DNA from: Asanoa ferruginea
GTDB taxonomy: Bacteria; Actinomycetota; Actinomycetes; Mycobacteriales; Micromonosporaceae
Direction: 5' to 3'
DNA length: 64,000 nt
Assembly (NCBI RefSeq): GCF_003387075.1
Contig: NZ_QUMQ01000001.1
Coordinates: forward strand, 4,216,001-4,280,000
In this document: positions 1 to 64,000 of the stretch, piece after piece
Position numbering within the stretch: the first letter of the stretch is position 1
Layout: every line of letters starts with the position of its first letter
Notes under the pieces: generated by a model
Seen by the model: only the letters and a program-made list of their open reading frames with translations
Database searches by the model: none
Told to the model about the DNA's origin: nothing
Made by a program: the position numbers and the translations under genes

Positions 1-263
1 CGCAGGCGGGCCAACTCGCGACCCTCGGCCGGCAGCACCTTGCCGTCGAACCTGATGGTGCCCGAGTTGATCGGCTCCAGCCGGTTGATCGCGCGGCACA
101 GCGTCGACTTGCCCGAACCCGACGGTCCAATCACGACGACCACCTCGCCGCGCTCGACCGACAGGTCCACATCGTGCAGAACGTGCAGGTCACCAAAGTA
201 TTTGTTGACCTTCTCGAGCACGATGAGTGGCTCAGCCGTCGGCACCGTCTCAGTTGCGACCAT
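1..263 (-). CDS. gluA: Amino-acid (glutamate-type) ABC transporter ATP-binding protein, N-terminal part
   Basis: The minus strand opens with ATG at 263 and reads without a stop to the window edge (about 87 residues), so the gene is cut by the boundary. The start is MVATETVPTAEPLIVLEKV. A Walker A motif GPSGSGKST follows at about residue 46, then the CRAINRLEPINSGTI stretch typical of GlnQ/GluA-type ATPases of polar amino-acid importers. The protein would energise uptake with permease and binding proteins encoded beyond the left edge. A G-rich ribosome-binding stretch precedes the ATG. The family is clear. Glutamate rather than another polar amino acid is an inference from similarity to actinobacterial GluA. 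Confidence 0.88.
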   Translation of the reverse strand, partial: MVATETVPTAEPLIVLEKVNKYFGDLHVLHDVDLSVERGEVVVVIGPSGSGKSTLCRAINRLEPINSGTIRFDGKVLPAEGRELARL

Positions 264-383
264 CGACCCCCCCTTTTGGATGGGGCCACTCTAAGGGTGA
301 CGATGTGTCAGGAAGCCCTGTCTACGGTCACGGAGCGGTAACGCGGGCTCCGCGCACGGCAACGGGCAGGCACGATCGTTGGT

Positions 384-887
384 ATGGCGATCCCTCCGGA
401 CCCAATCGGGCAGGGCTCCGCGATCTGGAACTGGCACGCGGAGGCGCCCCTGACACCTTCCGTAGTCATGCGCGCACTCAGTGCGATCACCGGGTGTGCG
501 GTCGTGCCGTTGGGTGACGACGGCTACCTGCCCGACGACGCCATCCTCTGCGACGTCTGGGCGGGCATTGGCGAGTTCCCGGTCGCGATCGACTGCTACG
601 CACCGCCATCGGAGCTCGCCGAGGCCGTCGCGGCCGCCGAGGTGGCCGCCCTGCTCCGGCGGCGCATCCTGCTGGCCGACGACACCCTCATCCCCGACCG
701 GCACGTGCTGGCGACGGCCGACGGCACGCTGCGACCCGTACACGTGGATGTGGTGGAAACCGACGACGGCGAGGCGCGCACCAACGTGCGGCCGTGCACC
801 GGGCACGACGCGTGGTGCCGGCAGCGGGTGCCCTGCCAGCAGTCGCGGTGGACCCCCGACCGGGTGGTCCCCGGCCTGGCCGCCTGA
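384..887 (+). CDS. Conserved hypothetical protein (167 aa)
   Basis: This is a 167-residue acidic protein of unknown function. It begins [20 protein letters not shown] and has no signal peptide or membrane segment. The C-terminal part contains four cysteines ([15 protein letters not shown] region) that could bind a metal or form disulfides, but I recognise no named domain. It lies 29 bp upstream of miaB on the same strand and may be transcribed with it. No clear Shine-Dalgarno sequence precedes the ATG, so the start is uncertain. Codon bias in this frame matches its neighbours, which supports a real gene. Confidence 0.6.
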
Positions 888-916
888 TCACGCGCGGCGG
901 CTACTCTCTAGGGGTC

Positions 917-2407
917 ATGACTACCGCAGCGCAGGCCAGCCCCCGCACCTACCAGGTGCGCACTTACGGCTGCCAGATGAACGTCCACGACTCCGAGCGG
1001 ATCTCCGGCCTGCTCGAAGAAGCCGGTTACGTGCGGGCCGAGGCGGATGACGCCGACGTGGTGGTGTTCAACACCTGTGCCGTGCGGGAAAACGCCGACA
1101 ACCGCCTCTACGGCAACCTCGGCCACCTGCGTCCGGCCAAGACCCGCCGGCCCGACATGCAGATCGCGGTCGGCGGCTGCCTCGCGCAGAAAGACCGCGG
1201 CGAGATCGTCAAGAAGGCGCCCTGGGTCGATGTCGTCTTCGGCACCCACAACATCGGCTCGCTGCCGGTGCTGCTGGAGCGCGCCCGGCACAACACCGAG
1301 GCCGAGGTCGAGATCCTCGAGTCGCTCGAGGTGTTCCCGTCGACGCTGCCCACCCGGCGCGAGTCGACCTACGCCGGCTGGGTCTCGATCTCGGTGGGCT
1401 GCAACAACACCTGCACCTTCTGCATCGTGCCGTCGCTGCGGGGTCGCGAGAAAGACCGGCGCCCCGGCGAGATCCTGGCCGAGGTCGAGGCGCTCGTGGC
1501 CGAGGGCGTGCTGGAGGTGACGCTGCTGGGGCAAAACGTCAACTCCTACGGCGTCGAGTTCGGCGACCGGCTGGCGTTCGGCAAGCTGCTGCGTTCCACG
1601 GGCTCGATCGAGGGCCTGGAGCGGGTCCGGTTCACCAGCCCGCACCCGAAAGACTTCACCGACGACGTGATCGCCGCGATGGCCGAGACGCCCAACGTCT
1701 GCCACTCGCTGCACATGCCGTTGCAGTCCGGCTCCGACACGGTGCTGAAGGCAATGCGCCGCTCCTACCGGCAGGAGCGCTATCTCGGGATCATCGACAA
1801 GGTGCGCGCGGCGATGCCCGACGCGGCCATCACGACCGACATCATCGTCGGCTTCCCGGGCGAGACCGAGGAAGACTTCTCTCGCACGTTGGACGTGGTC
1901 CGCCAGGCGCGGTTCGCCACGGCGTTCACGTTCCAATACTCGCCGCGACCCGGCACCCCGGCGGCCACAATGGACGACCAGGTGCCGAAAGCGGTGGTGC
2001 AGGAGCGTTACGAGCGGCTGATGGCGGTCGTCGAGGAGACCACCTGGGCGGAAAACCGGGCGCTGGTCGGCTCGACCGTCGAGGTGCTGGTCGCGGTCGG
2101 CGAGGGGCGCAAGGACGAGCGCACCGGCCGGCTGTCCGGCCGGGCCCGCGACGGCCGGTTGGTGCACTTCGCGACCGGCGACACCACCGGAATCCGGCCG
2201 GGCGACATCGTCGAGACGACGATCACCTACGCCGCACCGCACCACCTCAACGCCGACGGCGCGCCGCTGTCGCACCGCCGCACCCGGGCCGGTGACGCGT
2301 TCGAGGCGGGTCGGGCCACCCGCACACCCGGGGTCAGCCTGGGTATGCCGACGCTTGGCCGGCCGCCGGCGCAGCCCCAGCCCGCCTCGGCCTGCGCCAC
2401 CCACTAA
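917..2407 (+). CDS. miaB: tRNA-2-methylthio-N6-dimethylallyladenosine synthase MiaB
   Basis: This radical-SAM methylthiotransferase adds the 2-methylthio group to i6A37 of tRNAs that read UNN codons. It has 496 residues. The N-terminal UPF0004 domain carries the three Fe-S cysteines at about C19 (TYGCQMN), C54 (FNTCAVRE) and C88 (VGGCLAQ). The radical-SAM cluster is GCNNTCTFC (C162, C166, C169), and a TRAM-like RNA-binding domain lies near 390-450. ATG 917 is preferred over an upstream in-frame start at 794 because family similarity begins here and AGGGG precedes it. miaA, which makes its substrate i6A, lies 4 kb downstream. The last 60 residues are a low-complexity tail. Confidence 0.97.
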
Positions 2408-2419
2408 CAGCTCCGGGGC

Positions 2420-2449
2420 GGCGGCGGGCGCGTTGGCTCGCCCGCCGCC
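2420..2449. terminator. Bidirectional terminator between miaB and the cellulase gene
   Basis: A perfect 11-bp GC stem (GGCGGCGGGCG with CGCCCGCCGCC) closes an 8-nt loop. It lies in the 53-bp gap between two convergent genes and can serve both strands. There is no U-tract, as is common in actinobacteria. Confidence 0.75.
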
Positions 2450-2460
2450 GCGGTCCGGTT

Positions 2461-4347
<1,887 letters not shown>

Positions 4348-5556
4348 TCAGTTGGCTTGCTCGGCCAGATTCAGGAACTGGCGCTTCTGGTTGAGGGCCG
4401 TCTCGGCCTCGCGGATGCGCTTGGCGTCGCCGGCGTTGCGGGCCCGCTCGAGGCGTTGCTCGGCCTCGGCCACCTGCTCGCGCATCTGGGTCAGCAGCGG
4501 GTTGGCCGACGGGTCGGTGCGGCGCCACGCCGAGTCCATCGCGATGCGGACCTTCTCCTCGACCGCGCGCATGCGGCGGTCGAGACCGCCGGCCACCTCG
4601 CGCGGGACCCGCCCGGCGTCGTGCCACTGGGCCTGGATGTCGCGGAGCTTTGCCTGCGCCGCGCGCGGGTCGGTGTCGACGTCGATCGCCTCGGCCTCGA
4701 CGACCAGGGCCTGCTTGCGCTCCTGGTTGCCCTTCTGCTCGGCGTCGCGGGCCGAGAAGACCGTGCTGCGGCTGGTGAAGAACGCGTCCTGCGCGGCCCG
4801 GAACCGCTCCCAGAGACGCTGCTCGGCCTCCTTCGACGCGCGGGGTGCGGCCTTCCAGTCGTTCATCAGCTCTTTGAGGCGGGCCGCGGTCGGGCCCCAG
4901 TCGGTCGACTCACGCAGCGTCTCGGCCTCGGCGACGAGCTCTTCCTTGACCGTCTGCGCCTGCTTGCGCTGCGAGTCGAGGGTCGCGAAGTGGGCGCCGC
5001 GGCGGCGGGTGAAGCCGTCACGGGCGGCCGCGAAGCGCTTCCACAGCTCGCCGTCGGACTTCTTGTCGACGCCGCGGATGGTCTTCCACTCGTCGAGGAT
5101 CTCCTTGAGCCGGTCGCCGGCCGACTTCCACCCGGTCGACTCGGCCGCGATCTTCTCGGCCTCTTCGACGAGTTGGGTCTTGCGCGCCAGCGCCTCGGCG
5201 CGCGCCGTCTCGCGGGCGGCCCGGGCCTCGCCGGCCTTGGCGTCGGCGGTCTCCGAGAGCCGGTCGAGGCGCGCCAGCAGGCCGTCGATGTCGCCGACCA
5301 CGTGTGCCTCGGGCAGCGAACCGCGGATCCGGCGGATCGTGGTGAGGGAGTGCGACGCGTCGGCCGCGCCGGAGTTCATCCGGGCCTCGACGAGGTCGAC
5401 CTCGGTGACCACGTCGGCGAACCGCCGGGCGAAGTGGGCCAGGCCCTCCTCGGGCGAGCCGGCCTGCCACGAGCCGACAACCCGCTCTCCGTCGGCCGTC
5501 TTGACGTAAACCGTGCCCTCCGCGTCTACGCGTCCGAAGGCCGTCCAGTCGCTCAT
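4348..5556 (-). CDS. DUF349 repeat protein
   Basis: This 402-residue, highly charged, almost wholly helical protein carries at least three DUF349 repeats. They are recognised by recurring WK...LW.RF.AARD patterns, for example LKEILDEWK, LKELMNDWK and AKLRDIQAQWH. The N-terminus (MSDWTAFGRVDAEGTVYVK) is a short beta-rich segment, and the C-terminus is coiled-coil-like and rich in Glu, Arg and Ala. The function of the family is unsettled. A homologue lies at the same place next to miaB in mycobacteria (Rv2731 as I recall). ATG 5556 is preferred over a much longer in-frame extension because similarity starts there. It is divergent from the extradiol-type gene. Confidence 0.88.
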   Translation of the reverse strand: MSDWTAFGRVDAEGTVYVKTADGERVVGSWQAGSPEEGLAHFARRFADVVTEVDLVEARMNSGAADASHSLTTIRRIRGSLPEAHVVGDIDGLLARLDRLSETADAKAGEARAARETARAEALARKTQLVEEAEKIAAESTGWKSAGDRLKEILDEWKTIRGVDKKSDGELWKRFAAARDGFTRRRGAHFATLDSQRKQAQTVKEELVAEAETLRESTDWGPTAARLKELMNDWKAAPRASKEAEQRLWERFRAAQDAFFTSRSTVFSARDAEQKGNQERKQALVVEAEAIDVDTDPRAAQAKLRDIQAQWHDAGRVPREVAGGLDRRMRAVEEKVRIAMDSAWRRTDPSANPLLTQMREQVAEAEQRLERARNAGDAKRIREAETALNQKRQFLNLAEQAN

Positions 5557-5756
5557 CTGCCCATCCTCGTTCGTCCGACTCCGTCTGGAATGCAAGGAAT
5601 GCACCGTTCGAGAGTCGCCATAGCGCAGTATTGTTACCGCTGCATTGTCACAGGTCCTACCCCGTCCGCGTCGAGCGCCTATTGGCGACCGTGACCATAC
5701 GGAGACCGGGGGCGGAATCACACGGGTCCCGGCGACCGTCCCGATACCGTTATGCG

Positions 5757-6485
5757 GTGACCCTCGTAGCTGTCGCGGTCTGTCCCCATCCGCCCATGAT
5801 CGTCCCTGAGGTGGCCGGCGGCGCCGCCGCGGAGCTCGACGACCTGCGGGCGGCCTGCGCAGACGCGGTGACGATGCTGGGCCGGGCCGGTGCGCGGCAG
5901 ATAGTGGTGTTCGGCGCCGATTCGTCCATGACGTCCTATGACCCGCCGCAGCGCGGCTCGCTCCGGCCGTGGGGCGTCGACCTCGACGTGTCGCTCGGGC
6001 CGCACGACCCGCTGGAGAGTCACCAGATGCCGTTGAGCCTGGTGATCGGCGCGTGGCTGTTGCGGCAACACCCGCCACAGCAGCCCGTGATGGTCAACAT
6101 GCAGGGCATCGCCGGGGACGCGACGCCGGCTCAATGCCGGCATTTCGGCGAATGCTGCGCCCCCGACGGGCCGTGGGCCCTGCTCGTGATGGGTGACGGG
6201 TCCGCGTCTCGGGGGATCAAATCACCGGGGTACGACGATCCGCGCGCCCAGCCGTTTGACGACGCGCTGGCTGCGGCGCTGGGTTCGGTCGACCTTTCCG
6301 TGCTGCACGGCCTTGACCCTGTCGTCTCCTCCGAACTGGGTGTCGCCGGCCGCCCTGCCTTCCAGGCGGCGGCCGGGGCGGTCGCTGCCGCGGGCGGGGC
6401 CTGGTCGGGCGAGCTGTCCTACAACGCGGCGCCGTATGGCGTCGGCTACTTCGTGGCGACCTGGCAGCGCGGGGCGGCCGCATGA
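5757..6485 (+). CDS. Class III extradiol-dioxygenase-like (LigB fold) protein
   Basis: This 242-residue protein begins with the LigB-type motif AVCPHPPMIVPEV, where the histidine is a likely metal ligand. Further conserved segments are VVFGADSS and YGVGYFVATW. It resembles the extradiol ring-cleavage superfamily, but its substrate is unknown and no aromatic-degradation genes are nearby. It sits directly before miaA, and its stop overlaps the miaA start (ATGA), so the two are probably translationally coupled. A homologue occupies the same slot in mycobacteria (Rv2728c as I recall), which suggests a link to tRNA modification or the cell envelope rather than catabolism. The GTG start at 5757 is chosen from family similarity; upstream in-frame starts exist. 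Confidence 0.82.
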   Translation: MTLVAVAVCPHPPMIVPEVAGGAAAELDDLRAACADAVTMLGRAGARQIVVFGADSSMTSYDPPQRGSLRPWGVDLDVSLGPHDPLESHQMPLSLVIGAWLLRQHPPQQPVMVNMQGIAGDATPAQCRHFGECCAPDGPWALLVMGDGSASRGIKSPGYDDPRAQPFDDALAAALGSVDLSVLHGLDPVVSSELGVAGRPAFQAAAGAVAAAGGAWSGELSYNAAPYGVGYFVATWQRGAAA

Positions 6486-7399
6486 CGGTCATCGCTGTGG
6501 TCGGCCCGACCGCCGCCGGCAAGTCCGCGCTGAGCCTGGCGCTCGCCGAGAAGCTCGACGGCGAGGTGGTCAACGCCGACTCGATGCAGCTCTACCGCGG
6601 TCTCGACATCGGCACGGCGAAGCTGTCGGTGGCCGAGCGGCGGGGCATCCCACACCACGTCCTGGACATCTGGCCGGTGACCGAGCCGGCGAGCGTGGCG
6701 GAATACCAGCGGCTGGCCCGCGCGGCGATCGACGACATCCTGGCCCGAGGCAAGGTGCCGCTGCTGGTCGGCGGCTCGGGCCTTTATGTGCGGGCAGTGC
6801 TGGAAGAATTCGATTTCCCGGGTACGGACGCTGATCTGCGCTTGTCTCTCGAGGCCGAGCTGGCGCTGGTCGGCGCCGTGGCCCTGCACGAGCGGCTGCG
6901 GGCGGCCGACCCGGAGGCGGCGGCGCGGATCCTGCCGACCAACGGTCGCCGGATCGTGCGGGCGCTCGAAGTGATCACGCTCACTGGCCAGCCGTTCAAG
7001 GCGGCGCTGCCGTCTTCGCCCGTGCCGTTTTATCCGTCTGTGCAAATTGGGGTCGATGTTTCCGGCCCCGTGCTGGATTCGCGGGTGGCTGCGCGGGTCG
7101 AATCGATGTGGTCCGCCGGACTGGTCGCGGAGACCTCGTCACTCGTTTCTGTCGGCCTGCGTTCGGGCCGGACCGCTAGCCGGGCCCTGGGCTACCAGCA
7201 GGTCCTGGCGTTCCTCGACGGTGTGTGTTCGGAGGCTCAGGCCGCTGAGGAGACGATCCGGGCAACCCGCCGTTTCGTACGCCGCCAGCGCACCTGGTTC
7301 CGCCGCGACCCCCGGATCACCTGGCTCGACGGAGCCGACCCCGACCTGGCCACGGCGGCGCTGCGGGCGGTCCACGCGGATAGACCAGGTGCGCCATGA
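6482..7399 (+). CDS. miaA: tRNA dimethylallyltransferase MiaA
   Basis: This enzyme transfers dimethylallyl from DMAPP to A37 of tRNAs that read UNN codons, making the substrate of MiaB. It has 305 residues, the usual length. The P-loop GPTAAGKS lies at residues 8-15. NADSMQLYRGLDIGTAK follows, then LLVGGSGLYVRAVL and the NGRRIVRALE motif, and the C-terminal half has the FVRRQRTWFRRD signature. The start overlaps the preceding stop by 4 nt. dapF follows after about 33 bp, so the extradiol-like gene, miaA and dapF probably form one operon. Confidence 0.97.
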   Translation: MTVIAVVGPTAAGKSALSLALAEKLDGEVVNADSMQLYRGLDIGTAKLSVAERRGIPHHVLDIWPVTEPASVAEYQRLARAAIDDILARGKVPLLVGGSGLYVRAVLEEFDFPGTDADLRLSLEAELALVGAVALHERLRAADPEAAARILPTNGRRIVRALEVITLTGQPFKAALPSSPVPFYPSVQIGVDVSGPVLDSRVAARVESMWSAGLVAETSSLVSVGLRSGRTASRALGYQQVLAFLDGVCSEAQAAEETIRATRRFVRRQRTWFRRDPRITWLDGADPDLATAALRAVHADRPGAP

Positions 7400-7432
7400 T
7401 GGTCGGCGTATCTGTTGGGGGGCGGCTTTGAG

Positions 7433-8713
7433 ATGGGGGGCAGTGTGCGTTTCTTCAAGGGCCACGGCACCGGCAACGACTTCGTGATCCTCCCGGACCC
7501 AGACGGGGGCCTGGAGCTGACACCGTCGATGGTGGCGGCGCTCTGCGACCGCGGCCGAGGCATCGGAGCCGACGGCGTCCTGCACGTGGTCCGCTCCGCG
7601 AAACACCCAGAGGCGGCCGGCCTGGCCGGCGAAGCCGAATGGTTCATGGACTACTGGAACTCAGACGGCTCGATCGCCGAGATGTGCGGCAACGGCGTCC
7701 GGGTCTTCGCCCGGTTCCTGGTGGCCGAGGGCTACACCGACTCGGCCAGCTTCCCGATCGCGACCCGCGCGGGGGTGGTCCGGGCGGTCGTCGGCGCGTC
7801 CGAGGTCTCGGTCACACTGGCGGCGCCGCGCGTCGGTGCGGGTTCGACCGCCACGCTCGGCGGGCTGACCTTCACCGGGACGTCGGTCGACGTCGGCAAC
7901 CCGCATCTGGTCTGCTCCGTGCCGTCGGGGATGTCGCTGCGAGACCTCGATCTGACGCATGCACCTGACTACGACGCTGCCGTTTTCCCGACGGGCGTGA
8001 ATGTCGAGTTCATGGTCCGCGGCGGGACCGAGGCGGCTGCCTTCGGGCACATCGCTGTGGATCGGCGGCCTGGGCCGGATCGCGGTCACATCGCCGTCGA
8101 CTCGCCGCCTGCGGATCGGCCGGAGTATGGCCACATCGCTGTGGATTCGCCGCCGGCCGATGGGCGCGAGCGGGGTCACATCGCTGTCGACTCGCCTCCG
8201 CCTTCGCAGCCTGAGCGGGGACATATCGCCGTTGACTCGCCCACGGAAGGTCGCGAACAAGGCCACATTGCTGTGGACTCGCCTCCGCCTTCGCAGCCTG
8301 AGCGTGGTCACATCGCTGTGGACTCGCCTCCGCCCGTGCAGCCCGAGCGTGGTCATATCGCGGTCGATTCGCCGCCGCCTTCGCCGGCGCAGCCTGATCG
8401 CGGACACATCGCCGTTGACCGGCGGGGCGGGGAGTTCGGCCACATCGCTGTCGACAAGCGCCCGGTCCCGGTCGGGGTCGACGCGCATGTCGCGATGCGG
8501 GTCTACGAGCGAGGGTCGGGCGAGACCCTGTCCTGCGGCTCGGGAGCGATCGCGGTCGCGGCGGTGGCCCTGCGCGAGACAGGCAAGGAGACCGGAGTGG
8601 TCGCGGTAGACGTGCTCGGCGGCCGCCTGACGATCACCGTCGACGGCGAGAGCTGCGTGCTGACCGGTCCGGCCGTCCTGGTGGCAACCGGCGAAACCCT
8701 GCACATCGGCTGA
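7433..8713 (+). CDS. dapF: Diaminopimelate epimerase DapF with a 137-residue repeat insertion
   Basis: DapF interconverts LL- and meso-diaminopimelate for lysine and peptidoglycan synthesis. The protein has 426 residues, against roughly 270-290 for ordinary DapF. The N-terminal half is normal (FFKGHGTGNDFVIL; catalytic C85 in EMCGNGVR; NPHLVC; GVNVEF). The C-terminal half is also normal (AMRVYERGSGETLSCGSGAIA with catalytic C368). Between them, residues about 205-341 consist of ten GHIAVD repeats with Pro/Ser/Glu spacers. The frame is kept throughout and both cysteines are intact, so activity may be retained. ATG 7433 is preferred; TTG 7415 and GTG 7445 are alternatives. Confidence 0.95.
   Translation: MGGSVRFFKGHGTGNDFVILPDPDGGLELTPSMVAALCDRGRGIGADGVLHVVRSAKHPEAAGLAGEAEWFMDYWNSDGSIAEMCGNGVRVFARFLVAEGYTDSASFPIATRAGVVRAVVGASEVSVTLAAPRVGAGSTATLGGLTFTGTSVDVGNPHLVCSVPSGMSLRDLDLTHAPDYDAAVFPTGVNVEFMVRGGTEAAAFGHIAVDRRPGPDRGHIAVDSPPADRPEYGHIAVDSPPADGRERGHIAVDSPPPSQPERGHIAVDSPTEGREQGHIAVDSPPPSQPERGHIAVDSPPPVQPERGHIAVDSPPPSPAQPDRGHIAVDRRGGEFGHIAVDKRPVPVGVDAHVAMRVYERGSGETLSCGSGAIAVAAVALRETGKETGVVAVDVLGGRLTITVDGESCVLTGPAVLVATGETLHIG
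8045..8455 (+). repeat. In-gene array of ten GHIAVD-encoding units inside dapF
   Basis: Copies begin at 8045, 8084, 8129, 8174, 8219, 8261, 8306, 8351, 8402 and 8438. Spacings are 39, 45, 45, 45, 42, 45, 45, 51 and 36 nt, all multiples of three. Every copy encodes GHIAVD exactly, although the six codons vary (GGG/GGT/GGC/GGA, CAC/CAT, ATC/ATT, GCT/GCC/GCG, GTG/GTC/GTT, GAT/GAC). Linkers are mostly SPPPSQPER-like. At DNA level several copies contain the short dyad CCACA-TCGC-TGTGG. Confidence 0.95.
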
Positions 8714-8733
8714 TTCCGCCAACTACCGACGAA

Positions 8734-8763
8734 CCGGGACGGGCACCTGAGAGCCCGTCCCGG
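8734..8763 (+). terminator. Terminator after dapF
   Basis: A perfect 11-bp stem (CCGGGACGGGC with GCCCGTCCCGG) and an 8-nt loop lie 20 nt after the dapF stop. It is followed by GCGATAAAG rather than a U-tract. Confidence 0.8.
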
Positions 8764-8872
8764 CGATAAAGATCACCCAAGATCGGCTCGCACCGCACCG
8801 CCTGAGGCGGCCGCCGCTGACCGCAACCAGATGATCAGCTGGCCTTCTCCGAAGCGAGTGGCGGCGTGGTGA

Positions 8873-9060
8873 GCGTGCTCAGGCCGACGATCAACCACAT
8901 CCCGAAGGCGAACGGCGGCCCGTCGTAGGGTCGGCGTGCTCAGGCCGACGATCAACCACATCCCGAAGGCCAACGGCGGCCCGTCGTGGGTCGGCGTGCT
9001 CAGGTCACGATCAGCGATACCCTGAACGCGAACCGCGGCCGCCCACGGGCGGCGCGCCAA
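8873..9060. repeat. About 61-bp direct repeat, roughly 2-3 copies, dapF/malic-enzyme junction
   Basis: A unit starting GCGTGCTCAGGCCGACGATC occurs at 8873 and 8934 nearly unchanged, and decays in a third copy from 8994. It fills most of the 446-bp gap between the convergent dapF and malic-enzyme genes. I see no supported gene in 8764-9090. The minus-strand reading frame across it merely follows the repeat. Confidence 0.8.
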
Positions 9061-9090
9061 AGCGCAACCCGAGACGAACCTGGCTTCCCC

Positions 9091-9127
9091 GGCGGGAGCG
9101 ACGGTCAGTAACCACCGCGAACCCGGG
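9091..9127 (-). terminator. 3-prime hairpin element, copy 2 (downstream of malic enzyme)
   Basis: The same conserved segment as at 4299-4334. On the minus strand GCGGTGGTT pairs with GACCGTCGC around a 3-nt loop (9098-9118), with wobble pairs only. It lies about 33 nt after the malic-enzyme stop and is the probable terminator. Confidence 0.65.
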
Positions 9128-9159
9128 CACGCCTCAAATCAAGATGTCGAAGTGTCGGC

Positions 9160-10587
9160 TCAGGGCGTCGACGTGTCGGCGACCGCGGGCGCCGCGCCGC
9201 TCTGTGCCGCGGCCCGCACCGCCGCCGCGACCGCGACGGCAACCCGCGGGTCGAACACGCTAGGCACGATCACCGTCGGATTGATCTTGTCTTGGCCGAC
9301 CACGTCGGCAATGGCCTGAGCCGCCGCCAGCGCCATCTCCTCGGTGAAGCCCTCCGCGTGCGCGTCGAGCATCCCGCGGAAAACGCCCGGGAACGCGAGC
9401 ACGTTGTTGATCTGGTTGGGCTGGTCAGAGCGCCCGGTCGCCACGACAGCCGCGTGCTTGCGGGCCTCGCGCGGGTCGACCTCCGGGTCCGGGTTGGCCA
9501 GCGCGAAAACGATCGAGTCCGGCGCCATGGTCGCGATGTCGTCGCCGGTCAGCAGGTTGGGGGCGCTGACGCCGATGAACACGTCGGCGCCGCGCAGCGC
9601 ACCCTGAAGATCACCCTGGTAGCCGTCGCGGTTCGTGTGTTCGACCAGCCACTGCCACGGCGCCGGGAGGTCCTTGAGGCCCGCGTGCAAGACGCCCGGC
9701 CGGTCGTAGGCGATGATGTCGCCGACACCCTGGCGCAGCAGCAACTTCATGATCGCGGTGCCCGCCGCGCCGGCGCCGCTGACCACTACCCGCACGTCTT
9801 CGAGGCGCTTGCCCACGACGCGCAGCGCGTTGGTCAGCGCGGCCAGCACGCAGATCGCCGTGCCGTGCTGATCATCATGGAAGACCGGAATGTCCAGCAG
9901 GTCCCGCAGCCGCTCCTCGATCTCGAAGCAGCGCGGCGCCGCGATGTCCTCCAGGTTGATCCCGCCGTAGGCGGGCGCGATCGCCTGCACGATGCGCACG
10001 ATCTCGTCGGTGTCCTGCGTGTCGAGCACGACCGGCCACGCGTCGACGCCGCCGAAACGCTTGAACAGCGCCGCCTTGCCCTCCATCACCGGCAGTGACG
10101 CCGCCGGGCCGAGGTTGCCGAGGCCGAGCACCGCCGAACCGTCGCTCACCACGGCCACGGTGTTGCGCTTGATCGTGAGGCGGCGGGCGTCGGCCGGGTT
10201 CTCCGCGATCGCGAGGCAGACCCGGGCAACACCCGGCGTGTACGCCCTCGACAGCTCATCCCGGTTGCGCAGCGCGACCTTCGGGGTCACTTCGATCTTG
10301 CCGCCGAGGTGGAGCAGGAACGTGCGGTCGCTGACCTTGCGCACGTCAACGCCCTCGAGCGCCTCCAGGGCCTTGACCACCTGGTCGGCGTGGTTGGCGT
10401 CGGCGGTGTCACAGGTGAGGTCCACGACGACCGTCGTGGGGTCCGAGTCGACCACGTCGAGGGCGGTGACGATCGCACCCGCCTCGCCGACGCAGGTGGT
10501 GAGCCGGCCGATCGACGACGCGTCGGCCATCACCCCGATCCGGATCGTGATCGAAAAGCCGGCACTGGGCAGGCGGGTCGTCGCCAC
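9160..10587 (-). CDS. NAD-type malic enzyme with N-terminal ACT-like domain
   Basis: This enzyme oxidatively decarboxylates malate to pyruvate, linking the TCA cycle to gluconeogenic and lipid precursors. It has 475 residues. An ACT-like regulatory domain occupies about 10-85 ([19 protein letters not shown]). The malic N-domain follows ([46 protein letters not shown]), with the metal-site region [12 protein letters not shown]. The NAD-binding domain has [11 protein letters not shown] and later [15 protein letters not shown] 10587 is chosen because GGAGG lies 5 nt upstream. The gene is divergent from hflX and is followed by a 3-prime hairpin element. The ACT domain suggests allosteric control by a small ligand, not identified here. 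Confidence 0.93.
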
Positions 10588-10738
10588 GTGGTCCTCCGTC
10601 GTCCTACGGGCGCTGGCCACGACGCCTGCGCCACGCGCATTGTTGCCCACCTTCGAGGAGGTCGGCCAACCGGCTGCGCGATTTATAGATGCGCTCTCGG
10701 TGCGGGCGTGTCACGATCGGTGTTCGAGGAGGATTGTT

Positions 10739-12157
10739 TTGCGCACATTCCACGCTGTGGATGATCAAGCTGACATCGACGCCACCATCGGCGAGCTCGA
10801 GCTCGAAGACCGACATGCCCTGCGTCGCGTCGCGGGTCTGTCCACCGAGCTCACCGACATCACCGAGGTCGAATACCGCCAGCTCCGGCTCGAAAGGGTC
10901 GTGTTGGTCGGAGTCTGGACCGAGGGCACTTCCACCGACGCCGACAACTCATTGATAGAGCTGGCCGCACTCGCCGAGACGGCCGGATCCCAGGTGCTCG
11001 AGGGGCTGATCCAGCGCCGCGGCCGACCCGACCCGGCGACCTTCGTCGGGCGCGGCAAGGTCGACGAACTGCTCGCCGTGGTCACCTCGACCGGCGCCGA
11101 CACCGTCATCTGCGACGGCGAGCTTTCTCCTTCGCAACTGCGCAACCTGGAGCAGCGGGTCAAGGTCAAGGTCGTCGACCGCACCGCGCTGATCCTCGAC
11201 ATCTTCGCCCAGCACGCGAAGAGCAAAGAGGGCAAGGCGCAGGTCGAGCTGGCTCAGCTCCAATACCTGCTGCCCCGCCTCCGTGGTTGGGGCGAGACGC
11301 TGTCCCGGCAGTCCGGTGGTTCCGGGCGGGGCGGCGGCGCGGGTGGCGGCGTCGGCTTGCGTGGTCCCGGTGAGACCAAGCTGGAGACCGACCGCCGCCG
11401 GATCAACGTCCGCATTTCCCGCCTGAAGCGGGAGATCAAGGGCCTTCGCGTCGTACGAGCGACAAAGCGCGCCAGGCGCAACCGCAACGGCGTGCCGGCC
11501 GTGGCGATCGCCGGCTACACCAACGCCGGCAAGTCGAGCCTGCTCAACCGGTTGACCGGTGCTGGGGTGCTGGTGGAGGACGCGCTGTTCGCCACCCTCG
11601 ACCCGACCACCCGGCGGGCCCGGGCGGCCGACGGCCGGGTCTACACCCTGTCCGACACGGTCGGTTTCGTCCGCCACCTGCCACACCAGATCGTCGAGGC
11701 GTTCCGCTCGACGCTGGAGGAGGTCGCCGAGGCCGATGTCCTGGTGCACGTCGTCGACGGCGCGCACCCCGACCCCGAGGAGCAGGTCCGCGCGGTCCAC
11801 GAGGTACTGGCCGAGGTCGGCGCCGAGAGCGTGCCGGAGCTGCTCGTCGTCAACAAGATCGACAGCGCCGACGAGGAAACCCTGCTGCGGCTCAAGCGGT
11901 CGTGGCCCGACGCGGTCTTCGTGTCGGCCCGCTCCGGCCGCGGCATCGACGACCTGCGCGCGGCGGTCGAGGCCCACCTGCCCCGGCCCGCTGTCGAGCT
12001 ACGCGTAGTGGTGCCTTACGACCGCGGTGAGCTGGTTGCCCGGTTGCACCGCCGGGCCAAGGTGCTGAGCACCGCCCACATCGCCGAGGGCACCGCGCTG
12101 CACGTCCGAGTCGATCAGGCGCTGGCGGCCGAGTTGGCGCCCTACTTGTCGGCGTAA
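10739..12157 (+). CDS. hflX: Ribosome-associated GTPase HflX
   Basis: HflX is a GTPase that binds the large ribosomal subunit and rescues or splits stalled ribosomes. It has 472 residues: the HflX N-terminal domain (about 20-190), a helical region with GGAGGGVGLRGPGETKLE, and a G domain with P-loop GYTNAGKSS at 259-267, G3 DTVGF and G4 NKID. The start is a TTG at 10739, chosen because GAGGAGG stands 6 nt upstream and similarity begins a few residues later (ATIGELELEDRHALRRVAGL). A much longer in-frame extension is antisense to the malic-enzyme gene and is rejected. The dapF-to-hflX proximity is conserved in actinobacteria. Confidence 0.95.
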   Translation: MRTFHAVDDQADIDATIGELELEDRHALRRVAGLSTELTDITEVEYRQLRLERVVLVGVWTEGTSTDADNSLIELAALAETAGSQVLEGLIQRRGRPDPATFVGRGKVDELLAVVTSTGADTVICDGELSPSQLRNLEQRVKVKVVDRTALILDIFAQHAKSKEGKAQVELAQLQYLLPRLRGWGETLSRQSGGSGRGGGAGGGVGLRGPGETKLETDRRRINVRISRLKREIKGLRVVRATKRARRNRNGVPAVAIAGYTNAGKSSLLNRLTGAGVLVEDALFATLDPTTRRARAADGRVYTLSDTVGFVRHLPHQIVEAFRSTLEEVAEADVLVHVVDGAHPDPEEQVRAVHEVLAEVGAESVPELLVVNKIDSADEETLLRLKRSWPDAVFVSARSGRGIDDLRAAVEAHLPRPAVELRVVVPYDRGELVARLHRRAKVLSTAHIAEGTALHVRVDQALAAELAPYLSA

Positions 12158-12212
12158 GACGGAGATCACGAGGGGGAGGCGCGCACCCAGGGCGACGTGC
12201 GACACTGGCCCG

Positions 12213-13892
12213 ATGCCGCGCGCTTCCTCTTCGATCACGGTCGTCCTGGGCGTGGTCGCAGCGGCGCTCGGTGCCGGATTTGGCACCGCATGGGCCGCTC
12301 CATCCCCCTCTGCCGGCGCCTCCGCCGGTGCTGTGGCGCCCGTGCAGGGCAAAAAGGTCTGCACGATCACCGACGACAAGCTGGTCGAGCTGTCCGGCCT
12401 GGTCGCGACCAAGACAGGCTTCGTTGTCATCAACGACAGCAGCGACGAGTCGAGTCGGGAAAAGGTCTTCTATCTCGACAAGAAGTGCAAGGTCGTCGAC
12501 TCGATCGCCTACAGCGGCGGTGGCCCGCGCGACACCGAAGACCTGGCCCTGTCGCCCGACGGCAAGACGCTGTGGATCGCCGACACAGGCAACAACATCA
12601 CGAGCAGTGAGCAGCGCTCCAGCATCGTGTTGTGGAGCCTCCCGCTCGACCACAGCAAGAAGCCGACGCTGCACCGCTTCGTCTACCCCGACGACAAGCC
12701 CCGCGACGCCGAGGCCCTGGTCCTTTCCGGCACCGGCGCCGGCACCCCAGTGGTGATCACCAAGTCGACCGGCGCAGCCGAGCTCTTCACCCCCGCAGCC
12801 GCGATCAAGACCGACAACGCGACCGGCGTGAAGATGAAGAAGGTCGGCGACCTCACCCTCCCGAAGACCGACACGCCCAACCTCCTGGGCGCACCCGGCC
12901 GGGTCACGGTGACGGGCGCGGCCCGCTCGTTCGACGGCAAGCGGGTGGTCATCCGCACCTACGCCGACGCCTTCGAGTGGGACGTCGCCGACGGCGGCGA
13001 CATCGTGGCAGCGGTCACCGGCGGCACGAAACCGCGGATCACCGGCCTGACCGACCCGTTCGGCGAGGCGATCTCCTACACGACCGACAACAAGCAGTTC
13101 GTCACCGTCTCCGATGGCGGCCAACTCGGCGAAGACGAAGAGATCCAGATCCTGAGCTACCCGCCGGCAGTGGCGGCAGCGCCGACCGAGGGCCCCGCCT
13201 CCGGCACGGCCGCGGGCACCGGCGGCTCGTGGACCAAGAACCTCACCATCGGCGACATCACCACGTTGATCGCCGCGGTCGGCGTGGTCGGCCTGATCCT
13301 GGTCGCCGCCGGCGTCGCCGGCATCATCGTGGCCCGCAAGAAGCGTGCGGCAACCGCGGCGGCAGATCCCGGCACCGGCGGCGTCGCGAAGGTCGGCCGG
13401 CAAGTAGCACCCGAGCAGGCGACCTGGGACCAGGACGCGTCCGGCAACGTCTACGGCGGCGGCCCGGCCCCGACCGGCGGCGGTGTCTATGGTGGAGCGC
13501 CGGCTCCGGCCGGCGGCGGCGTCTACGGCGGCGGAGGCGCGCCTCCCGGCCCGCAGCGTGGCGGCGGTGTCTATGGCGGTGGCGGTGCTCCGGCTCCGGG
13601 TTCTGGTCCTGGTCCTGGTCCTGGTCCGCAGCGTGGTGGCGGTGTCTACGGAGGTGGCGGTGCGCCCGCCCCGCCGCCGCCCGGCTATGGCGATGGCGGC
13701 GGATACGGCCCGCCTCAGCAGGGCGATCCTCGCCAGCGCGGCAATGGCTACGGCCGGCAGCGGAGTGCGCCGGATGACTATGGCTACTCGGGGTCCGGGC
13801 AGACCTATGGTCAGCAGGGGCAGGGCGGCTACCCCAACGACGATGGCCACGGCTACGTCGGCTCGGGTTACCACCCGGACTACCGCGGCTGA
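12213..13892 (+). CDS. Exported beta-propeller-like protein with TM anchor and Gly-Tyr-rich cytoplasmic tail
   Basis: This 559-residue protein of unknown function has a signal peptide at 1-28 (ending GTAWA). An extracellular domain of about 310 residues follows, with propeller-like strings such as TEDLALSPDGKTLWIADTGN and TVSDGGQLGEDEE. A transmembrane helix lies near 349-373 (LIAAVGVVGLILVAAGVAGIIV) and is followed by ARKKR, which puts the C-terminus in the cytoplasm. The last 150 residues are low complexity, with GGGVYGG repeated about five times plus Pro/Gln/Tyr-rich sequence. The tail resembles disordered, condensate-prone tails. It is convergent with lexA. Confidence 0.85.
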   Translation: MPRASSSITVVLGVVAAALGAGFGTAWAAPSPSAGASAGAVAPVQGKKVCTITDDKLVELSGLVATKTGFVVINDSSDESSREKVFYLDKKCKVVDSIAYSGGGPRDTEDLALSPDGKTLWIADTGNNITSSEQRSSIVLWSLPLDHSKKPTLHRFVYPDDKPRDAEALVLSGTGAGTPVVITKSTGAAELFTPAAAIKTDNATGVKMKKVGDLTLPKTDTPNLLGAPGRVTVTGAARSFDGKRVVIRTYADAFEWDVADGGDIVAAVTGGTKPRITGLTDPFGEAISYTTDNKQFVTVSDGGQLGEDEEIQILSYPPAVAAAPTEGPASGTAAGTGGSWTKNLTIGDITTLIAAVGVVGLILVAAGVAGIIVARKKRAATAAADPGTGGVAKVGRQVAPEQATWDQDASGNVYGGGPAPTGGGVYGGAPAPAGGGVYGGGGAPPGPQRGGGVYGGGGAPAPGSGPGPGPGPQRGGGVYGGGGAPAPPPPGYGDGGGYGPPQQGDPRQRGNGYGRQRSAPDDYGYSGSGQTYGQQGQGGYPNDDGHGYVGSGYHPDYRG

Positions 13893-14039
13893 GCTTTCCT
13901 TCCAGCCGGCCCTCTCGGGGGCAGGTCGCTCTCCGGCACAGTGTCGCGGCGGGCTCGTTGACGTAGGCCTTGTATCGGGGCGCGCGTCTGGCGGCCTTCG
14001 CGTCATGGGCCGCCGCGGGTTTCCACGCGAACTTTTGCG

Positions 14040-14400
14040 ATGCCCAGCCGGGCGGTTTGCGGGCGGCTCTCGTGATGCGGCCGCAGCGCGGTTTGCGGGC
14101 AGGCTCTTGTGATGCCGTGCAGGGCGGCTCGCGCGCGGGCTTTTGACGCGGTCAGGCGGTTTGCGGGCGGGCTCTCGTGATGCGGCGCAGGGCGGTTGGC
14201 GCGGGGGCTTTTTGACGCGGCGCCAGGCGCGCTTCCCGGGCGGGCTCTTGTGATGCGGCGCAGGGCGGTTCGCGCGCAGGCTTTTTGACGCGGCGCCAGG
14301 CGCGCTTCCCGGGCGGGCTCTTGTGATGCGGCGCAGGGCGGTTCGCGCGCAGGCTTTGCGACGCGGCGCCAGGCGCGCTTCCCGGGCCGGGTCTCATGAT
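14040..14400. repeat. 73-bp tandem repeat between the Gly-rich protein gene and lexA
   Basis: The unit starts GCTTCCCGGGCGGGCTCTTG and recurs at 14231, 14304 and 14377, with two or more decayed copies to the left (from about 14040). Each unit alternates GTGATGCGGCGCAGGGCGG and TTTTTGACGCGGCG blocks. The 710-bp gap 13893-14603 between these convergent genes holds this array and no supported gene. A 94-codon minus-strand frame over it is repeat-driven. Confidence 0.85.
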
Positions 14401-14603
14401 CATGTGCGTATGCGCTGAATCCCAGATGGGCTGCATTTGGTCAGACGCGATTGCACGCCGGTCGCCGGTCGCCGGACCCGTGGCCGGCGCGTCACGTGGC
14501 TCGGCGCGGGGGCCGTTGGGCCGGATGCGATCGCGACGGGTGCGTGCCGTTGAGGGATGTTGCGGGGCCCGCCGGTTGGTGGCGGCAGGCCCCGACTCGG
14601 TCT

Positions 14604-15395
14604 TCAGATCCGGCGGAGGACCGCCACGACGCGGCCCATGATGGTGGCCTCGTCGCCGTTGATCGGGTCGAACGCGGGGTTGCGCGGCATCAGCCAGACG
14701 TGGCCGTCGCGGCGCTGGAAGGTCTTGACCGTTGCCTCGCCGTCGAGCATCGCCGCCACGATCTCGCCGTTGTTGGCCGTCGGCTGCTGCCGGACGACGA
14801 CCCAGTCGCCGTCGCAGATGGCGGCCTCGAGCATCGAGTCGCCCTTGACGTGGAGCATGAAGACGTCGCCCTCGCCGACGAGCTCGCGGGGGAGGGGGAA
14901 GACGTCCTCCACGGCCTGCTCGGCAAGGATCGGCCCACCGGCGGCGATGGCACCCAGCATCGGCACGTAGGCCGGTGCCGGCCGCTGCGCCCGCGCGGTC
15001 TCCTCGTCGACCAGGTCGGCCGGTTGGCGCACGTCGACGGCGCGGGGGCGGTTGGGGTCCCGCCGCAGGAAGCCCTTACGTTCGAGCTCCTTGAGCTGGT
15101 AGGCGACGCTTGACGGCGACACCAGCCCGACCGCCTCGCCGATCTCGCGCACGCTGGGTGGGTATCCATAGCGCTCCACCCAGTCACGGATGAATTCGAG
15201 GATTCGTCGCTGCCGGGCGGTCAGCTCGGCGGCGGTCACATCGGGGAAGCTGCTCACAACCGGTGCCACGGCTCTGACCTCGGACGTGGTCGCGCGTGCC
15301 CGGGCTGCGCCCCGCTTGCGCGCACTTGGCGACGCGGCTTCGGACGCGATTCTCTGCGGTTGGTGCTGCCGGCTCGCCCGGTCGTCGGTCGACAC
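14604..15395 (-). CDS. lexA: SOS-response repressor LexA
   Basis: LexA represses DNA-damage genes and self-cleaves when stimulated by RecA filaments. It has 263 residues. A basic, disordered N-terminal extension of about 55 residues precedes the winged HTH (about 57-120, [22 protein letters not shown]). The cleavage bond is A152-G153 in IAAGGPILA. The catalytic dyad is S187 (GDSML) and K224 (ATVKTF). GTG 15395 is chosen because GGGAGGA lies just upstream, rather than the longer frame to 15482. The gene is divergent from a LysM gene, with two SOS-box-like palindromes between them, implying autoregulation. Confidence 0.97.
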
Positions 15396-15529
15396 GTCCG
15401 TCCTCCCTGGTCGGCTGTGATGCCCTAATTCGCGGTTGGGGTGACCATGACCGTATCGGTGGGTTGAGACAGTTTCAAACATCTGTACGACATCCGCGTC
15501 CGGCGTGTCGCGCGTTTGGGGTCGACATC

Positions 15530-15543
15530 CGAACGCCTGTTCT
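15530..15543. promoter_or_regulatory. Second, imperfect SOS-box-like site
   Basis: CGAAC-GCCT-GTTCT matches the core spacing of the actinobacterial LexA site (CGAAC-N4-GTTCG), with one outer mismatch. It lies 39 bp from the perfect site in the lexA/LysM intergenic region, nearer to lexA. Confidence 0.6.
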
Positions 15544-15568
15544 GATAAACCATCGTACGTCCGTACTA

Positions 15569-15584
15569 TCGAACTGGCGTTCGA
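15569..15584. promoter_or_regulatory. Perfect SOS box (LexA operator)
   Basis: TCGAACTGGCGTTCGA is a perfect actinobacterial LexA site (TCGAAC-N4-GTTCGA). It ends 14 bp before the ATG of the divergent LysM gene and lies 174 bp upstream of lexA. It would directly occlude LysM-gene expression and may also serve lexA. Confidence 0.9.
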
Positions 15585-15598
15585 TCTTGGGGGTCGGG

Positions 15599-15964
15599 AT
15601 GAGCGTGGTCAGCATTTCGGGCCATGTGGCAGGCGGTCTACGAAGGCTGGCGGTGAGCCGCGCACCGGCTCGACCAAGGCCCAGGCTCCGCCTGACCCGC
15701 CGCGGTCGGCTGGTGCTGGTCGCCCTGTTCCTGGCGATGGTGGGCGGCGTGGCCGCGCTCCTGTCGCCGGCGTCCCAGGCTGCCGATCCCGCGAGTCCAC
15801 CCGCGGTGGCCGTCGTCCAACCGGGCGACACGTTGTGGTCCGTCGCGGCCCGGCACCGGCCGAGCGTGGTGCCGTTCGCGGTGATCGACGAGATCCGCCG
15901 CCTGAACCACCTTGACGGCTACACGGTTTACGCCGGGCAGGAGCTGATCCTGCCTTCCGACTGA
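15599..15964 (+). CDS. Small LysM-domain membrane protein, probably SOS-controlled
   Basis: This 121-residue protein has a basic N-terminus and one transmembrane or signal-anchor helix near 38-60 ([18 protein letters not shown]). A C-terminal LysM domain (about 74-119, [15 protein letters not shown] ... [10 protein letters not shown]) would bind peptidoglycan. It is divergent from lexA, and the perfect SOS box sits immediately before its start. The mycobacterial gene in this position (Rv2719c, ChiZ, as I recall) is DNA-damage-induced and affects cell division. The same role is inferred here. No hydrolase domain is visible. Confidence 0.88.
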
Positions 15965-16579
15965 GCTGTAACCGTGGGCCACTGCGCTTCGCGCTGTAAC
16001 CGTGGGCCGCTGCGCTCCGCCGGCGATGGGTGCGGCCGCGCTGCGCTCCGCCGGCGATGGGTGCGGCCGCGCTGCGGCCGGGTGGTCCGTGCCGGTGGGC
16101 TGATCAGGTCGGGCTAGCGGTGCTGGGCAAACGGACCACGTGGGTTGGGCGGCCCGACCACCCGGAGCTGCGCCCGGTCGGCACCCGCGGAGCGCCAGCA
16201 GGCCGGCTCCGGCGGTGTGCCAGCGGTCAGCGGGCACCTCCACCGCAAGGCCGGTTGGGCCAGTGCCGAGCCCGTCAGCGAACACCGGCCGCGATGGCGC
16301 CCGACCCCGGTGGCGGCATCCGGTCCTGGTTCCGGCCACCGACACGCCGCGGCCCAGATCATGTCCGGGTCGCGCGGCCGCTGACAGCCATCCGCGTGGC
16401 TGTGCGTCGATGTGTTGGCGCCGAGTCGACGGGCGTTCGGTCGCCGGGTCCGAGCTGCGGTTCCGGGGTCGTGTGGCGGGTCACAGGAGTCACTCGAATC
16501 ACGCTGGGACAGAAACGTGGCAGTGGCGACACGCCCGCTCAGCTTGACCCAGCGACGTGGGCCGCCTACGGTCGAACCC
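15965..16579. other. Gene-poor region with short direct repeats
   Basis: The first 120 bp contain two overlapping duplications, GCTGTAACCGTGGGCC (about 15965 and 15995) and a 31-bp unit with CTCCGCCGGCGATGGGTGCG (about 16015 and 16046). Reading frames across 16090-16580 on both strands show no recognisable protein and no consistent codon bias. I support no gene here; a decayed gene cannot be excluded. Confidence 0.5.
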
Positions 16580-16589
16580 CTAGATGTAG
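16580..16589. promoter_or_regulatory. Candidate NrdR box upstream of nrdR-nrdJ
   Basis: CTAGATGTAG resembles the palindromic core of NrdR boxes (consensus near CTATATATAG), about 225 bp upstream of nrdR. A second half-like sequence (TACAGGTATGTAAG) follows, but I cannot define a clean pair at the usual spacing. This is a suggestion only. Confidence 0.4.
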
Positions 16590-16607
16590 TAGTTACAGGT
16601 ATGTAAG

Positions 16608-16705
16608 TTGTCCACAGGTAGGGGTAGACTCGGCAGAGTTACCCACACCTTTCCCACAAGTTGTGCACAGCGGTGTCCACCGGTGGTGGTTGGCCGTTGT
16701 CCAGA
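16608..16705. promoter_or_regulatory. Cluster of DnaA-box-like 9-mers before nrdR
   Basis: Six sites on one strand lie within 98 bp: TTGTCCACA (16608, exact actinobacterial consensus), TTACCCACA (16639), TTTCCCACA (16650), TTGTGCACA (16661), GTGTCCACC (16673) and TTGTCCAGA (16697). They stand about 110-200 bp upstream of nrdR. This suggests DnaA control of the ribonucleotide-reductase operon. Confidence 0.65.
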
Positions 16706-16813
16706 GGCGTGTGCGGAAACGGCGGCGGGAGTGGCGCGATCAGCGCCGCCAAAACTGTCACAGGGGCCCACTAGCGTGGCCCGCAGGATCAGTCCAGGAG
16801 AGGAGGGTCGGCG

Positions 16814-17317
16814 ATGCGTTGTCCTTACTGCCGACACCCCGACTCGCGGGTCGTCGACTCGCGCGAGGCCGATGACGGCCAGCTGATCCGGCGGCGCCGG
16901 TCATGCCCCGAGTGCGGCAAGCGGTTCACCACCGTCGAGGAAGCCGTGCTCGCCGTGGTCAAGCGCAGTGGGGTCACCGAGCCGTTCAGCCGCACCAAGA
17001 TCGTGACTGGCGTGCGTAAGGCGTGCCAGGGGCGGCCGGTCGACGAGGATTCCATCGCGCTGCTGGCACAGAAGGTCGAGGAGACCGTCCGCGCGAAGGG
17101 GGCCGCCGAGGTCCCGAGCCACGATGTGGGGCTCGCCATCCTCGGCCCGCTGCGCGACCTAGACGAGGTTGCCTACCTGCGCTTCGCGAGCGTTTACCGC
17201 TCGTTCGAGTCATTGAGCGACTTCGAAACCGAGATCGAGACGCTGCGCGCTGCCGCCGCCGCGCGACTCGAGGGCACCGCGGCTGCGGTTGTCAACGCGG
17301 AAACGCGTACCAAGTAG
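16814..17317 (+). CDS. nrdR: Ribonucleotide-reductase repressor NrdR
   Basis: NrdR represses ribonucleotide-reductase genes in response to ATP and dATP levels. It has 167 residues. The N-terminal zinc ribbon has C3/C6 (MRCPYC) and C31/C34 ([11 protein letters not shown]), with the basic LIRRRRS stretch before the second pair. An ATP-cone domain spans about 46-136 ([24 protein letters not shown]). It is followed after 38 bp by nrdJ, an arrangement common in actinobacteria, so it probably controls its own operon. DnaA-box-like sites and a candidate NrdR box lie upstream. Confidence 0.97.
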
Positions 17318-17355
17318 AGCTTTTGAATGTGTTCGTAAACGAGGGGGCAGGTGAC

Positions 17356-20262
17356 ATGGCGGGCGACGTGGCCGCTGGCAAGAGTCGAGCGCGGGCCGTG
17401 GGGGCGACCGGGCTCAAGGTCGAGCGGGTGTGGACGACCGAGGGTGTCCACCCTTACGACGAGGTGGCGTGGGAACGCCGCGACGTGGTGATGACCAACT
17501 GGCGTGACGGCTCGATCAACTTCGAGCAGCGTGGCGTCGAGTTCCCTGAGTCGTGGAGCGTCAACGCGGCCAACATCGTGACCACCAAATACTTCCGGGG
17601 CGCCGTCGGCACCTCGGAGCGGGAGTGGTCGCTCAAGCAGCTCATCGACCGGGTCGTGAAGACCTACCGCAAGGCGGGCGAGGACAACGGCTATTTCGGC
17701 AGTTCGGCCGACGCCGAGGTGTTCGAGCACGAGCTGACCTACATGCTTCTGCACCAGGTGTTCAGCTTCAACTCGCCGGTCTGGTTCAACGTCGGCACGC
17801 CGTCGCCGCAGCAGGTCAGCGCGTGTTTCATCCTCGCCGTCGACGACTCGATGGACTCGATCCTCGATTGGTATAAGGAGGAGGGGCTGATCTTCAAGGG
17901 CGGCTCCGGCTCCGGGGTCAACCTGTCGCGGATCCGCTCGTCCAAGGAGCTGCTGTCCTCGGGCGGCACCGCGTCCGGGCCGGTCAGCTTCATGCGCGGC
18001 GCCGACGCGTCGGCCGGCACGATCAAGTCCGGTGGCGCCACCCGGCGTGCCGCGAAGATGGTCATCCTCGACGTCGACCACCCCGATGTCGAAGAGTTCG
18101 TGCAGACCAAGGCCCGTGAGGAAAACAAGATCCGGGCGCTGCGCGACGCCGGTTTCGACATGGACCTGGGCGGCGCCGACATCGTCAGCGTGCAATACCA
18201 GAACGCCAACAACTCGGTTCGGGTGACCGACGAGTTCATGGGCGCTGTGGAGGCCAACGGTCCGTTCGACCTGCGTGGGCGGCTCGACGGCTCGGTGATC
18301 GAGACGGTCGACGCGTCGAAGCTGTTCCGCACGATCGCGACGGCCGCGTGGGAGTGCGCCGACCCCGGTCTGCAATACGACGACACGATCAACGACTGGC
18401 ACACCTGCCCGGAGACCGGCCGGATCACCGCGTCCAACCCGTGCTCCGAATACCTGCACCTCGACAACTCGTCGTGCAACCTGGCGTCGCTCAACCTCAT
18501 GAAGTTCCTCCGCGCCGACGGTGGCTTCGAGGTGGAGAAGTTCGTCAAGTCGGTCGAGTTCGTGATCACCGCAATGGACATCTCGATCTGCTTCGCCGAC
18601 TTCCCGACCGAGAAGATCGGTGAGACCACCCGGGCCTACCGGCAGCTCGGCATCGGCTACGCCAACCTGGGCGCGCTGCTGATGGCGTCCGGCCTGCCCT
18701 ACGACTCCGACGGTGGGCGTTCGCTCGCCGGCGCGATCACGTCGCTGATGACCGGCACCGCCTACCGGCGTTCGGCCGAGATGGCCGCCGTGGTCGGCGC
18801 CTACGAGGGCTACGCACGCAACGCCGAGCCGCACAAGCGGGTCATGCGCAAGCACGCCGCCGCCAGCGACGACATCAAGGCACCGAGCGCGGTCGCGACC
18901 GCGATCTCCCGTGAGGCGTCTAAGCAGTGGCAGCAGGGCCTCAAGATCGGTGAGAAGTCGGGCTGGCGCAACGCGCAGGCCTCGGTGCTCGCACCGACCG
19001 GCACCATAGGCCTGATGATGGATTGCGACACCACCGGCGTCGAGCCTGACCTGGCCCTGGTCAAGTTCAAGAAGCTGGTCGGCGGCGGCTCCATGCAGAT
19101 CGTCAACCAGACGGTCCCGCGGGCGCTGCGCAGCCTCGGCTACCCCGAGGAGCAGGTCGAGGCGATCGTCGAGCACATCGCCGACCACGGCCACGTCGTC
19201 GACGCGCCGGGCCTCAAGCCCGAGCACTACGCGGTGTTCGACTGCGCGATGGGCGAGCGGTCGATCGCGCCGATGGGCCACGTGCGGATGATGGCGGCCG
19301 TCCAGCCGTTCATCTCCGGCGCGATCTCCAAGACGGTCAACATGCCGGAGTCGGCGACCGTCGAAGACGTCGAGAAGATCTACTTCGAGGGCTGGAAGCT
19401 CGGCCTCAAGGCGCTCGCGATCTACCGCGACAACTGCAAGGTCGGCCAGCCGCTGTCGGCGGCCAAGCCCAACAAGGCCAAGGCCGAGGCGCCCGTCGAG
19501 GTGGAGAAGGCCGCGGAGAAGACGGTCGAGAAGGTCGTCGAATACCGCCCGGTCCGCAAGCGCCTGCCGAAGAAGCGCCCGTCGGAGACGGTGTCGTTCT
19601 CTGTCGGCGGTGCCGAGGGCTACCTGACCGCGTCGTCCTACCCCGACGACGGCCTCGGTGAGGTCTTCCTCAAGATGTCGAAGCAGGGCTCGACCCTGGC
19701 CGGCGTCATGGACGCGTTCTCGGTGGCGATCTCCATCGGCCTGCAATACGGCGTGCCGCTGGAGACCTTCGTCGGCAAGTTCACCAACATGCGGTTCGAG
19801 CCCGCCGGCATGACCGACGACCCCGACATCCGCATGGCCGCGTCGGTGATGGACTACATCTTCCGCCGCCTGGCGCTCGACTTCCTGCCCTACGAGCGAC
19901 GGGCCGAGCTCGGCATCTTCACCGCCAAGGAGAGGGCCGCCCAGCTCCGCGCCGAGGCAGAGGCCGAGGCCGCGGCGGTCGACCTGACCCAGATGGCGTC
20001 ATCGGCGCCGATCGAGGCGAAGCCGGCCGAAGAGAAGACGGAAGCGACCGACGAGAAGGCCGAGCCGGCGAAGGCCACGGCCGACATCCCGGTCCAGATC
20101 GCGGCGCCGTCGCCGCGGGTCGGTTCGTCGACCGAGCTGCTCGAGGCCGTGATCGGCCGATCGGCCGACGCGCCGCTCTGCTTCACCTGCGGCACGAAGA
20201 TGCGCCCGGCCGGCAGCTGCTACGTGTGTGAAGGCTGCGGCTCGACCTCCGGCTGCAGCTGA
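17356..20262 (+). CDS. nrdJ: Vitamin B12-dependent ribonucleotide reductase (class II)
   Basis: This enzyme reduces ribonucleotides to deoxyribonucleotides using adenosylcobalamin, without oxygen dependence. It has 968 residues. The core includes SFNSPVWFNVG, ACFILAVDDSMDSIL, GGSGSGVNLSRIRS, NPCSEYLHLDNSSCNLASLNL and LAPTGTIG. A charged Lys/Glu/Ala linker near 705-735 leads to a second conserved block. A C-terminal cysteine-rich zinc-ribbon-like tail (CFTCGTKMRPAGSCYVCEGCG) probably re-reduces the active site. ATG 17356 is chosen for its upstream GAGGGGGCAGGTG. No cobalamin riboswitch fits in the 38-bp gap. A class Ia enzyme may exist elsewhere. Confidence 0.97.
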   Translation: MAGDVAAGKSRARAVGATGLKVERVWTTEGVHPYDEVAWERRDVVMTNWRDGSINFEQRGVEFPESWSVNAANIVTTKYFRGAVGTSEREWSLKQLIDRVVKTYRKAGEDNGYFGSSADAEVFEHELTYMLLHQVFSFNSPVWFNVGTPSPQQVSACFILAVDDSMDSILDWYKEEGLIFKGGSGSGVNLSRIRSSKELLSSGGTASGPVSFMRGADASAGTIKSGGATRRAAKMVILDVDHPDVEEFVQTKAREENKIRALRDAGFDMDLGGADIVSVQYQNANNSVRVTDEFMGAVEANGPFDLRGRLDGSVIETVDASKLFRTIATAAWECADPGLQYDDTINDWHTCPETGRITASNPCSEYLHLDNSSCNLASLNLMKFLRADGGFEVEKFVKSVEFVITAMDISICFADFPTEKIGETTRAYRQLGIGYANLGALLMASGLPYDSDGGRSLAGAITSLMTGTAYRRSAEMAAVVGAYEGYARNAEPHKRVMRKHAAASDDIKAPSAVATAISREASKQWQQGLKIGEKSGWRNAQASVLAPTGTIGLMMDCDTTGVEPDLALVKFKKLVGGGSMQIVNQTVPRALRSLGYPEEQVEAIVEHIADHGHVVDAPGLKPEHYAVFDCAMGERSIAPMGHVRMMAAVQPFISGAISKTVNMPESATVEDVEKIYFEGWKLGLKALAIYRDNCKVGQPLSAAKPNKAKAEAPVEVEKAAEKTVEKVVEYRPVRKRLPKKRPSETVSFSVGGAEGYLTASSYPDDGLGEVFLKMSKQGSTLAGVMDAFSVAISIGLQYGVPLETFVGKFTNMRFEPAGMTDDPDIRMAASVMDYIFRRLALDFLPYERRAELGIFTAKERAAQLRAEAEAEAAAVDLTQMASSAPIEAKPAEEKTEATDEKAEPAKATADIPVQIAAPSPRVGSSTELLEAVIGRSADAPLCFTCGTKMRPAGSCYVCEGCGSTSGCS

Positions 20263-20275
20263 CCTCAAGCAGAAA

Positions 20276-20312
20276 GAATGTCCCCCGGACGCGAGTAGTC
20301 CGGGGGACATTC
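20276..20312. terminator. Strong terminator hairpin after nrdJ
   Basis: A perfect 15-bp stem (GAATGTCCCCCGGAC with its complement) closes a 7-nt loop, 13 nt after the nrdJ stop. It also faces the end of the convergent gene at 20327, so it can serve both strands. Confidence 0.9.
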
Positions 20313-20326
20313 CCATGCGTGAGCCG

Positions 20327-20605
20327 CTACGGCTTGCCCAACTGGTGCCAGTCGGTCTCGGTCATGTCGACGTCGAAGTGTTTGGCCGCCTTCTTCAGGT
20401 TCGCGAACGCCTGGTCGCGTTCCTTGTCGGTGACGTCCTTGACCTGGTCGAAGCGCGCGATCGCGTTCCGCACGTGGTCGGCGTCGGTCAGCGGCTCCTT
20501 GCGCTTGTCGGGGAACGCGTAAACGGTGTCCGGGAGGCTGCGCTTCTCGCCGCTCGACAGGGTTCCTTCGTCGCCCTCGTTGACGGGCTTCCAAGTGGTC
20601 TCCAT
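20327..20605 (-). CDS. Small conserved protein, DUF6582-like (92 aa)
   Basis: This 92-residue hydrophilic protein has a conserved C-terminal core (LPDTVYAFPDKRKEPLTDA, then HVRNAIARFDQV, then KAAKHFDVD). I associate this pattern with the DUF6582 family found in actinobacteria and their phages. Function is unknown. It contains no membrane segment. It is convergent with nrdJ and shares that gene's terminator. ATG 20605 starts the recognisable protein; a much longer in-frame extension is not credible. Confidence 0.8.
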   Translation of the reverse strand: METTWKPVNEGDEGTLSSGEKRSLPDTVYAFPDKRKEPLTDADHVRNAIARFDQVKDVTDKERDQAFANLKKAAKHFDVDMTETDWHQLGKP

Positions 20606-20634
20606 AGTTCGACCGTTACCCAGCCCACCAGCGG

Positions 20635-20949
20635 CTATGCGGCGCAGGCGGTCCAGTCGACGAAGACCCGATCCGGACATTGAGGGTCGATCCGGGCGGC
20701 GAACGCCAGGCCGTCCTGCGCGCGGCCGAGGGCCGGCTCGGCGATCGGGCCCAGATACATCGCCGGGTACGGCGGCCCGCCGTCGACCCGGCGCACCGAC
20801 ATCAGCACCTCGAGCACCGGCTCCCGGTCGACGAACGCCCCCGTCTCGCGCAGGTCGAACGGCTGGGCCTGCCCCGGCACCCCGGTCTGGGCGAGCTCGG
20901 CCAGGTCTTCGCGCAAGGATTGGTGCGCGGGCTGCTGCGTCGTGGTCAT
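20635..20949 (-). CDS. Hypothetical protein (104 aa)
   Basis: This 104-residue acidic protein begins MTTTQQPAHQSLREDLAEL, then runs LVREPVLEVLMSVRRVDGG-like beta strands and ends RVFVDWTACAA. I recognise no domain. It has no signal peptide or membrane helix. It lies 29 bp upstream of the DUF6582-like gene on the same strand, so the two may be co-transcribed. GAGGG stands upstream of the ATG. Confidence 0.6.
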   Translation of the reverse strand: MTTTQQPAHQSLREDLAELAQTGVPGQAQPFDLRETGAFVDREPVLEVLMSVRRVDGGPPYPAMYLGPIAEPALGRAQDGLAFAARIDPQCPDRVFVDWTACAA

Positions 20950-21061
20950 GCCGGTGGCGCCCTCTCGTCGTACGGATGATGCCTCTTGGGATATAACCGG
21001 CGAGGGCCGTTAAGGCAGCGGACGACAGGTCCGATAGGTCCGATAGGGTACGGGTGGTGAC

Positions 21062-21301
21062 ATGACGGCAGCCGACGGTGAGCGTGAACAGCGTCCGCTG
21101 GATCAACCGCACGTGAGCCGGATGCCCGCCGACGTCACCTATCGGGCGGAGATCTTGACCGCCCACAATGGCGCGCTGGCCGCCGGTTCGGCCGGATATC
21201 TCGACCCGCGTACGGGCCTGTTCGTCCTTTCGGCCGGGTTCCTCGCGGCGCGCGGCACCTGTTGCGGCCGGGGCTGCCGGCACTGTCCGTACGTGAAATA
21301 A
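21062..21301 (+). CDS. DUF5522 family protein (cysteine motif at C-terminus)
   Basis: This 79-residue protein ends in the diagnostic cysteine cluster CCGRGCRHCPYVK. It includes HNGALAAGSAGYLDPRTG, the pattern of the DUF5522 family. The clustered cysteines suggest zinc or Fe-S binding; function is unknown. It starts 10 bp before lhgO ends its leader and runs in the same direction, so the two genes are probably co-transcribed. Confidence 0.85.
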   Translation: MTAADGEREQRPLDQPHVSRMPADVTYRAEILTAHNGALAAGSAGYLDPRTGLFVLSAGFLAARGTCCGRGCRHCPYVK

Positions 21302-21311
21302 GGTTCGCGCC

Positions 21312-22496
21312 ATGACTCGGTACGTCGTCATCGGGGCCGGCATCGTCGGGCTGGCCACCGCGCACCGGATCACCCTCGATCACCCCGACGCGTCGGTCAC
21401 CGTGATCGACAAGGAGCCGCGGGTCGCCGCGCACCAGACCGGGCACAACTCGGGCGTGATCCACGCGGGGGTCTACTACAAGCCGGGCAGTCTCAAGGCG
21501 CGGCTGTGCGCGGCCGGCCGGGCGTCCATGGTCGACTTCTGCGCCACGCACGGCATCGCGCACGAGATCTGCGGCAAGCTGATCGTCGCCGCCGACGAGT
21601 CCGAGGTGCCCCGCCTGCACGCGCTGCACGAGCGGGCGGTCGCCAACGGCCTCCCGGCCCGGCTGGTCGGCGCTGCCGAGGCCAAGGAGTTCGAGCCCGA
21701 GATCCGTTGCGTCGCGGCGCTGCGGGTCGAGTCGACCGGGATCGTCGACTTCACCGCCGTCTGCACGACGCTCGCCGACCTGGCCGAGAAGGCCGGCGCC
21801 ACGCTGCGCCTCGGCACCAAGGTCACCGGGATCACGGCGCGCGGCGGCGAGCAGGTCGTGCACACCGGGTCGGGCGACGTGGTGGCCGACGTGCTGATCA
21901 ACTGCGCCGGCCTGCACGCCGACCGGGTCGCGCGCCTCGCGGGCGTCGAGCCGCCGGCCCGAATCGTACCCTTTAGGGGTGAATATTTTGAATTGACGCC
22001 AGAGCGGCGGGGACTGGTTCGGGGCCTGATCTACCCGGTTCCCGACCCGCAGTTCCCGTTCCTCGGCGTCCACCTGACCCGCATGATCGACGGCACCGTC
22101 CACGCCGGACCCAACGCGGTGCTCGCGCTGGCCCGCGAGGGCTACCGTTGGAGCAAGATCAACCCCAGGGACGTCGGAGACCTCATCGGGTACGCCGGTC
22201 TGTGGCGCCTCGCCCGCAAGCACTACCGCTACGGGCTGACCGAGGTACGCCGCTCGCTGAGCCGCCGCCTCTTCGCCGAGAGCCTGGCCCGCCTCGTGCC
22301 CGCGGTCACCGAGGCCGACCTGGTCCCGGCCGGCGCCGGCGTGCGCGCCCAGGCCATCGCCCGCGACGGCGGCCTGGTCGACGACTTCCTGATCGTCGCC
22401 CGCGACCGCCAGGTGCACGTGCTCAACGCACCGTCGCCCGCCGCGACCAGTTCCCTGGAAATCGCGAAGCACATCGTCGCCCAACTCCCGACCTGA
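21312..22496 (+). CDS. lhgO: L-2-hydroxyglutarate oxidase/dehydrogenase
   Basis: This FAD-dependent enzyme oxidises L-2-hydroxyglutarate to 2-oxoglutarate. It has 394 residues. The N-terminal dinucleotide-binding motif is VVIGAGIVGLATAHR (G8, G10, G13). GHNSGVIHAGVYYKPGSLKA is the family hallmark, followed by NCAGLHADRVA and PFRGEYFEL. It starts 10 bp after the DUF5522 gene. At about 21960-22000 the codons for VPFRGEYFELTP turn to rare A/T-ending ones (GTA, TTT, AGG, TAT, TTT, TTG), unlike the rest of the gene. Confidence 0.95.
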   Translation: MTRYVVIGAGIVGLATAHRITLDHPDASVTVIDKEPRVAAHQTGHNSGVIHAGVYYKPGSLKARLCAAGRASMVDFCATHGIAHEICGKLIVAADESEVPRLHALHERAVANGLPARLVGAAEAKEFEPEIRCVAALRVESTGIVDFTAVCTTLADLAEKAGATLRLGTKVTGITARGGEQVVHTGSGDVVADVLINCAGLHADRVARLAGVEPPARIVPFRGEYFELTPERRGLVRGLIYPVPDPQFPFLGVHLTRMIDGTVHAGPNAVLALAREGYRWSKINPRDVGDLIGYAGLWRLARKHYRYGLTEVRRSLSRRLFAESLARLVPAVTEADLVPAGAGVRAQAIARDGGLVDDFLIVARDRQVHVLNAPSPAATSSLEIAKHIVAQLPT

Positions 22497-22521
22497 CCGA
22501 CGGACAACCCGGACTTCCGCG

Positions 22522-22552
22522 CCGCCCGATGACGTCGTATCTTTTCGGGCGG
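22522..22552 (+). terminator. Possible terminator after lhgO
   Basis: An 8-bp stem (CCGCCCGA with TCGGGCGG) closes a 15-nt loop containing a CTTT run, 26 nt after the lhgO stop. It is a weak candidate. Confidence 0.4.
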
Positions 22553-22593
22553 TGCACTCCCGTGCTGACCAGCTAGTCGATCGAGGAGTTGTT

Positions 22594-23214
22594 GTGGTCC
22601 TGCTGCCTAGCCGCCACAGCGACCCGGCCCTGGCCGCCAGACCGTCCAGTGTGGCCGCTCGGCTGGTCTGCCTGGGCGCGGCCGTGACGCTGGTCGGTGC
22701 CGCCGCGGGCTGCGCCGACGACCCGCCGCCGGAGCGGATCAGGACGCCCGTCGAGATCAGCTACCCGGCCGCGGAGGCCGGCGGGGCGTGCGTGTTCTTC
22801 GACTACGAGACGATCAAGAAGACGATCGGCGCCGAGTTCGACGTCGCCGCCGCGAGTCAGAGTGGGCAGACCACGACGTGCGTGGTGCAGGCGGAGCAGG
22901 CCGACCTGCCCGACCTCACCCTGACGATCAGCAAGACCAGCGCGGACGCCGACGTCTTCAAGTCGGACGTGGTTCCCGACAAGGGCGCGACCGCGATCAA
23001 GGGGCTCGGGCTGGCCGCCTATCAGGCTCCGGTCGCCGCGGCCAAAGACGCCGGCGCCGGGCTCGAGATCTGCTGGCTCACCAAGGACAAGCGCCTCATG
23101 TCGCTGCGCTTCACCGGCGCGCTGGACGCGCCCGCGCCGCCCAAGGCCCTGGCCGGCAAGCTGGTCACCCTCGCCAAAGAGGTCGAAACAGTCAAGCCGC
23201 CCAAGAAGCCCTGA
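22594..23214 (+). CDS. Putative lipoprotein of unknown function
   Basis: This 206-residue exported protein has an N-terminal hydrophobic segment ending in a lipobox-like VGAAAGC (cysteine near residue 39), then DDPPPERIRTPVE as a linker. The soluble domain has a two-cysteine arrangement (GGACVFFDYETIK and TTTCVVQ) and resembles DUF3558-type actinobacterial lipoproteins, but I am not sure of the family. GTG 22594 is chosen because GAGGAG lies 6 nt upstream. Its 3-prime end faces the 41-bp repeat array and ideR. Confidence 0.75.
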   Translation: MVLLPSRHSDPALAARPSSVAARLVCLGAAVTLVGAAAGCADDPPPERIRTPVEISYPAAEAGGACVFFDYETIKKTIGAEFDVAAASQSGQTTTCVVQAEQADLPDLTLTISKTSADADVFKSDVVPDKGATAIKGLGLAAYQAPVAAAKDAGAGLEICWLTKDKRLMSLRFTGALDAPAPPKALAGKLVTLAKEVETVKPPKKP

Positions 23215-23219
23215 CGCGG

Positions 23220-23780
23220 CGAGGCCGCGACCAGGCCGCCTGAGGAGGGTCCTTGACACTGGGCGGCGGCAAGCGAGCCGCCATAGGGAGGGCCTTGCCG
23301 CTCGAGGGCGGCGATCGGGGCGCCTAGGAAGGGGCCCGCCGCCGCGCGACGGCGATCAAGCCGCGTTGAAGGGCGCCCGCCGCCGGGCGGCGGCGATCAA
23401 GCCGCGTTGGAAGGGGCCCGCCGCCGCGCGACGGCGATGAAGCCGCGTTGGAAGGGGCCCGCCGCCGGGCGGCGGCGATCAAGCCGCGTTGGAAGGGGCC
23501 CGCCGCCGGGCGGCGGCGATGAAGCCGCGTTGGAAGGGGCCCGCCGCCGGGCGGCGGCGATCAAGCCGCGTTGGAAGGGGCCCGCCGCCGGGCGGCGGCG
23601 ATCAAGCCGCGTTGGAAGGGCCCTGCCACCGGGCGGCGGCGATCAAGCCGCGTTGGAAGGGGCCCGCCGCCGGGCGGCGGCGATCAAGCCGCGTTGGAAG
23701 GGCCCTGCCACCGGGCGGCGGCGATCAAGCCGCGTTGAAGGGGCCTGCCGCTGGCTGGCGGCGGTCAAGCCGCCTAACGA
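23220..23780. repeat. 41-bp tandem repeat array, each unit with a GC hairpin
   Basis: The unit is GGAAGGGGCCCGCCGCCGGG followed by CGGCGGCGATCAAGCCGCGTT. Ten well-kept copies end in AAGCCGCGTT between about 23358 and 23735, with diverged copies at both edges (about 13 in all). CCGCCGCCGGGCGGCGG inside each unit is self-complementary. The array fills the 610-bp gap between the convergent lipoprotein and ideR genes. The plus-strand frame over it is repeat-driven. Confidence 0.92.
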
Positions 23781-23824
23781 TGGCCCCCGACCGCCGGCGG
23801 GGAAAGCCCCCACGGCGGTGTGGC

Positions 23825-24508
23825 TCAGTGTGCGGCGACGAAGACCCGGGAGGCGACCTCGCGGGGGAGGCGGACCTGGTCACCCGAACGGTCGATCATC
23901 ACGCCGTCACGCTCCTGGGCGACCGTGACGGTCGCGCCGGGGTCGACGCCGGCGGCGTGCAGCTGGCGGAGGACATCAGAGTCGGTCTGCACGCTCTCGC
24001 AGATGCGCCGGACTATGACCTGGCCGGTGAGCCCCGGGAACGCCAGGTTGCGCTCCTTGTGGTCGAAGCCGTCGAGCTCGGTCGGGAGGTCGCCGAGGGC
24101 GTCGAGGCCGGGGATCGGGTTGCCGTAGGGGGACCGGGTCGGGCGGTTGAGCAGGTCGTAGACCTTCTGCTCGACCGCGTCGCTCATCACGTGCTCCCAG
24201 CGACAGGCCTCTTCGTGTGCCTCTTCGTAGGGCATGCCGATCACGTTGACCAGGAGCAGCTCAGCGAGCCGGTGCTTGCGCATCACGGACACCGCCTGCT
24301 CGCGACCCATGCTGGTCAGGTGCAGGTGGCGGTCGCCCTCGACGGTCAGCAGGCCGTCGCGCTCCATGCGGGCAACGGTCTGGCTGACCGTGGGGCCGCT
24401 CTGGTGCAGGCGCTCGGCGATCCGGGCGCGAAGCGCCGGCACACCTTCCTCTTCCAACTCGAGGATGGTGCGCAAATACATCTCGGTCGTGTCGACAAGG
24501 TGATTCAC
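23825..24508 (-). CDS. ideR: Iron-dependent repressor IdeR (DtxR family)
   Basis: IdeR senses Fe(II) and represses siderophore and iron-uptake genes. It has 227 residues. The DtxR winged HTH (about 1-70) contains MYLRTILELEEEGV, ARIAERLHQSGPTVSQTVARMERDGLL and the recognition region. The metal-binding and dimerisation domain contains HRLAELLLVNVIG, EEACRWEHVMSDAVE and GNPIPGL. The C-terminal SH3-like domain is present (about 150-227). The start is GTG 24508 with GGAGG about 10 nt upstream. The high similarity to mycobacterial IdeR, not MntR, supports the iron assignment. Confidence 0.95.
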   Translation of the reverse strand: MNHLVDTTEMYLRTILELEEEGVPALRARIAERLHQSGPTVSQTVARMERDGLLTVEGDRHLHLTSMGREQAVSVMRKHRLAELLLVNVIGMPYEEAHEEACRWEHVMSDAVEQKVYDLLNRPTRSPYGNPIPGLDALGDLPTELDGFDHKERNLAFPGLTGQVIVRRICESVQTDSDVLRQLHAAGVDPGATVTVAQERDGVMIDRSGDQVRLPREVASRVFVAAH

Positions 24509-24599
24509 GGCAGAAGGCCCTCCTAGCTGTCGATATTACCTCGCCACGCCGACGGCCCCGACGCCGCGAACGGTGCGGAGCGGGTGTTGACTGGAGCGC

Positions 24600-25433
24600 G
24601 TGGTTTCCGCCGATGATCTCACGATCGATCCCGACGAGTTGCTGTCGCACCTGGCCGGCACAACGATCCTCGACGCCCGCTGGACGCTCGGCGGCCCACC
24701 CGGACGCGATGAGTATCTCGCGGGTCACATCCCGGGCGCGTCGTACATCGACCTCGACACGGAATTAGCCGGCAAACCCGGGCAGAACGGGCGCCACCCG
24801 CTCCCGGACCCGGCCGCCCTCCAAATGGTGCTGCGGGACAAGGGCGTGACCGGCGGTCGCCCGGTCGTGGTCTACGACGCCGGCGAGGGCCACGCCGCGG
24901 CCCGGGCCTGGTGGATCCTGCGCTGGGCCGGCCACCGCGACACCCGGATCCTCGATGGCGGCATCGCCGCCTGGGTCGCGCACGGCCACCCGGTGACCCG
25001 CGAAACGCCCGACGTGACGAAAGGTGAGATACACGTCAAGCCGGGCAGCCTGCCGAGCATCACCGCCGACGAAGCGGCCGAAATCGCCCATGATGGTGTG
25101 CTGATCGACGCCCGGGTCAGGCCGCGCTACCGCGGCGAGTTCGAGCCCGTCGACCCGGCGGCCGGTCACATCCCCGGCGCCGTCAACCGCCCGACCGTCC
25201 TCAACACCCACGACCACGGCCGGCTGCGACCGGCCGACGACCTGCGCACCGAGTTCGCCAACCTCGGCGTCCTGGCGGGCGTGCCGGTCGGCGCCTACTG
25301 CGGCTCCGGCGTCACCGCCGCGCACACCGTGCTGGCCCTGCACCGCGCCGGGCGTACCGACGCCGCTCTTTATGTTGGCTCCTGGAGTGACTGGGTGACC
25401 GACCCCACGCGACCGGTGGCGACCGGAGATTAG
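24600..25433 (+). CDS. sseA: Sulfurtransferase (two-rhodanese-domain, SseA type)
   Basis: This protein transfers sulfane sulfur (thiosulfate or 3-mercaptopyruvate type). It has 277 residues in two rhodanese domains. The N-terminal one is inactive-like (about 8-125, DARWTLGGPPGRDEYLAGHIPGA). The C-terminal one has the catalytic loop with C234 in AYCGSGVTAAH. PVVVYDAGEG in the first domain lacks the cysteine, which is typical. The GTG start at 24600 faces ideR divergently with a 91-bp gap. A TTA codon occurs in the first third (TEL-A of DLDTELAG), rare in such genomes. Confidence 0.9.
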   Translation: MVSADDLTIDPDELLSHLAGTTILDARWTLGGPPGRDEYLAGHIPGASYIDLDTELAGKPGQNGRHPLPDPAALQMVLRDKGVTGGRPVVVYDAGEGHAAARAWWILRWAGHRDTRILDGGIAAWVAHGHPVTRETPDVTKGEIHVKPGSLPSITADEAAEIAHDGVLIDARVRPRYRGEFEPVDPAAGHIPGAVNRPTVLNTHDHGRLRPADDLRTEFANLGVLAGVPVGAYCGSGVTAAHTVLALHRAGRTDAALYVGSWSDWVTDPTRPVATGD

Positions 25434-25458
25434 CCGCGCCGCGTGGCACGATGGCGCC

Positions 25459-26637
25459 ATGCCGGACGGCGCCGTGGTGGTGTGGGACGAAGATCTGCTC
25501 GCCTATGACATGGGTGATCATCCGCTCGATCCGGTCCGGGTCGAGTTGACCATCGCGCTGGCTCGCGAGCTAGGCGTCCTCGACCGGCCCGGCGTGCGGA
25601 TCGTCAAGCCCACGCCGGCCGACGACGCGGCCCTGACCCGGGTGCACCGGGCCGACTACCTCGACGCCGTGCGGGCGGCACCCCATGATCCTTTCTTCAA
25701 GGGGTACGGGTTCGGCACGCCGGACAATCCGGTCTTCGACCACATGCACGACGCATCGGCCCTGATCGCCGGCGCCACGATCGCGGCAGCCGAAGCGGTC
25801 TGGCGCGGCGAGGCGCGACACGCCGTCAACATCGCCGGCGGGCTGCACCACGCGATGCCCGGCCGGGCGTCCGGATTCTGCGTCTACAACGACCCCGCGG
25901 TGGCGATCGCCCGCCTGTTGGACCAGGGCGCCGAGCGCATCGCGTACGTCGATATCGATGTCCACCACGGCGACGGCGTCCAGGCGATCTTCTACGACGA
26001 CCCGCGGGTGTTGACGATCTCGCTGCACGAGTCGCCGCTCGCGCTGTTCCCCGGCACCGGCTTTCCCGACGAGACCGGCGGCCCGGGCGCCGAGGGGAGC
26101 GCCGTCAACATCGCCCTCCCGGCGGGCACCGGCGACACGGGCTGGCTACGCGCGTTCCACGCCGTCGTGCCGAGCGTGCTGCGCGCGTTCCGCCCGCAAC
26201 TGCTGTTCAGCCAGTGCGGCGCCGACAGCCACCGGCTCGACCCGCTGGCTGACCTGCGCCTGTCCGTCGATGGCCAGCGCGCCGCACACCTCGCGATGCG
26301 CGACCTGGCCGAGGAACTGTGCGAGGGCCGCTGGGTGGCGACCGGCGGCGGCGGGTACGCGCTGGTCGAGGTCGTCCCGCGGACCTGGACCCACCTGCTG
26401 GCCACCGCCACGGGCGAGCCACTCGACCCGCTGACCCCGACGCCGGCCGGCTGGCGCGCGCTGGCGGCGGCCCGGATGCCGGGCCGGCCCATCCCGCTGC
26501 GGCTGACCGACGACGGCGACACCACGTTCCAGCCCTGGCAGCCGGGCAGCGAAGACGCGGTCGACCGGGCGGTCACCCAGACCCGCTCCGCGGTGTTCCC
26601 GCTGCTGGGCCTGGACCCGCTCGACCCCCGGGACTGA
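25459..26637 (+). CDS. acuC: AcuC-type class I histone-deacetylase-fold enzyme
   Basis: This is a predicted zinc-dependent lysine deacetylase of 392 residues. Hallmarks are GGLHHAMPGRASGFCVYND (charge-relay histidines), YVDIDVHHGDGV with zinc ligands D167 and H169, the downstream QCGADSHRLDPL with the third zinc ligand, and WVATGGGGYAL. AcuC of Bacillus deacetylates acetyl-CoA synthetase. Here a GNAT/acyl-CoA-synthetase-fold acetyltransferase lies 85 bp downstream on the same strand, so eraser and writer are probably co-expressed. It starts 25 bp after sseA. Confidence 0.92.
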   Translation: MPDGAVVVWDEDLLAYDMGDHPLDPVRVELTIALARELGVLDRPGVRIVKPTPADDAALTRVHRADYLDAVRAAPHDPFFKGYGFGTPDNPVFDHMHDASALIAGATIAAAEAVWRGEARHAVNIAGGLHHAMPGRASGFCVYNDPAVAIARLLDQGAERIAYVDIDVHHGDGVQAIFYDDPRVLTISLHESPLALFPGTGFPDETGGPGAEGSAVNIALPAGTGDTGWLRAFHAVVPSVLRAFRPQLLFSQCGADSHRLDPLADLRLSVDGQRAAHLAMRDLAEELCEGRWVATGGGGYALVEVVPRTWTHLLATATGEPLDPLTPTPAGWRALAAARMPGRPIPLRLTDDGDTTFQPWQPGSEDAVDRAVTQTRSAVFPLLGLDPLDPRD

Positions 26638-26722
26638 GCTAGATCAAGATGGGCAAGGCGATCGGACACTGACCGCGGCCGCCATATGGTGGGTGCGGGA
26701 GACCGAGTCAACCGGAGCCGAC

Positions 26723-29269
26723 GTGACCGACAAAGCCGCCGAGCGGTCGGCGGACGTCCTGCTGAGTGACGGCACCACTGTCCACGTGCGACAGATGCAG
26801 CCGGAGGACGGGCCGGCTGTGGTGGCGACGCACTCGCGATTCTCCGAGCGGACCCGGTATCTGCGCTTCTTCTCGCCGTACCCCCGGATCCCCGAACGCG
26901 ACCTGCAGCGCTTCGTCAACGTCGACCACCGCGACAGGGAAGCGTTCGTGGTCGAGATCGGCGGCCGGCTCGTCGCGATCGGCCGCTACGACCGCCTCGG
27001 CCCGGACGCGGGCGACGCCGAGGTGGCGTTCGTGGTCGAAGACGCCTACCAGGGCCGCGGCATCGGCCCGCTGCTGATGGAATACCTGGCCGCCGCCGCG
27101 CGCGATGTCGGCATCACCCGGTTCGTCGCCGAGGTGCTGCCGGCAAACGCGACCATGCTGCGGGTTTTCGGAGATTTCGGGTACGAGGTGGAGCGCCGCT
27201 ACGCCGACGGCGTCGTACACCTGGAGTTCCCGATCGCACCGACGGAGAGTTCGCTCGAGGTGCAGTGGCGGCGGGAGCACCGCACCGAGGCGCGGTCGAT
27301 CGCCCGGCTGCTCACACCGCGCGGCGTCGCCGTCTACGGCGCGAGCGCCAGCGGCCACGGCGTCGGCGCGGCTGTGCTCGGCCATCTGCGCGACGGCGGT
27401 TTCGCGGGAGCGGTCGTGCCGGTCCACCCGAGCGCGCCGCGGGTCGGCGGGCTGCCCGCCGTCACCGCGGCCCGCAACGCCGGCACGCCGCTGGACCTGG
27501 CCGTGGTCGCCGTGCCACCCGACCGGATCGCGTCGGTCGTCGACGACGCGGCGGCGGCCGGAATGCACGCGCTCGTCGTGGTCAGCGCGGGCTTCGCCGA
27601 GACCGGCCCGGCCGGCGCCGCCGCGCAGGCCGAGCTGATCCGCCGGGCCCACGCAGGCGGGATGCGCGTAGTCGGCCCGAACTGCCTGGGCATCGCCAAC
27701 ACCGACCCGGCCGTGCGGCTCAACGCCACATTGGCACCGCGCCTGCCGGCGCCGGGCCGGGTCGGCTTCTTCAGCCAGTCGGGCGCGCTCGGTGTGGCGC
27801 TGCTCGCCGAGGCCGACCGGCGCGGCCTGGGCCTGTCGAGCTTCGTCTCGGCCGGCAACCGGGCCGACGTCTCGGGCAACGACCTGCTCCAATACTGGCG
27901 CGACGACCCCAGCACCGACGTGATCCTGCTCTACCTGGAGTCGTTCGGAAACCCGCGAAAGTTCGCCCGCCTGGCCCGCGGCATCGGCCGCGGCAAGCCG
28001 ATCGTCGCGGTCGCGTCGTCGGCCCGCCCACCGGGCAGCACCGAGCGCGGCCCCGACCCGGCCGCGGTCCGCGCGCTGTTCTCCCGCTCCGGCGTGATCC
28101 GCGTCGACACCGTAGGTGAGCTGTTCGACGTTGGGGCCCTGCTGTCCTTCCAGCCGCTGCCCGGCGGCCGCCGGGTCGGCATCGTCGGCAACTCGCCGGC
28201 GCTCACGACCCTGGCCCGCGACGCCTGCTCCGCCAACGGCCTGCGGGTCGCCGAGGGCTACCCGCGCGACGTGGGCCCGGTGGCGGGCGCGCACGAGTTC
28301 GGCGACGTACTGGCTTCGGCCGCCGTCGACCCCGCCGTCGACGCTCTGGTCGTGGTGCTGGCCCCGCCGCTGCCGGGTCAACTGGTGGCCGACGACGCCG
28401 ACTTCACGGCGACGATCGCGAGCGTGGCGCTGGCCGGCGACAAGCCGGTCGTGGTGACGTCTCTTGTGGAGCGGGTGGGGCCCGGCATTCCGGCCTACCC
28501 CTCGGTCGAGGAGGCGGCCCGCGCGCTGGGCCGGGTCGCGGGCTACGCCGAGTGGCGGCGGGAGCCGCGCGGCGTGATCCCGCCGCTGTCCGGTGTGGAC
28601 ATGGACCGGGCGTCGGTGGCGACGGACCCGGGAGAGTTGCTTGCCGCGTATGGGATCCGGCTGGTCCCCGACGCCCTGGTCGACGCGGGCGCGGCGGCTG
28701 TTGTGGCGGCGGCCGAGCTTGGCTTGCCGGTCGCGCTCAAGGCCGCGGGGCCGTCGTTGCGGCACCGCATCGACCTGGGCGCGGTCCGCCTCAACCTGCG
28801 CGACGGTGATGCGGTCCGGCTCGCCTACGAGGAACTGGCCGGTGCGTTCGGCCCGCAGGTGCTGGTGCAGCCGATGGTGCCGGCTGGGGTGGCCTGTGTG
28901 ATCGAGATGCTCGAAGATCCGGAGTTCGGTCCGGTGGTTGGGTTCGGGCTCGGCGGGGTCGCCACGGAGTTGCTGGGCGACCGCGCCTGGCGTGCCGCGC
29001 CGCTCAGCGATAGGGGTGCGTCGGCCCTCGTCGACGAGCCGCGGGCGGCGCCGCTGCTGCACGGCTATCGCGGCGCGGCAGCGGTCGATCGCGGCGCGTT
29101 GGTCGATCTTCTTCTGCGGGTTGGGCGCCTTGCCGACGAGCAGCCTCGGGTGCGGTCGTTGTCGCTGAATCCGGTGCTCGCCCGCCCCGACGGGCTGTCG
29201 GTCCTCCACGCCACGGTGACCTTCGGCGATCCCGGCACCCGCCCCGACACCGGCCCCAGACACATCTGA
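26723..29269 (+). CDS. Bifunctional GNAT acetyltransferase / ADP-forming acyl-CoA-synthetase-like protein (Pat type)
   Basis: This 848-residue protein has domains in the order GNAT then acyl-CoA-synthetase-like, the so-called type II arrangement. The GNAT domain spans about 8-170 (AFVVEDAYQGRGIGPLLMEYLAAAA). A CoA-binding Rossmann domain follows (GVAVYGASASGHGVGAAVLGHL), then ligase-CoA domains (GFFSQSGALGVALL, VGIVGNSPALT) and a C-terminal ATP-grasp domain (ALKAAGPSLRHRID). Such proteins acetylate acetyl-CoA synthetase and other targets. GTG 26723 is chosen because GGAG lies 7 nt upstream; GTG 26693 is an in-frame alternative. Adjacency to acuC supports a reversible-acetylation module. Confidence 0.92.
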   Translation: MTDKAAERSADVLLSDGTTVHVRQMQPEDGPAVVATHSRFSERTRYLRFFSPYPRIPERDLQRFVNVDHRDREAFVVEIGGRLVAIGRYDRLGPDAGDAEVAFVVEDAYQGRGIGPLLMEYLAAAARDVGITRFVAEVLPANATMLRVFGDFGYEVERRYADGVVHLEFPIAPTESSLEVQWRREHRTEARSIARLLTPRGVAVYGASASGHGVGAAVLGHLRDGGFAGAVVPVHPSAPRVGGLPAVTAARNAGTPLDLAVVAVPPDRIASVVDDAAAAGMHALVVVSAGFAETGPAGAAAQAELIRRAHAGGMRVVGPNCLGIANTDPAVRLNATLAPRLPAPGRVGFFSQSGALGVALLAEADRRGLGLSSFVSAGNRADVSGNDLLQYWRDDPSTDVILLYLESFGNPRKFARLARGIGRGKPIVAVASSARPPGSTERGPDPAAVRALFSRSGVIRVDTVGELFDVGALLSFQPLPGGRRVGIVGNSPALTTLARDACSANGLRVAEGYPRDVGPVAGAHEFGDVLASAAVDPAVDALVVVLAPPLPGQLVADDADFTATIASVALAGDKPVVVTSLVERVGPGIPAYPSVEEAARALGRVAGYAEWRREPRGVIPPLSGVDMDRASVATDPGELLAAYGIRLVPDALVDAGAAAVVAAAELGLPVALKAAGPSLRHRIDLGAVRLNLRDGDAVRLAYEELAGAFGPQVLVQPMVPAGVACVIEMLEDPEFGPVVGFGLGGVATELLGDRAWRAAPLSDRGASALVDEPRAAPLLHGYRGAAAVDRGALVDLLLRVGRLADEQPRVRSLSLNPVLARPDGLSVLHATVTFGDPGTRPDTGPRHI

Positions 29270-29385
29270 CGGCGCCCTCGGCCTGCCGGCAACGGTCTGC
29301 CGGTCCGCGGCGCTGCGGTTCATCGGCCCTGAGGCCCGTCAGTCGCTACAAGTCTGAGGCGCGTCGGCGTTCCAGCGGCCCGTCG

Positions 29386-29658
29386 GCCTTGCGGCCCTTC
29401 GGCCTGTCGGCCTTGCGGCCTGTCGGCCTTGCGGCCTGTCGGCCTTGCGGCCTGTCGGCCTTGCGGCCTGTCGGCCTTGCGGCCTGTCGGCCTTGCGGCC
29501 TGTCGGCCTTGCGGCCTGTCGGCCTTGCGGCCTGTCGGCCTTGCGGCCTGTCGGCCTTGCGGCCTGTCGGCCTTGCGGCCTGTCGGCCTTGCGGCCTGTC
29601 GGCCTTGCGGCCTGTCGGCCTTGCGGCCTGTCGGCCTTGCGGCCTGTCGGCCTTGCGG
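29386..29658. repeat. 16-bp tandem repeat, about 17 copies, between pat and a membrane-protein gene
   Basis: The unit CTTGCGGCCTGTCGGC repeats almost without change. Sixteen is not a multiple of three, so all three frames stay open and the apparent proteins (poly RPTGRKADRPQG) are artefacts. It fills most of the 449-bp gap between convergent genes. I see no gene in 29270-29718. Confidence 0.93.
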
Positions 29659-29718
29659 TCCTTCCGTCTTGGGGCCTGGAGCTCGCAGCCTGTTCGCCCC
29701 GCACGCCCTTCGGCTCGG

Positions 29719-30051
29719 TCATCCGAGGCAGGCGCAGGATGGGAGATAGGTCGCCAGTATGCCGACGATGGCCGCTGCGACCAGGCCAGCCCCGCCGAGA
29801 CGGCTGGCGAGTCTGGTGCCGCGGACATCGCGCAGGTAGGCGATCACGCCGTAGCCCGCGAACAGCAGAACGCCCGCCGCGATCGAGAGGGTCGGGTAGG
29901 GGGCTGCGCGGAATCCCCACCACCCGAGGGCGAGCAAGCCGCACGCGGCAAGTGCGATGAGGATCTCGGTGGCGAAGTCGAACAAGAGGTCCCGGACGAA
30001 CTCGAGGCCGGCCCACAGCACGTCCATGACCCGCAACAGGACGCGCAACAT
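29719..30051 (-). CDS. Small integral membrane protein (110 aa)
   Basis: This 110-residue protein of unknown function has three predicted transmembrane helices: about 23-42 (ILIALAACGLLALGWWGF), 49-66 (LSIAAGVLLFAGYGVIAYL) and 80-103 (GLVAAAIVGILATYLPSCACLG). The C-terminal CACLG is unusual. ATG 30051 is chosen because a longer in-frame extension would run through a hairpin; ATG 30027 is a second candidate. Its 3-prime end faces the 16-bp repeat array. Confidence 0.7.
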   Translation of the reverse strand: MLRVLLRVMDVLWAGLEFVRDLLFDFATEILIALAACGLLALGWWGFRAAPYPTLSIAAGVLLFAGYGVIAYLRDVRGTRLASRLGGAGLVAAAIVGILATYLPSCACLG

Positions 30052-30063
30052 CCCAGGGAGTAT

Positions 30064-30102
30064 CCGGCATCGGAGGCGGTCTCGGATCACCTCCGATGCC
30101 GG
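30064..30102 (-). terminator. Terminator hairpin after the MFS remnant
   Basis: A perfect 13-bp stem (CCGGCATCGGAGG with its complement) and a 13-nt loop lie 8 nt past the stop codon of the truncated MFS gene. Confidence 0.8.
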
Positions 30103-30109
30103 GCCGCGG

Positions 30110-30526
30110 CTAGGCCGATCCGGTCGGGCCCGCACCCGCCGCAGCGGGCGAGCGTTGGGCGACCGACTCGTCGGTCCCGCCGGCGTCGGGCGACGGGATC
30201 CGGGCGGACCGGGCAGGCCCGAGATTCAGTGAGAGCTGGCGAACGCCAGGTGCGAAGACCGTGCTGATCATCGCGACCGCCACCAGGACAGCCGCGATGA
30301 CCAGGGGGAGCGCCTCGCCGCCCGAGGCTGATGACGCCAGGGGGGCCAGGGCCATGCCTAGGGGCATCGCCGAGAAGGAGATGAGCATGTCCCACGAGTT
30401 GACCCGGGCCAGGCGGTCCGGCGCGACGTGTTGTTGGACCACTGACTCCCAGACCGGGTTGAGGAATCCGAGCGCGGCCAGGGACAACCCGTAGCTGATC
30501 GCCAACAACGGCGCCGATGCGGGCAC
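30110..30526 (-). pseudogene. C-terminal remnant of an MFS transporter
   Basis: About 138 codons remain. They start abruptly inside a transmembrane region (APLLAISYGLSLAALGFLNP) and continue with VWESVVQQHVAPDRLARVNSWD, a loop typical of 12-TM MFS exporters. Two more helices (GMALAPLA, LPLVIAAVLVAVAMISTV) and a polar tail follow. A complete transporter would need about 270 more residues upstream. Instead the sequence runs into a MarR-like fragment on the opposite strand, so the N-terminal two-thirds and the promoter appear to be deleted. Confidence 0.75.
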
Positions 30527-30645
30527 TGGGCTACGAGGAGCACCGTGTTCTCGGCGTGCTCAACTCGCGCGAGCGCAAGCAACTCTCCGACCTGCTCCGC
30601 CGGGTCATGATCGCGGCAGAGAAAGGCCCCCCGCCACCGCAGTGA
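30517..30645 (+). pseudogene. C-terminal remnant of a MarR-type regulator
   Basis: The plus frame ending at TGA 30643-30645 reads GYEEHRVLGVLNSRERKQLS then DLLRRVMIAAEKGPP, the C-terminal helix and tail of MarR-family regulators. No winged HTH precedes it. Upstream of about 30520 the sequence is the MFS remnant on the other strand. The simplest explanation is one deletion that removed the 5-prime halves of a divergent marR/MFS pair. Confidence 0.6.
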
Positions 30646-30654
30646 CGAGGGGCC
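30625..30654 (-). terminator. Terminator after sigB
   Basis: On the minus strand GGCCCC pairs with GGGGCC and is followed by TTTCTCT, 17 nt past the sigB stop. It overlaps the end of the MarR remnant. Confidence 0.65.
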
Positions 30655-30670
30655 GAAGAAAGGAAACCCC

Positions 30671-31630
30671 TCAGGACGCGTAAGCCTCCAGGCGCTGCGC
30701 CCGCGACGGGTGGCGCAGCTTGAGCAGCGTCACTTTCTCGATCTGGCGGATCCGCTCGCGGGAGAGCCCGAACTCGCGGCCCACCTCGTCGAGCGTGCGC
30801 TGCCGGCCGTCGTCGAGGCCGAACCGCAGCCGGATGACCGCCTGCTCCCGCGAAGAGAGCGTCGACAGCACGATCTCGACCTCGTTGCGCAGCATGCCCT
30901 GCGAGACCTCGTCGGCCGGCTCCTGGCGGGCATCGACGCCGACGACGAAGTCACCGAGGGCGCTCTCGCCGTCTTCACCGACCGCCTGGTCGAGGCTGAC
31001 CGGCTCCCGATCGTACGAAATCAGCTCGATGACCTGAAATTCCTGCATGCCCAGCGCGACAGCGACCTCGGGGACGGTGGGCTCCCGGCCCAGTGAGACG
31101 GCGAGGTCGCGGCGAGCGCGGACCATCTTGTTGACCTGCTCGACCATGTGCACCGGAATGCGGATCGTGCGCGACTGGTCGGCCATGGCGCGGGTGATCG
31201 CCTGGCGGATCCACCAGGTCGCGTAGGTGGAGAACTTGTAGCCCTTGGCGTAGTCGAACTTCTCGACCGCGCGGATGAGCCCGAGGTTGCCTTCCTGGAT
31301 CAGGTCGAGGAAAGCCATCCCACGGCCGGTGTAACGCTTGGCGATGCTGACCACGAGCCGCAGGTTGGCCTCGAGGAGGCGGTCCTTGGCGGCGTGCCCT
31401 TCGAGGGCGACGATTTCCAGATCGGCCCGGATGTCGACGGGCAGCCCGGCCGCCGCGGCGAGCTTCTCCTCGGCGAACAGCCCCGCCTCGATCCGCCGCG
31501 CCAGGTCGACCTCTTCGACAGCGGTCAGCAGCTTGGTGCGACCGATGCCGTTGAGGTAGGCGCGCACGAGGTCGGCGGAGACGCCACGCTCATCGGTGGC
31601 GTCCAGATCGACCTGGTCGTAGTCGTTCAT
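30671..31630 (-). CDS. sigB: Sigma-70 family factor SigB (principal-like)
   Basis: This is a group 2 sigma factor of 319 residues. Region 1.2 is [23 protein letters not shown]. Region 2 contains [40 protein letters not shown] and [16 protein letters not shown]. Region 3 and region 4.2 ([20 protein letters not shown]) are complete. There is no long N-terminal region 1.1, unlike SigA in this window. Its place near ideR matches mycobacterial sigB (Rv2710 as I recall), which acts in stress and stationary phase. It is divergent from spo0M. Confidence 0.93.
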
Positions 31631-31823
31631 TTCCTGCTACCCCGCTTCCCGGCGACCTTCCGTGGTGCCGTGCGAAGAGCTTCTCGCAATGGGCGTGAAG
31701 CGGGGGTGAGGAGATTGGGTGGGTGGCATGAATCCGGGAGCCTCTTTTTACCTGCTTGCCGCTTTTAGCCCCGTTGCGCCCGGCCGCTAGTCTGCTCGCA
31801 ACTCCACACCAGAAAGGCGCGTC

Positions 31824-32612
31824 GTGGTTTTCAAGCGAATGTTGCAGGCGATGGGAGTCGGCGGACCGTCGGTCGAGACGGTGCTGACCAACCCCAACTG
31901 CCGCCCCGGCGGTTTCCTGGAGGGCCAGATCCACGTCGAAGGTGGCGACCACGCGGTCGACATCGAGTACGTCGCCCTCGGCATGGTCACCCGGGTGGAG
32001 GTGGAGAGCGGCGACGCCGAATATGACTCGACCACCGAGTTCCACCGGCAGCGCGCGACCGGCGCCTTCCGCTTGGAGCCCAAGCAGCGTTACGACATCC
32101 CGTTCCGCTTCGACGTGCCTTGGGAAACCCCGATCACCGAGGTGTACGGGCAGCACCTGCACGGCATGACGATGGCGCTGCGCACCGAGCTCGAGGTGGC
32201 CCGCGCGGTCGACAAGGGCGACCTGGACGCGGTCGCCGTGCACCCGCTGCCGGCGCAGGAACGGATCCTCGAAGGGCTCCTCCGGCTCGGCTTCCGGTTC
32301 GCCCGGGCCGACGTGGAGAGTGGCCGGATCTACGGCGTGCAGCAGAGCCTGCCGTTCTACCAGGAGATCGAGTTCTACCCGTCGCCGCAGTTCGCGTCGG
32401 CGATCAACCAGCTCGAGCTGACCTTCCTGGCCACGCCGCAGCACCTCCAGGTGGTGCTCGAGCTCGGCAAGCGCGGCGGGCTGTTCACCGATGGGCACGA
32501 CAGCTTCGGCCGGTTCACCGTCGACTATGCGACCGCCGAGCAGACCGACTGGACCGCACAGCTGCACGGCTGGCTCGAGCAGTCACTGCGCAAGCGCGGG
32601 CTGTTCCACTGA
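31824..32612 (+). CDS. spo0M: SpoOM (Spo0M) family sporulation-control protein
   Basis: This 262-residue arrestin-fold protein of the SpoOM family contains VETVLTNPNCRPGGFLEGQIHVEGG, IEYVALGMVTRVEVE, and FEIPW-type segments (IPFRFDVPWETPITEV). In Bacillus Spo0M influences sporulation and cell division; in actinobacteria the role is unclear. The GTG start at 31824 has AAAGG upstream. It is divergent from sigB (193-bp gap), which invites co-regulation under stress. Its stop abuts the end of the convergent dtd gene with no gap. Confidence 0.9.
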   Translation: MVFKRMLQAMGVGGPSVETVLTNPNCRPGGFLEGQIHVEGGDHAVDIEYVALGMVTRVEVESGDAEYDSTTEFHRQRATGAFRLEPKQRYDIPFRFDVPWETPITEVYGQHLHGMTMALRTELEVARAVDKGDLDAVAVHPLPAQERILEGLLRLGFRFARADVESGRIYGVQQSLPFYQEIEFYPSPQFASAINQLELTFLATPQHLQVVLELGKRGGLFTDGHDSFGRFTVDYATAEQTDWTAQLHGWLEQSLRKRGLFH

Positions 32613-33035
32613 TCAGAGTTCCAACAGGACGGTTCGCGGGCCCACGTTCACGCTCTCCACGAGCATGTGGGCCCGGAACCGGCCGGTCTCGACGTGTGCG
32701 CCCCGGCCGCGCAGGGCATCCGCGAACGCGGTCACCAGCGGCTCGGCCACCTCGGCCGGTGCCGCCGCCGACCAGCTCGGCCGGCGTCCTTTGCGCGCGT
32801 CCGCGTACAACGTGAACTGACTGACCACCAACACGGGTGCGCCGACGTCGCTGGCCGACTTCTCGTCGTCGAGGATGCGCAGCTCCCAGACCTTGCGGGC
32901 GAGCGTGTCGGCCTTCGCGAGATCGTCGCTGTGCGTCACGCCGAGCAGCACCAGCAGCCCGTCAGAGACCGAGCCCACGGTCGAGCCGTCGACGGTGACG
33001 GACGCCCGCGACACCGTCTGCACCAGCGCCCTCAC
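32613..33035 (-). CDS. dtd: D-aminoacyl-tRNA deacylase
   Basis: This protein removes D-amino acids (and glycine mischarged on tRNA-Ala) from tRNA. It has 140 residues, the standard length. It has [16 protein letters not shown] at the start, then [13 protein letters not shown], the catalytic strand [17 protein letters not shown] and the second cross-dimer motif [19 protein letters not shown] (the usual GxFGAxM-like site, here GRFRAHM). The GTG start overlaps the stop of the upstream methyltransferase gene (GTGA), indicating coupling. A longer in-frame extension antisense to nothing functional is rejected. Confidence 0.94.
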
Positions 33036-34510
33036 GCCACCGGCTCCACGATCCCGCGCTCGACCAGGTGCGCCACGATCGGCCCGGCGGCCAGCGCCAG
33101 GTCGGCCTCCTCCACCTCGTGCGCGGCGGCCAGCAGGGCGATCTGGTCGCGCAGCGGCACCTCCCCGTCGGCGCCGCTGACCAGGGCCAGCACCAGCGGG
33201 TCGACCTCCTCGCTCCAGCGCAGCCCTTCCGGCATGACCAGCACCTGGCGGTCGACCGCCCAGCCCTCGTCGCCGAGCGTCGCCTCCTGCTGGAGTTGCA
33301 GGCCCGGCGCGCTGCGATAGCGGGTGGCCAGCAGGTCGGCGTCGCGGACGAAGTCCTGCCGGTGGAACCAGTGCGCGATCTGCTCGCCCAGCGGCTGCTG
33401 CACCTGCTGCCGGAGGTCTTCCACCCGCACCACCGGGTCGTCGTGCCCACCTCGGCGCAGCGTGACCAGGCCGAAGCCGATCGCCGCGACGTCGTTGGCG
33501 TCGAACCAGTCGAGCCAGGCGGCGGCGCGGGCCGGGTCGCCGTCTTCGTTGGCGTCGGCGAGCCAGAGACTGACGTAGGTCATCGGGTCGGCGACCTCGC
33601 GCTGGATCACCCAGGCGTCCAGACCGGTGCCGGCGAACCAGCCCTCGACCCGCTCGCCCCACTCCTCGCCGGCGACGTGTTCCCAGTTGGCCAGGAACTG
33701 CATCACGCCGCCCTCGGTGAGCAGGCCCGGCGCGGCGGCGGCGAGTTCGGCGCAGACCGCGTCGCCGGCCCGGCCCGAGTCGCGGTAGGTGTGTGTGGTG
33801 GTGCCCGGCCCGATCACGAACGGCGGGTTGCTGACCACCAGGTCGAACTGCCGCCCGCGGACGGGTTCGACCAGGTCGCCGCGGAGCATCTCCCACTCCT
33901 GGCCGCTCAGTGCCGCGGTGGTGGCGGCGAACCGCAGCGCCCGCTCGGACAGGTCGGTGGCGGTGACCGCGCCGGCGTGGGTGGCCAGGTGCAACGCCTG
34001 CACGCCGCAGCCGGTGCCGAGGTCGAGCGCGGTGCCGACCGGCCGGCGGAGGGCGGCGCCGACCAGGGTCGACGAGGCGCCGCCGATGCCGAGCACGTGG
34101 TCGGGGCGCAGCGGCTGGCCCGGACGCGCCGAGGAGGGCACGTCGGAAAGGACCCACCAGGCGTCACCGTAGGGTTCGAGGTCGACTCCCTGCCGCACCC
34201 CGCCGCCCGGAGCGGCTTCGATCAACCCGGCGTCGAACGCCTCGGCGAAGTCGAGCGGCGCGAGCGCGGCGGCGACCGCCTCGACCGGCTCGGTCTGCGC
34301 GCAGACGAACAGGCGGATCAGCGTGGCGAGCGGATCCCGTTCTTCGGTGATCCGCAACGCGGCGCGGAAGTCGTTGCGGGCCACGGCGGCGGTCGCGGCC
34401 GGCCCGAGCCGTTCGGCGATCCCCGCCGAGGTGAAAGCGGCCGCACCGAGCGCGTCCCGCAACCGCGCGACGCCATCGGGGGACAGGAGCATGTCGGACA
34501 CGTACGGCAT
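33032..34510 (-). CDS. Class I SAM-dependent methyltransferase with NPPF motif
   Basis: This 492-residue protein has an N-terminal helical domain (1-135), then a Rossmann methyltransferase domain (about 140-330) with [14 protein letters not shown] and the catalytic [10 protein letters not shown] long C-terminal domain of its own follows. The NPPF motif points to N-methylation of a nucleobase or a glutamine or side-chain amide, as in PrmC/RsmC relatives. The exact substrate is unknown. It is translationally coupled to dtd, which suggests a role in translation. ATG 34510 has no strong ribosome-binding site. Confidence 0.88.
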
Positions 34511-34526
34511 CCTGTCATGATGCGTT

Positions 34527-34559
34527 GAGGGCCCCTCCCGCGACGCGGGAGAGGCCCTC
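34527..34559 (-). terminator. Terminator after the M28 peptidase gene
   Basis: Two 7-bp stem segments (GAGGGCC with GGCCCTC, and CTCCCGC with GCGGGAG) are separated by one C-A mismatch around a 3-nt loop, 11 nt past the peptidase stop. Confidence 0.8.
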
Positions 34560-34570
34560 AGCAGGCCTTG

Positions 34571-36178
34571 CTAGATGGAGCCTCGGGTGCCGATGTAGCG
34601 GGTCGGGCCGGCGGTCCGGGCGGCCGCAGCGGCGGCGCGGTCCGGGATCGACGACGTGTCGAGAGCGAAGGTGAGCATCGCGGTCGCCATCGCGTCGGAG
34701 TTCACGTCGAGGGCTTCCAGGTTGAGGTTGCCAAGGAGGTCGTATTCACGGTCAAGCTGTTGGTAGAGCGCCGCGTCGGCGCCGTCCCGCACGGGGGACA
34801 GGCTGTCGCACTTGGAGTGGTAGCACGGGTCGTATTGGGCACCCTCGACGCCGCCGTAGTCGGCCACGTCCTGCGCCGTCTTGTGCACCTCGGCGCCGGT
34901 GAAGAGGCCACCGGCCGGGATGCCGCTGGCGATGAACGGGCCATAGTCGGACCGGCCGTCGAAGTCGGACGCCCTGGTGGGCAGGCCGCGGTCGGCGAAG
35001 AAGTCCTGGAACACGTCTTCGATCTCCGCCGAACCGGCCGGGCCGGGGCCCGAGCCAGACGCCGCCGAGTCGTCGCCGTCGTAGACGCCCAGCATGTAGT
35101 TGGGCGACGCGACCATGTCGAAGTTGAGGTAGAGCGTGATGTCGGCGGTCTGCTCCTCGGTGAGCGAGTTGACGTAGAACGTCGACCCGATCAGGTTGGC
35201 CTCCTCGGCGCCCCACCAGGCGAACCTGGTCTTGTTGGGCGTCTTGGTCTTGGCCATCTGGATCGCGAGCTCCAGCAGCGCGGCGGAGCCGCTGCCGTTG
35301 TCGTTGATCCCGACGCCTTCCGGCACGGAGTCGAGGTGTGCGCCGGCCATCACCACGTTGTGCGGGTCGCCCTTGCGGGACTCGGCGATCACGTTCTCGG
35401 TCTGACGCACCTCGGACGTGGTGTCGGCGGTGAGGTGGACGGTCAGGCCCGCGGTGTTGGCGAACGTCTCGCCGGTGGCGTAGGCGACGCCGACCGCCGG
35501 GATGCCGACCGGGTCACCGAGCGTGCCGAGGATCAGGTTGTAGCGGTCGACGTTGGCGACCGGATCGCCGTTGCCCTGGTTCATCACGATCGCACCCACC
35601 GCGCCGGCCGCTTCGGCGTTGGCGACCTTGACCCCGAACGGGCAGGTGCCGCGCTGCATCAGCGCGACCTTGCCGACGACCAGGCCGCCGGCGAAGTCTT
35701 CCGCTTCGCAGCCGGAGGTCGAGGCCCGCGGCGGGACGAGGTTGAGGTCGACGGCGACCACCGGGGCGGTCACGTCACCGGAGCCGGCGTAGTCCATGAG
35801 GTCGTAGTCGACGCCGTCGACATAGGTGACCGACCCCGGTGCCGTCTGCGCGAACGACGAGCCGAACTCCTGGAAGAAGTTGAACGGGAACGGCTGCCGG
35901 GTGACCTGGTAGCCGGCCAGCCGCATGACGGTCGCGACGTAGTCGGCGCTGCGCGTGTGGCCGGGCTGCCCAGACGCGCGATTGCCGCCACTGAGGCTGC
36001 CGATCGCCTGCAGCGCCAGCTCGTGCCGGAGCACGCCGCCGACGGTCACCGCTTTGGTGAGCTTTCGGACGGAATTGTTGTTGGAGTTGGCCTGCGCCGG
36101 GTTGGCCAGCGCAAGGGCTCCTACCAAGCTGGCGACGCCAATGGTCGCCAGGGTTTTGCGGACGGTGCGGGACACCAC
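34571..36178 (-). CDS. Secreted M28 aminopeptidase with PA domain
   Basis: This 535-residue exported metallopeptidase has a signal peptide at about 1-31 (ALALANPAQA). It has an N-terminal M28 region, and an inserted PA domain near 125-235 (VPPRASTSGCEAEDF, VALMQRGTCPFGVKVANA). The M28 zinc core follows: AGAHLDSVPEGVGINDNGSG (ligands H and D), RFAWWGAEEANLIGS (catalytic Glu and zinc Glu) and YLNFDMVASPNY. A C-terminal block (YDPCYHSKCDSL) holds a likely disulfide and the last histidine. It resembles Streptomyces griseus aminopeptidase relatives. GTG 36178 is chosen because AGGAG lies 10 nt upstream. Confidence 0.93.
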   Translation of the reverse strand: MVSRTVRKTLATIGVASLVGALALANPAQANSNNNSVRKLTKAVTVGGVLRHELALQAIGSLSGGNRASGQPGHTRSADYVATVMRLAGYQVTRQPFPFNFFQEFGSSFAQTAPGSVTYVDGVDYDLMDYAGSGDVTAPVVAVDLNLVPPRASTSGCEAEDFAGGLVVGKVALMQRGTCPFGVKVANAEAAGAVGAIVMNQGNGDPVANVDRYNLILGTLGDPVGIPAVGVAYATGETFANTAGLTVHLTADTTSEVRQTENVIAESRKGDPHNVVMAGAHLDSVPEGVGINDNGSGSAALLELAIQMAKTKTPNKTRFAWWGAEEANLIGSTFYVNSLTEEQTADITLYLNFDMVASPNYMLGVYDGDDSAASGSGPGPAGSAEIEDVFQDFFADRGLPTRASDFDGRSDYGPFIASGIPAGGLFTGAEVHKTAQDVADYGGVEGAQYDPCYHSKCDSLSPVRDGADAALYQQLDREYDLLGNLNLEALDVNSDAMATAMLTFALDTSSIPDRAAAAAARTAGPTRYIGTRGSI

Positions 36179-36293
36179 GATGTGAACACTCCTCGCCGTT
36201 CGCCGCGCCCTGGCCTCCATGCCCCCGCGCCAGGGCGAAACCCGACCATCGCATAGACCGGCGATGATCGAAACGGCCGTTCGGACGGGCGGA

Positions 36294-36722
36294 TCACACC
36301 ATCCGGAAATCGGCGAAGTCGAATCCGGGTGCCACGACGCAGCTCACCAGCACGGGCTGGTCGCCGAGCGGGGCCGCGGACTGCCACACACCACCGGGTA
36401 CGCGTAGCTGCGGTCGCGCGCCGCCGGCCACGTCCGGGCCGAGCACCCGTTCGTCGGCGTGCGGGTCCGGCTCGTCGCCGGAACCGCCGAAGCGCAGGGC
36501 AAGCGGGCCGCCGGCGTGCCAGAGCCACAGCTCGTCGGAGTGGACCACGTGCCAGGCCGACTCCTCGCCGGGGAAGAGCGCGAAGTAGATCCCGGTGGCG
36601 GCGGCGCGCGGGCCCGCGTACCCGGATGGCGTGAAGGTGTGTGCGGACCGCCAGGTCTCCGCGAACCAGCCGCCCTCGGGGTGGGGCTGCAGCCCGAGCT
36701 CCGTGATCCAGGGATGTGTCAT
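36294..36722 (-). CDS. Cupin (DUF985) family protein
   Basis: This 142-residue cytosolic cupin of the DUF985 type contains LGLQPHPEGGWFAETWRS, IYFALFPGEESAWHVVHSDE, LWLWHAGGPL and VSCVVAPGFDFADFRMV. Such proteins bind small ligands; the function is not established. It is divergent from padR, and the PadR-type palindrome lies 28-57 bp upstream of its ATG, so it is probably under the same regulator. The ribosome-binding site is weak. Confidence 0.88.
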   Translation of the reverse strand: MTHPWITELGLQPHPEGGWFAETWRSAHTFTPSGYAGPRAAATGIYFALFPGEESAWHVVHSDELWLWHAGGPLALRFGGSGDEPDPHADERVLGPDVAGGARPQLRVPGGVWQSAAPLGDQPVLVSCVVAPGFDFADFRMV

Positions 36723-36749
36723 GCCGCCGAAAATATCTGGCCCGCATCT

Positions 36750-36779
36750 TACTCGCGTGCGTATACTCGCATGCGAGTA
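36750..36779. promoter_or_regulatory. Probable PadR operator (tandem palindromes)
   Basis: TACTCGCATGCGAGTA (36764-36779) is a perfect 16-bp palindrome ending 13 bp before the padR start. A diverged copy TACTCGCGTGCGTA lies 14 bp to its left (36750-36763). It sits between the divergent cupin and padR genes, as expected for an autoregulatory operator. Confidence 0.75.
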
Positions 36780-36792
36780 AAGGAGCCACGCC

Positions 36793-37440
36793 GTGCCGCA
36801 ACGGAAGATCACCAACCTGCTCGCGCTGGCGGTCCTCGCGACCGTCATCGAGCGACCGATGCATCCCTACGAGATGGCGTCGTTGATGCGCGCGCGCGGC
36901 AAAGAGCAGGACATGGAGATCAAGTGGGGCTCGCTCTACCGGGTCGTCGACAACCTGGTGAAGCACGGGTTCCTGGTCGCCGCGCAGAGCGAGCGGCAGG
37001 GCGGCCGTCCGGAGCGCACCGTCTACCGGATCACCGACGCCGGCCGGGCCGAGCTCGTCGACTGGACCCGCGAGCTGATCGCGGTGCCCGACCGCAAGCC
37101 CGGCCCGTTCACCGCCGGCCTGTCCGTGCTCGCGGTGCTCGGCCCCGACGACGTGGCGGGCCTGCTCGCGCGGCGGGCGGCCGCGCTCGAGGCCGACCTC
37201 AACGCCACCGAAGCCGACCTGGCCGGCTGGGCCGAAGCGGTGCCGAGGCTGTTCCTGCTCGAAGTCGAATACGCCCTGGCGATGCGCCGCGCCGAGCTGG
37301 CCTGGGTGCGCGCGCTGCACGACGAGATCACCGAGGGAACGCTGCCGCTGCTGGCCGAGTGGCGCACCTTCCACGAGACCGGCGAGCTGCCGGCCGACAT
37401 CGCGGCACTGGCCGCGCGAGGCACCGAGGAGGAGCAATGA
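36793..37440 (+). CDS. PadR-family transcriptional regulator
   Basis: This 215-residue regulator has a PadR winged HTH in residues 1-85 (LLALAVLATVIERPMHPYEM, IKWGSLYRVVDNLVKHGFL, GGRPERTVYRITDAGRAEL). A C-terminal helical Vir_act_alpha-like dimerisation domain follows. The GTG start has AGGAG 8 nt upstream. It overlaps the following methyltransferase by 4 nt (ATGA), so regulator and enzyme are coupled. The palindromic operator directly upstream suggests autorepression, relieved by a ligand or toxic compound. Confidence 0.93.
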   Translation: MPQRKITNLLALAVLATVIERPMHPYEMASLMRARGKEQDMEIKWGSLYRVVDNLVKHGFLVAAQSERQGGRPERTVYRITDAGRAELVDWTRELIAVPDRKPGPFTAGLSVLAVLGPDDVAGLLARRAAALEADLNATEADLAGWAEAVPRLFLLEVEYALAMRRAELAWVRALHDEITEGTLPLLAEWRTFHETGELPADIAALAARGTEEEQ

Positions 37441-38105
37441 CCCAGACCAAGCGCCGCAAGCTGATCCCCGAGATGGAAGGGTCGATGGCGCGCTGGTATG
37501 CCAAGCAGCGTGGCTCGGCACCGCAGCTCGCCTCCTACAAGCGCCAGGCGGCGGAGCTGGCCGAAAACCTGCCGGCCGGCGCGGCGGTGCTCGAGGTGGC
37601 GCCCGGCCCGGGCTATCTGAGCATCGAGCTGGCTCGGCTCGGTTACGCGTTAAGCGCAATCGACATCAGCCACACGTTCGTCCAACTGGCGACCGAGCGG
37701 GCCCGCGCGGAGGGGGTCACCGTCGACTTCCGCCAGGGTGACGTCGCCGCGCTGCCGTTCCCGGCCGACAGCTATGACCTGGTCGTCTGCCAGGCCGCCT
37801 TCAAGAACTTCGTCGACCCGGTGGCCGCCCTCGATGAGATCCACCGGGTGCTGCGGCCGGGCGGGGTCGCGGTGATCCAGGACATGAACCGGGGCGCGAC
37901 CGCCGACGACATCCGCGCCGACGTGGCCGGCATGCAGCTCAACCGGTTCAACAGCGCGTTCACCCGGGCCAGCCTGGGCGGGCTGCGCCGACGGGCCTAC
38001 GCGGCCGCCGACTTCGAGCGCGTGGCCGCCGACAGCGCCTTCCACGGCAGCACCACCCGCGCCGACGGGCTGATGCTGGAGGTGCGGCTGACGAAGGCGG
38101 CCTGA
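37437..38105 (+). CDS. SAM-dependent methyltransferase (UbiE/type 11)
   Basis: This 222-residue class I methyltransferase has AAVLEVAPGPGYLSIELA (motif I), IDISHTFVQLA, VDFRQGDVAALPF and the motif near HRVLRPGGVAVIQDM. This pattern fits type 11 small-molecule methyltransferases; the substrate is unknown. It is translationally coupled to padR. With PadR control, it may methylate a xenobiotic or a metabolite. It contains a TTA codon (ALS of LGYALSAID), rare in this genome type. Confidence 0.88.
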   Translation: MTQTKRRKLIPEMEGSMARWYAKQRGSAPQLASYKRQAAELAENLPAGAAVLEVAPGPGYLSIELARLGYALSAIDISHTFVQLATERARAEGVTVDFRQGDVAALPFPADSYDLVVCQAAFKNFVDPVAALDEIHRVLRPGGVAVIQDMNRGATADDIRADVAGMQLNRFNSAFTRASLGGLRRRAYAAADFERVAADSAFHGSTTRADGLMLEVRLTKAA

Positions 38106-38148
38106 CGCCGGTTCCCGCCGCGGGCGGTGGTCGGCGAAGATGGAGCGC

Positions 38149-38721
38149 ATGACGTTCTCGCTGCCCATCGCCCCGGAGGCCAACGCGTTGCTCGACCGGA
38201 GCCCGCTGGCGCTGCTGATCGGCATGACCCTGGATCAACAGGACAAGCTCGAAAAAGCCTTCTCATCGCCATACGTGCTGAGCCAGCGCCTCGGGCACGA
38301 GCCGACGGCCGAGGAGCTCGCCGGGTTCGACACCGAGGAGCTGATCCGGATCTTCGCGACGCCGCCGGCGTTGCACCGGTTCCCCAAGGCGATGGCGACC
38401 CGCACGCAGGAGGTCTGCCGGCTGCTGGTGGCCCGCTACGACGGCGACCCGGCGCGGCTGTGGTCGGAGGCGGCCGACGGGCGTGACCTCTTCAAGCGGG
38501 TCGCTGAGCTGCCCGGGTTCGGCCGGCAGAAGTCGCAGATCTTCGTCGCCCTGCTCGGCAAGCGCTACGGGGTGCGGCCGGAGGGCTGGCGCGAGGCGGC
38601 CGGCGCCTACGGCGACGAGGGGTCGCACATGTCAGTAGCGGATATCGTTGACGAGGCGAGCCTGACCAAGGTTCGTGACTACAAGAAGTCGATGAAGGCA
38701 GCGGCAAAGTCTGTCGGGTAA
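38149..38721 (+). CDS. HhH-GPD-type base-excision repair protein
   Basis: This 190-residue protein has an HhH-GPD fold: PLALLIGMTLDQQ at the start, the helix-hairpin-helix region ELPGFGRQKSQIFVALLGKRYG, and GYAD-like GDEGSHMSVADIVD. The catalytic Lys/Asp of active glycosylases is not obvious to me, so enzymatic activity is uncertain. The start is uncertain: ATG 38140 is 9 nt upstream in frame, and 38149 is preferred from homologue starts (MTFSLPIAPEANALLDRS). A Lys-rich C-terminus (KSMKAAAK) may contact DNA. Confidence 0.85.
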   Translation: MTFSLPIAPEANALLDRSPLALLIGMTLDQQDKLEKAFSSPYVLSQRLGHEPTAEELAGFDTEELIRIFATPPALHRFPKAMATRTQEVCRLLVARYDGDPARLWSEAADGRDLFKRVAELPGFGRQKSQIFVALLGKRYGVRPEGWREAAGAYGDEGSHMSVADIVDEASLTKVRDYKKSMKAAAKSVG

Positions 38722-39032
38722 CTGCCGAGTCCCTCGTTCGGGCGTGTCTGGCCTGGGCCACACAGGCTTCGTCAGGATACCGTGGCAAGGTCCGTTGACC
38801 CAACGCTGAGTCATCTTTTCGACACGTAGCGTCAATAGATCCACGTCAGAAGCGGGTTGTCCGAGCGAGATCATTGACGCGGCCCCCTTGGATGCCGGCA
38901 CACTGTCACCAACCAAGGTGTGACCTGGGTCCCCCAGGGGCACAGTGGGAAGGCCGCAGCACCTCCGGGTGTTGCACGATAGGTGAGTAAAGACCGAAGG
39001 ATGATGTTCATCGGTGACGAAGGAGGAAGGCG
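38722..39032. other. Intergenic region upstream of the DUF7455 gene
   Basis: This 311-bp stretch has no supported gene. Its right end has the GAAGGAGGAAGG ribosome-binding site of the DUF7455 gene and a likely promoter (TTGCAC-like and TAGGTGAGTAAAG near 38975-39000). The lower GC of about 38800-38880 fits regulatory sequence. Confidence 0.5.
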
Positions 39033-39278
39033 ATGACCCCCACTCTCACGCCGCCGCCTGGCACGGTGGTTCCCCCAGCAACCGATGAACGGTGCGATCG
39101 GTGCAACGCGGCCGGCAAGCTCCGTATCACCATCGCTGGCGGGGGGGAGCTCGTGTTCTGCGGGCACCACGCGAACAAGTACGCCGACGACCTGGTGAAG
39201 ATCACCGTCCAGTTCGCGGCCGACCCGGAGTTCGAGTGGCGCGGCGCCGACCTTATGGCGTCGAACTCGTCCAACTGA
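39033..39278 (+). CDS. DUF7455 small zinc-finger-like protein
   Basis: This 81-residue protein has two metal-binding pairs: CDRCNAAGKLRI and FCGHHANKYADDL (C-x2-C and C-x-H-H). The pattern matches the DUF7455 family, widespread in actinobacteria. Function is unknown; an RNA- or protein-binding zinc-ribbon role is an inference. A very strong AGGAGG lies upstream, and a U-rich terminator directly follows, so it is an independent, probably highly expressed unit. Confidence 0.85.
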   Translation: MTPTLTPPPGTVVPPATDERCDRCNAAGKLRITIAGGGELVFCGHHANKYADDLVKITVQFAADPEFEWRGADLMASNSSN

Positions 39279-39294
39279 ACCGACCGATACCTAG

Positions 39295-39329
39295 ACCGAC
39301 CGGAACCCTCCCAGAGGGTCCCGGTCGGT
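39295..39329 (+). terminator. Intrinsic terminator after the DUF7455 gene
   Basis: A 9-bp outer stem (ACCGACCGG with CCGGTCGGT) encloses a further CCCTC/GAGGG stem and is followed by TTCTTTT. It is one of the few classic U-tailed terminators in the window. Confidence 0.88.
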
Positions 39330-39343
39330 TTCTTTTCCGCCAC

Positions 39344-39373
39344 AAGCACCGGCCGGAGCCCCAACCGGTGCTT
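39344..39373 (-). terminator. Terminator after the helicase gene
   Basis: A 9-bp perfect stem (AAGCACCGG with CCGGTGCTT) with a 12-nt loop lies 18 nt past the helicase stop on the minus strand. Confidence 0.75.
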
Positions 39374-39390
39374 TCTGTCCGATTGGTGCC

Positions 39391-41136
39391 CTAGAGGGTC
39401 TGCACCGTGGCGATGCGCTCCTCGAGTTGCTCGATCGTGGCCTGGGCACTGGGCGGGCCGCCACAGATTCGCCTCAGCTCCGCGTGGATCTTGCCGTGGG
39501 GTAATCCGGTGCGGTGATGGTGCGCGGCGACCAGAGCGTTGAGCTGACGGCGCAGGACGACCCTTCGCTCGCCGGCCGACACTGGCCCGGGCGGCGCCGC
39601 GGCCATGCCGGGCACACGCGCCCCGTTGGCCCCATCCGCGGTGGCGACCGACGAACGCCGCTTCTGGGCCGCGAGTTGATCGGCCTGGCGCTTGTTGAGC
39701 AACGTCGACACCTGGTCTGCAGTGAGCAGGCCGGGCAGGCCGAGGTATTCCTCCTCCTCGGGCGTGCCGGCCAGCGCGCCGGTGCCGAACGAGGCGCCAT
39801 CGAAGATCACCTGGTCGAGCTCGGCGGTCGCGGAGAGCATCTCGTGCCGCTTGGTCAACTCGCCGCTGGCGTCTTCCGCCTTCTGCGCGCGTTCGAGCAG
39901 CGTGTCGTCGAGCCCGTCGTCTTCCTTCGGCGCGCCGAGCACGTGGTTGCGCTCGGCCTCCATCTCGCTGGCCAGCCCGAGCAGATGCGGCACGCTCGGC
40001 AGGAACACGCTGGCCGTCTCGCCGGGCCGGCGGGCGCGGACGAACCGACCGATCGCCTGCGCGAAGTAGAGCGGGGTCGAGGCGCTGGTCGCGTAGACGC
40101 CGACGGCCAGCCGCGGGATGTCGACGCCCTCGGAGACCATCCGCACCGCGACCATCCAGCGCTCGTCGGACGCCGCGAACTTCGCGATCCGGGCGGAGGC
40201 GCCGGCGTCGTCGGAGAGCACCACGACGGCCTTCTCGCCGGTCACCCGCTCGATCAGCTTGGCGTAGGACCGGGCGTTCTGCTGGTCGGTCGCGATCACC
40301 AGGCCGCCGGCGTCGGGCATGCCGCCGGCCCGCTTGACCTGTAGCCGGGCGTCGGCGGCCCGGAGCACCTGGACCATCCAGTCGCCGGTCGGGTCGAGCG
40401 CGGTGCGCCACGCCTGCGCGACCAGGTCCTGCGTCATCGGCTCGCCGAGGCGGGCCGCCAACTCGTCGCCGGCACTGGTGCGCCACCGGGTCTCACCTGA
40501 ATAAGCCAGGAAGATCACTGGGCGTACGACTCCGTCGCGCAGCGCGTCGGCGTAGCCGTAGACCGAGTCGGCCCTGGACCGTTGCAGGCCGTCGCCGCCG
40601 CGCTCGTACACGACGAATGGGATGGGGTTTTCGTCTGACCGAAATGGGGTTCCGGTCAGCGACAGCCGCCGGACGGCGCCGTCGAACGCGGCCTTGACCC
40701 CGTCTCCCCAGGAGCGCGAGTCGCCGGCGTGATGGATCTCGTCGAGGATGACGAACGTGCGCCTGGTCATCGTGCGCCGGCGGTGCACCTGCGGCGCGAT
40801 GCCGACCTGCGCGTAGGTCACCACCGCGCCGTGGAAGTCGGACGACGAGTGCAGGTCGGCGTTGCGGAACGCGGCGTCGAGCTGGATGCCGACCCGGGCC
40901 GCCGACTGCGCCCACTGGGTCTTGAGGTGCTCGGTCGGCGCGACCACGGTGACCGCGTCGACGGTGCCGTCGTTGAGCAACTCCGCGGCGATCCGCAGGG
41001 CGAAGGTGGTCTTGCCGGCGCCCGGCGTTGCGACCGCCATGTAGTCCTCGGACCGGCTCCGCAGATAGCCGACCATCGCCTTGCGCTGCCACGCCCGCAG
41101 CGGCGGGAACGTGTCGAGCGACGGTTTCACCACCAC
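39391..41136 (-). CDS. DEAD/DEAH-box (SF2) helicase
   Basis: This 581-residue superfamily 2 helicase has motif I in VATPGAGKTTFALRIAAELL, motif Ia VVAPTEHLKTQWA and motif II DEIHH. Motif III is LTGTPFRSDENPIPF. The helicase C domain contains VVVLSDDAGAS, VRMVSEGVDIPRLAVGV and QAIGRFVRARR (motif VI). A disordered C-terminal third ends in a small helical domain. The RAWQRKAM Q-motif-like start resembles type III restriction/RecG-like translocases. GTG 41136 is one of several clustered GTGs; 41154, 41133 and 41130 are in frame. Confidence 0.92.
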   Translation of the reverse strand: MVVKPSLDTFPPLRAWQRKAMVGYLRSRSEDYMAVATPGAGKTTFALRIAAELLNDGTVDAVTVVAPTEHLKTQWAQSAARVGIQLDAAFRNADLHSSSDFHGAVVTYAQVGIAPQVHRRRTMTRRTFVILDEIHHAGDSRSWGDGVKAAFDGAVRRLSLTGTPFRSDENPIPFVVYERGGDGLQRSRADSVYGYADALRDGVVRPVIFLAYSGETRWRTSAGDELAARLGEPMTQDLVAQAWRTALDPTGDWMVQVLRAADARLQVKRAGGMPDAGGLVIATDQQNARSYAKLIERVTGEKAVVVLSDDAGASARIAKFAASDERWMVAVRMVSEGVDIPRLAVGVYATSASTPLYFAQAIGRFVRARRPGETASVFLPSVPHLLGLASEMEAERNHVLGAPKEDDGLDDTLLERAQKAEDASGELTKRHEMLSATAELDQVIFDGASFGTGALAGTPEEEEYLGLPGLLTADQVSTLLNKRQADQLAAQKRRSSVATADGANGARVPGMAAAPPGPVSAGERRVVLRRQLNALVAAHHHRTGLPHGKIHAELRRICGGPPSAQATIEQLEERIATVQTL

Positions 41137-41247
41137 GCCCCCGCGCCCCCTCACGTCACGAAAAACGCCCTCGCGGCGAGGCGAAGGCGGCTCTCAGCAT
41201 AACCACGAGCGGCCCGTGATCCCCAGCAGACACAAGGGTGACGCTTG

Positions 41248-41856
41248 CTACGGAGCCGGTTCGCCGTTCCAGTTTCGGCGGAGGGCCACGATGCGGATCG
41301 CGAAGACCAGGACGCCCGCGCCGACCATCGGCCAGCCGGTCAGGTCGCCGCGGTAGAGCGCCATCACGACGACCGCGCCGGCCAGTGACGCCACTGCGTA
41401 GATCTCGCGGCGGAGGACCACCGGGATCTCGCGGAGCAGGAGGTCGCGGGCGACACCGCCGCCGATCGCGGCGATCATGCCGAGCAGGCAGGCGCCGACC
41501 GGTGGTACGCCGGCCCGCAGCGCGACCAGGGTGCCGGTGACGGTGAACAGGGCCAGGCCGGCCGCGTCGAGCACCAGGACGACCCGGCGGAGCCGGGCGA
41601 GGTGTGGGTGGAAGAAGAAGACCGCGACGGCTGTGAGAGCTGCCACAACGGCGTAGCGCCAGTCGTCGAAGGCCAGCGGTGGGGCCTGGTTGACGACGAG
41701 GTCGCGGATGATGCCGCCGCCCAGAGCTGCCACGAAGCCGACAAAACAGACGCCGAAAAGGTCGAGCCGCTTGACCACTGCGGCGGATGCGCCGGAAGCG
41801 GCGAAGACCGCGACGCCGAGCAGGTCAGCGAACAGGAGTGCGGCGGTGGGTGACAC
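41248..41856 (-). CDS. TRIC-family cation channel (UPF0126, YicG-like)
   Basis: This 202-residue membrane protein has an internal duplication, each half with a Gly-rich motif: FVAALGGGIIRDLVV and MIAAIGGGVARDLLL. This is the signature of the prokaryotic TRIC family, trimeric monovalent cation channels, with seven predicted helices. Its physiological role is not established. The start is GTG 41856. It lies 14 bp past the stop of the DUF3039 gene on the same strand and may be in one operon with it. Confidence 0.9.
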   Translation of the reverse strand: MSPTAALLFADLLGVAVFAASGASAAVVKRLDLFGVCFVGFVAALGGGIIRDLVVNQAPPLAFDDWRYAVVAALTAVAVFFFHPHLARLRRVVLVLDAAGLALFTVTGTLVALRAGVPPVGACLLGMIAAIGGGVARDLLLREIPVVLRREIYAVASLAGAVVVMALYRGDLTGWPMVGAGVLVFAIRIVALRRNWNGEPAP

Positions 41857-41870
41857 CGCCGAACTCTAGA

Positions 41871-42143
41871 TCAGCCTTCGGGGTCGGGCTCTTTGTCGTA
41901 GAAGCGGTTGTTGTCTTCGAAGATCTCTTTGCATTCAGGGCAGACCGGGAACCGGCTGGGATCACGCGACGGCACCCAGACCTTGCCGCACAGCGCCTTG
42001 ACCGGAGTGCCGAGGACCATGGCCTCGGTGATCTTGTCGCGGTCGGCGTAGTGCGAGAAGCGCTCGTGGTCGCCCTGCTCGAACGGCGTCTCGACAGGAC
42101 GCTCGAGAATCGTGCCGCTGGTTTCGGGGCTCGGACTGGTCAC
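41871..42143 (-). CDS. DUF3039 family protein
   Basis: This 90-residue acidic protein contains the DUF3039 pattern: [20 protein letters not shown], then [13 protein letters not shown], then [12 protein letters not shown]. Three cysteines (LCG and CPEC) suggest a zinc site. Function is unknown. The GTG start at 42143 has a weak ribosome-binding site. It is divergent from psuG (about 58 bp). Confidence 0.86.
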
Positions 42144-42201
42144 CAATCAAGTCTGCCAGGTGGGTGCGGTTGCCGCACCTGGCCACCCGTACGGTGACGA
42201 T

Positions 42202-43101
42202 GTGAACGACTTGGTATTAGCGCCGGAAGTGGCGGACGCGCTGGCCGCCGCCGGGCCGGTGGTGGCACTGGAAAGCACGATCATCGCGCACGGCCTGCCG
42301 CGCCCCGACAACCTCAAGGTGGCCCGCGAGATCGAGGCCACCGTCCGGGCCGCCGGCGCGGTGCCGGCGACCATCGCGGTGCTCGGCGGCCAGGTGCACG
42401 TGGGGCTCGACGACGACCAACTGACCTACCTGGCGTCGACCGACGGGGTCACCAAGCTGTCCGCCCGCGACCTGGCGCTGGCCGCCGCGAAGGGCGTCGA
42501 CGGCGCGACCACGGTGGCCGCGACGAGCGCGGTCGCCGCGGCGGCGGGCATCCGGGTGTTCGCGACCGGCGGGCTGGGCGGCGTGCACCGGGACGCGCCC
42601 TACGACGAGTCGGCGGATCTGATCACGCTGGCGCGTACCCCCATCGCGGTGGTCTGTGCTGGTGTGAAGTCGATCCTGGACGTCGGCGCGACGCTGGAGC
42701 GGCTGGAGACGCTGGGCGTCGCCGTCGCGGGCTACGGCACGCTGCGCTTCCCCGGCTTCTACCTGAGCGACAGCGGCTTTCCGGTCGACTGGTCGCTGGA
42801 ATCCCCTGACGAAGTGGCGCGGGCGATCATCGCGCGGACGGCGCAGGGCGTGCACCACGGCGCGCTGGTGCTCGCCAACCCGCTGCCGGAGGCCGAGCAA
42901 CTCGACCCGGCGCTGCACGACCGCACGCTGGCCGAGGGGATGGCCGCGCTGGAGGCCGGCGGGGTGACCGGCAAGGCGGTGACGCCGTTCCTGCTGGCGT
43001 GGTTCCACGAGCACACGGGCGGTGCCAGCCTCGACGTCAACGTACGGATCATCCTGCGCAACGCCGACCTGGCCGCCCGGATCGCCGTCGCGGCGGCATG
43101 A
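42202..43101 (+). CDS. psuG: Pseudouridine-5-phosphate glycosidase
   Basis: PsuG splits pseudouridine 5-phosphate into uracil and ribose 5-phosphate. It has 299 residues. Family segments include [51 protein letters not shown] and [12 protein letters not shown] catalytic lysine is expected in the GVKSILD region. The start is GTG 42202. Codon 6 is TTA, a rare codon in such genomes, right at the start. It overlaps psuK by 4 nt (ATGA), so the two enzymes of pseudouridine degradation are coupled. Confidence 0.94.
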
Positions 43102-43982
43102 CCGGCCGGATCGTCGTCGTCGGCGACCTGGTCACCGACGTCGTGGCGGTGCTGAGCGGGCCGCCCGCCCCGGACACCGACACGGCGGCGTCGATCCGCT
43201 TCACGGGCGGCGGCCAGGCGGCGAACACCGCGGCGTGGCTGGCCTGGCACGGCGTGCCGGTGACGTTGCTGGCGTCGGTCGGCGCCGACTCGGCGGGGGC
43301 GGCCCGGGTTTCCGAGTTGCGGGCCGCGGGGGTGGACTGCCCCTTGCCGCCGCGCACTGACGCCCCGACCGGCACGGTGATCGTGCTGGCCGAGGGCGGC
43401 CGCCGGACGATGGTCACCGACCGCGGCGCAAGCCTGCTCCTCGACCCGGACGCGGTGGCGGCCGCCCTGGTCGGCGGCGCGCATCTGCATCTGTCGGGTT
43501 ATCCGCTGCTGGATGCGGCGTCACGGGCGGCCGGCGTGCGGGCGCTGGCGGCGGCTCGCGAGCACGGGCTGACGGTGAGCGTCGACGCGGCGTCCGCGGG
43601 GCCGCTGCGGCAGGTGGGTGGGGCGACTTTCATCTCCTGGGTACGCGGGGTCGATCTGCTCCTGGCCAACGCGGACGAGGCGGCGGTGCTGGCTGGCTCC
43701 GCGGGCAGCGATCCGGCCGACCAGGCGCGGTCATTGGCTGCTTCGCTCGACGCTGCTGTGGTGGTCAAGCTCGGCGCAGCCGGTGCGATCTGGGCGGATC
43801 GCGACGGGGTCTGCACGGTGCCGGCTCCGGCCGCTACCGTCGTCGACCCGACCGGCGCTGGGGATGCTTTCGCGGCGGGCCTGCTGGCCACCCGCCTGGC
43901 CGGCGGCGACCCGCGTGCCTGCCTGACGGCGGCCGCGGCCGCTGGCGCCCTGGCGGTCGCACGGATCGGCGCCCGCCCTTAG
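43098..43982 (+). CDS. psuK: PfkB-family kinase, probable pseudouridine kinase
   Basis: This 294-residue PfkB/ribokinase-fold protein has [18 protein letters not shown] (substrate-side glycines), [14 protein letters not shown] and the PfkB catalytic signature [12 protein letters not shown] with its Asp base. It phosphorylates a nucleoside or sugar. Coupling to psuG by a 4-nt overlap makes pseudouridine the likely substrate, giving pseudouridine 5-phosphate for PsuG. The fold is certain and the substrate inferred. Confidence 0.88.
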
Positions 43983-44028
43983 AGCGTCCAATCGGGATCG
44001 ACTCGGGAGCCAGGAGTTCGTGCGGCCG

Positions 44029-44118
44029 CCTTCGCGACGTCCGACGGCGCGTGACCGCGACCGGCTTCGCGACGTCCGACGGCGCGTGACCGCGACCGGC
44101 TTCGCGACGCCCGGAGGG
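44029..44118. repeat. 35-bp tandem repeat after psuK
   Basis: TTCGCGACGTCCGACGGCGC plus a GTGACCGCGACCGGC tail occurs twice in full and once in part. It forms the left part of the 603-bp gap 43983-44585 between convergent genes, together with the palindromes and the hairpin listed below. There is no supported gene in that gap. Confidence 0.85.
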
Positions 44119-44180
44119 CGTGTGGCCACGTTCACCGCGTAGGCGACGGCCGCCGGTTGTCGGCGCGTGCCTGGTTCGGG

Positions 44181-44230
44181 AGATCTAGGAAAAAAGTGGT
44201 AGCCATAGCTACCGGTTTTTTCCTAGATCT
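44181..44230. repeat. 50-nt palindrome, element A (bidirectional terminator-like)
   Basis: This 50-nt near-perfect inverted repeat runs from AGATCTAGG to CCTAGATCT. Twenty-one of 23 positions pair in Watson-Crick fashion and one more as a wobble, around a CATA loop. Inside it GGTAGC-CATA-GCTACC is followed by a T-run on both strands, giving an intrinsic terminator in each direction. It is much richer in A/T than its surroundings. Confidence 0.85.
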
Positions 44231-44390
44231 CGCGGGGTCGGGCCGCGATCGGCGTGGCGCGCGCGTGTCGCGCGCGGATGGGGCCGCCCGAAGACGCGTG
44301 GGCTGGGTCGCGGTGCCGCGGAGTTGGCGGCGGAACGCCGCGTTCGCCGGAGCCATCTTGTGGCGCGGCCAGCGCGACCCCTGGCTTGGG

Positions 44391-44440
44391 AGATCTAGGT
44401 AAGAAATTGTTGCTGCAGCAGCATTCCTTTTTCTAGATCT
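44391..44440. repeat. 50-nt palindrome, element B, same arms but different core
   Basis: This element has the same length as element A, starts 210 bp further on and has the same AGATCTAGG-type arms. The core is different (TGCTGCAGCA). It folds in the same register with more mismatches. Flanks of about 60-100 bp on both sides also match, so A and B look like diverged duplicates. Confidence 0.8.
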
Positions 44441-44536
44441 CGCTGGGGTCGCGCATGCCCCGGCGTGGCGCGCGCGCCACGCGGCGGCGGGTGGGGTGAG
44501 TCGCGGTGTCGCGGAGGTCGCAGCGGAGCGGTCTCT

Positions 44537-44572
44537 GGCGGGAGCGGCGGTCTGGACCACCGCGGGCCCGAG
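44537..44572 (-). terminator. 3-prime hairpin element, copy 3 (downstream of the NAD(P)-binding gene)
   Basis: The same segment as at 4299 and 9091. On the minus strand GCGGTGGTC pairs with GACCGCCGC (9 bp, one wobble). It begins 13 nt after the stop. A base change in the stem relative to copy 1 (T to C) keeps the pairing. Confidence 0.65.
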
Positions 44573-44585
44573 CCGTCTTGAAGCC

Positions 44586-45236
44586 CTATTTCGCGAGGGC
44601 GGTGATGTCGGGGTTGTCGAGGATGTGTTTCGACGGGCCGGAGCGGGCCACCTGGAGCATCGCGCGGCCGACTTCTTCCGTCGTGACCACCTGGCTCGGG
44701 GCCAGGCGGCGGAAGATCGGGATCAGCCAGCCGCCCGCGGTCAGCATGATGCGGTAGAAGCGGCTTCGGGGGCGGATGCCGTGCAGGGGCTGGATGAAGC
44801 CCGGGCGGAACATGTAGCCCTTGGGGAAGCGTTCGAGCAGCTCGCGTTCCGTGCGGCCCTTGACCTGGGCCCAGCGCTGGCGTGAAGTCTCCGAGGTGCC
44901 GGCGCCCGAGACGTAGATGAACGTCGGGTCGGGAGATTGGGCGGCCAGGGCGTCGGCCACGCCGAGTGTGAGGTCGTGGGTCAGGCGCTCGTAGGTGTCG
45001 GCGCTCATTCCGACCGACGAGACGCCCAGGCAGAAGAAGCAGGCGTCGATGCCGCTGAGGTCGATGTTGCCCAGGTCGAACAGGTCGGTGACGACGATCG
45101 AGCGGAGTTTGTCGTGGTGGTCGCCGAGCGGGGAGCGGCCAAGCGAGACCACTTCGGACACGTCGGGCGCGAGCAGGCACTCGCGGAGCACTCCTTGGCC
45201 GACCATGCCGGTCGTGCCGGTGAGCAGGATGCGCAT
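44586..45236 (-). CDS. NAD(P)-binding, epimerase-like protein
   Basis: This 216-residue short-chain protein has a Rossmann start MRILLTGTTGMVGQGVLRE (GxxGxxG-type) and ends in helical segments. It contains a typical atypical-SDR sequence: LSGIDACFFCLGVSSVGM, TFIYVSGAGTSETSR and WAQVKGRTERELL. It resembles NAD(P)H-binding proteins related to HTATIP2/Mia40-type SDRs. The substrate is unknown. It lies 5 bp after the antitoxin-like gene on the same strand. It is followed by a 3-prime hairpin element. Confidence 0.87.
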   Translation of the reverse strand: MRILLTGTTGMVGQGVLRECLLAPDVSEVVSLGRSPLGDHHDKLRSIVVTDLFDLGNIDLSGIDACFFCLGVSSVGMSADTYERLTHDLTLGVADALAAQSPDPTFIYVSGAGTSETSRQRWAQVKGRTERELLERFPKGYMFRPGFIQPLHGIRPRSRFYRIMLTAGGWLIPIFRRLAPSQVVTTEEVGRAMLQVARSGPSKHILDNPDITALAK

Positions 45237-45241
45237 GGGCT

Positions 45242-45553
45242 TCAGGCCGCGTTGCTGCGTGGCAGGGTGGCCAGGGCCCGGCGCAGGTCGGCCAGGGACA
45301 CCGTCGCCGAGTCGTCGAGGTCGGCCAGGCCGGCCTCGATCCACTGGCGCATCAGGGTGGTGACGCCGATGCCGCGGGCGTCGGCGGCGGCCCGGACGCG
45401 TTCGTAGGTGTGCAGCGGGAGGCGCACCGAGCGGCTGACCATCGGTTGGTCGGTGTCGGGGGTCGGCAGGTCGCCGGGTGTGCCGTCGCTGATCAGGTCG
45501 GCGAACTCGTCGCCGCCTTCGTGGAATCGCTTGAGGGCCTGGTCTCTGTCCAC
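45242..45553 (-). CDS. Ribbon-helix-helix-like antitoxin
   Basis: This 103-residue protein has a middle segment MVSRSVRLPLHTYERVRAAA followed by GVTTLMRQWIEAGL, a pattern of ribbon-helix-helix (CopG/Arc-type) antitoxins. The N-terminus (DRDQALKRFHEGGDEFADL) resembles BrnA-type leaders. The GTG start at 45553 has GGAGG 8 nt upstream and lies 2 bp after the stop of the toxin-like gene, so the two are one transcription unit. Upstream order toxin then antitoxin fits BrnT/BrnA-like modules. Confidence 0.75.
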   Translation of the reverse strand: MDRDQALKRFHEGGDEFADLISDGTPGDLPTPDTDQPMVSRSVRLPLHTYERVRAAADARGIGVTTLMRQWIEAGLADLDDSATVSLADLRRALATLPRSNAA

Positions 45554-45555
45554 GG

Positions 45556-45885
45556 TCAACGCCTCCAACCACCGAGCACTTCGTCGTAACGCTTGCTCTC
45601 GCTGTCGCTCATCTCGCGCGCCGAGAGGATGTCGAAGTCGTGGTCGTCGTGGACCGGCTCGGCTAGCAGGACCACGAGCCGCCGGCCGCGTCGGCTGGCG
45701 GCGTAGACCACGGTGAGCTCGCCGAGGTGCCGGATGACCCGCCGGGAGCCGTGTAGGGCCTCCCAGACCTCGCCGGGCGTCACGTCGTAGACCGCGAGGT
45801 TGCTCAACGCGTCGTCGGTGAAGCTGTACCGGCGGCCCACGGCTGAAAAGTACCACGGATGTAACACGGACCGCGCGGGCGTCAT
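45556..45885 (-). CDS. BrnT/RelE-superfamily-like toxin candidate
   Basis: This 109-residue protein contains RYSFTDDALSNLAVYDVTPG, then VWEALHGSRRVIRHLGELTV, then VLLAEPVHDDHDFDILSAREM. This strand-helix pattern is seen in BrnT-like and DUF4258-like toxins. It sits 2 bp upstream of the RHH antitoxin-like gene. The start is uncertain: ATG 45885 is used, but GTG 45867 or GTG 45840 would fit as well. Function as a ribonuclease toxin is inferred from the module, not from conserved catalytic residues. Confidence 0.65.
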   Translation of the reverse strand: MTPARSVLHPWYFSAVGRRYSFTDDALSNLAVYDVTPGEVWEALHGSRRVIRHLGELTVVYAASRRGRRLVVLLAEPVHDDHDFDILSAREMSDSESKRYDEVLGGWRR

Positions 45886-45913
45886 TGCCACGGGCAGGTG
45901 ATTGGATGGAGTG

Positions 45914-46276
45914 GTGAAGCGTTCGGCCGGTCGACCTGTTCTGATCACCGATGCCGCCGCCAGCCAGGATGACCAGCTGCGGCGCCGGACGCACCGCTAC
46001 GTGCTGATGATGCTCATCCGTGCGGTGTGCGTGATCATCTTCGCCGTGCTCATCTCGACCCGGCCGCCGTTGCTCTGGGTCTGGCTGGTGCTGACCGGCG
46101 CGGGCGCCGTGGTGATCCCGTGGTTGGCCGTGATCCTGGCCAACGACCGGCCGCCGAAGGAAAAGTATCGGCATCTGCACAAGGGCGAGCGGAGCGCACC
46201 GGCGACGCCGGTGCTGCCTACTCAACCGATGCCGGACGATCCCGCGCCGCACAAGACGATCGACGCGGAACCGTAA
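45914..46276 (+). CDS. DUF3099 membrane protein
   Basis: This 120-residue protein has the DUF3099 pattern: an N-terminal PVLITDAAASQDDQLRRR, then two adjacent helices (VLMMLIRAVCVIIFAVLIS and LLWVWLVLTGAGAVVIPWL) and a polar tail with NDRPPKEK. It occurs near sigA/sigB in actinobacteria (Rv2709-like, as I recall). Function is unknown. GTG 45914 is used; TTG 45902 and GTG 45911 are in frame. It ends 9 bp before the end of the convergent sigA. Confidence 0.85.
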   Translation: MKRSAGRPVLITDAAASQDDQLRRRTHRYVLMMLIRAVCVIIFAVLISTRPPLLWVWLVLTGAGAVVIPWLAVILANDRPPKEKYRHLHKGERSAPATPVLPTQPMPDDPAPHKTIDAEP

Positions 46277-46285
46277 CCTAGCGGC

Positions 46286-47857
46286 TTAATCCAGGTAGTC
46301 GCGCAGCACCTGGGACCGTGACGGGTGGCGCAGCTTCGACATCGTCTTCGACTCGATCTGGCGGATCCGCTCGCGCGTCACGCCGTAGACCTGGCCGATC
46401 TCGTCGAGCGTGCGCGGCTGGCCGTCAGTGAGACCGAATCGCAACCTGACGACGCCCGCCTCGCGCTCGGACAGCGTCTGGAGCACCTGCTGGAGCTGGT
46501 CCTGGAGCAGCGAGAACGAGACCGCGTCGACGGCCACGACCGCCTCGGAGTCTTCGATGAAGTCGCCGAGCTGGCTGTCGCCCTCGTCGCCGATGGTCTG
46601 GTCGAGCGAGATCGGCTCACGCGCGTATTGCTGGATCTCGAGGACCTTTTCCGGCGTGATGTCCATTTCCTTGGCGAGCTCTTCGGGCGTGGGCTCGCGG
46701 CCCAGGTCCTGGAGCAGCTCGCGCTGGATGCGGCCGAGCTTGTTGATCACTTCGACCATGTGGACGGGGATGCGGATGGTGCGGGCCTGGTCGGCCATGG
46801 CCCGGGTGATCGCCTGCCGGATCCACCACGTGGCGTAGGTGGAGAACTTGTAGCCCTTGGTGTAGTCGAACTTCTCGACCGCGCGGATCAGGCCCAGGTT
46901 GCCTTCCTGGATCAGGTCGAGGAAGGCCATGCCGCGGCCGGTGTAGCGCTTGGCCAGCGAGACGACCAGCCGCAGGTTGGCCTCCAGCAGGTGGTTCTTG
47001 GCGCGCTCGCCGTCGCGGGAGATCCAGCCCAGGTCGCGGGTCATCTGCGTGGGCAGCTTCTCCTCGCCCTCGTCGGCGGCGCGGAGCCGCTCGGAGGCGT
47101 AGAGGCCGGCCTCGATCCGCTTGGCGAGCTCGACCTCCTGCTCGGCGTTGAGCAGCGGGACCTTGCCGATCTGCTTGAGGTAGGCCCGGACGGAGTCGGC
47201 GGAAGCGGTGAGCTCCGCATCGCGACGGGCCTGCTTGAGCGCCTCGGACTCTTCGTCGTCCCACTCGAAGTCGTTGTCGGTGGCGGTCGAGGCGGCGTCG
47301 CTCGCCGCTGCCTGGACCAGCTCGGCCGGCTCCTCGACGACGACATCCTCGATCTCGGCGGCCAGCGCCTCGGGGTCGATGTCTTCCGGGCCTTCGCCGC
47401 CCTCGGTGGCGCCCTTGGGGTCTTCCTCGCCCGGCTTGCCGGTGGCCTTGGTCGCCTTGGCCGGCGCGGCCTTGGCCCGGGTGGTCTTGGCCGCGGCGGC
47501 GGCCTTGGCCGGTGCGGTGCCGTTGGCCGCTTCTTCGCCGCCCGGGGTCTGCTTGGGCGGCGCGGCCTTCTTCGCGGGGGCGGCCTTCGCCGTGGTCGCC
47601 CGCGAGGCCGGCGTTGCCGACCGGGCAGCGGCGACGCGGGGGCGCTTGGTGCTCGCCGACCCGTCGACAACGACCGTTATGCCGGCATCGACGATCGCGC
47701 GGATGATCTTTTTGGCCTGGGCCGGGGTCACATCGGCCGACTCGACCGTGCGCTGGACCTCCGCCGACGTGATGTGGCCGCCGCCGCGCTGGGCGTGGGC
47801 GATCAAGATGTCGGTGATCGAGCGGACGTCTGCGCCGGTTTGGCGTGGCTCTGTCAC
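46286..47857 (-). CDS. sigA: Principal sigma factor SigA (HrdB type)
   Basis: This is the housekeeping sigma factor of 523 residues. The N-terminal 200 residues hold a short conserved start ([20 protein letters not shown]), then a long Lys/Ala/Pro-rich disordered stretch and an acidic segment, typical of HrdB. Regions 1.2 ([14 protein letters not shown]), 2 ([36 protein letters not shown]), 3 and 4.2 ([20 protein letters not shown]) are complete. GTG 47857 has GGAAGG 6 nt upstream. On the minus strand TACAAT at about 47994-47999 is a possible -10 box. It is convergent with DUF3099 and divergent from suhB. Confidence 0.97.
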
Positions 47858-48124
47858 GAATGACCTTCCGGTGGCGAGCGAGCGGGCACAGCCGGTCGAA
47901 ACCAGCGATGCGGTGGGCCAGGTTCAAAGGTAGTGGGCCCCCGAGCCACGAACCGGCCTGCGCGGGAAGTTCGTGACAGGTGAGCAGGCGTGAATTGTAA
48001 CGCCGTCGGTGGAGAAACATCGCACGGCGCACGACCGCAGAGCGGCCCGGCCGCGGATTGCGGCTGCCGGAGGAAAGCAAACGATGGACTTTGACAGAAT
48101 CGTAACCGGACCAAAGGGGGAGCG

Positions 48125-48955
48125 ATGACCGACACGACGCCCGCTCTGCCAACCGAAATTCAGGTGGCGGAGCTTCTGGCGATCGCGGTGACCGTCGCAC
48201 GCGAGGCGGCGGACACCGCGCGCAGCATGCGCGCCGAGGGCGTTTCCGGCGTCACGACGAAGTCGACGGACACCGATGTCGTCACGGCGGCAGACCGGGC
48301 GGTCGAGCGCCAGGTGATCGCCGCGCTCGGCGCGAAGCGGCCGGACGACACCGTGCTCGGCGAGGAATACGGCGGCAGCGGTGGCGAGGATGCCGCGGTG
48401 CGCTGGGTCGTCGACCCCATCGACGGGACGGTCAACTACCTTTACGGACTCCCGCAGTACGCCGTGTCGCTGGCCGCTGAGGTCAATGGGGTGGCCGTGG
48501 CCGCCGTGGTGCGCAACGCGGCGACGGGCGAGGAGTGGACCGCCACCCGGGGCGGCGGCGCCTACCGGGGCGGGCGGCGGCTGAGCGCGTCCGTGCAGAC
48601 CGATCTCGCGCAGGCGCTGGTGGCGACCGGGTTCGGCTACGACGCGAAGCGACGGGCCCATCAGGCCGAGGTGCTGACCCGGGTGATCACCCGGGTGCGC
48701 GACATCCGCCGGTTCGGCGCCGCCTCGCTCGACCTGTGCCTGGCGGCCGAGGGCGGGGTGGACGCCTACTACGAGAAGGGGCTCAACCCCTGGGACCACG
48801 CCGCCGGTGGGCTGATCGCGACCGAGGCCGGGCTGGTCGTCGGCGGCCTGGACGGGCGGCCGGCCGGTCCGGACATGTTGGTCGCGGCACCGCCTGCGAT
48901 CTTCGGCCCGCTGACCGAGCTGCTGGCCGAGCTCGACGCCGCCGGCGGGCCGTAA
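48125..48955 (+). CDS. suhB: Inositol-phosphate phosphatase (SuhB/IMPase family)
   Basis: This Mg-dependent phosphatase of 276 residues hydrolyses inositol-1-phosphate-type substrates. It contains TAADRAVERQVI, GEEYGGS (metal-binding Glu), WVVDPIDGTVNYLYGLP (the DPIDGT metal motif) and the C-terminal WDHAAGGLI. In mycobacteria the gene in this slot is suhB (Rv2701c as I recall), linked to inositol and phosphatidylinositol supply. A strong AAAGGGGGAG precedes the ATG. It is divergent from sigA. Confidence 0.93.
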   Translation: MTDTTPALPTEIQVAELLAIAVTVAREAADTARSMRAEGVSGVTTKSTDTDVVTAADRAVERQVIAALGAKRPDDTVLGEEYGGSGGEDAAVRWVVDPIDGTVNYLYGLPQYAVSLAAEVNGVAVAAVVRNAATGEEWTATRGGGAYRGGRRLSASVQTDLAQALVATGFGYDAKRRAHQAEVLTRVITRVRDIRRFGAASLDLCLAAEGGVDAYYEKGLNPWDHAAGGLIATEAGLVVGGLDGRPAGPDMLVAAPPAIFGPLTELLAELDAAGGP

Positions 48956-48976
48956 GCCGGCTGAGCCGGCCGGCCT

Positions 48977-49100
48977 CGAGCCTGCTGGGCCGGCGGCGAG
49001 CCTGCTGGGCCGGCGGCGAGCTTGCGGGGCCGGCGGCGAGCCTGCTGGGCCGGCGGCGAGCCTGCTGGGCCGGCGGCGAGCCTGCGGGGCCGGCGGCCCG
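48977..49100. repeat. 20-bp tandem repeat between suhB and cei
   Basis: The unit GAGCCTGCTGGGCCGGCGGC (with a TTGCGGGG variant) occurs about six times. It fills most of the 200-bp gap between convergent genes. Each unit is partly self-complementary (GCCGGC). Confidence 0.9.
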
Positions 49101-49155
49101 ACGGGGCCGCCGGGCATTCCGGCCGGGCCGGCTCGGCCGGCCCGAAGACGCCGGG

Positions 49156-49686
49156 CTAGGGCGCCGGGCAGCTCTGGGCGGGTAGCTTCGGCTCGCCCGC
49201 CGCGGCCAGCTCCACCAGTGACTGGTTGACCTCGGTCGAGGTGGCGAGCTGCTTGAACTGGTCGCCGATCAGCACATCGACCACGTCGTCGGTGCGGGCG
49301 GGGTCGTATTCCGGGTCGGCCTCGTCGAGGAAGTAGGCCCGGATCACGTGTGCGCTGCTGACCGCCTTGGGGCCGAAGCGCAGCTTGGCAACGCCGTCGA
49401 CCGCGGTCTTCGAGTTGCCCTTCTTCAGCACCTGGAACTTGCGGTTGGCGAAGTCGCTGCCGACGCTGTCGGCGAGCCGGGGCGTGTCGGTCGCGTTGTA
49501 GACATTGATCTTGATGTCTTCGGCCTTTTTAAGTGTCAGATCGACGACCGGCCAACCCGCTGGGCACTGGGCCGCGAGGGTGCGACCCTTCTGTGAATCG
49601 TCGACCAGCGCGTAGACGACGAAGGCGACGGCCAGCACCGCGAGCGCGCTAACGACAACGAGTGCTCGCACTCGGGCAAAGGTCAT
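49156..49686 (-). CDS. cei: Cell-envelope integrity protein Cei (LytR_C domain)
   Basis: This 176-residue membrane-anchored protein has an N-terminal helix near 8-30 (LVVVSALAVLAVAFVVYALV), then an extracytoplasmic LytR C-terminal-type domain (about 55-160, IKINVYNATDTPRLADSVGS, FQVLKKGNS, VLIGDQFKQL). Two cysteines (AAQCPAGWP and AQSCPAP) may form a disulfide. In mycobacteria the protein in this slot (Rv2700) is needed for envelope integrity. ATG 49686 starts the helix; a longer frame is not supported. It is convergent with suhB. Confidence 0.9.
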   Translation of the reverse strand: MTFARVRALVVVSALAVLAVAFVVYALVDDSQKGRTLAAQCPAGWPVVDLTLKKAEDIKINVYNATDTPRLADSVGSDFANRKFQVLKKGNSKTAVDGVAKLRFGPKAVSSAHVIRAYFLDEADPEYDPARTDDVVDVLIGDQFKQLATSTEVNQSLVELAAAGEPKLPAQSCPAP

Positions 49687-50072
49687 TTCCCGCTCCCGTG
49701 CAGGTGACGGTGGAGGTGGACGGTTGGCGTGCCTTTCGGCGTGGCCACGGTCACCCGGTCTGCGACCGAGGTTAACGGTTGTCCGCTCGACGCGCGGAAA
49801 CACCCGCGACATCCCCGGCGCGCCGAACGTGATCCACGGCGTCAGACACCTATCTTCGTGTCGCCTGAGTCACATCGGGAACAACTTGGGCCCAAATCGC
49901 GTCCTAGTGGGCCACGAGGGCGGTATACATGCCTCCCGCAGGGGCAGGTAAGGTACCGCGCTCGCGGGCGCCCGCCGTGCCCGCGCCCGAAGTTTCGCGG
50001 CCGACCGGGAACCGAAACACCGTCGTCTGGCGTTACACCTAGGCGACTTATTGATACGGGAGAGTGAGACCG

Positions 50073-50369
50073 ATGGCCACCGACTACGACGCCCCGCGTC
50101 GCGACGAGGTCGACCTCGGCGAGGACAGCCTGGAAGAGCTCAAGGCCCGGCGAGTCGACGCACAGTCGGGCGCTGTAGACGTCGACGAGGCCGAAGTGGC
50201 CGAGAGCTTCGAGCTGCCGGGCGCCGACCTTGCCGACGAAGAGCTGACGGTCAAGGTGCTGCCGATGCAGCAGGACGAGTTCCGCTGCGCGCGCTGTTTC
50301 CTTGTCCACCACCGCAGCCAACTCGCGTTCGAGCGAAATGGCGACCTGATCTGCCGGGAATGTGCCTGA
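50073..50369 (+). CDS. DUF4193 family protein
   Basis: This 98-residue acidic protein ends in a zinc-ribbon-like pair: EFRCARCFLVHHRSQL and LICRECA. The N-terminal half is very acidic (DEVDLGEDSLEELKARR), as in the DUF4193 family. It is conserved throughout actinobacteria next to cei (Rv2699c as I recall). A role as an RNA-polymerase-associated factor has been suggested only for some relatives, so I leave the function open. GGGAGAG precedes the ATG. Confidence 0.9.
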   Translation: MATDYDAPRRDEVDLGEDSLEELKARRVDAQSGAVDVDEAEVAESFELPGADLADEELTVKVLPMQQDEFRCARCFLVHHRSQLAFERNGDLICRECA

Positions 50370-50487
50370 CCGGCGATCGATGAGCCCAGGGCGGCGGCCC
50401 GACCGGGTCGCCGCCGCCGACTTCGACCTGCGGCCGTGGCCCAGACCTGCTTGACTCGTGAATGACGGCACGAGCTGGAGGGCATAG

Positions 50488-51321
50488 ATGAGCCACGCCG
50501 ACCGGTCCGCGGACGAGCCGGACCCCGCCGGTCCGGAATCGTCCGGGGCCGCGCAGCCCCCCGCCGACCATCCACCGACCAACTCCGAGCTGGGCGACAC
50601 CGTCGCCCGGCTGACCGCTGAAGATCTCGAGCCCGGGCAGCGCAACAGGCTGCTCGGCCGCCTGATCGGCCAGGTCCGCGCCCGCGGGGTGGGCGACCTG
50701 TTCAAGCCCCGCGCCGCTCTCAAGTGGATCGCCGACGCCGTCGGCGACATCGCGCCCTACGTGCCGGTCCGTGACATCGAGACACTCCGCAAGCACCATC
50801 CTGGCCTCGACGACGACCGGCTCGCCGAGCGCCTCGTCCGCAACGCCACCCGGGCCACGGCCGGGGTGGGCGCGGCCGGCGGCGGCATCGCGTCGATCGA
50901 ATGGGCCGCGACGCCCACCCTGCTCACCGCGCCGGTGCTGCTGGCAGCCGAGACGGTCACCGTGGTGGCCATCGAGATCAAGCTGATCGGCGAGCTGCAC
51001 GAGGTGTTCGGCCAGCCGGTGCCGGGCGTTGGTGCACAACGCGCCATCCCGCTGGTGATGGCCTGGTCGCAGCAGCGCGGGGTCAACCCGATGGTGCCCG
51101 GCGTGGGCATCGGCGCCGTGCTCAGCACCGCCGCCCGCAGGGAGATGCGCGACCGCCTGCTGCGCCGGGTCGGTCGCAACCTGACCACCCTGGGCCCGTT
51201 CCTGACGGGCGCGGCGGTGGCCAGCTATCTCAACCGGCGGGCGACCAAGTCGCTGGGCGACCAGGTGATCGACGACCTCCGCAAGCGTCAGCGGAAGATC
51301 ATCGAGGGCGAGTCCCGCTGA
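50488..51321 (+). CDS. Conserved hypothetical protein with helical hydrophobic segments
   Basis: This 277-residue protein has a disordered, acidic N-terminus (1-45). It then has helical segments with AAGGGIASIEWAATPTLLTA, PVLLAAETVTVVAIEIKLI and LTTLGPFLTGAAVASYLNRR. The pattern suggests a peripheral or membrane-inserted EcsC-like protein, but I cannot name the family. It sits between DUF4193 and DUF3093 in the conserved block. Its 3-prime end overlaps the convergent DUF3093 gene by 23 nt. Confidence 0.8.
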   Translation: MSHADRSADEPDPAGPESSGAAQPPADHPPTNSELGDTVARLTAEDLEPGQRNRLLGRLIGQVRARGVGDLFKPRAALKWIADAVGDIAPYVPVRDIETLRKHHPGLDDDRLAERLVRNATRATAGVGAAGGGIASIEWAATPTLLTAPVLLAAETVTVVAIEIKLIGELHEVFGQPVPGVGAQRAIPLVMAWSQQRGVNPMVPGVGIGAVLSTAARREMRDRLLRRVGRNLTTLGPFLTGAAVASYLNRRATKSLGDQVIDDLRKRQRKIIEGESR

Positions 51322-51754
51322 TCGCCGCGGCCAGCCGCACCGGGTCGTGCGAGCTGATCACCCAATAGGGGGTCGGGTCGGCCGGATCGTCGATGACCAC
51401 CTGCACCGCGCCGCCCACCCAGGGCCGCTGCACCACGAACGCCAGCTCATGACTGCCGACGCCGAGCAGCTCGCGCTTGCCGGCGGCGTCCAGCGGCACG
51501 GCGTCCGTGACGAACTCCAGCGGGATGTGCGCGTCGTCGACGCGCAGCTCGCCGCCGTCGACCGCGACCCGGATCCGGCCGGCCTTCCAGAGGCCGACCA
51601 GGGCGAGCGGGATCAGCACCACGAACGGGAGCCAGGCCCGGACGCCGCCGGCGCCCATCCACAGCTCGATCGCGAGCAACGTCGCGACGGCCAACCCGCA
51701 CAGCCACAGCCACCAGGGAAGCCGTAACCGCTCGGCGTAGTCATCGGTAGCCAC
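51299..51754 (-). CDS. DUF3093 membrane protein
   Basis: This 151-residue protein has two N-terminal transmembrane helices (about 12-31 and 36-57: LPWWLWLCGLAVATLLAIEL, LPFVVLIPLALVGLW) and a cytoplasmic beta-rich C-terminal domain (DGGELRVDDAHIPLEFV, PYWVISSHDPVRLA). This matches DUF3093, found opposite dut in many actinobacteria (Rv2698-like). Function is unknown. The start is GTG 51754. It is divergent from dut (90-bp gap) and overlaps the end of the convergent gene by 23 nt. Confidence 0.9.
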   Translation of the reverse strand: MATDDYAERLRLPWWLWLCGLAVATLLAIELWMGAGGVRAWLPFVVLIPLALVGLWKAGRIRVAVDGGELRVDDAHIPLEFVTDAVPLDAAGKRELLGVGSHELAFVVQRPWVGGAVQVVIDDPADPTPYWVISSHDPVRLAAAISGTRPR

Positions 51755-51844
51755 GATGTCCGAGGGTACGGCGCGCCGTACCCTCGGCACCCGGCAGGAT
51801 AGGAGGGACCGCGCCCGCGCGGACCCAGACAGAAAGCTGACACC

Positions 51845-52321
51845 GTGACCGACGCCGCCGTCCGGGTGGCCGTGCGCCAGCTCGACCCGGACCTTCCGCT
51901 TCCGTCGTACGCCCATCCCGGTGACGCGGGTGCCGACCTGTCGGCAGCCGCCGACGTGGAGATCCCGCCCGGTGGCCGCGCGCTGGTGCCGACCGGCGTC
52001 GCGATCGCGCTGCCCGAGGGTTTCGTCGGCCTGGTGCACCCCCGCTCCGGGCTCGCCAACCGGATGGGCGTGACGGTGCTCAACGCACCCGGCACGGTCG
52101 ATGCCGGCTACCGCGGTGAGATCCTGGTGAACCTGGTCAACCACGACCCCGTGGCGCCCGCGAAGATCTCCCGGGGCGACCGCATCGCGCAACTTGTCGT
52201 GCAGCGCGTCGAGCGGGCACACTTCCACGTCGTCGAGGCACTTCCCGGCTCCGTGCGCGGATCAGGCGGGCACGGTTCGACCGGCGGAGTGGCGGCATCT
52301 TCGGAAAGGCAGGCGGACTGA
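51845..52321 (+). CDS. dut: dUTP diphosphatase
   Basis: This enzyme hydrolyses dUTP to dUMP and pyrophosphate, keeping uracil out of DNA. It has 158 residues, a homotrimer type. Motifs are AGADLSAA (1), [11 protein letters not shown] (2), [14 protein letters not shown] (3, catalytic Asp), [11 protein letters not shown] (4) and the C-terminal [10 protein letters not shown] arm (5). The start is GTG 51845. It overlaps the DUF3710 gene by one base (TGATG), so the two are translationally coupled. Confidence 0.96.
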
Positions 52322-53061
52322 TGTTCTCGCGAGGCGGATCCGGGCGGCACGCCCGCGGTGACCGCGGCGACCGGTCCGAGCGACCGGCCCGGGGCAAGGC
52401 GCAGGTGCCCCCGCCGGCCCGGTCGGACGGCCCCTACGACATCTCCGCGGCACCGTCCGGTGTGGAGCGGCTCGACCTGGGCAGCCTCCAGATTCCGGTG
52501 CTGCCCGACATCGAGATCCGGGTGCAGGCCAACCCCGACGGTGCCGTGCAGCAGGTGGTGCTGGTCAACGGCGACAACGCGCTCCAGATCGGTGTGTTCG
52601 CCGCGCCCCGCTCCGAGGGCATCTGGCAGGACGTGCGCGACGAGATCCGCAAGTCGCTGTTCAGCGAGGGTGTCGCCGCCGAGGAGACCGAGGGCGAATA
52701 CGGCGTCGAGTTGCGGGCCCGGGTGCGCACCGCCGACGGCCTGACCGACCTGCGCTTCCTCGGCATCGACGGGCCCCGCTGGATGGTCCGCGGTGTCTTC
52801 CAAGGCCCGGCCGCGACCGACCCGTCGCGGGCCGGCGTGCTGGTCGAGTGCCTGCACGGCATCGTGGTCGACCGTGGCCAGGAGGCCAAGCCGGTCCGCG
52901 AGCCGCTGCCGCTGCGGCTGCCCAAGGACGCCAGCGAGCAGGTCCAGCAGCAGCAGGCGGAAGCCGCGGCGCCGCCCGTCGCGCCACCCACCAACGGCTC
53001 CGGCTCTGGGCCCGGTGCGGGCCCGTCGCCCCGCCGCCGCCCGTCGCCACGACCACGCTGA
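52321..53061 (+). CDS. DUF3710 family protein
   Basis: This 246-residue cytosolic protein has a basic, disordered N-terminus, the DUF3710 core (about 40-190: GPYDISAAPSGVERLDLGSL, LRFLGIDGPRWMVRGVFQGPA) and a Pro/Gly/Ser-rich C-terminus ending RRRPSPRPR. Function is unknown. Its start overlaps the dut stop by one base. It is conserved in this position (Rv2696c-like, as I recall) and followed by the OB-fold gene. Confidence 0.92.
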   Translation: MFSRGGSGRHARGDRGDRSERPARGKAQVPPPARSDGPYDISAAPSGVERLDLGSLQIPVLPDIEIRVQANPDGAVQQVVLVNGDNALQIGVFAAPRSEGIWQDVRDEIRKSLFSEGVAAEETEGEYGVELRARVRTADGLTDLRFLGIDGPRWMVRGVFQGPAATDPSRAGVLVECLHGIVVDRGQEAKPVREPLPLRLPKDASEQVQQQQAEAAAPPVAPPTNGSGSGPGAGPSPRRRPSPRPR

Positions 53062-53182
53062 GCGTCGATCGCGCCCGCCGCGTATTCCCGCCCGCCGCGG
53101 GGAGGTGGGTGACCGCCGTCACGCGTACGCTGAAAGGGGCGTGCGCCCGGCCGGGGCGTCGAGGAGAGTGAAGCCGAAGGTC

Positions 53183-53563
53183 ATGGCCATCGACCAGAGC
53201 CGCACGTCGCTGCGGCGCTTTCTTCAGCGACTGACGGCTGACGAAGAGACGCTCGAAGCCGAGAGCCTCCAGCGGGAGAGCGCGAAGTCCGGCTGCATGC
53301 CGGCCGGGCTCTGCATGCGGGGCCAGCTCGTCGCGCTGACCGGGCGCCTCAAGACCGTCGTCTACACCCCACGCACCAACCTCCCCACGCTCGAGGCCGA
53401 TCTTTACGACGGCAGTGACGTGGTGACGCTGGTGTGGCTGGGGCGACGGCACATCGCGGGGATCGAGCCCGGGCGACAACTGACCGCGCGCGGTCGCGTA
53501 GCGGTCCGGGATGACCGTAAAGTCATCTACAACCCGTACTACGAGCTGGAAGCCACCAGATGA
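53183..53563 (+). CDS. OB-fold nucleic-acid-binding protein
   Basis: This 126-residue protein begins with a short helical part (TSLRRFLQRLTADEETLEAE), then an OB-fold of the tRNA-anticodon or RecG-wedge type (about 45-125: RGQLVALTGRLKTVVYTP, TLEADLYDGSDVVTLVWLG, RQLTARGRVAV). It probably binds single-stranded nucleic acid. It overlaps the DUF3159 gene by 4 nt. ATG 53183 is used; GTG 53169 is a nearby alternative. A homologue occupies this place in mycobacteria (Rv2694c-like). Confidence 0.9.
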   Translation: MAIDQSRTSLRRFLQRLTADEETLEAESLQRESAKSGCMPAGLCMRGQLVALTGRLKTVVYTPRTNLPTLEADLYDGSDVVTLVWLGRRHIAGIEPGRQLTARGRVAVRDDRKVIYNPYYELEATR

Positions 53564-54243
53564 CCTCTTCGCCCCGCGCCGCCGACGAGTCCACCCGTGA
53601 CCCCGACGGCGAGGAGCCGCTGCCTCCCTTCGGGGAGATGGTGGCGCAGCAGCTCGGCGGCTGGCGGGGCCTGGTCGAGTCCAGCATCCCGGTGCTGGTC
53701 TTCGTGGTCGTCAACATCGTCTGGGAGCTCAACCCCGCGCTGATCGCCTCGATCGGTGTCGCGCTGGTCATCGGCGGGATCCGGCTGGCGCAGAAGCGGC
53801 CCATCCGGCACGCCGTCAACGGCCTGTTCGGCATCGGCCTGGGCGCGCTGATCGCCTGGCGCACCGGCGAGGCCCGCGACTTCTACCTGCCCGGCATCAT
53901 CCAGAGCTACGTCTTCGCCGCCGCGCTGGTGATATCGGCGCTGGTCCGGCAGCCGCTGGTCGGCTGGGGTTGGTCAGTGATCATGGCGGGCGGCCGGTCC
54001 GATTGGCGCGAAGACCGCCGGCTGATGCGCACGTTCATCTGGCTGACGGTCCTCTGGGCGATCGTCTGGGTGGTCAAGGTCAGCATCCAGGCCTGGCTCT
54101 GGTACGACAAGCAGGACGACCTGCTCGGCGTAGCCCGACTGGTGCTCGGCACGCCGCCCTACGTGCTGCTGGCCCTCCTGACCGTCGCCGTGGTCCGCCG
54201 CGTCACCCGCGACCGCCCACCGGCGGCCGTGGAGAGCGCCTGA
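53560..54243 (+). CDS. DUF3159 membrane protein
   Basis: This 227-residue integral membrane protein has about five or six helices (VLVFVVVNIVWELNPALIAS, ALVIGGIRLAQ, NGLFGIGLGALIAW, YVFAAALVISALVRQPLVGW, WLTVLWAIVWVVKVSIQA, YVLLALLTVAVVRRV). It matches DUF3159, found beside the OB-fold gene in actinobacteria (Rv2693c-like). Function is unknown; a relation to small transporter-like proteins is a guess. Its start overlaps the OB-fold stop (ATGA). Its last 41 nt overlap the end of the convergent MFS gene. Confidence 0.9.
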   Translation: MTSSPRAADESTRDPDGEEPLPPFGEMVAQQLGGWRGLVESSIPVLVFVVVNIVWELNPALIASIGVALVIGGIRLAQKRPIRHAVNGLFGIGLGALIAWRTGEARDFYLPGIIQSYVFAAALVISALVRQPLVGWGWSVIMAGGRSDWREDRRLMRTFIWLTVLWAIVWVVKVSIQAWLWYDKQDDLLGVARLVLGTPPYVLLALLTVAVVRRVTRDRPPAAVESA

Positions 54244-55744
54244 CCGGCGGCCCCGGAGCGCCCTTCAATTGCGGTCGCGGAGCGCCGCTCGACAAGGGTC
54301 GCGTAGCGCCGCTCGACAAGGGTCGCGTAGCGCTGCTCGACAAGGGTCGCGGAGCGCCGCTCGACGGGGGTCGCGGAGCGCCGCTCGACGAGGGTCGCGG
54401 AGCGCCCTTCAACGGGCGCCGCGGAGCGCCGTTCGACGAGGGTCGCGGAGCGCGGCCGAATACCAGCCACGCGAGGCCGCCGCAGGCGGGCAGCAATAGC
54501 AGCGCCCATCCGGCGCCCGTACCGACCAGCGCGCCCGTCGCGGCCACGCCGAGCGTGGCGCCGACCTGGCGCACGGCGCCCAGCAGCCCACCGGCTGCGC
54601 CGGCCGCGTCCGGTGGTGCGCTGCCGACCACGGCGGTGACCAGCGCCGGCAATACCAGCGAGAGCCCGAACCCGGCGAGCAGCAGGCCGACCGCCAGCCA
54701 CGGGTAGCCGCCGCCGGTGAAGACTGTGCCGGCCAGCAGCGCGCCGCCGGTGGTCAGCAGGGCCAGGCCCGCCAGGATCGGTGGGCGCGGGCCGAAGCGG
54801 GCCACCAGCCGGGCGGTGACCGGCGGGTTGGCCGCGAACGGCACGGTCAGTGGCAGGAATGCCAGGCCGGTCGCCAGCGGGCTCAGGTGGCGATCCTGCT
54901 GGAGCAGCAGCGGCAGCACGAACAACGCGCCGGCCAGGGCGAAGTTTGCCGCCCCGCCGACCAGGAGGCCGGCCCGAACGCCGGCCGAGCCGAGCAGCGC
55001 GCGGTTGAGCACCGGCGCTCCGCTGCGCCGCTCCAGGGTCGTGAAGATCACTAGCGCGGTCGCGAGCGCGGCCGCCGACCATGCCGCGTGCCGCCAGGCG
55101 GGTGCCCCGGCGGCGATGACCGTGTCGGTGAGCAGGGCCAGCACCGCCACCCCGGCCAGTTGGGCCGGCCAGTCGATCCGCCGGTCGCCGCGCGGGCCGC
55201 GCAACGCCGCGCCGCGGACCAGTGCCAGCACGACCAGGCCGATCGGGACGTTGACCAGGAAGACCGACCGCCAGCCGGCGGCGTCGACCAGCGCGCCGCC
55301 GGCGATCGGGCCGGCCGCCACGGCCGCGCCGCTGATCGCGGCCCACGTCGCGACCGCACGGGCCCGCTCGGCGGGCCGCGGGTAGAGCCTTGCGATCAGA
55401 GCCAGCGACGCGGGTACGCACGCCGCGGCCGCGACACCGGCGACCGCCCGCAGGGCCACCAGCGTCGCGAGGTCCGGCGCGCCGGCGCTGAGCAGGGACG
55501 CGAGCGTGAAGCCGGCGATGCCGGCCCGGAACAGCCGGTCGGCGCCGTAGCGGTCAGCGGCGGCGCCCGCCGACAGCAGCAGCGCCGCGAATGCCACCGT
55601 GTAGCCGGTGGTCGCCCATTGCAGCCCGGCGATCGAGGCGCCGAGCGACCTCGCCAGGTCGGGCTCGGCGACCGACAGCACGGTCATGTCCAGCAGCACC
55701 ATGAAATAGCCGAGCGAGATGCCGGCCAGTGGGAGTTTGCGCAC
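54203..55744 (-). CDS. MFS exporter of the DHA2 (EmrB/QacA) type with repeat-derived tail
   Basis: This 513-residue transporter has about 14 helices. The N-terminal part contains ISLGYFMVLLDMTVLSVAEP and LQWATTGYTVAFAAL, and a DHA2-type motif C-like stretch follows (GPIAGGALVDAAGWRSVFLV). The last 75 residues (from about residue 440) are an Arg/Pro/Ser-rich repeat, SSGAPRPL-like, encoded by a 24-bp DNA repeat, and are unlikely to be needed for transport. The start is GTG 55744. It is divergent from a LysR gene, the likely regulator. The substrate is unknown. Confidence 0.88.
   Translation of the reverse strand: MRKLPLAGISLGYFMVLLDMTVLSVAEPDLARSLGASIAGLQWATTGYTVAFAALLLSAGAAADRYGADRLFRAGIAGFTLASLLSAGAPDLATLVALRAVAGVAAAACVPASLALIARLYPRPAERARAVATWAAISGAAVAAGPIAGGALVDAAGWRSVFLVNVPIGLVVLALVRGAALRGPRGDRRIDWPAQLAGVAVLALLTDTVIAAGAPAWRHAAWSAAALATALVIFTTLERRSGAPVLNRALLGSAGVRAGLLVGGAANFALAGALFVLPLLLQQDRHLSPLATGLAFLPLTVPFAANPPVTARLVARFGPRPPILAGLALLTTGGALLAGTVFTGGGYPWLAVGLLLAGFGLSLVLPALVTAVVGSAPPDAAGAAGGLLGAVRQVGATLGVAATGALVGTGAGWALLLLPACGGLAWLVFGRAPRPSSNGAPRRPLKGAPRPSSSGAPRPPSSGAPRPLSSSATRPLSSGATRPLSSGAPRPQLKGAPGPPVRRSPRPPVGGRG
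54262..54450. repeat. 24-bp tandem repeat at the DUF3159/MFS junction
   Basis: The unit GGTCGCGGAGCGCCGCTCGA plus AAG (variants GGG, GAG; CTGCTC) occurs about eight times. Because 24 is a multiple of three, the repeat is read through in the MFS frame as its C-terminal tail. The array begins 18 bp after the DUF3159 stop. Confidence 0.9.
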
Positions 55745-55841
55745 GCCGGCAACAGTGCGATCCGGCACACCGGCCGCTCCACCTCGGCAGCCGTACGCCG
55801 CGTTCGGAATTTCCGCATGCCCGCCGGCCTTCGTTCCGCAC

Positions 55842-56717
55842 GTGGAACTCCAGCACCTGCGAACGTTCGAGGCCGTCCTGCGGCACCGCACCGTGACCGA
55901 CGCCGCGGTCGCCCTCGGCCGCGCGCCCTCGTCGGTCTCCCAGCAACTGCGGACCCTCGAGGCGGGGCTGGGCGTGGCGCTGTTCGAGCGCGGCCCCAAG
56001 GGCATGACGCCGACGCCCGCCGGCCTCCGGCTCCGCGGTTGGGCCCGCACGCTGCTCGACCAGGCCGAGCAGGCCCGGCTCGACGTACGCGGTGAGCGCC
56101 AACGCCTACGGCTAGGTGCGCTGGAGACCCTGGTCGGCTCGCACGTGCCGGGGGTCGTCGCCCGGCTGGCCGCCCGCCGGCCGGATCTCGCCGTCGAGCC
56201 GCACGCCGACCGCAACCGGGCCCAACTCCTGGCCGACCTGGTCGCCGAGCGGCTCGACGCGGCCCTGCTGCTGGACTCCGGCGCCGGCCTCGGCGGGCTG
56301 GGCTTCCCGGCACCGGCCGAGCCGCTCGCGTTCGTCGACCTCGAAGACGTGCCGCTCGCCCTGGTGGCGGCGCCGCACCACGCGCTGGCCGGCGAAGCGC
56401 TGACCCCGGCCGACCTCGCCGCCGAGCGGCTGCTGGTCAACGTGCCGGAGTGCTCGTTCTGGATGGCGGGGGAGCGGATCCTGGGCGCCGGGCCGGAACG
56501 CGTCCGGGTCGGCGGCGTCCCGGTGATGCGGGCCTGGGCGGAACAGGGGCTCGGCATCTCGCTGCTGCCCGCGTTCGCGGTCGACGAGAGCCTGCGGGCC
56601 GGCCGGCTGGTGCGGCTCGGCCTGCCGCTGCCGGAGCTGAGCCTGCGCCTGGTCTGGCGCGCCGACCGGGAGCGGCTTCCCGGCCTGCGCGATGTCCTTT
56701 ACGCGGCGGCCAGCTAG
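55842..56717 (+). CDS. LysR-family transcriptional regulator
   Basis: This 291-residue protein has an N-terminal winged HTH (MELQHLRTFEAVLRHRTVTD, GRAPSSVSQQLRTLEAGLGV, LFERGPKGMTPTPAG). A periplasmic-binding-like effector domain (about 90-290) follows, with VGSHVPGVVARLAARRPDL and MRAWAEQGLGISLLPAFAV. The GTG start at 55842 has little Shine-Dalgarno signal. It is divergent from the DHA2-type MFS gene (97-bp gap), so it probably controls that exporter. It overlaps the trkA-type gene by 4 nt, tail to tail. Confidence 0.93.
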   Translation: MELQHLRTFEAVLRHRTVTDAAVALGRAPSSVSQQLRTLEAGLGVALFERGPKGMTPTPAGLRLRGWARTLLDQAEQARLDVRGERQRLRLGALETLVGSHVPGVVARLAARRPDLAVEPHADRNRAQLLADLVAERLDAALLLDSGAGLGGLGFPAPAEPLAFVDLEDVPLALVAAPHHALAGEALTPADLAAERLLVNVPECSFWMAGERILGAGPERVRVGGVPVMRAWAEQGLGISLLPAFAVDESLRAGRLVRLGLPLPELSLRLVWRADRERLPGLRDVLYAAAS

Positions 56718-57400
56718 CGCAACGCGCGGCGGTCGGCGGCGTCCGGGCCCAGGATCACCGCGCGGACGGCGTCTTCGACCTCGGCCGTGCAGACGAAGAT
56801 GAGCTCGTCGCCGGCCTCCAGCGGGTCGTCGGGGGTCGGCACCAGGACCCGGCGGCCGCGCAGGATCGCGACCAGGGCCGAGTCGCGGGGGAGCGGCACG
56901 TTGCGGACCGGCAGGCCTACGTAGGGCGCCGTCGGTGGCAGCGTGATCTCCACGAGGTTGGCCTCTCCCTGCCGGAACGTCATCAGCCGGACCAGGTCGC
57001 CGACCGTCACCGCCTCTTCGACCAGCGCGGCCATCAGGCGTGGCTTGCTGACCGCCACGTCGACGCCCCACTGCTCGGTGAACAGCCACTCGTTTTCGGC
57101 GCGGTTGACCCTGGCGACCACCCGCGGCACCGCGAACTCGGTCTTCGCGAGCAGCGACACCACCAGGTTGACCTTGTCGTCACCGGTGGCGGCGACCACG
57201 ACGTCGCAGCTCGCGACGTTGGACTCTTCGAGGCTGGCCAGCTCGCAGGCGTCGGCCAGGATCCACTCGGCGGCCGGCACGCGTTCGGGCCGCAGCATCC
57301 GCGGCGAGCGTTCGATCAGCATCACCTCGTGGCCGTTGCCGACCAGTTCGGCGGCGATCGAGCGACCCACGTTGCCTGCTCCGGCGATGGCGACCCGCAT
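56714..57400 (-). CDS. ceoC: TrkA-type potassium-uptake regulator, second copy (CeoC-like)
   Basis: This 228-residue cytosolic protein has an RCK_N domain with NAD-binding RVAIAGAGNVGRSIAAEL, then VVVAATGDDKVNLVVSLLAK and VARVNRAENEW. An RCK_C domain follows (about 140-225: LPTAPYVGLPVRNVPLPRDS). It regulates a Trk/Ktr potassium channel by binding NAD(H) or a nucleotide. It lies 2 bp after its paralogue, forming the two-gene trkA pair of mycobacteria (ceoB/ceoC). The APC permease is divergent. The potassium pore gene is not in this window. Confidence 0.93.
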   Translation of the reverse strand: MRVAIAGAGNVGRSIAAELVGNGHEVMLIERSPRMLRPERVPAAEWILADACELASLEESNVASCDVVVAATGDDKVNLVVSLLAKTEFAVPRVVARVNRAENEWLFTEQWGVDVAVSKPRLMAALVEEAVTVGDLVRLMTFRQGEANLVEITLPPTAPYVGLPVRNVPLPRDSALVAILRGRRVLVPTPDDPLEAGDELIFVCTAEVEDAVRAVILGPDAADRRALR

Positions 57401-57402
57401 GG

Positions 57403-58068
57403 TCAGTGCCCCCCTTCCGGCGCGGAGCCGGCGACCTCGGTCACCGATGTGGCGATGTCGTCGGTGACCAGCATGAAGAGCTGGTCACCCTCCTGGATCA
57501 CGGTCGATGCCGTGGGCAGCGTGCCGATGCCGAATCGCATCAGGTAGGCGGTGCGGGCGCCGACCGCGTCTTCCAGGGCGCGCAGGGAGCGGCCGATCCA
57601 GTCTTTGTGTGCCGGCACCTCGATGATCGAGACGGTGCTGGTCGGGTCACGGAAGATCTCGACGTGCCCCTCGGGGATGAGGTGGCGGAGCATCCGGTCG
57701 GCGGTCCACCGGACCGTGGCCACCGTCGGGATGCCGAGCCGCTCGTAGACCTCGGCGCGCTTCTGGTCGTAGATCCGGGCGGCGACCCGGGTGACGCCGA
57801 ACGTCTCGCGGGCCAGCCGGGCCGAAATGATGTTGGAATTGTCACCGCTGGAGACGGCAGCGAACGCGTCGGCCCGCTCGATGCCGGCTTCCCGCAGGAC
57901 ATCGCGGTCGAAACCGACCCCCGCGACCGTGATCCCGCCGAATTCCGGGCCCAGCCGGCGGAACGCGTCGGCCTCCTGGTCGATGACGGCCACCGAATGG
58001 CCGCGGTCTTCGAGAGTGTGCGCGAGCGTCGAGCCGACGCGACCACATCCCATGATCACGACGTGCAC
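57403..58068 (-). CDS. ceoB: TrkA-type potassium-uptake regulator, first copy (CeoB-like)
   Basis: This 221-residue RCK protein has a dinucleotide-binding start VHVVIMGCGRVGSTLAHTLE, then VAVIDQEADAFRRLG, then AFAAVSSGDNSNIISARLAR. The RCK_C domain covers about 140-215 (STVSIIEVPAHKDWIGRSLR). It pairs with the adjacent ceoC-like protein. GTG 58068 is chosen because GGAAGGGG lies 8 nt upstream; GTG 58077 and 58086 are in frame. It is divergent from the APC permease gene. Confidence 0.92.
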   Translation of the reverse strand: MHVVIMGCGRVGSTLAHTLEDRGHSVAVIDQEADAFRRLGPEFGGITVAGVGFDRDVLREAGIERADAFAAVSSGDNSNIISARLARETFGVTRVAARIYDQKRAEVYERLGIPTVATVRWTADRMLRHLIPEGHVEIFRDPTSTVSIIEVPAHKDWIGRSLRALEDAVGARTAYLMRFGIGTLPTASTVIQEGDQLFMLVTDDIATSVTEVAGSAPEGGH

Positions 58069-58185
58069 CGGTGACACCCCTTCCACGGCGGATTGCGGCC
58101 GATTGACCGTACCCCTTGACAGGAGATCTCAGGTGATCGCCCACCGCGCGCCAGGACCCATCCGGCCGCCGTACCCTTACCCGTT

Positions 58186-60285
58186 GTGGCCCGCCCCACC
58201 TCGGTGATGAAGCGACTGCTGCTCGGCCGACCGTTCCGGTCCGACCGGCTGCAGCACACGTTGCTGCCCAAGCGCATCGCCCTGCCGGTCTTCGCCTCGG
58301 ACGCGCTGTCCAGCGTCGCCTACGCACCCGACGAGATCCTGCTGACGCTGTCGATCGCCGGTGCCGCGGCCTACACCAAGTCGCCCTGGGTCGCCCTCGC
58401 CGTCGTCGTGGTCATGCTGACCGTGGTCGCCAGCTACCGGCAGAACGTGCACGCCTACCCGTCCGGCGGCGGCGACTACGAGGTCGCGACCGTCAACCTG
58501 GGTCCGAAGTTCGGCGTCGGGGTGGCCAGCGCACTGCTGGTCGACTATGTGCTGACGGTCGCCGTCTCGGTCTCCTCCGGCGTGGCCAACCTCGGTTCCG
58601 TGGTGCCCTGGGTCGCCGAACACAAGATCGGTGTCGCGGTCTGTGCCGTCGTGGTGCTGACCGCGATGAACCTGCGCGGCCTGCGGGAGTCCGGCACGGC
58701 CTTCGCCATCCCGACGTACGGCTTCATGATCATCATCGTCGGGATGCTGCTGACCGGCTTCTTCCGGATCTTCGTCATGGGTGACGACCTGCGGGCACCC
58801 AGCGCCGGTCTGCACATCGCGGCCGAACACGACGTGGCCGGCTTCGCGATGGTGTTCCTGCTCTTGCGAACGTTCTCGTCCGGCGCCGCCGCACTGACCG
58901 GCGTCGAGGCGATCTCCAACGGCGTGCCCGCCTTCCGCCCGCCGAAGAGCCGCAACGCGGCGACCACGCTGTTGCTGCTCGGTGTGGTGGCGGTCACCAT
59001 GCTGGTCGGCATCGTCTGGCTGTCGCGGCTGACCCACCTCCAGTTCATGGAGGATCCGGGCCGGCAGATCATCGGCGGCGCCGGCGACTACGTGCAGAAG
59101 ACGGTGACCACCCAGCTCGGCGAGACCGTGTTCGGCAACGGCTCGTTCCTGCTCTACGTGGTGGCCGGTGCCACGGCGCTGATCCTGTTCCTGGCCGCCA
59201 ACACCGCGTTCAACGGCTTCCCGGTGCTCGGCTCGATCCTGGCCCAGGACCGCTACCTGCCCCGCCAACTGCACACCCGCGGCGACCGGCTGGCGTTCTC
59301 CAACGGCATCATCTTCCTGGCAGTCAGCGCGAGCGTGCTGATCGTCGCGTTCCAGGCCGAGGTCACCCGGCTGATCCAGCTCTACATCGTGGGCGTGTTC
59401 GTGTCGTTCACGCTGTCGCAGGCCGGCATGATCCGGCACTGGAACCGGCTGCTGCCCCGGGAACGAGATCCCGAGGCGCGGCGCCGGATGCACCGGGCCC
59501 GCGCGATCAACACCTTCGGCGCGTTCCTCACCGGCACCGTCCTGATCATCGTGCTGATCACCAAGTTCCTGCTCGGCGCCTGGATCGCGATCGCGGCGAT
59601 GCTGGTGATCTACGTGGTCATGCTGGCCATCCGCAAGCACTACGACCGCGTCGCGGCCGAGCTGGAGCCGGCCGAGGGGCGGCCGATGCTGCCGGCCCGC
59701 AACCACGCCGTGGTGCTGGTCTCCAAGGTCCACCTGCCGACCCTGCGGGCGGTGGCCTACGCGCAGGCGACCCGGCCGGACACGCTGACGGCGGTGACCG
59801 TCAACGTCGACGACAAGGACACCCGAGTGGTGCAGGCGGAGTGGGAACGCCGCCAGGTGCCGGTGCCGCTGACCGTCATCGACTCGCCCTACCGGGAGAT
59901 CACCCGGCCGATCATCGACTTCGTCAAGCGGGTCCGCACCGACTCGCCGCGCGACGTGGTCACCGTCTTCATCCCCGAGTACGTCGTCGGCCACTGGTGG
60001 GAGAACATCCTGCACAACCAGAGCGCCCTGCGGCTCAAGGGCCGGCTGCTGTTCGAGCCCGGCGTGATGGTGACCAGCGTGCCGTGGCAGCTCGCGTCGA
60101 GCCAGACCCGCGACCTCGACCGGATGGACGCGACGCTGATCCGGGGTCCGGCGCGCGGTCCGCGTACCCGGGGAACGGTCAAGCTCGACGCCTCTGGCCT
60201 GCCGCCGGCCGACAGCGCGACGCCCGCGGAACCCGCCACGCAGGCGCCGGACGACGGCGTGCCGGCACCGGCGGACCGGTCGTGA
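58186..60285 (+). CDS. APC-superfamily permease with long C-terminal domain
   Basis: This 699-residue membrane protein has 12 predicted helices in its first 480 residues. It contains IALPVFASDALSSVAYAPDE (the APC GSA-like start), YPSGGGDYEVA and SGAAALTGVEAISNGVPAF. A soluble C-terminal domain of about 200 residues follows, with HAVVLVSKVHLPTLRAVAYA (a USP-like segment) and FIPEYVVGHWWENILHNQSA. Homologues sit opposite trkA in actinobacteria (Rv2690c-like), and relatives are KUP/KimA-like potassium importers. A potassium role is inferred from that and from the neighbouring ceoB/ceoC. The start is GTG 58186; ATG 58207 is possible. Confidence 0.92.
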   Translation: MARPTSVMKRLLLGRPFRSDRLQHTLLPKRIALPVFASDALSSVAYAPDEILLTLSIAGAAAYTKSPWVALAVVVVMLTVVASYRQNVHAYPSGGGDYEVATVNLGPKFGVGVASALLVDYVLTVAVSVSSGVANLGSVVPWVAEHKIGVAVCAVVVLTAMNLRGLRESGTAFAIPTYGFMIIIVGMLLTGFFRIFVMGDDLRAPSAGLHIAAEHDVAGFAMVFLLLRTFSSGAAALTGVEAISNGVPAFRPPKSRNAATTLLLLGVVAVTMLVGIVWLSRLTHLQFMEDPGRQIIGGAGDYVQKTVTTQLGETVFGNGSFLLYVVAGATALILFLAANTAFNGFPVLGSILAQDRYLPRQLHTRGDRLAFSNGIIFLAVSASVLIVAFQAEVTRLIQLYIVGVFVSFTLSQAGMIRHWNRLLPRERDPEARRRMHRARAINTFGAFLTGTVLIIVLITKFLLGAWIAIAAMLVIYVVMLAIRKHYDRVAAELEPAEGRPMLPARNHAVVLVSKVHLPTLRAVAYAQATRPDTLTAVTVNVDDKDTRVVQAEWERRQVPVPLTVIDSPYREITRPIIDFVKRVRTDSPRDVVTVFIPEYVVGHWWENILHNQSALRLKGRLLFEPGVMVTSVPWQLASSQTRDLDRMDATLIRGPARGPRTRGTVKLDASGLPPADSATPAEPATQAPDDGVPAPADRS

Positions 60286-61496
60286 CGCCGGAGAGTCCCG
60301 CGGTCGCCGAGGAGGAGCGGGTCACGCTCACCGTCGGTGCCCCGGCACACGGCGGGCACTGCGTCGCCCGGCTCGACGGCCAGGTCGTCTTCGTCCGGCA
60401 CGCGCTGCCCGGCGAGCGGGTCACCGCCGTGGTCACCGAGGTGCACGGTGGCTACCTGCGGGCCGACGCCGTGGAGATCCTCGACGCGTCGCCGGACCGG
60501 GTCGCGCCGCCCTGCCCCTATGCCGGTCCCGGCCGGTGCGGCGGCTGCGACCTCCAGCACGTGGCTCCCGGCGCGCAGCGCGACTGGAAGACCGCGATTC
60601 TGCGCGAGCAGCTCACCCGCCTGGGCCGCCTGTCCGACGCCGAGGTCAACGCGCTCGACGTGCGGGTAGCCGCGCTGCCCGGCGACCCGACCGGCACCGG
60701 CTGGCGCACCCGGGTCCGTTACGCCGTCGACGCGGCCGACCGTGCCGGGCTGCTCAAGCACCGTTCGCACGAGGTCGTGCCGATCGACCGTTGCCTGATC
60801 GCCCACCCGGCCATCCAGGCGCTGCCGGTGCTCGACCGGCTCTGGCCGGGTGCCGACGCGGTGGCGACCGTGGCCACGTCGGCCGGCGATGTCGAGACCA
60901 TGGCACTGCCCGGCGCCGAGGCGCCGACGGTGCGGGAAGAAGCGCTCGGTCGCACGTGGACGATCGGCGCGGAGACGTTCTGGCAGGTGCACCCGGCGGC
61001 CGCGGAGACGCTGGTCGGCGCGGTGCTCGACCTGGTGGCGCCGCGGGCCGGCGAACGCGCCTGGGACCTTTACGGCGGCGCGGGACTGTTCGCCGCGGCG
61101 CTCGCGACCCGGGTCGGCCCGGACGGTCGGGTGACGCTGGTCGAGTCGGCGCCCGACGGCGTCGCGGCGGCCCGCGACAACCTGGCCGACCTGCCCTGGG
61201 TCGAGGTCGTGCCGGCCCGGGTGGAGACCGCGTTGGCCCGCCGCCGGGTCACCGGCCCGGTCGACGTCGTGGTGCTCGACCCGCCGCGCACGGGCGCGGG
61301 CGCGAAGGTGGTCGACGCGCTCACCAAGTCAGGTGCTCGCGCGGTCGGCTATGTCGCGTGCGATCCGGCCTCGTTCGCCCGCGATGTGCGCACGTTCCGT
61401 GAGCAGGGTTGGCGCCTCGCGGAACTGCGTGGATACGACTGTTTTCCGATGACGCACCATCTCGAGTGCGTTGGATTGCTGCTACCCGAATCGTGA
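60282..61496 (+). CDS. TRAM-domain class I RNA methyltransferase (TrmA/RumA family)
   Basis: This enzyme adds a 5-methyl group to uracil in tRNA or rRNA. It has 404 residues. An N-terminal TRAM domain (about 10-70: HGGHCVARLDGQVVFVRHAL) is followed by an Fe-S cluster with CPYAGPGRCGGCDLQH (C-x8-C-x2-C plus an earlier Cys). The catalytic domain has AETFWQVHPAAAETL, GAGLFAAALATRV and VVLDPPRTGAGAK, and ends with the catalytic cysteine motif VGYVACDPASFARD. The GTG start overlaps the permease stop (GTGA). Homologues occupy this slot (Rv2689c-like). Confidence 0.93.
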   Translation: MTPESPAVAEEERVTLTVGAPAHGGHCVARLDGQVVFVRHALPGERVTAVVTEVHGGYLRADAVEILDASPDRVAPPCPYAGPGRCGGCDLQHVAPGAQRDWKTAILREQLTRLGRLSDAEVNALDVRVAALPGDPTGTGWRTRVRYAVDAADRAGLLKHRSHEVVPIDRCLIAHPAIQALPVLDRLWPGADAVATVATSAGDVETMALPGAEAPTVREEALGRTWTIGAETFWQVHPAAAETLVGAVLDLVAPRAGERAWDLYGGAGLFAAALATRVGPDGRVTLVESAPDGVAAARDNLADLPWVEVVPARVETALARRRVTGPVDVVVLDPPRTGAGAKVVDALTKSGARAVGYVACDPASFARDVRTFREQGWRLAELRGYDCFPMTHHLECVGLLLPES

Positions 61497-61545
61497 GCCG
61501 GATTTATTTTCGGCTTAGTTTTCGGAAATGACGGCCGATCGGGGG

Positions 61546-61767
61546 TCATCGTTGCGGCGCGGGGACTCTTCGGTTGGGTGAAGTGACGATGCTGCCCTCC
61601 TTTTCGCGGCTGGCCGCGCGGGAGGCGACGCGCCGGTCACGGAGTCGGATCCAGCCGATGACCAGCAGGATCAGCGGGAGCAACGGCAGCGCGATGACCG
61701 CCACGACGATCAGCGCTATCAGTTGCCCAGCGGCGTACTTACCGGTAACGCGCGAGGAACCTGACAT
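61546..61767 (-). CDS. Small membrane protein (73 aa)
   Basis: This 73-residue protein has one long hydrophobic stretch (LIALIVVAVIALPLLPLILL) near residues 16-39. It could be one or two helices, with a Pro-Leu bend, and is followed by a basic tail (RLRDRRVASRAASREKEG). I recognise no family. It is convergent with the methyltransferase gene (49-bp gap). An AAAAGG stands upstream of the ATG. Codon use fits a real gene, but small size keeps confidence moderate. Confidence 0.65.
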   Translation of the reverse strand: MSGSSRVTGKYAAGQLIALIVVAVIALPLLPLILLVIGWIRLRDRRVASRAASREKEGSIVTSPNRRVPAPQR

Positions 61768-62211
61768 GTGGGCATACCTTTTGGGGAGGGAGACTCTGCG
61801 CCCATCGTACGTCTCTTCACGCTTGTGTCCTATTTATCACTCGGGTGGTTCGGGATCGTTATCGATCTCCGTTGCAGCCATCGATCATGGCCATAGCTTG
61901 CGGTTTTGAAGATCCGGCCGGGACGGGTGACGGCCTAGGCTCCGAAAAAACTGTCCCGGTCCCGTCAGTAAGACTTGTCCGATCGGGCCACCCGATCGCC
62001 CAATCGGTCGGGGCTGCCCCGCCGACGCGCCGATGGTCCCGTGTACGGGAGTGCCGCCGTCACGCAGTGCGCCCGGCCAGGCGCGCACCGTCCACACCGG
62101 CTACCCAGCGTGATCGGGAAGGGCACTCCACGCTGTGCGGAAAGGGAGATTCGGTGAAGACGATCTCGGATCGGGGTGCGCCAGGTGCGTGCGCAGATAC
62201 ACTTGCCGGTC
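61768..62211. other. Intergenic region upstream of dxs
   Basis: This 444-bp stretch lies between divergent genes and has no supported gene. Its left part (61800-61920) is A/T-richer and probably holds both promoters. Short inverted repeats occur (GATCGGGCCACCCGATC near 61980), but I cannot assign a riboswitch or terminator. Confidence 0.5.
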
Positions 62212-64000
62212 ATGAGCGTTGAAGAGGGTCGGGCCAGTCTGTTGTCCGCCATCCGCGGCCCGCAGGACCTCAAACGGCTCTCTGCCGAAGAGCTTGTCCT
62301 GCTGTCCGCGGAGATCCGTGACTTCCTCGTCGCGAAGGTTTCGCGCACCGGCGGGCACCTCGGCCCCAACCTCGGCGTCGTCGAGTTGACGCTGGCGATG
62401 CACCGGGTCTTCGACTCGCCGCGCGACCGTTTCCTGTTCGACACCGGCCACCAGAGCTACGTGCACAAGATCGTGACGGGTCGGCAGGCCGGCTTCGACC
62501 AGCTCCGCCAGCGGGGCGGGCTGTCGGGCTACCCGAGCCGCGCCGAGAGCGAGCACGACCTCATCGAAAACTCGCACGCCTCGACCGCGCTGAGCTACGC
62601 CGACGGCATCGCCAAGGCCTACGCGCTGCGCCGGGAAAACCGCAGCGTCGTCGCGGTCGTCGGCGACGGCGCGCTGACCGGCGGCATGTGCTGGGAGGCG
62701 CTCAACAACATCGCCACGGCGCGCAACCCGCTGGTCATCGTCGTCAACGACAACCAGCGCTCCTACGCGCCGACGATCGGCGGCCTCGCCGACCACCTCT
62801 CCTCGCTGCGGCTCAACCCGGGCTACGAGAAGGTGCTCGACCTGGTCAAGGAGTCGCTCGGTTCGACGCCGCTGGTCGGCAAGCCGCTCTACGAGGTTTT
62901 GCACGCGGTGAAGAAGGGCATCAAGGATGCCGTGGCGCCGCAGGCCATGTTCGAGGATCTCGGCATCAAATACGTCGGGCCGGTCGACGGCCACGACATC
63001 GCCGCCGTGGAGTCGGCCCTGCGCCGCGCCAAGAACTTCCGCGGCCCGGTGATCGTGCACGCGGTGACCCGCAAGGGCTACGGCTACCGTCCCGCCGAGG
63101 AAGACGACGCCGACCGCCTGCACGGCCCGAGCAGCGCCTTCGACGTCGAGACCGGGAAGCTGCTGGCCGCGCCGAGCGTCAAGTGGACCCACGTCTTCGC
63201 CGACGAGCTGGTCGCGATCGCCGACGAGCGGCCCGACATCGTGGGCATCACCGCCGCGATGTCCGAGCCGACCGGCATCGCCACCCTGGCCCGCAAGCAC
63301 CCCGACCGGGTCTACGACGTGGGCATCGCCGAGCAGCACGCCGCGACCTCCGCGGCCGGTCTCGCGATGGGCGGCCTGCACCCCGTGGTCGCGGTCTACG
63401 CCACGTTCCTCAACCGGGCCTTCGACCAGGTGCTGCTCGACGTCGCCATGCACAAGCTGCCGGTGACGTTCGTGCTCGACCGGGCCGGCGTTACCGGTCC
63501 CGACGGGCCGAGCCACTACGGCATCTGGGACATGTCGGTCTTCGGTGTCGTGCCGGGGATGCGCATCGCCGCGCCCCGCGACTCGGCCACGCTGCGCGAA
63601 GAGCTGCGCGAGGCGATCGCCGTCGACGACGGGCCGACCATCGTCCGCTTCCCGACCGGCTCCGTCGCCGCCGACCTGCCGGCCGTCCGCCGGGTCGGCC
63701 CGGTCGACGTGCTCACCGAGGGCCGGCAGAAAGACGTGCTGCTCGTCGCGATCGGCGCGTTCGGCCACCTCGGCATCGAGGTCGCGACGCGGCTCGGCGA
63801 GCAGGGCTACGGCGTGACCGTCGTCGACCCGCGCTGGGTCCGCCCGGTGCCGGCCGAGCTCGTCACGCTCGCCGCCGCACACCGCCTCGTGGTCACCGTC
63901 GAAGACGGCGTGCGCACCGGCGGCGTCGGCGACGCCCTGGCCAAGGCCCTGCGCGACGCCGACGTCCGGGTGCCGCTGAAGGACCTCGGCGTGCCCAACG
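62212..64000 (+). CDS. dxs: 1-deoxy-D-xylulose-5-phosphate synthase, C-terminus cut by window edge
   Basis: Dxs is the first enzyme of the MEP isoprenoid pathway; it uses thiamine diphosphate to join pyruvate and glyceraldehyde 3-phosphate. About 596 residues are visible without a stop. Motifs are [28 protein letters not shown] and [12 protein letters not shown]. The ThDP-binding [18 protein letters not shown] follows, then [12 protein letters not shown], and [16 protein letters not shown] with its catalytic Glu. ATG 62212 lacks a strong ribosome-binding site, so the exact start is uncertain. The upstream order to this point is as in mycobacteria (Rv2682c-like). Confidence 0.95.

Follow-up and report, generated by a model that had tools for sequence, protein, structure and literature searches.

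Diaminopimelate epimerase (DapF) is an essential enzyme of the cell-wall and lysine (DAP) pathway. In Asanoa, a genus of soil bacteria, it raises a question: why does such an enzyme carry many exact copies of one hexapeptide, GHIAVD, in the middle of its chain, and is it the peptide or the underlying DNA that is being kept? We addressed this in a 64,000-nucleotide stretch of the Asanoa ferruginea genome (hereinafter designated the window) and in related genomes. The features of the window on which the argument rests are the following.

6482..7399, forward strand: miaA, encoding an IPP transferase (Pfam PF01715), directly upstream of dapF
7433..8710, forward strand: dapF, encoding diaminopimelate epimerase (426 codons, 426 aa), the sole DapF match in the genome
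7685..7687, forward strand: codon of catalytic Cys85, 5' of the array
8000..8002, forward strand: codon of Asn190, aligned with Asn194 of C. glutamicum DapF, at the predicted start of the strand preceding the array
8045..8455, forward strand: the array, ten GHIAVD hexapeptides and nine linkers, 137 codons
8045..8083, forward strand: unit 1, F-GHIAVD-RRPGPD; the first unit reads F-GHIAVD-RRP[G/A]PD in 6/6 Asanoa DapF
8084..8401, forward strand: units 2-8, of the internal type [R/Q/Y]-GHIAVD-SP..., whose number differs among species
8402..8437, forward strand: unit 9, GHIAVD-RRGGEF, found in 5/6 species
8438..8455, forward strand: unit 10, the final copy, with KRP next in 6/6 species
8507..8512, forward strand: codons of Glu359-Arg360, aligned with Glu212-Arg213 of C. 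glutamicum DapF, at the predicted end of the strand following the array
8534..8536, forward strand: codon of catalytic Cys368, 3' of the array

The product of dapF matches TIGR00652, the NCBIfam DapF family (199 bits; cut-off 114.65), and PF01678 (151.7 bits; cut-off 34.7). From the KGHG motif to the stop codon it spans 418 residues, compared with 251–294 in 26 DapF proteins from other genera, giving an excess of ~140 residues and bearing out the original prediction of a 426-codon gene too long by about that number. The two cysteines expected on either side of the insertion are present as Cys85 and Cys368. Both of them, as well as N15, N76, N87, N156, N190, E359 and R360, are invariant in 32/32 DapF sequences of an alignment compiled without family loci L050 and L052. 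A single DapF locus is found in each of six Asanoa genomes (two DapF matches in an Asanoa genome proved to be pieces of one gene and were counted once), and none of the six holds a Ddh over the family cut-off of 180.6 bits, two of them giving weak matches of 24.5 and 29.9 bits. Judged by gene content, DapF is thus probably the only route to meso-DAP in Asanoa.

The GHIAVD copies in the window begin at 8045, 8084, 8129, 8174, 8219, 8261, 8306, 8351, 8402 and 8438, all in frame, with successive starts 13, 15, 15, 15, 14, 15, 15, 17 and 12 codons apart and linkers of 6 to 11 codons. Their ten 18-mers are ten distinct DNA sequences that use four Gly, three Ala and three Val codons, and a degenerate GHIAVD pattern has no match in 100 dinucleotide shuffles of the window, which confirms the claim of ten exact in-frame hexapeptides with varying codons. 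Because the genome assembly is one 9.07 Mb contig and five other Asanoa assemblies carry the same kind of in-frame array, the evidence is strongly against an assembly error.

Comparison within the genus reveals the array in DapF of 6/6 Asanoa genomes examined, at variable copy number: ten in the window and in A. hainanensis, twelve in A. iriomotensis, eight in A. ishikariensis and A. siamensis, and six in a further genome (G005). The 54 units of the six species comprise 52 GHIAVD and two GHIAMD in 28 DNA spellings; H, D, G, I and A are invariant in all 54 and V in 52. Relatives that retain the DNA repeat and lose the peptide would speak against selection on the peptide, and the opposite is seen. 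The first unit (GHIAVD-RRP) and the last (GHIAVD-KRP) are present in all six species, so it is the middle of the array that expands and contracts. The closest pair, A. hainanensis and A. ishikariensis, with N-terminal cores 92% identical, nevertheless differ by two units. The dapF gene of G005 (L013) contains a near-identical duplicated two-unit block of 38 residues, which looks recent, and has longer linkers with VTPPPA. Across the six species linkers measure 6–17 codons and units 12–23 codons. The array probably has a single origin, on the Asanoa stem, and grows and shrinks as such units are duplicated and lost.

The linkers are rich in Pro (29%), Arg (18%) and Asp (10%) and contain 1.6% aromatic residues. 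GHIAVD is followed by SPP in 27 of the 54 units, by APP in six and by TPP in one, and is directly preceded by R or Q in 39, so that the typical motif reads [R/Q/F]-GHIAVD-[S/A/R/K]-[P/R]-P. Of the 33 nine-codon linkers, 32 have Pro at position 2 and 32 have it at position 3, implying that the selected unit may exceed the hexapeptide. The invariant His and Asp of every unit (54/54) could be read as a site for metal or phosphate, the whole array acting as a multivalent sink or regulator. We consider this improbable, as G, I and A never vary either and 52/54 units retain V, a constancy that a loose His/Asp site would not need; nor do we know of a metal motif of GHIAVD form.

Is it the peptide, then, that is selected? 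For pairs of units within one genome, the hexapeptide has a pS of 0.53, a pN of 0.007 and a pN/pS of 0.012 (54 units, six species), compared with a pN/pS of 0.63 for linkers (the nine-codon linkers of 33/54 units, other lengths being dropped) and, between species, 0.32 and 0.29 for the enzyme core upstream and downstream of the array; such pair counts share history and are descriptive. Between species, the first unit has pN 0 and pS 0.57, and the last pN 0 and pS 0.26. Parsimony, covering the 33/54 units with nine-codon linkers, is the safer guide. On a tree built from whole 45-nt units, the hexapeptide undergoes 35 changes at third positions and one at positions 1 and 2, against 64 and 41 for the linkers; the counts are 42 and one against 64 and 41 on a linker-only tree, and 18 and one against 83 and 90 on a hexapeptide-only tree. 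The single coding change is thus common to every tree, the other counts being tree-dependent. A pN/pS of 0.012 set against 0.63 in the linkers and ~0.3 in the core indicates that the peptide, not the DNA, is under selection, in agreement with the original prediction. The GHIAVD hexapeptide is under very strong purifying selection, stricter than that on the enzyme itself.

The same numbers bear on the idea that a tandem DNA expansion or palindromic element is neutrally tolerated in a loop and that the peptides are identical through recent duplication. Tandem Repeats Finder does score the array as a 45/90-bp repeat, the number of units varies, the two-unit block in G005 has the look of a recent duplication, and 19/33 units have their closest DNA relative within their own genome. 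Homogenisation, whether through recent duplication or through gene conversion, would however also wipe out synonymous differences, whereas units of one genome combine a high pS with a pN near zero and the ten hexamers of the window all differ in DNA; it is therefore not the general picture. Neutral expansion, to which we give next to no credence, is already contradicted, because it calls for linker-like change at codon positions 1 and 2 of GHIAVD, which is not seen. The proposed palindromic seed, CCACA-TCGC-TGTGG, had to be abandoned as well: its 5-bp stem is intact in only 2/54 units, with four pairs in 19, three in 20 and fewer in 13, and a palindromic DNA element is rejected. The Rickettsia palindromic elements (RPE) are coding elements that place an extra in-frame peptide inside a housekeeping protein, and to this extent Asanoa DapF resembles the proteins that carry them. 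The present results lend the comparison no support. Asanoa DapF differs in that the array occupies one protein only, is tandem, does not keep a palindrome and conserves peptide rather than DNA.

Outside Asanoa the array was sought at several scales. A scan of 84,980 species genomes returned 199 stretches that fit the peptide pattern, four of which were confirmed, all from Asanoa (A. hainanensis, A. iriomotensis, A. ishikariensis and A. siamensis). DapF was searched for in 51 genomes of the family; among the 49 from outside Asanoa one gave no match, one a weak N-terminal match only, and 47 were readable. The array is absent from all 47, which represent 41 other genera, the two DapF halves lying at most 66 bases apart and, except in G006, at most 27; GHIAVD is likewise absent from 26/26 translated DapF of other family genera. 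The family comparison thus upholds a genus-bound array. GHIAVD patterns number at least seven in each of the six Asanoa genomes and 0–4 in the other 294 of 300 family genomes, with one to four per genome in 82 of the 294. The exception, G006 (L040), from another genus of the family, has an EGSAGVP-like seven-residue repeat in the same DapF hairpin loop, with 66 nt between the matched halves and ~16 extra residues relative to L027. It is a single genome, and its repeat shares with the Asanoa array the site and in-frame growth; unlike the array, it is short and of unrelated sequence. The loop thus tolerates growth.

A class-wide search of 296 genomes gave DapF matches in 285, including the window's own, and more than one match in 15 others. 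No DapF split at the array hairpin was found in the nine multi-match genomes and five early-ending single matches that were re-examined, one of the nine (G506) having a masked stretch before its DapF match; in the six remaining multi-match genomes the best DapF match, among the matches listed, is full length. Variable DapF insertions, non-repetitive by eye, were seen in one other actinobacterial family (L069, L071, L072, L073 and L076); they occupy different loops, either ahead of the NPHAV segment or past it.

Searching the window's own genome at the protein level with the array block recovered the array and two weak matches (E 0.028 and 3.4). A dispersed repeat family was rejected: the better weak match (L060) covers 41 residues at 39% identity in a 304-aa open frame without GHIAVD. 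One further GHIAVD pattern in this genome, at 3606954, has flanks unlike the array. As to a mobile origin, no array match was found in phages, nor in plasmids by near-match search, and none of six IMG/VR stretches that fit the array pattern was confirmed. Four plasmid records give weak tblastn matches to the array (32–41% identity), taken as compositional on the strength of the one record opened, from Rhizobium, whose match is antisense to an aldo/keto reductase. Sub-threshold Pfam matches at the array region, to Ntox47 (16.3 bits against 25), DUF7597 (12.4 against 27) and CHAP (11 against 26), are taken as chance. The array has no relative among solved structures at E up to 10, window positions 7000-9500 contain no Rfam element, and PubMed Central, which leaves out most subscription papers, listed no paper that points to GHIAVD or to a repeat-bearing DapF insertion.

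Where the array sits in the enzyme was examined by alignment and modelling. Set beside known DapF (TIGR00652; C. glutamicum 5H2G/5M47; M. tuberculosis 3FVE), the enzyme encoded in the window matches the family model and keeps the fold of two domains, as well as those catalytic and substrate-binding residues that were checked. It differs in having 154 residues with the array (196–349) where C. glutamicum has three (200-202). An AlphaFold2 model from 32 sequences has pLDDT of at least 90 for 243 residues and below 50 at residues 206–340; Asn190 starts a strand at 190–196, Glu359 ends a strand at 351–359, and no strand is predicted within the array. Foldseek with this model returns DapF structures at the top (5h2g, 5h2y and 5m47). 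The array is accordingly placed by the model at the tip of a beta-hairpin of the C-terminal domain with the DapF fold kept around it, in line with the anticipated surface-loop insertion and intact catalytic fold. The anticipated order within the module is not supported: pLDDT is below 50 both at residues 206–340 and throughout the array folded alone (mean 36.9), on a shallow alignment with six array-bearing sequences that limits the test, low pLDDT not being proof of disorder. Folded alone from a single sequence, the array acquires strands of at least three residues on seven of the ten hexapeptides, which hints, and no more than hints, at an extended motif.

In C. glutamicum DapF, Asn194 and Glu212-Arg213 hold the substrate and the dimer is formed mainly by the N-terminal domains, according to the part of the published study drawn on here (PMC5296763). 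With their counterparts Asn190 at the start of one modelled strand and Glu359 at the end of the other, the array should leave the hairpin at the end distant from the active site. Neither the active site nor a dimer interface made by the N-terminal domains should then be obstructed.

We favour, by a modest measure, a disordered arm whose repeated short linear motifs would dock, multivalently, onto a putative partner. A flexible Pro/Arg-rich arm would loop out of the hairpin tip of the C-terminal domain and display 6–12 copies of one short linear motif; each GHIAVD would dock, probably as a short extended strand, on a partner protein; and the many copies would provide avidity or else a scaffold by which the meso-DAP-making enzyme is placed or clustered. 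Disorder of the arm, docking of GHIAVD and multivalency as the purpose of the copies are what we infer from a short core that is conserved across copies under purifying selection, as in multivalent short-linear-motif arrays. Linker length and copy number would vary around a constant core because independent motifs are set between variable spacers, a variation that a folded solenoid would not easily allow. With no Ddh and one DapF locus in each genome, the arm is borne by an enzyme without visible bypass. Within the sensitivity of the scans the array was met in no other protein, whether in the 84,980 species genomes, in IMG/VR or in phages, so there is no outside context that names the partner.

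An array under selection could instead serve self-association, metal binding or stability. The main rival to partner docking is self-association, in which HIAV cores pair among themselves or with the DapF strand GVVAVD and turn DapF dimers into polymers or condensates. This strand (residues 388–393) is the best core match to GHIAVD in all six proteins (BLOSUM62 score 20; the adjacent strand AHVAMR is weaker, at 14), and the low-confidence single-sequence model with strands on seven of ten motifs would fit such pairing. The GVVAVD score, however, is reached by 59/1000 shuffles of the window core, a rate of 6% that makes the match weak, Pro-rich linkers of 6–17 codons are ill-suited to regular stacking, and the alignment-based model has no strand in the array; we regard self-association as rather unlikely. 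As the source of GHIAVD the DapF strand is unproven. Another candidate is an open frame that we take to be ribosomal protein S4 (rpsD), which reads HGHIAVDGRKVDRPSY in the other five Asanoa genomes (L086, L089, L090, L091 and L092) and GHVAVD in the window genome (L093). The nine S4-like residues after GHIAVD are equalled in their fit to the linker profile by about 1.1% of random 9-mers, a comparison chosen post hoc, and an origin from the S4-like HGHIAVDGRKVDRPSY is possible but unproven. GHIAVD also occurs in another frame of the Asanoa genome G001, presumably a ROK-type kinase.

The neighbors of dapF are ordinary: miaA upstream, and downstream a malic enzyme and then a GTPase, HflX-like by our reading of its Pfam domains. 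Among nine window open frames compared with Pfam, the cellulase–miaA stretch being excluded, six matched (IPP transferase, malic enzyme, HflX-like GTPase, GH5 cellulase, ribonucleotide reductase and FAD oxidoreductase) and three did not. This speaks to the thought that the array is a cryptic multi-core precursor whose repeats are excised as peptides. Precursor peptides with repeated cores are known from yeast alpha-factor and ustiloxin UstA; their layout of identical short cores and variable spacers is that of the array, and R or Q stands before 39/54 units. None of the nine frames outside that stretch, however, matched a peptide-maturation family, and cleavage would split an enzyme without visible bypass, leaving this reading very improbable.

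Other repeats occur in the window. A 61-bp tandem repeat of 2.8 copies (8873-9040) lies between dapF and the malic enzyme gene. An open frame without Pfam match at 12069-13889 has GGGVYG four times in 4/4 different DNA spellings and is possibly another selected coding repeat; with this exception, hexapeptides repeated at least four times in other window frames have one to three DNA spellings. Tandem arrays are found at 14050-14394 (73 bp), 23307-23773 (41 bp), 29384-29678 (16 bp) and 54273-54453 (24 bp), and hexapeptides repeated in open frames over the last three use between one and three DNA spellings only.

Disordered regions bearing tandem arrays of short linear motifs are familiar from the CsoS2 repeats of carboxysomes and the DPF repeats of Eps15. 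The Asanoa array has in common with them a short invariant core, variable spacers and changing copy number. It differs in its location, a loop within a soluble biosynthetic enzyme, in its restriction to one genus and in having a reader that is only putative. Repeated short linear motifs are thus already known, and what is new is their place in DapF and their confinement to one genus. Repeated motifs in disordered arms are a principal means by which eukaryotes build multivalent assemblies, but to our knowledge there are few bacterial cases. Carrying the docking arm one step further, we tentatively raise the possibility that Asanoa possesses a dedicated GHIAVD reader, through which its sole DapF would work as a multivalent scaffold, drawing in or clustering the meso-DAP and peptidoglycan-precursor machinery, a genus-specific motif code in an essential pathway. 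The GHIAVD peptide is a ready bait for such a reader, and the copy series of 6, 8, 8, 10, 10 and 12 offers a natural set for learning how valency tunes a bacterial assembly.
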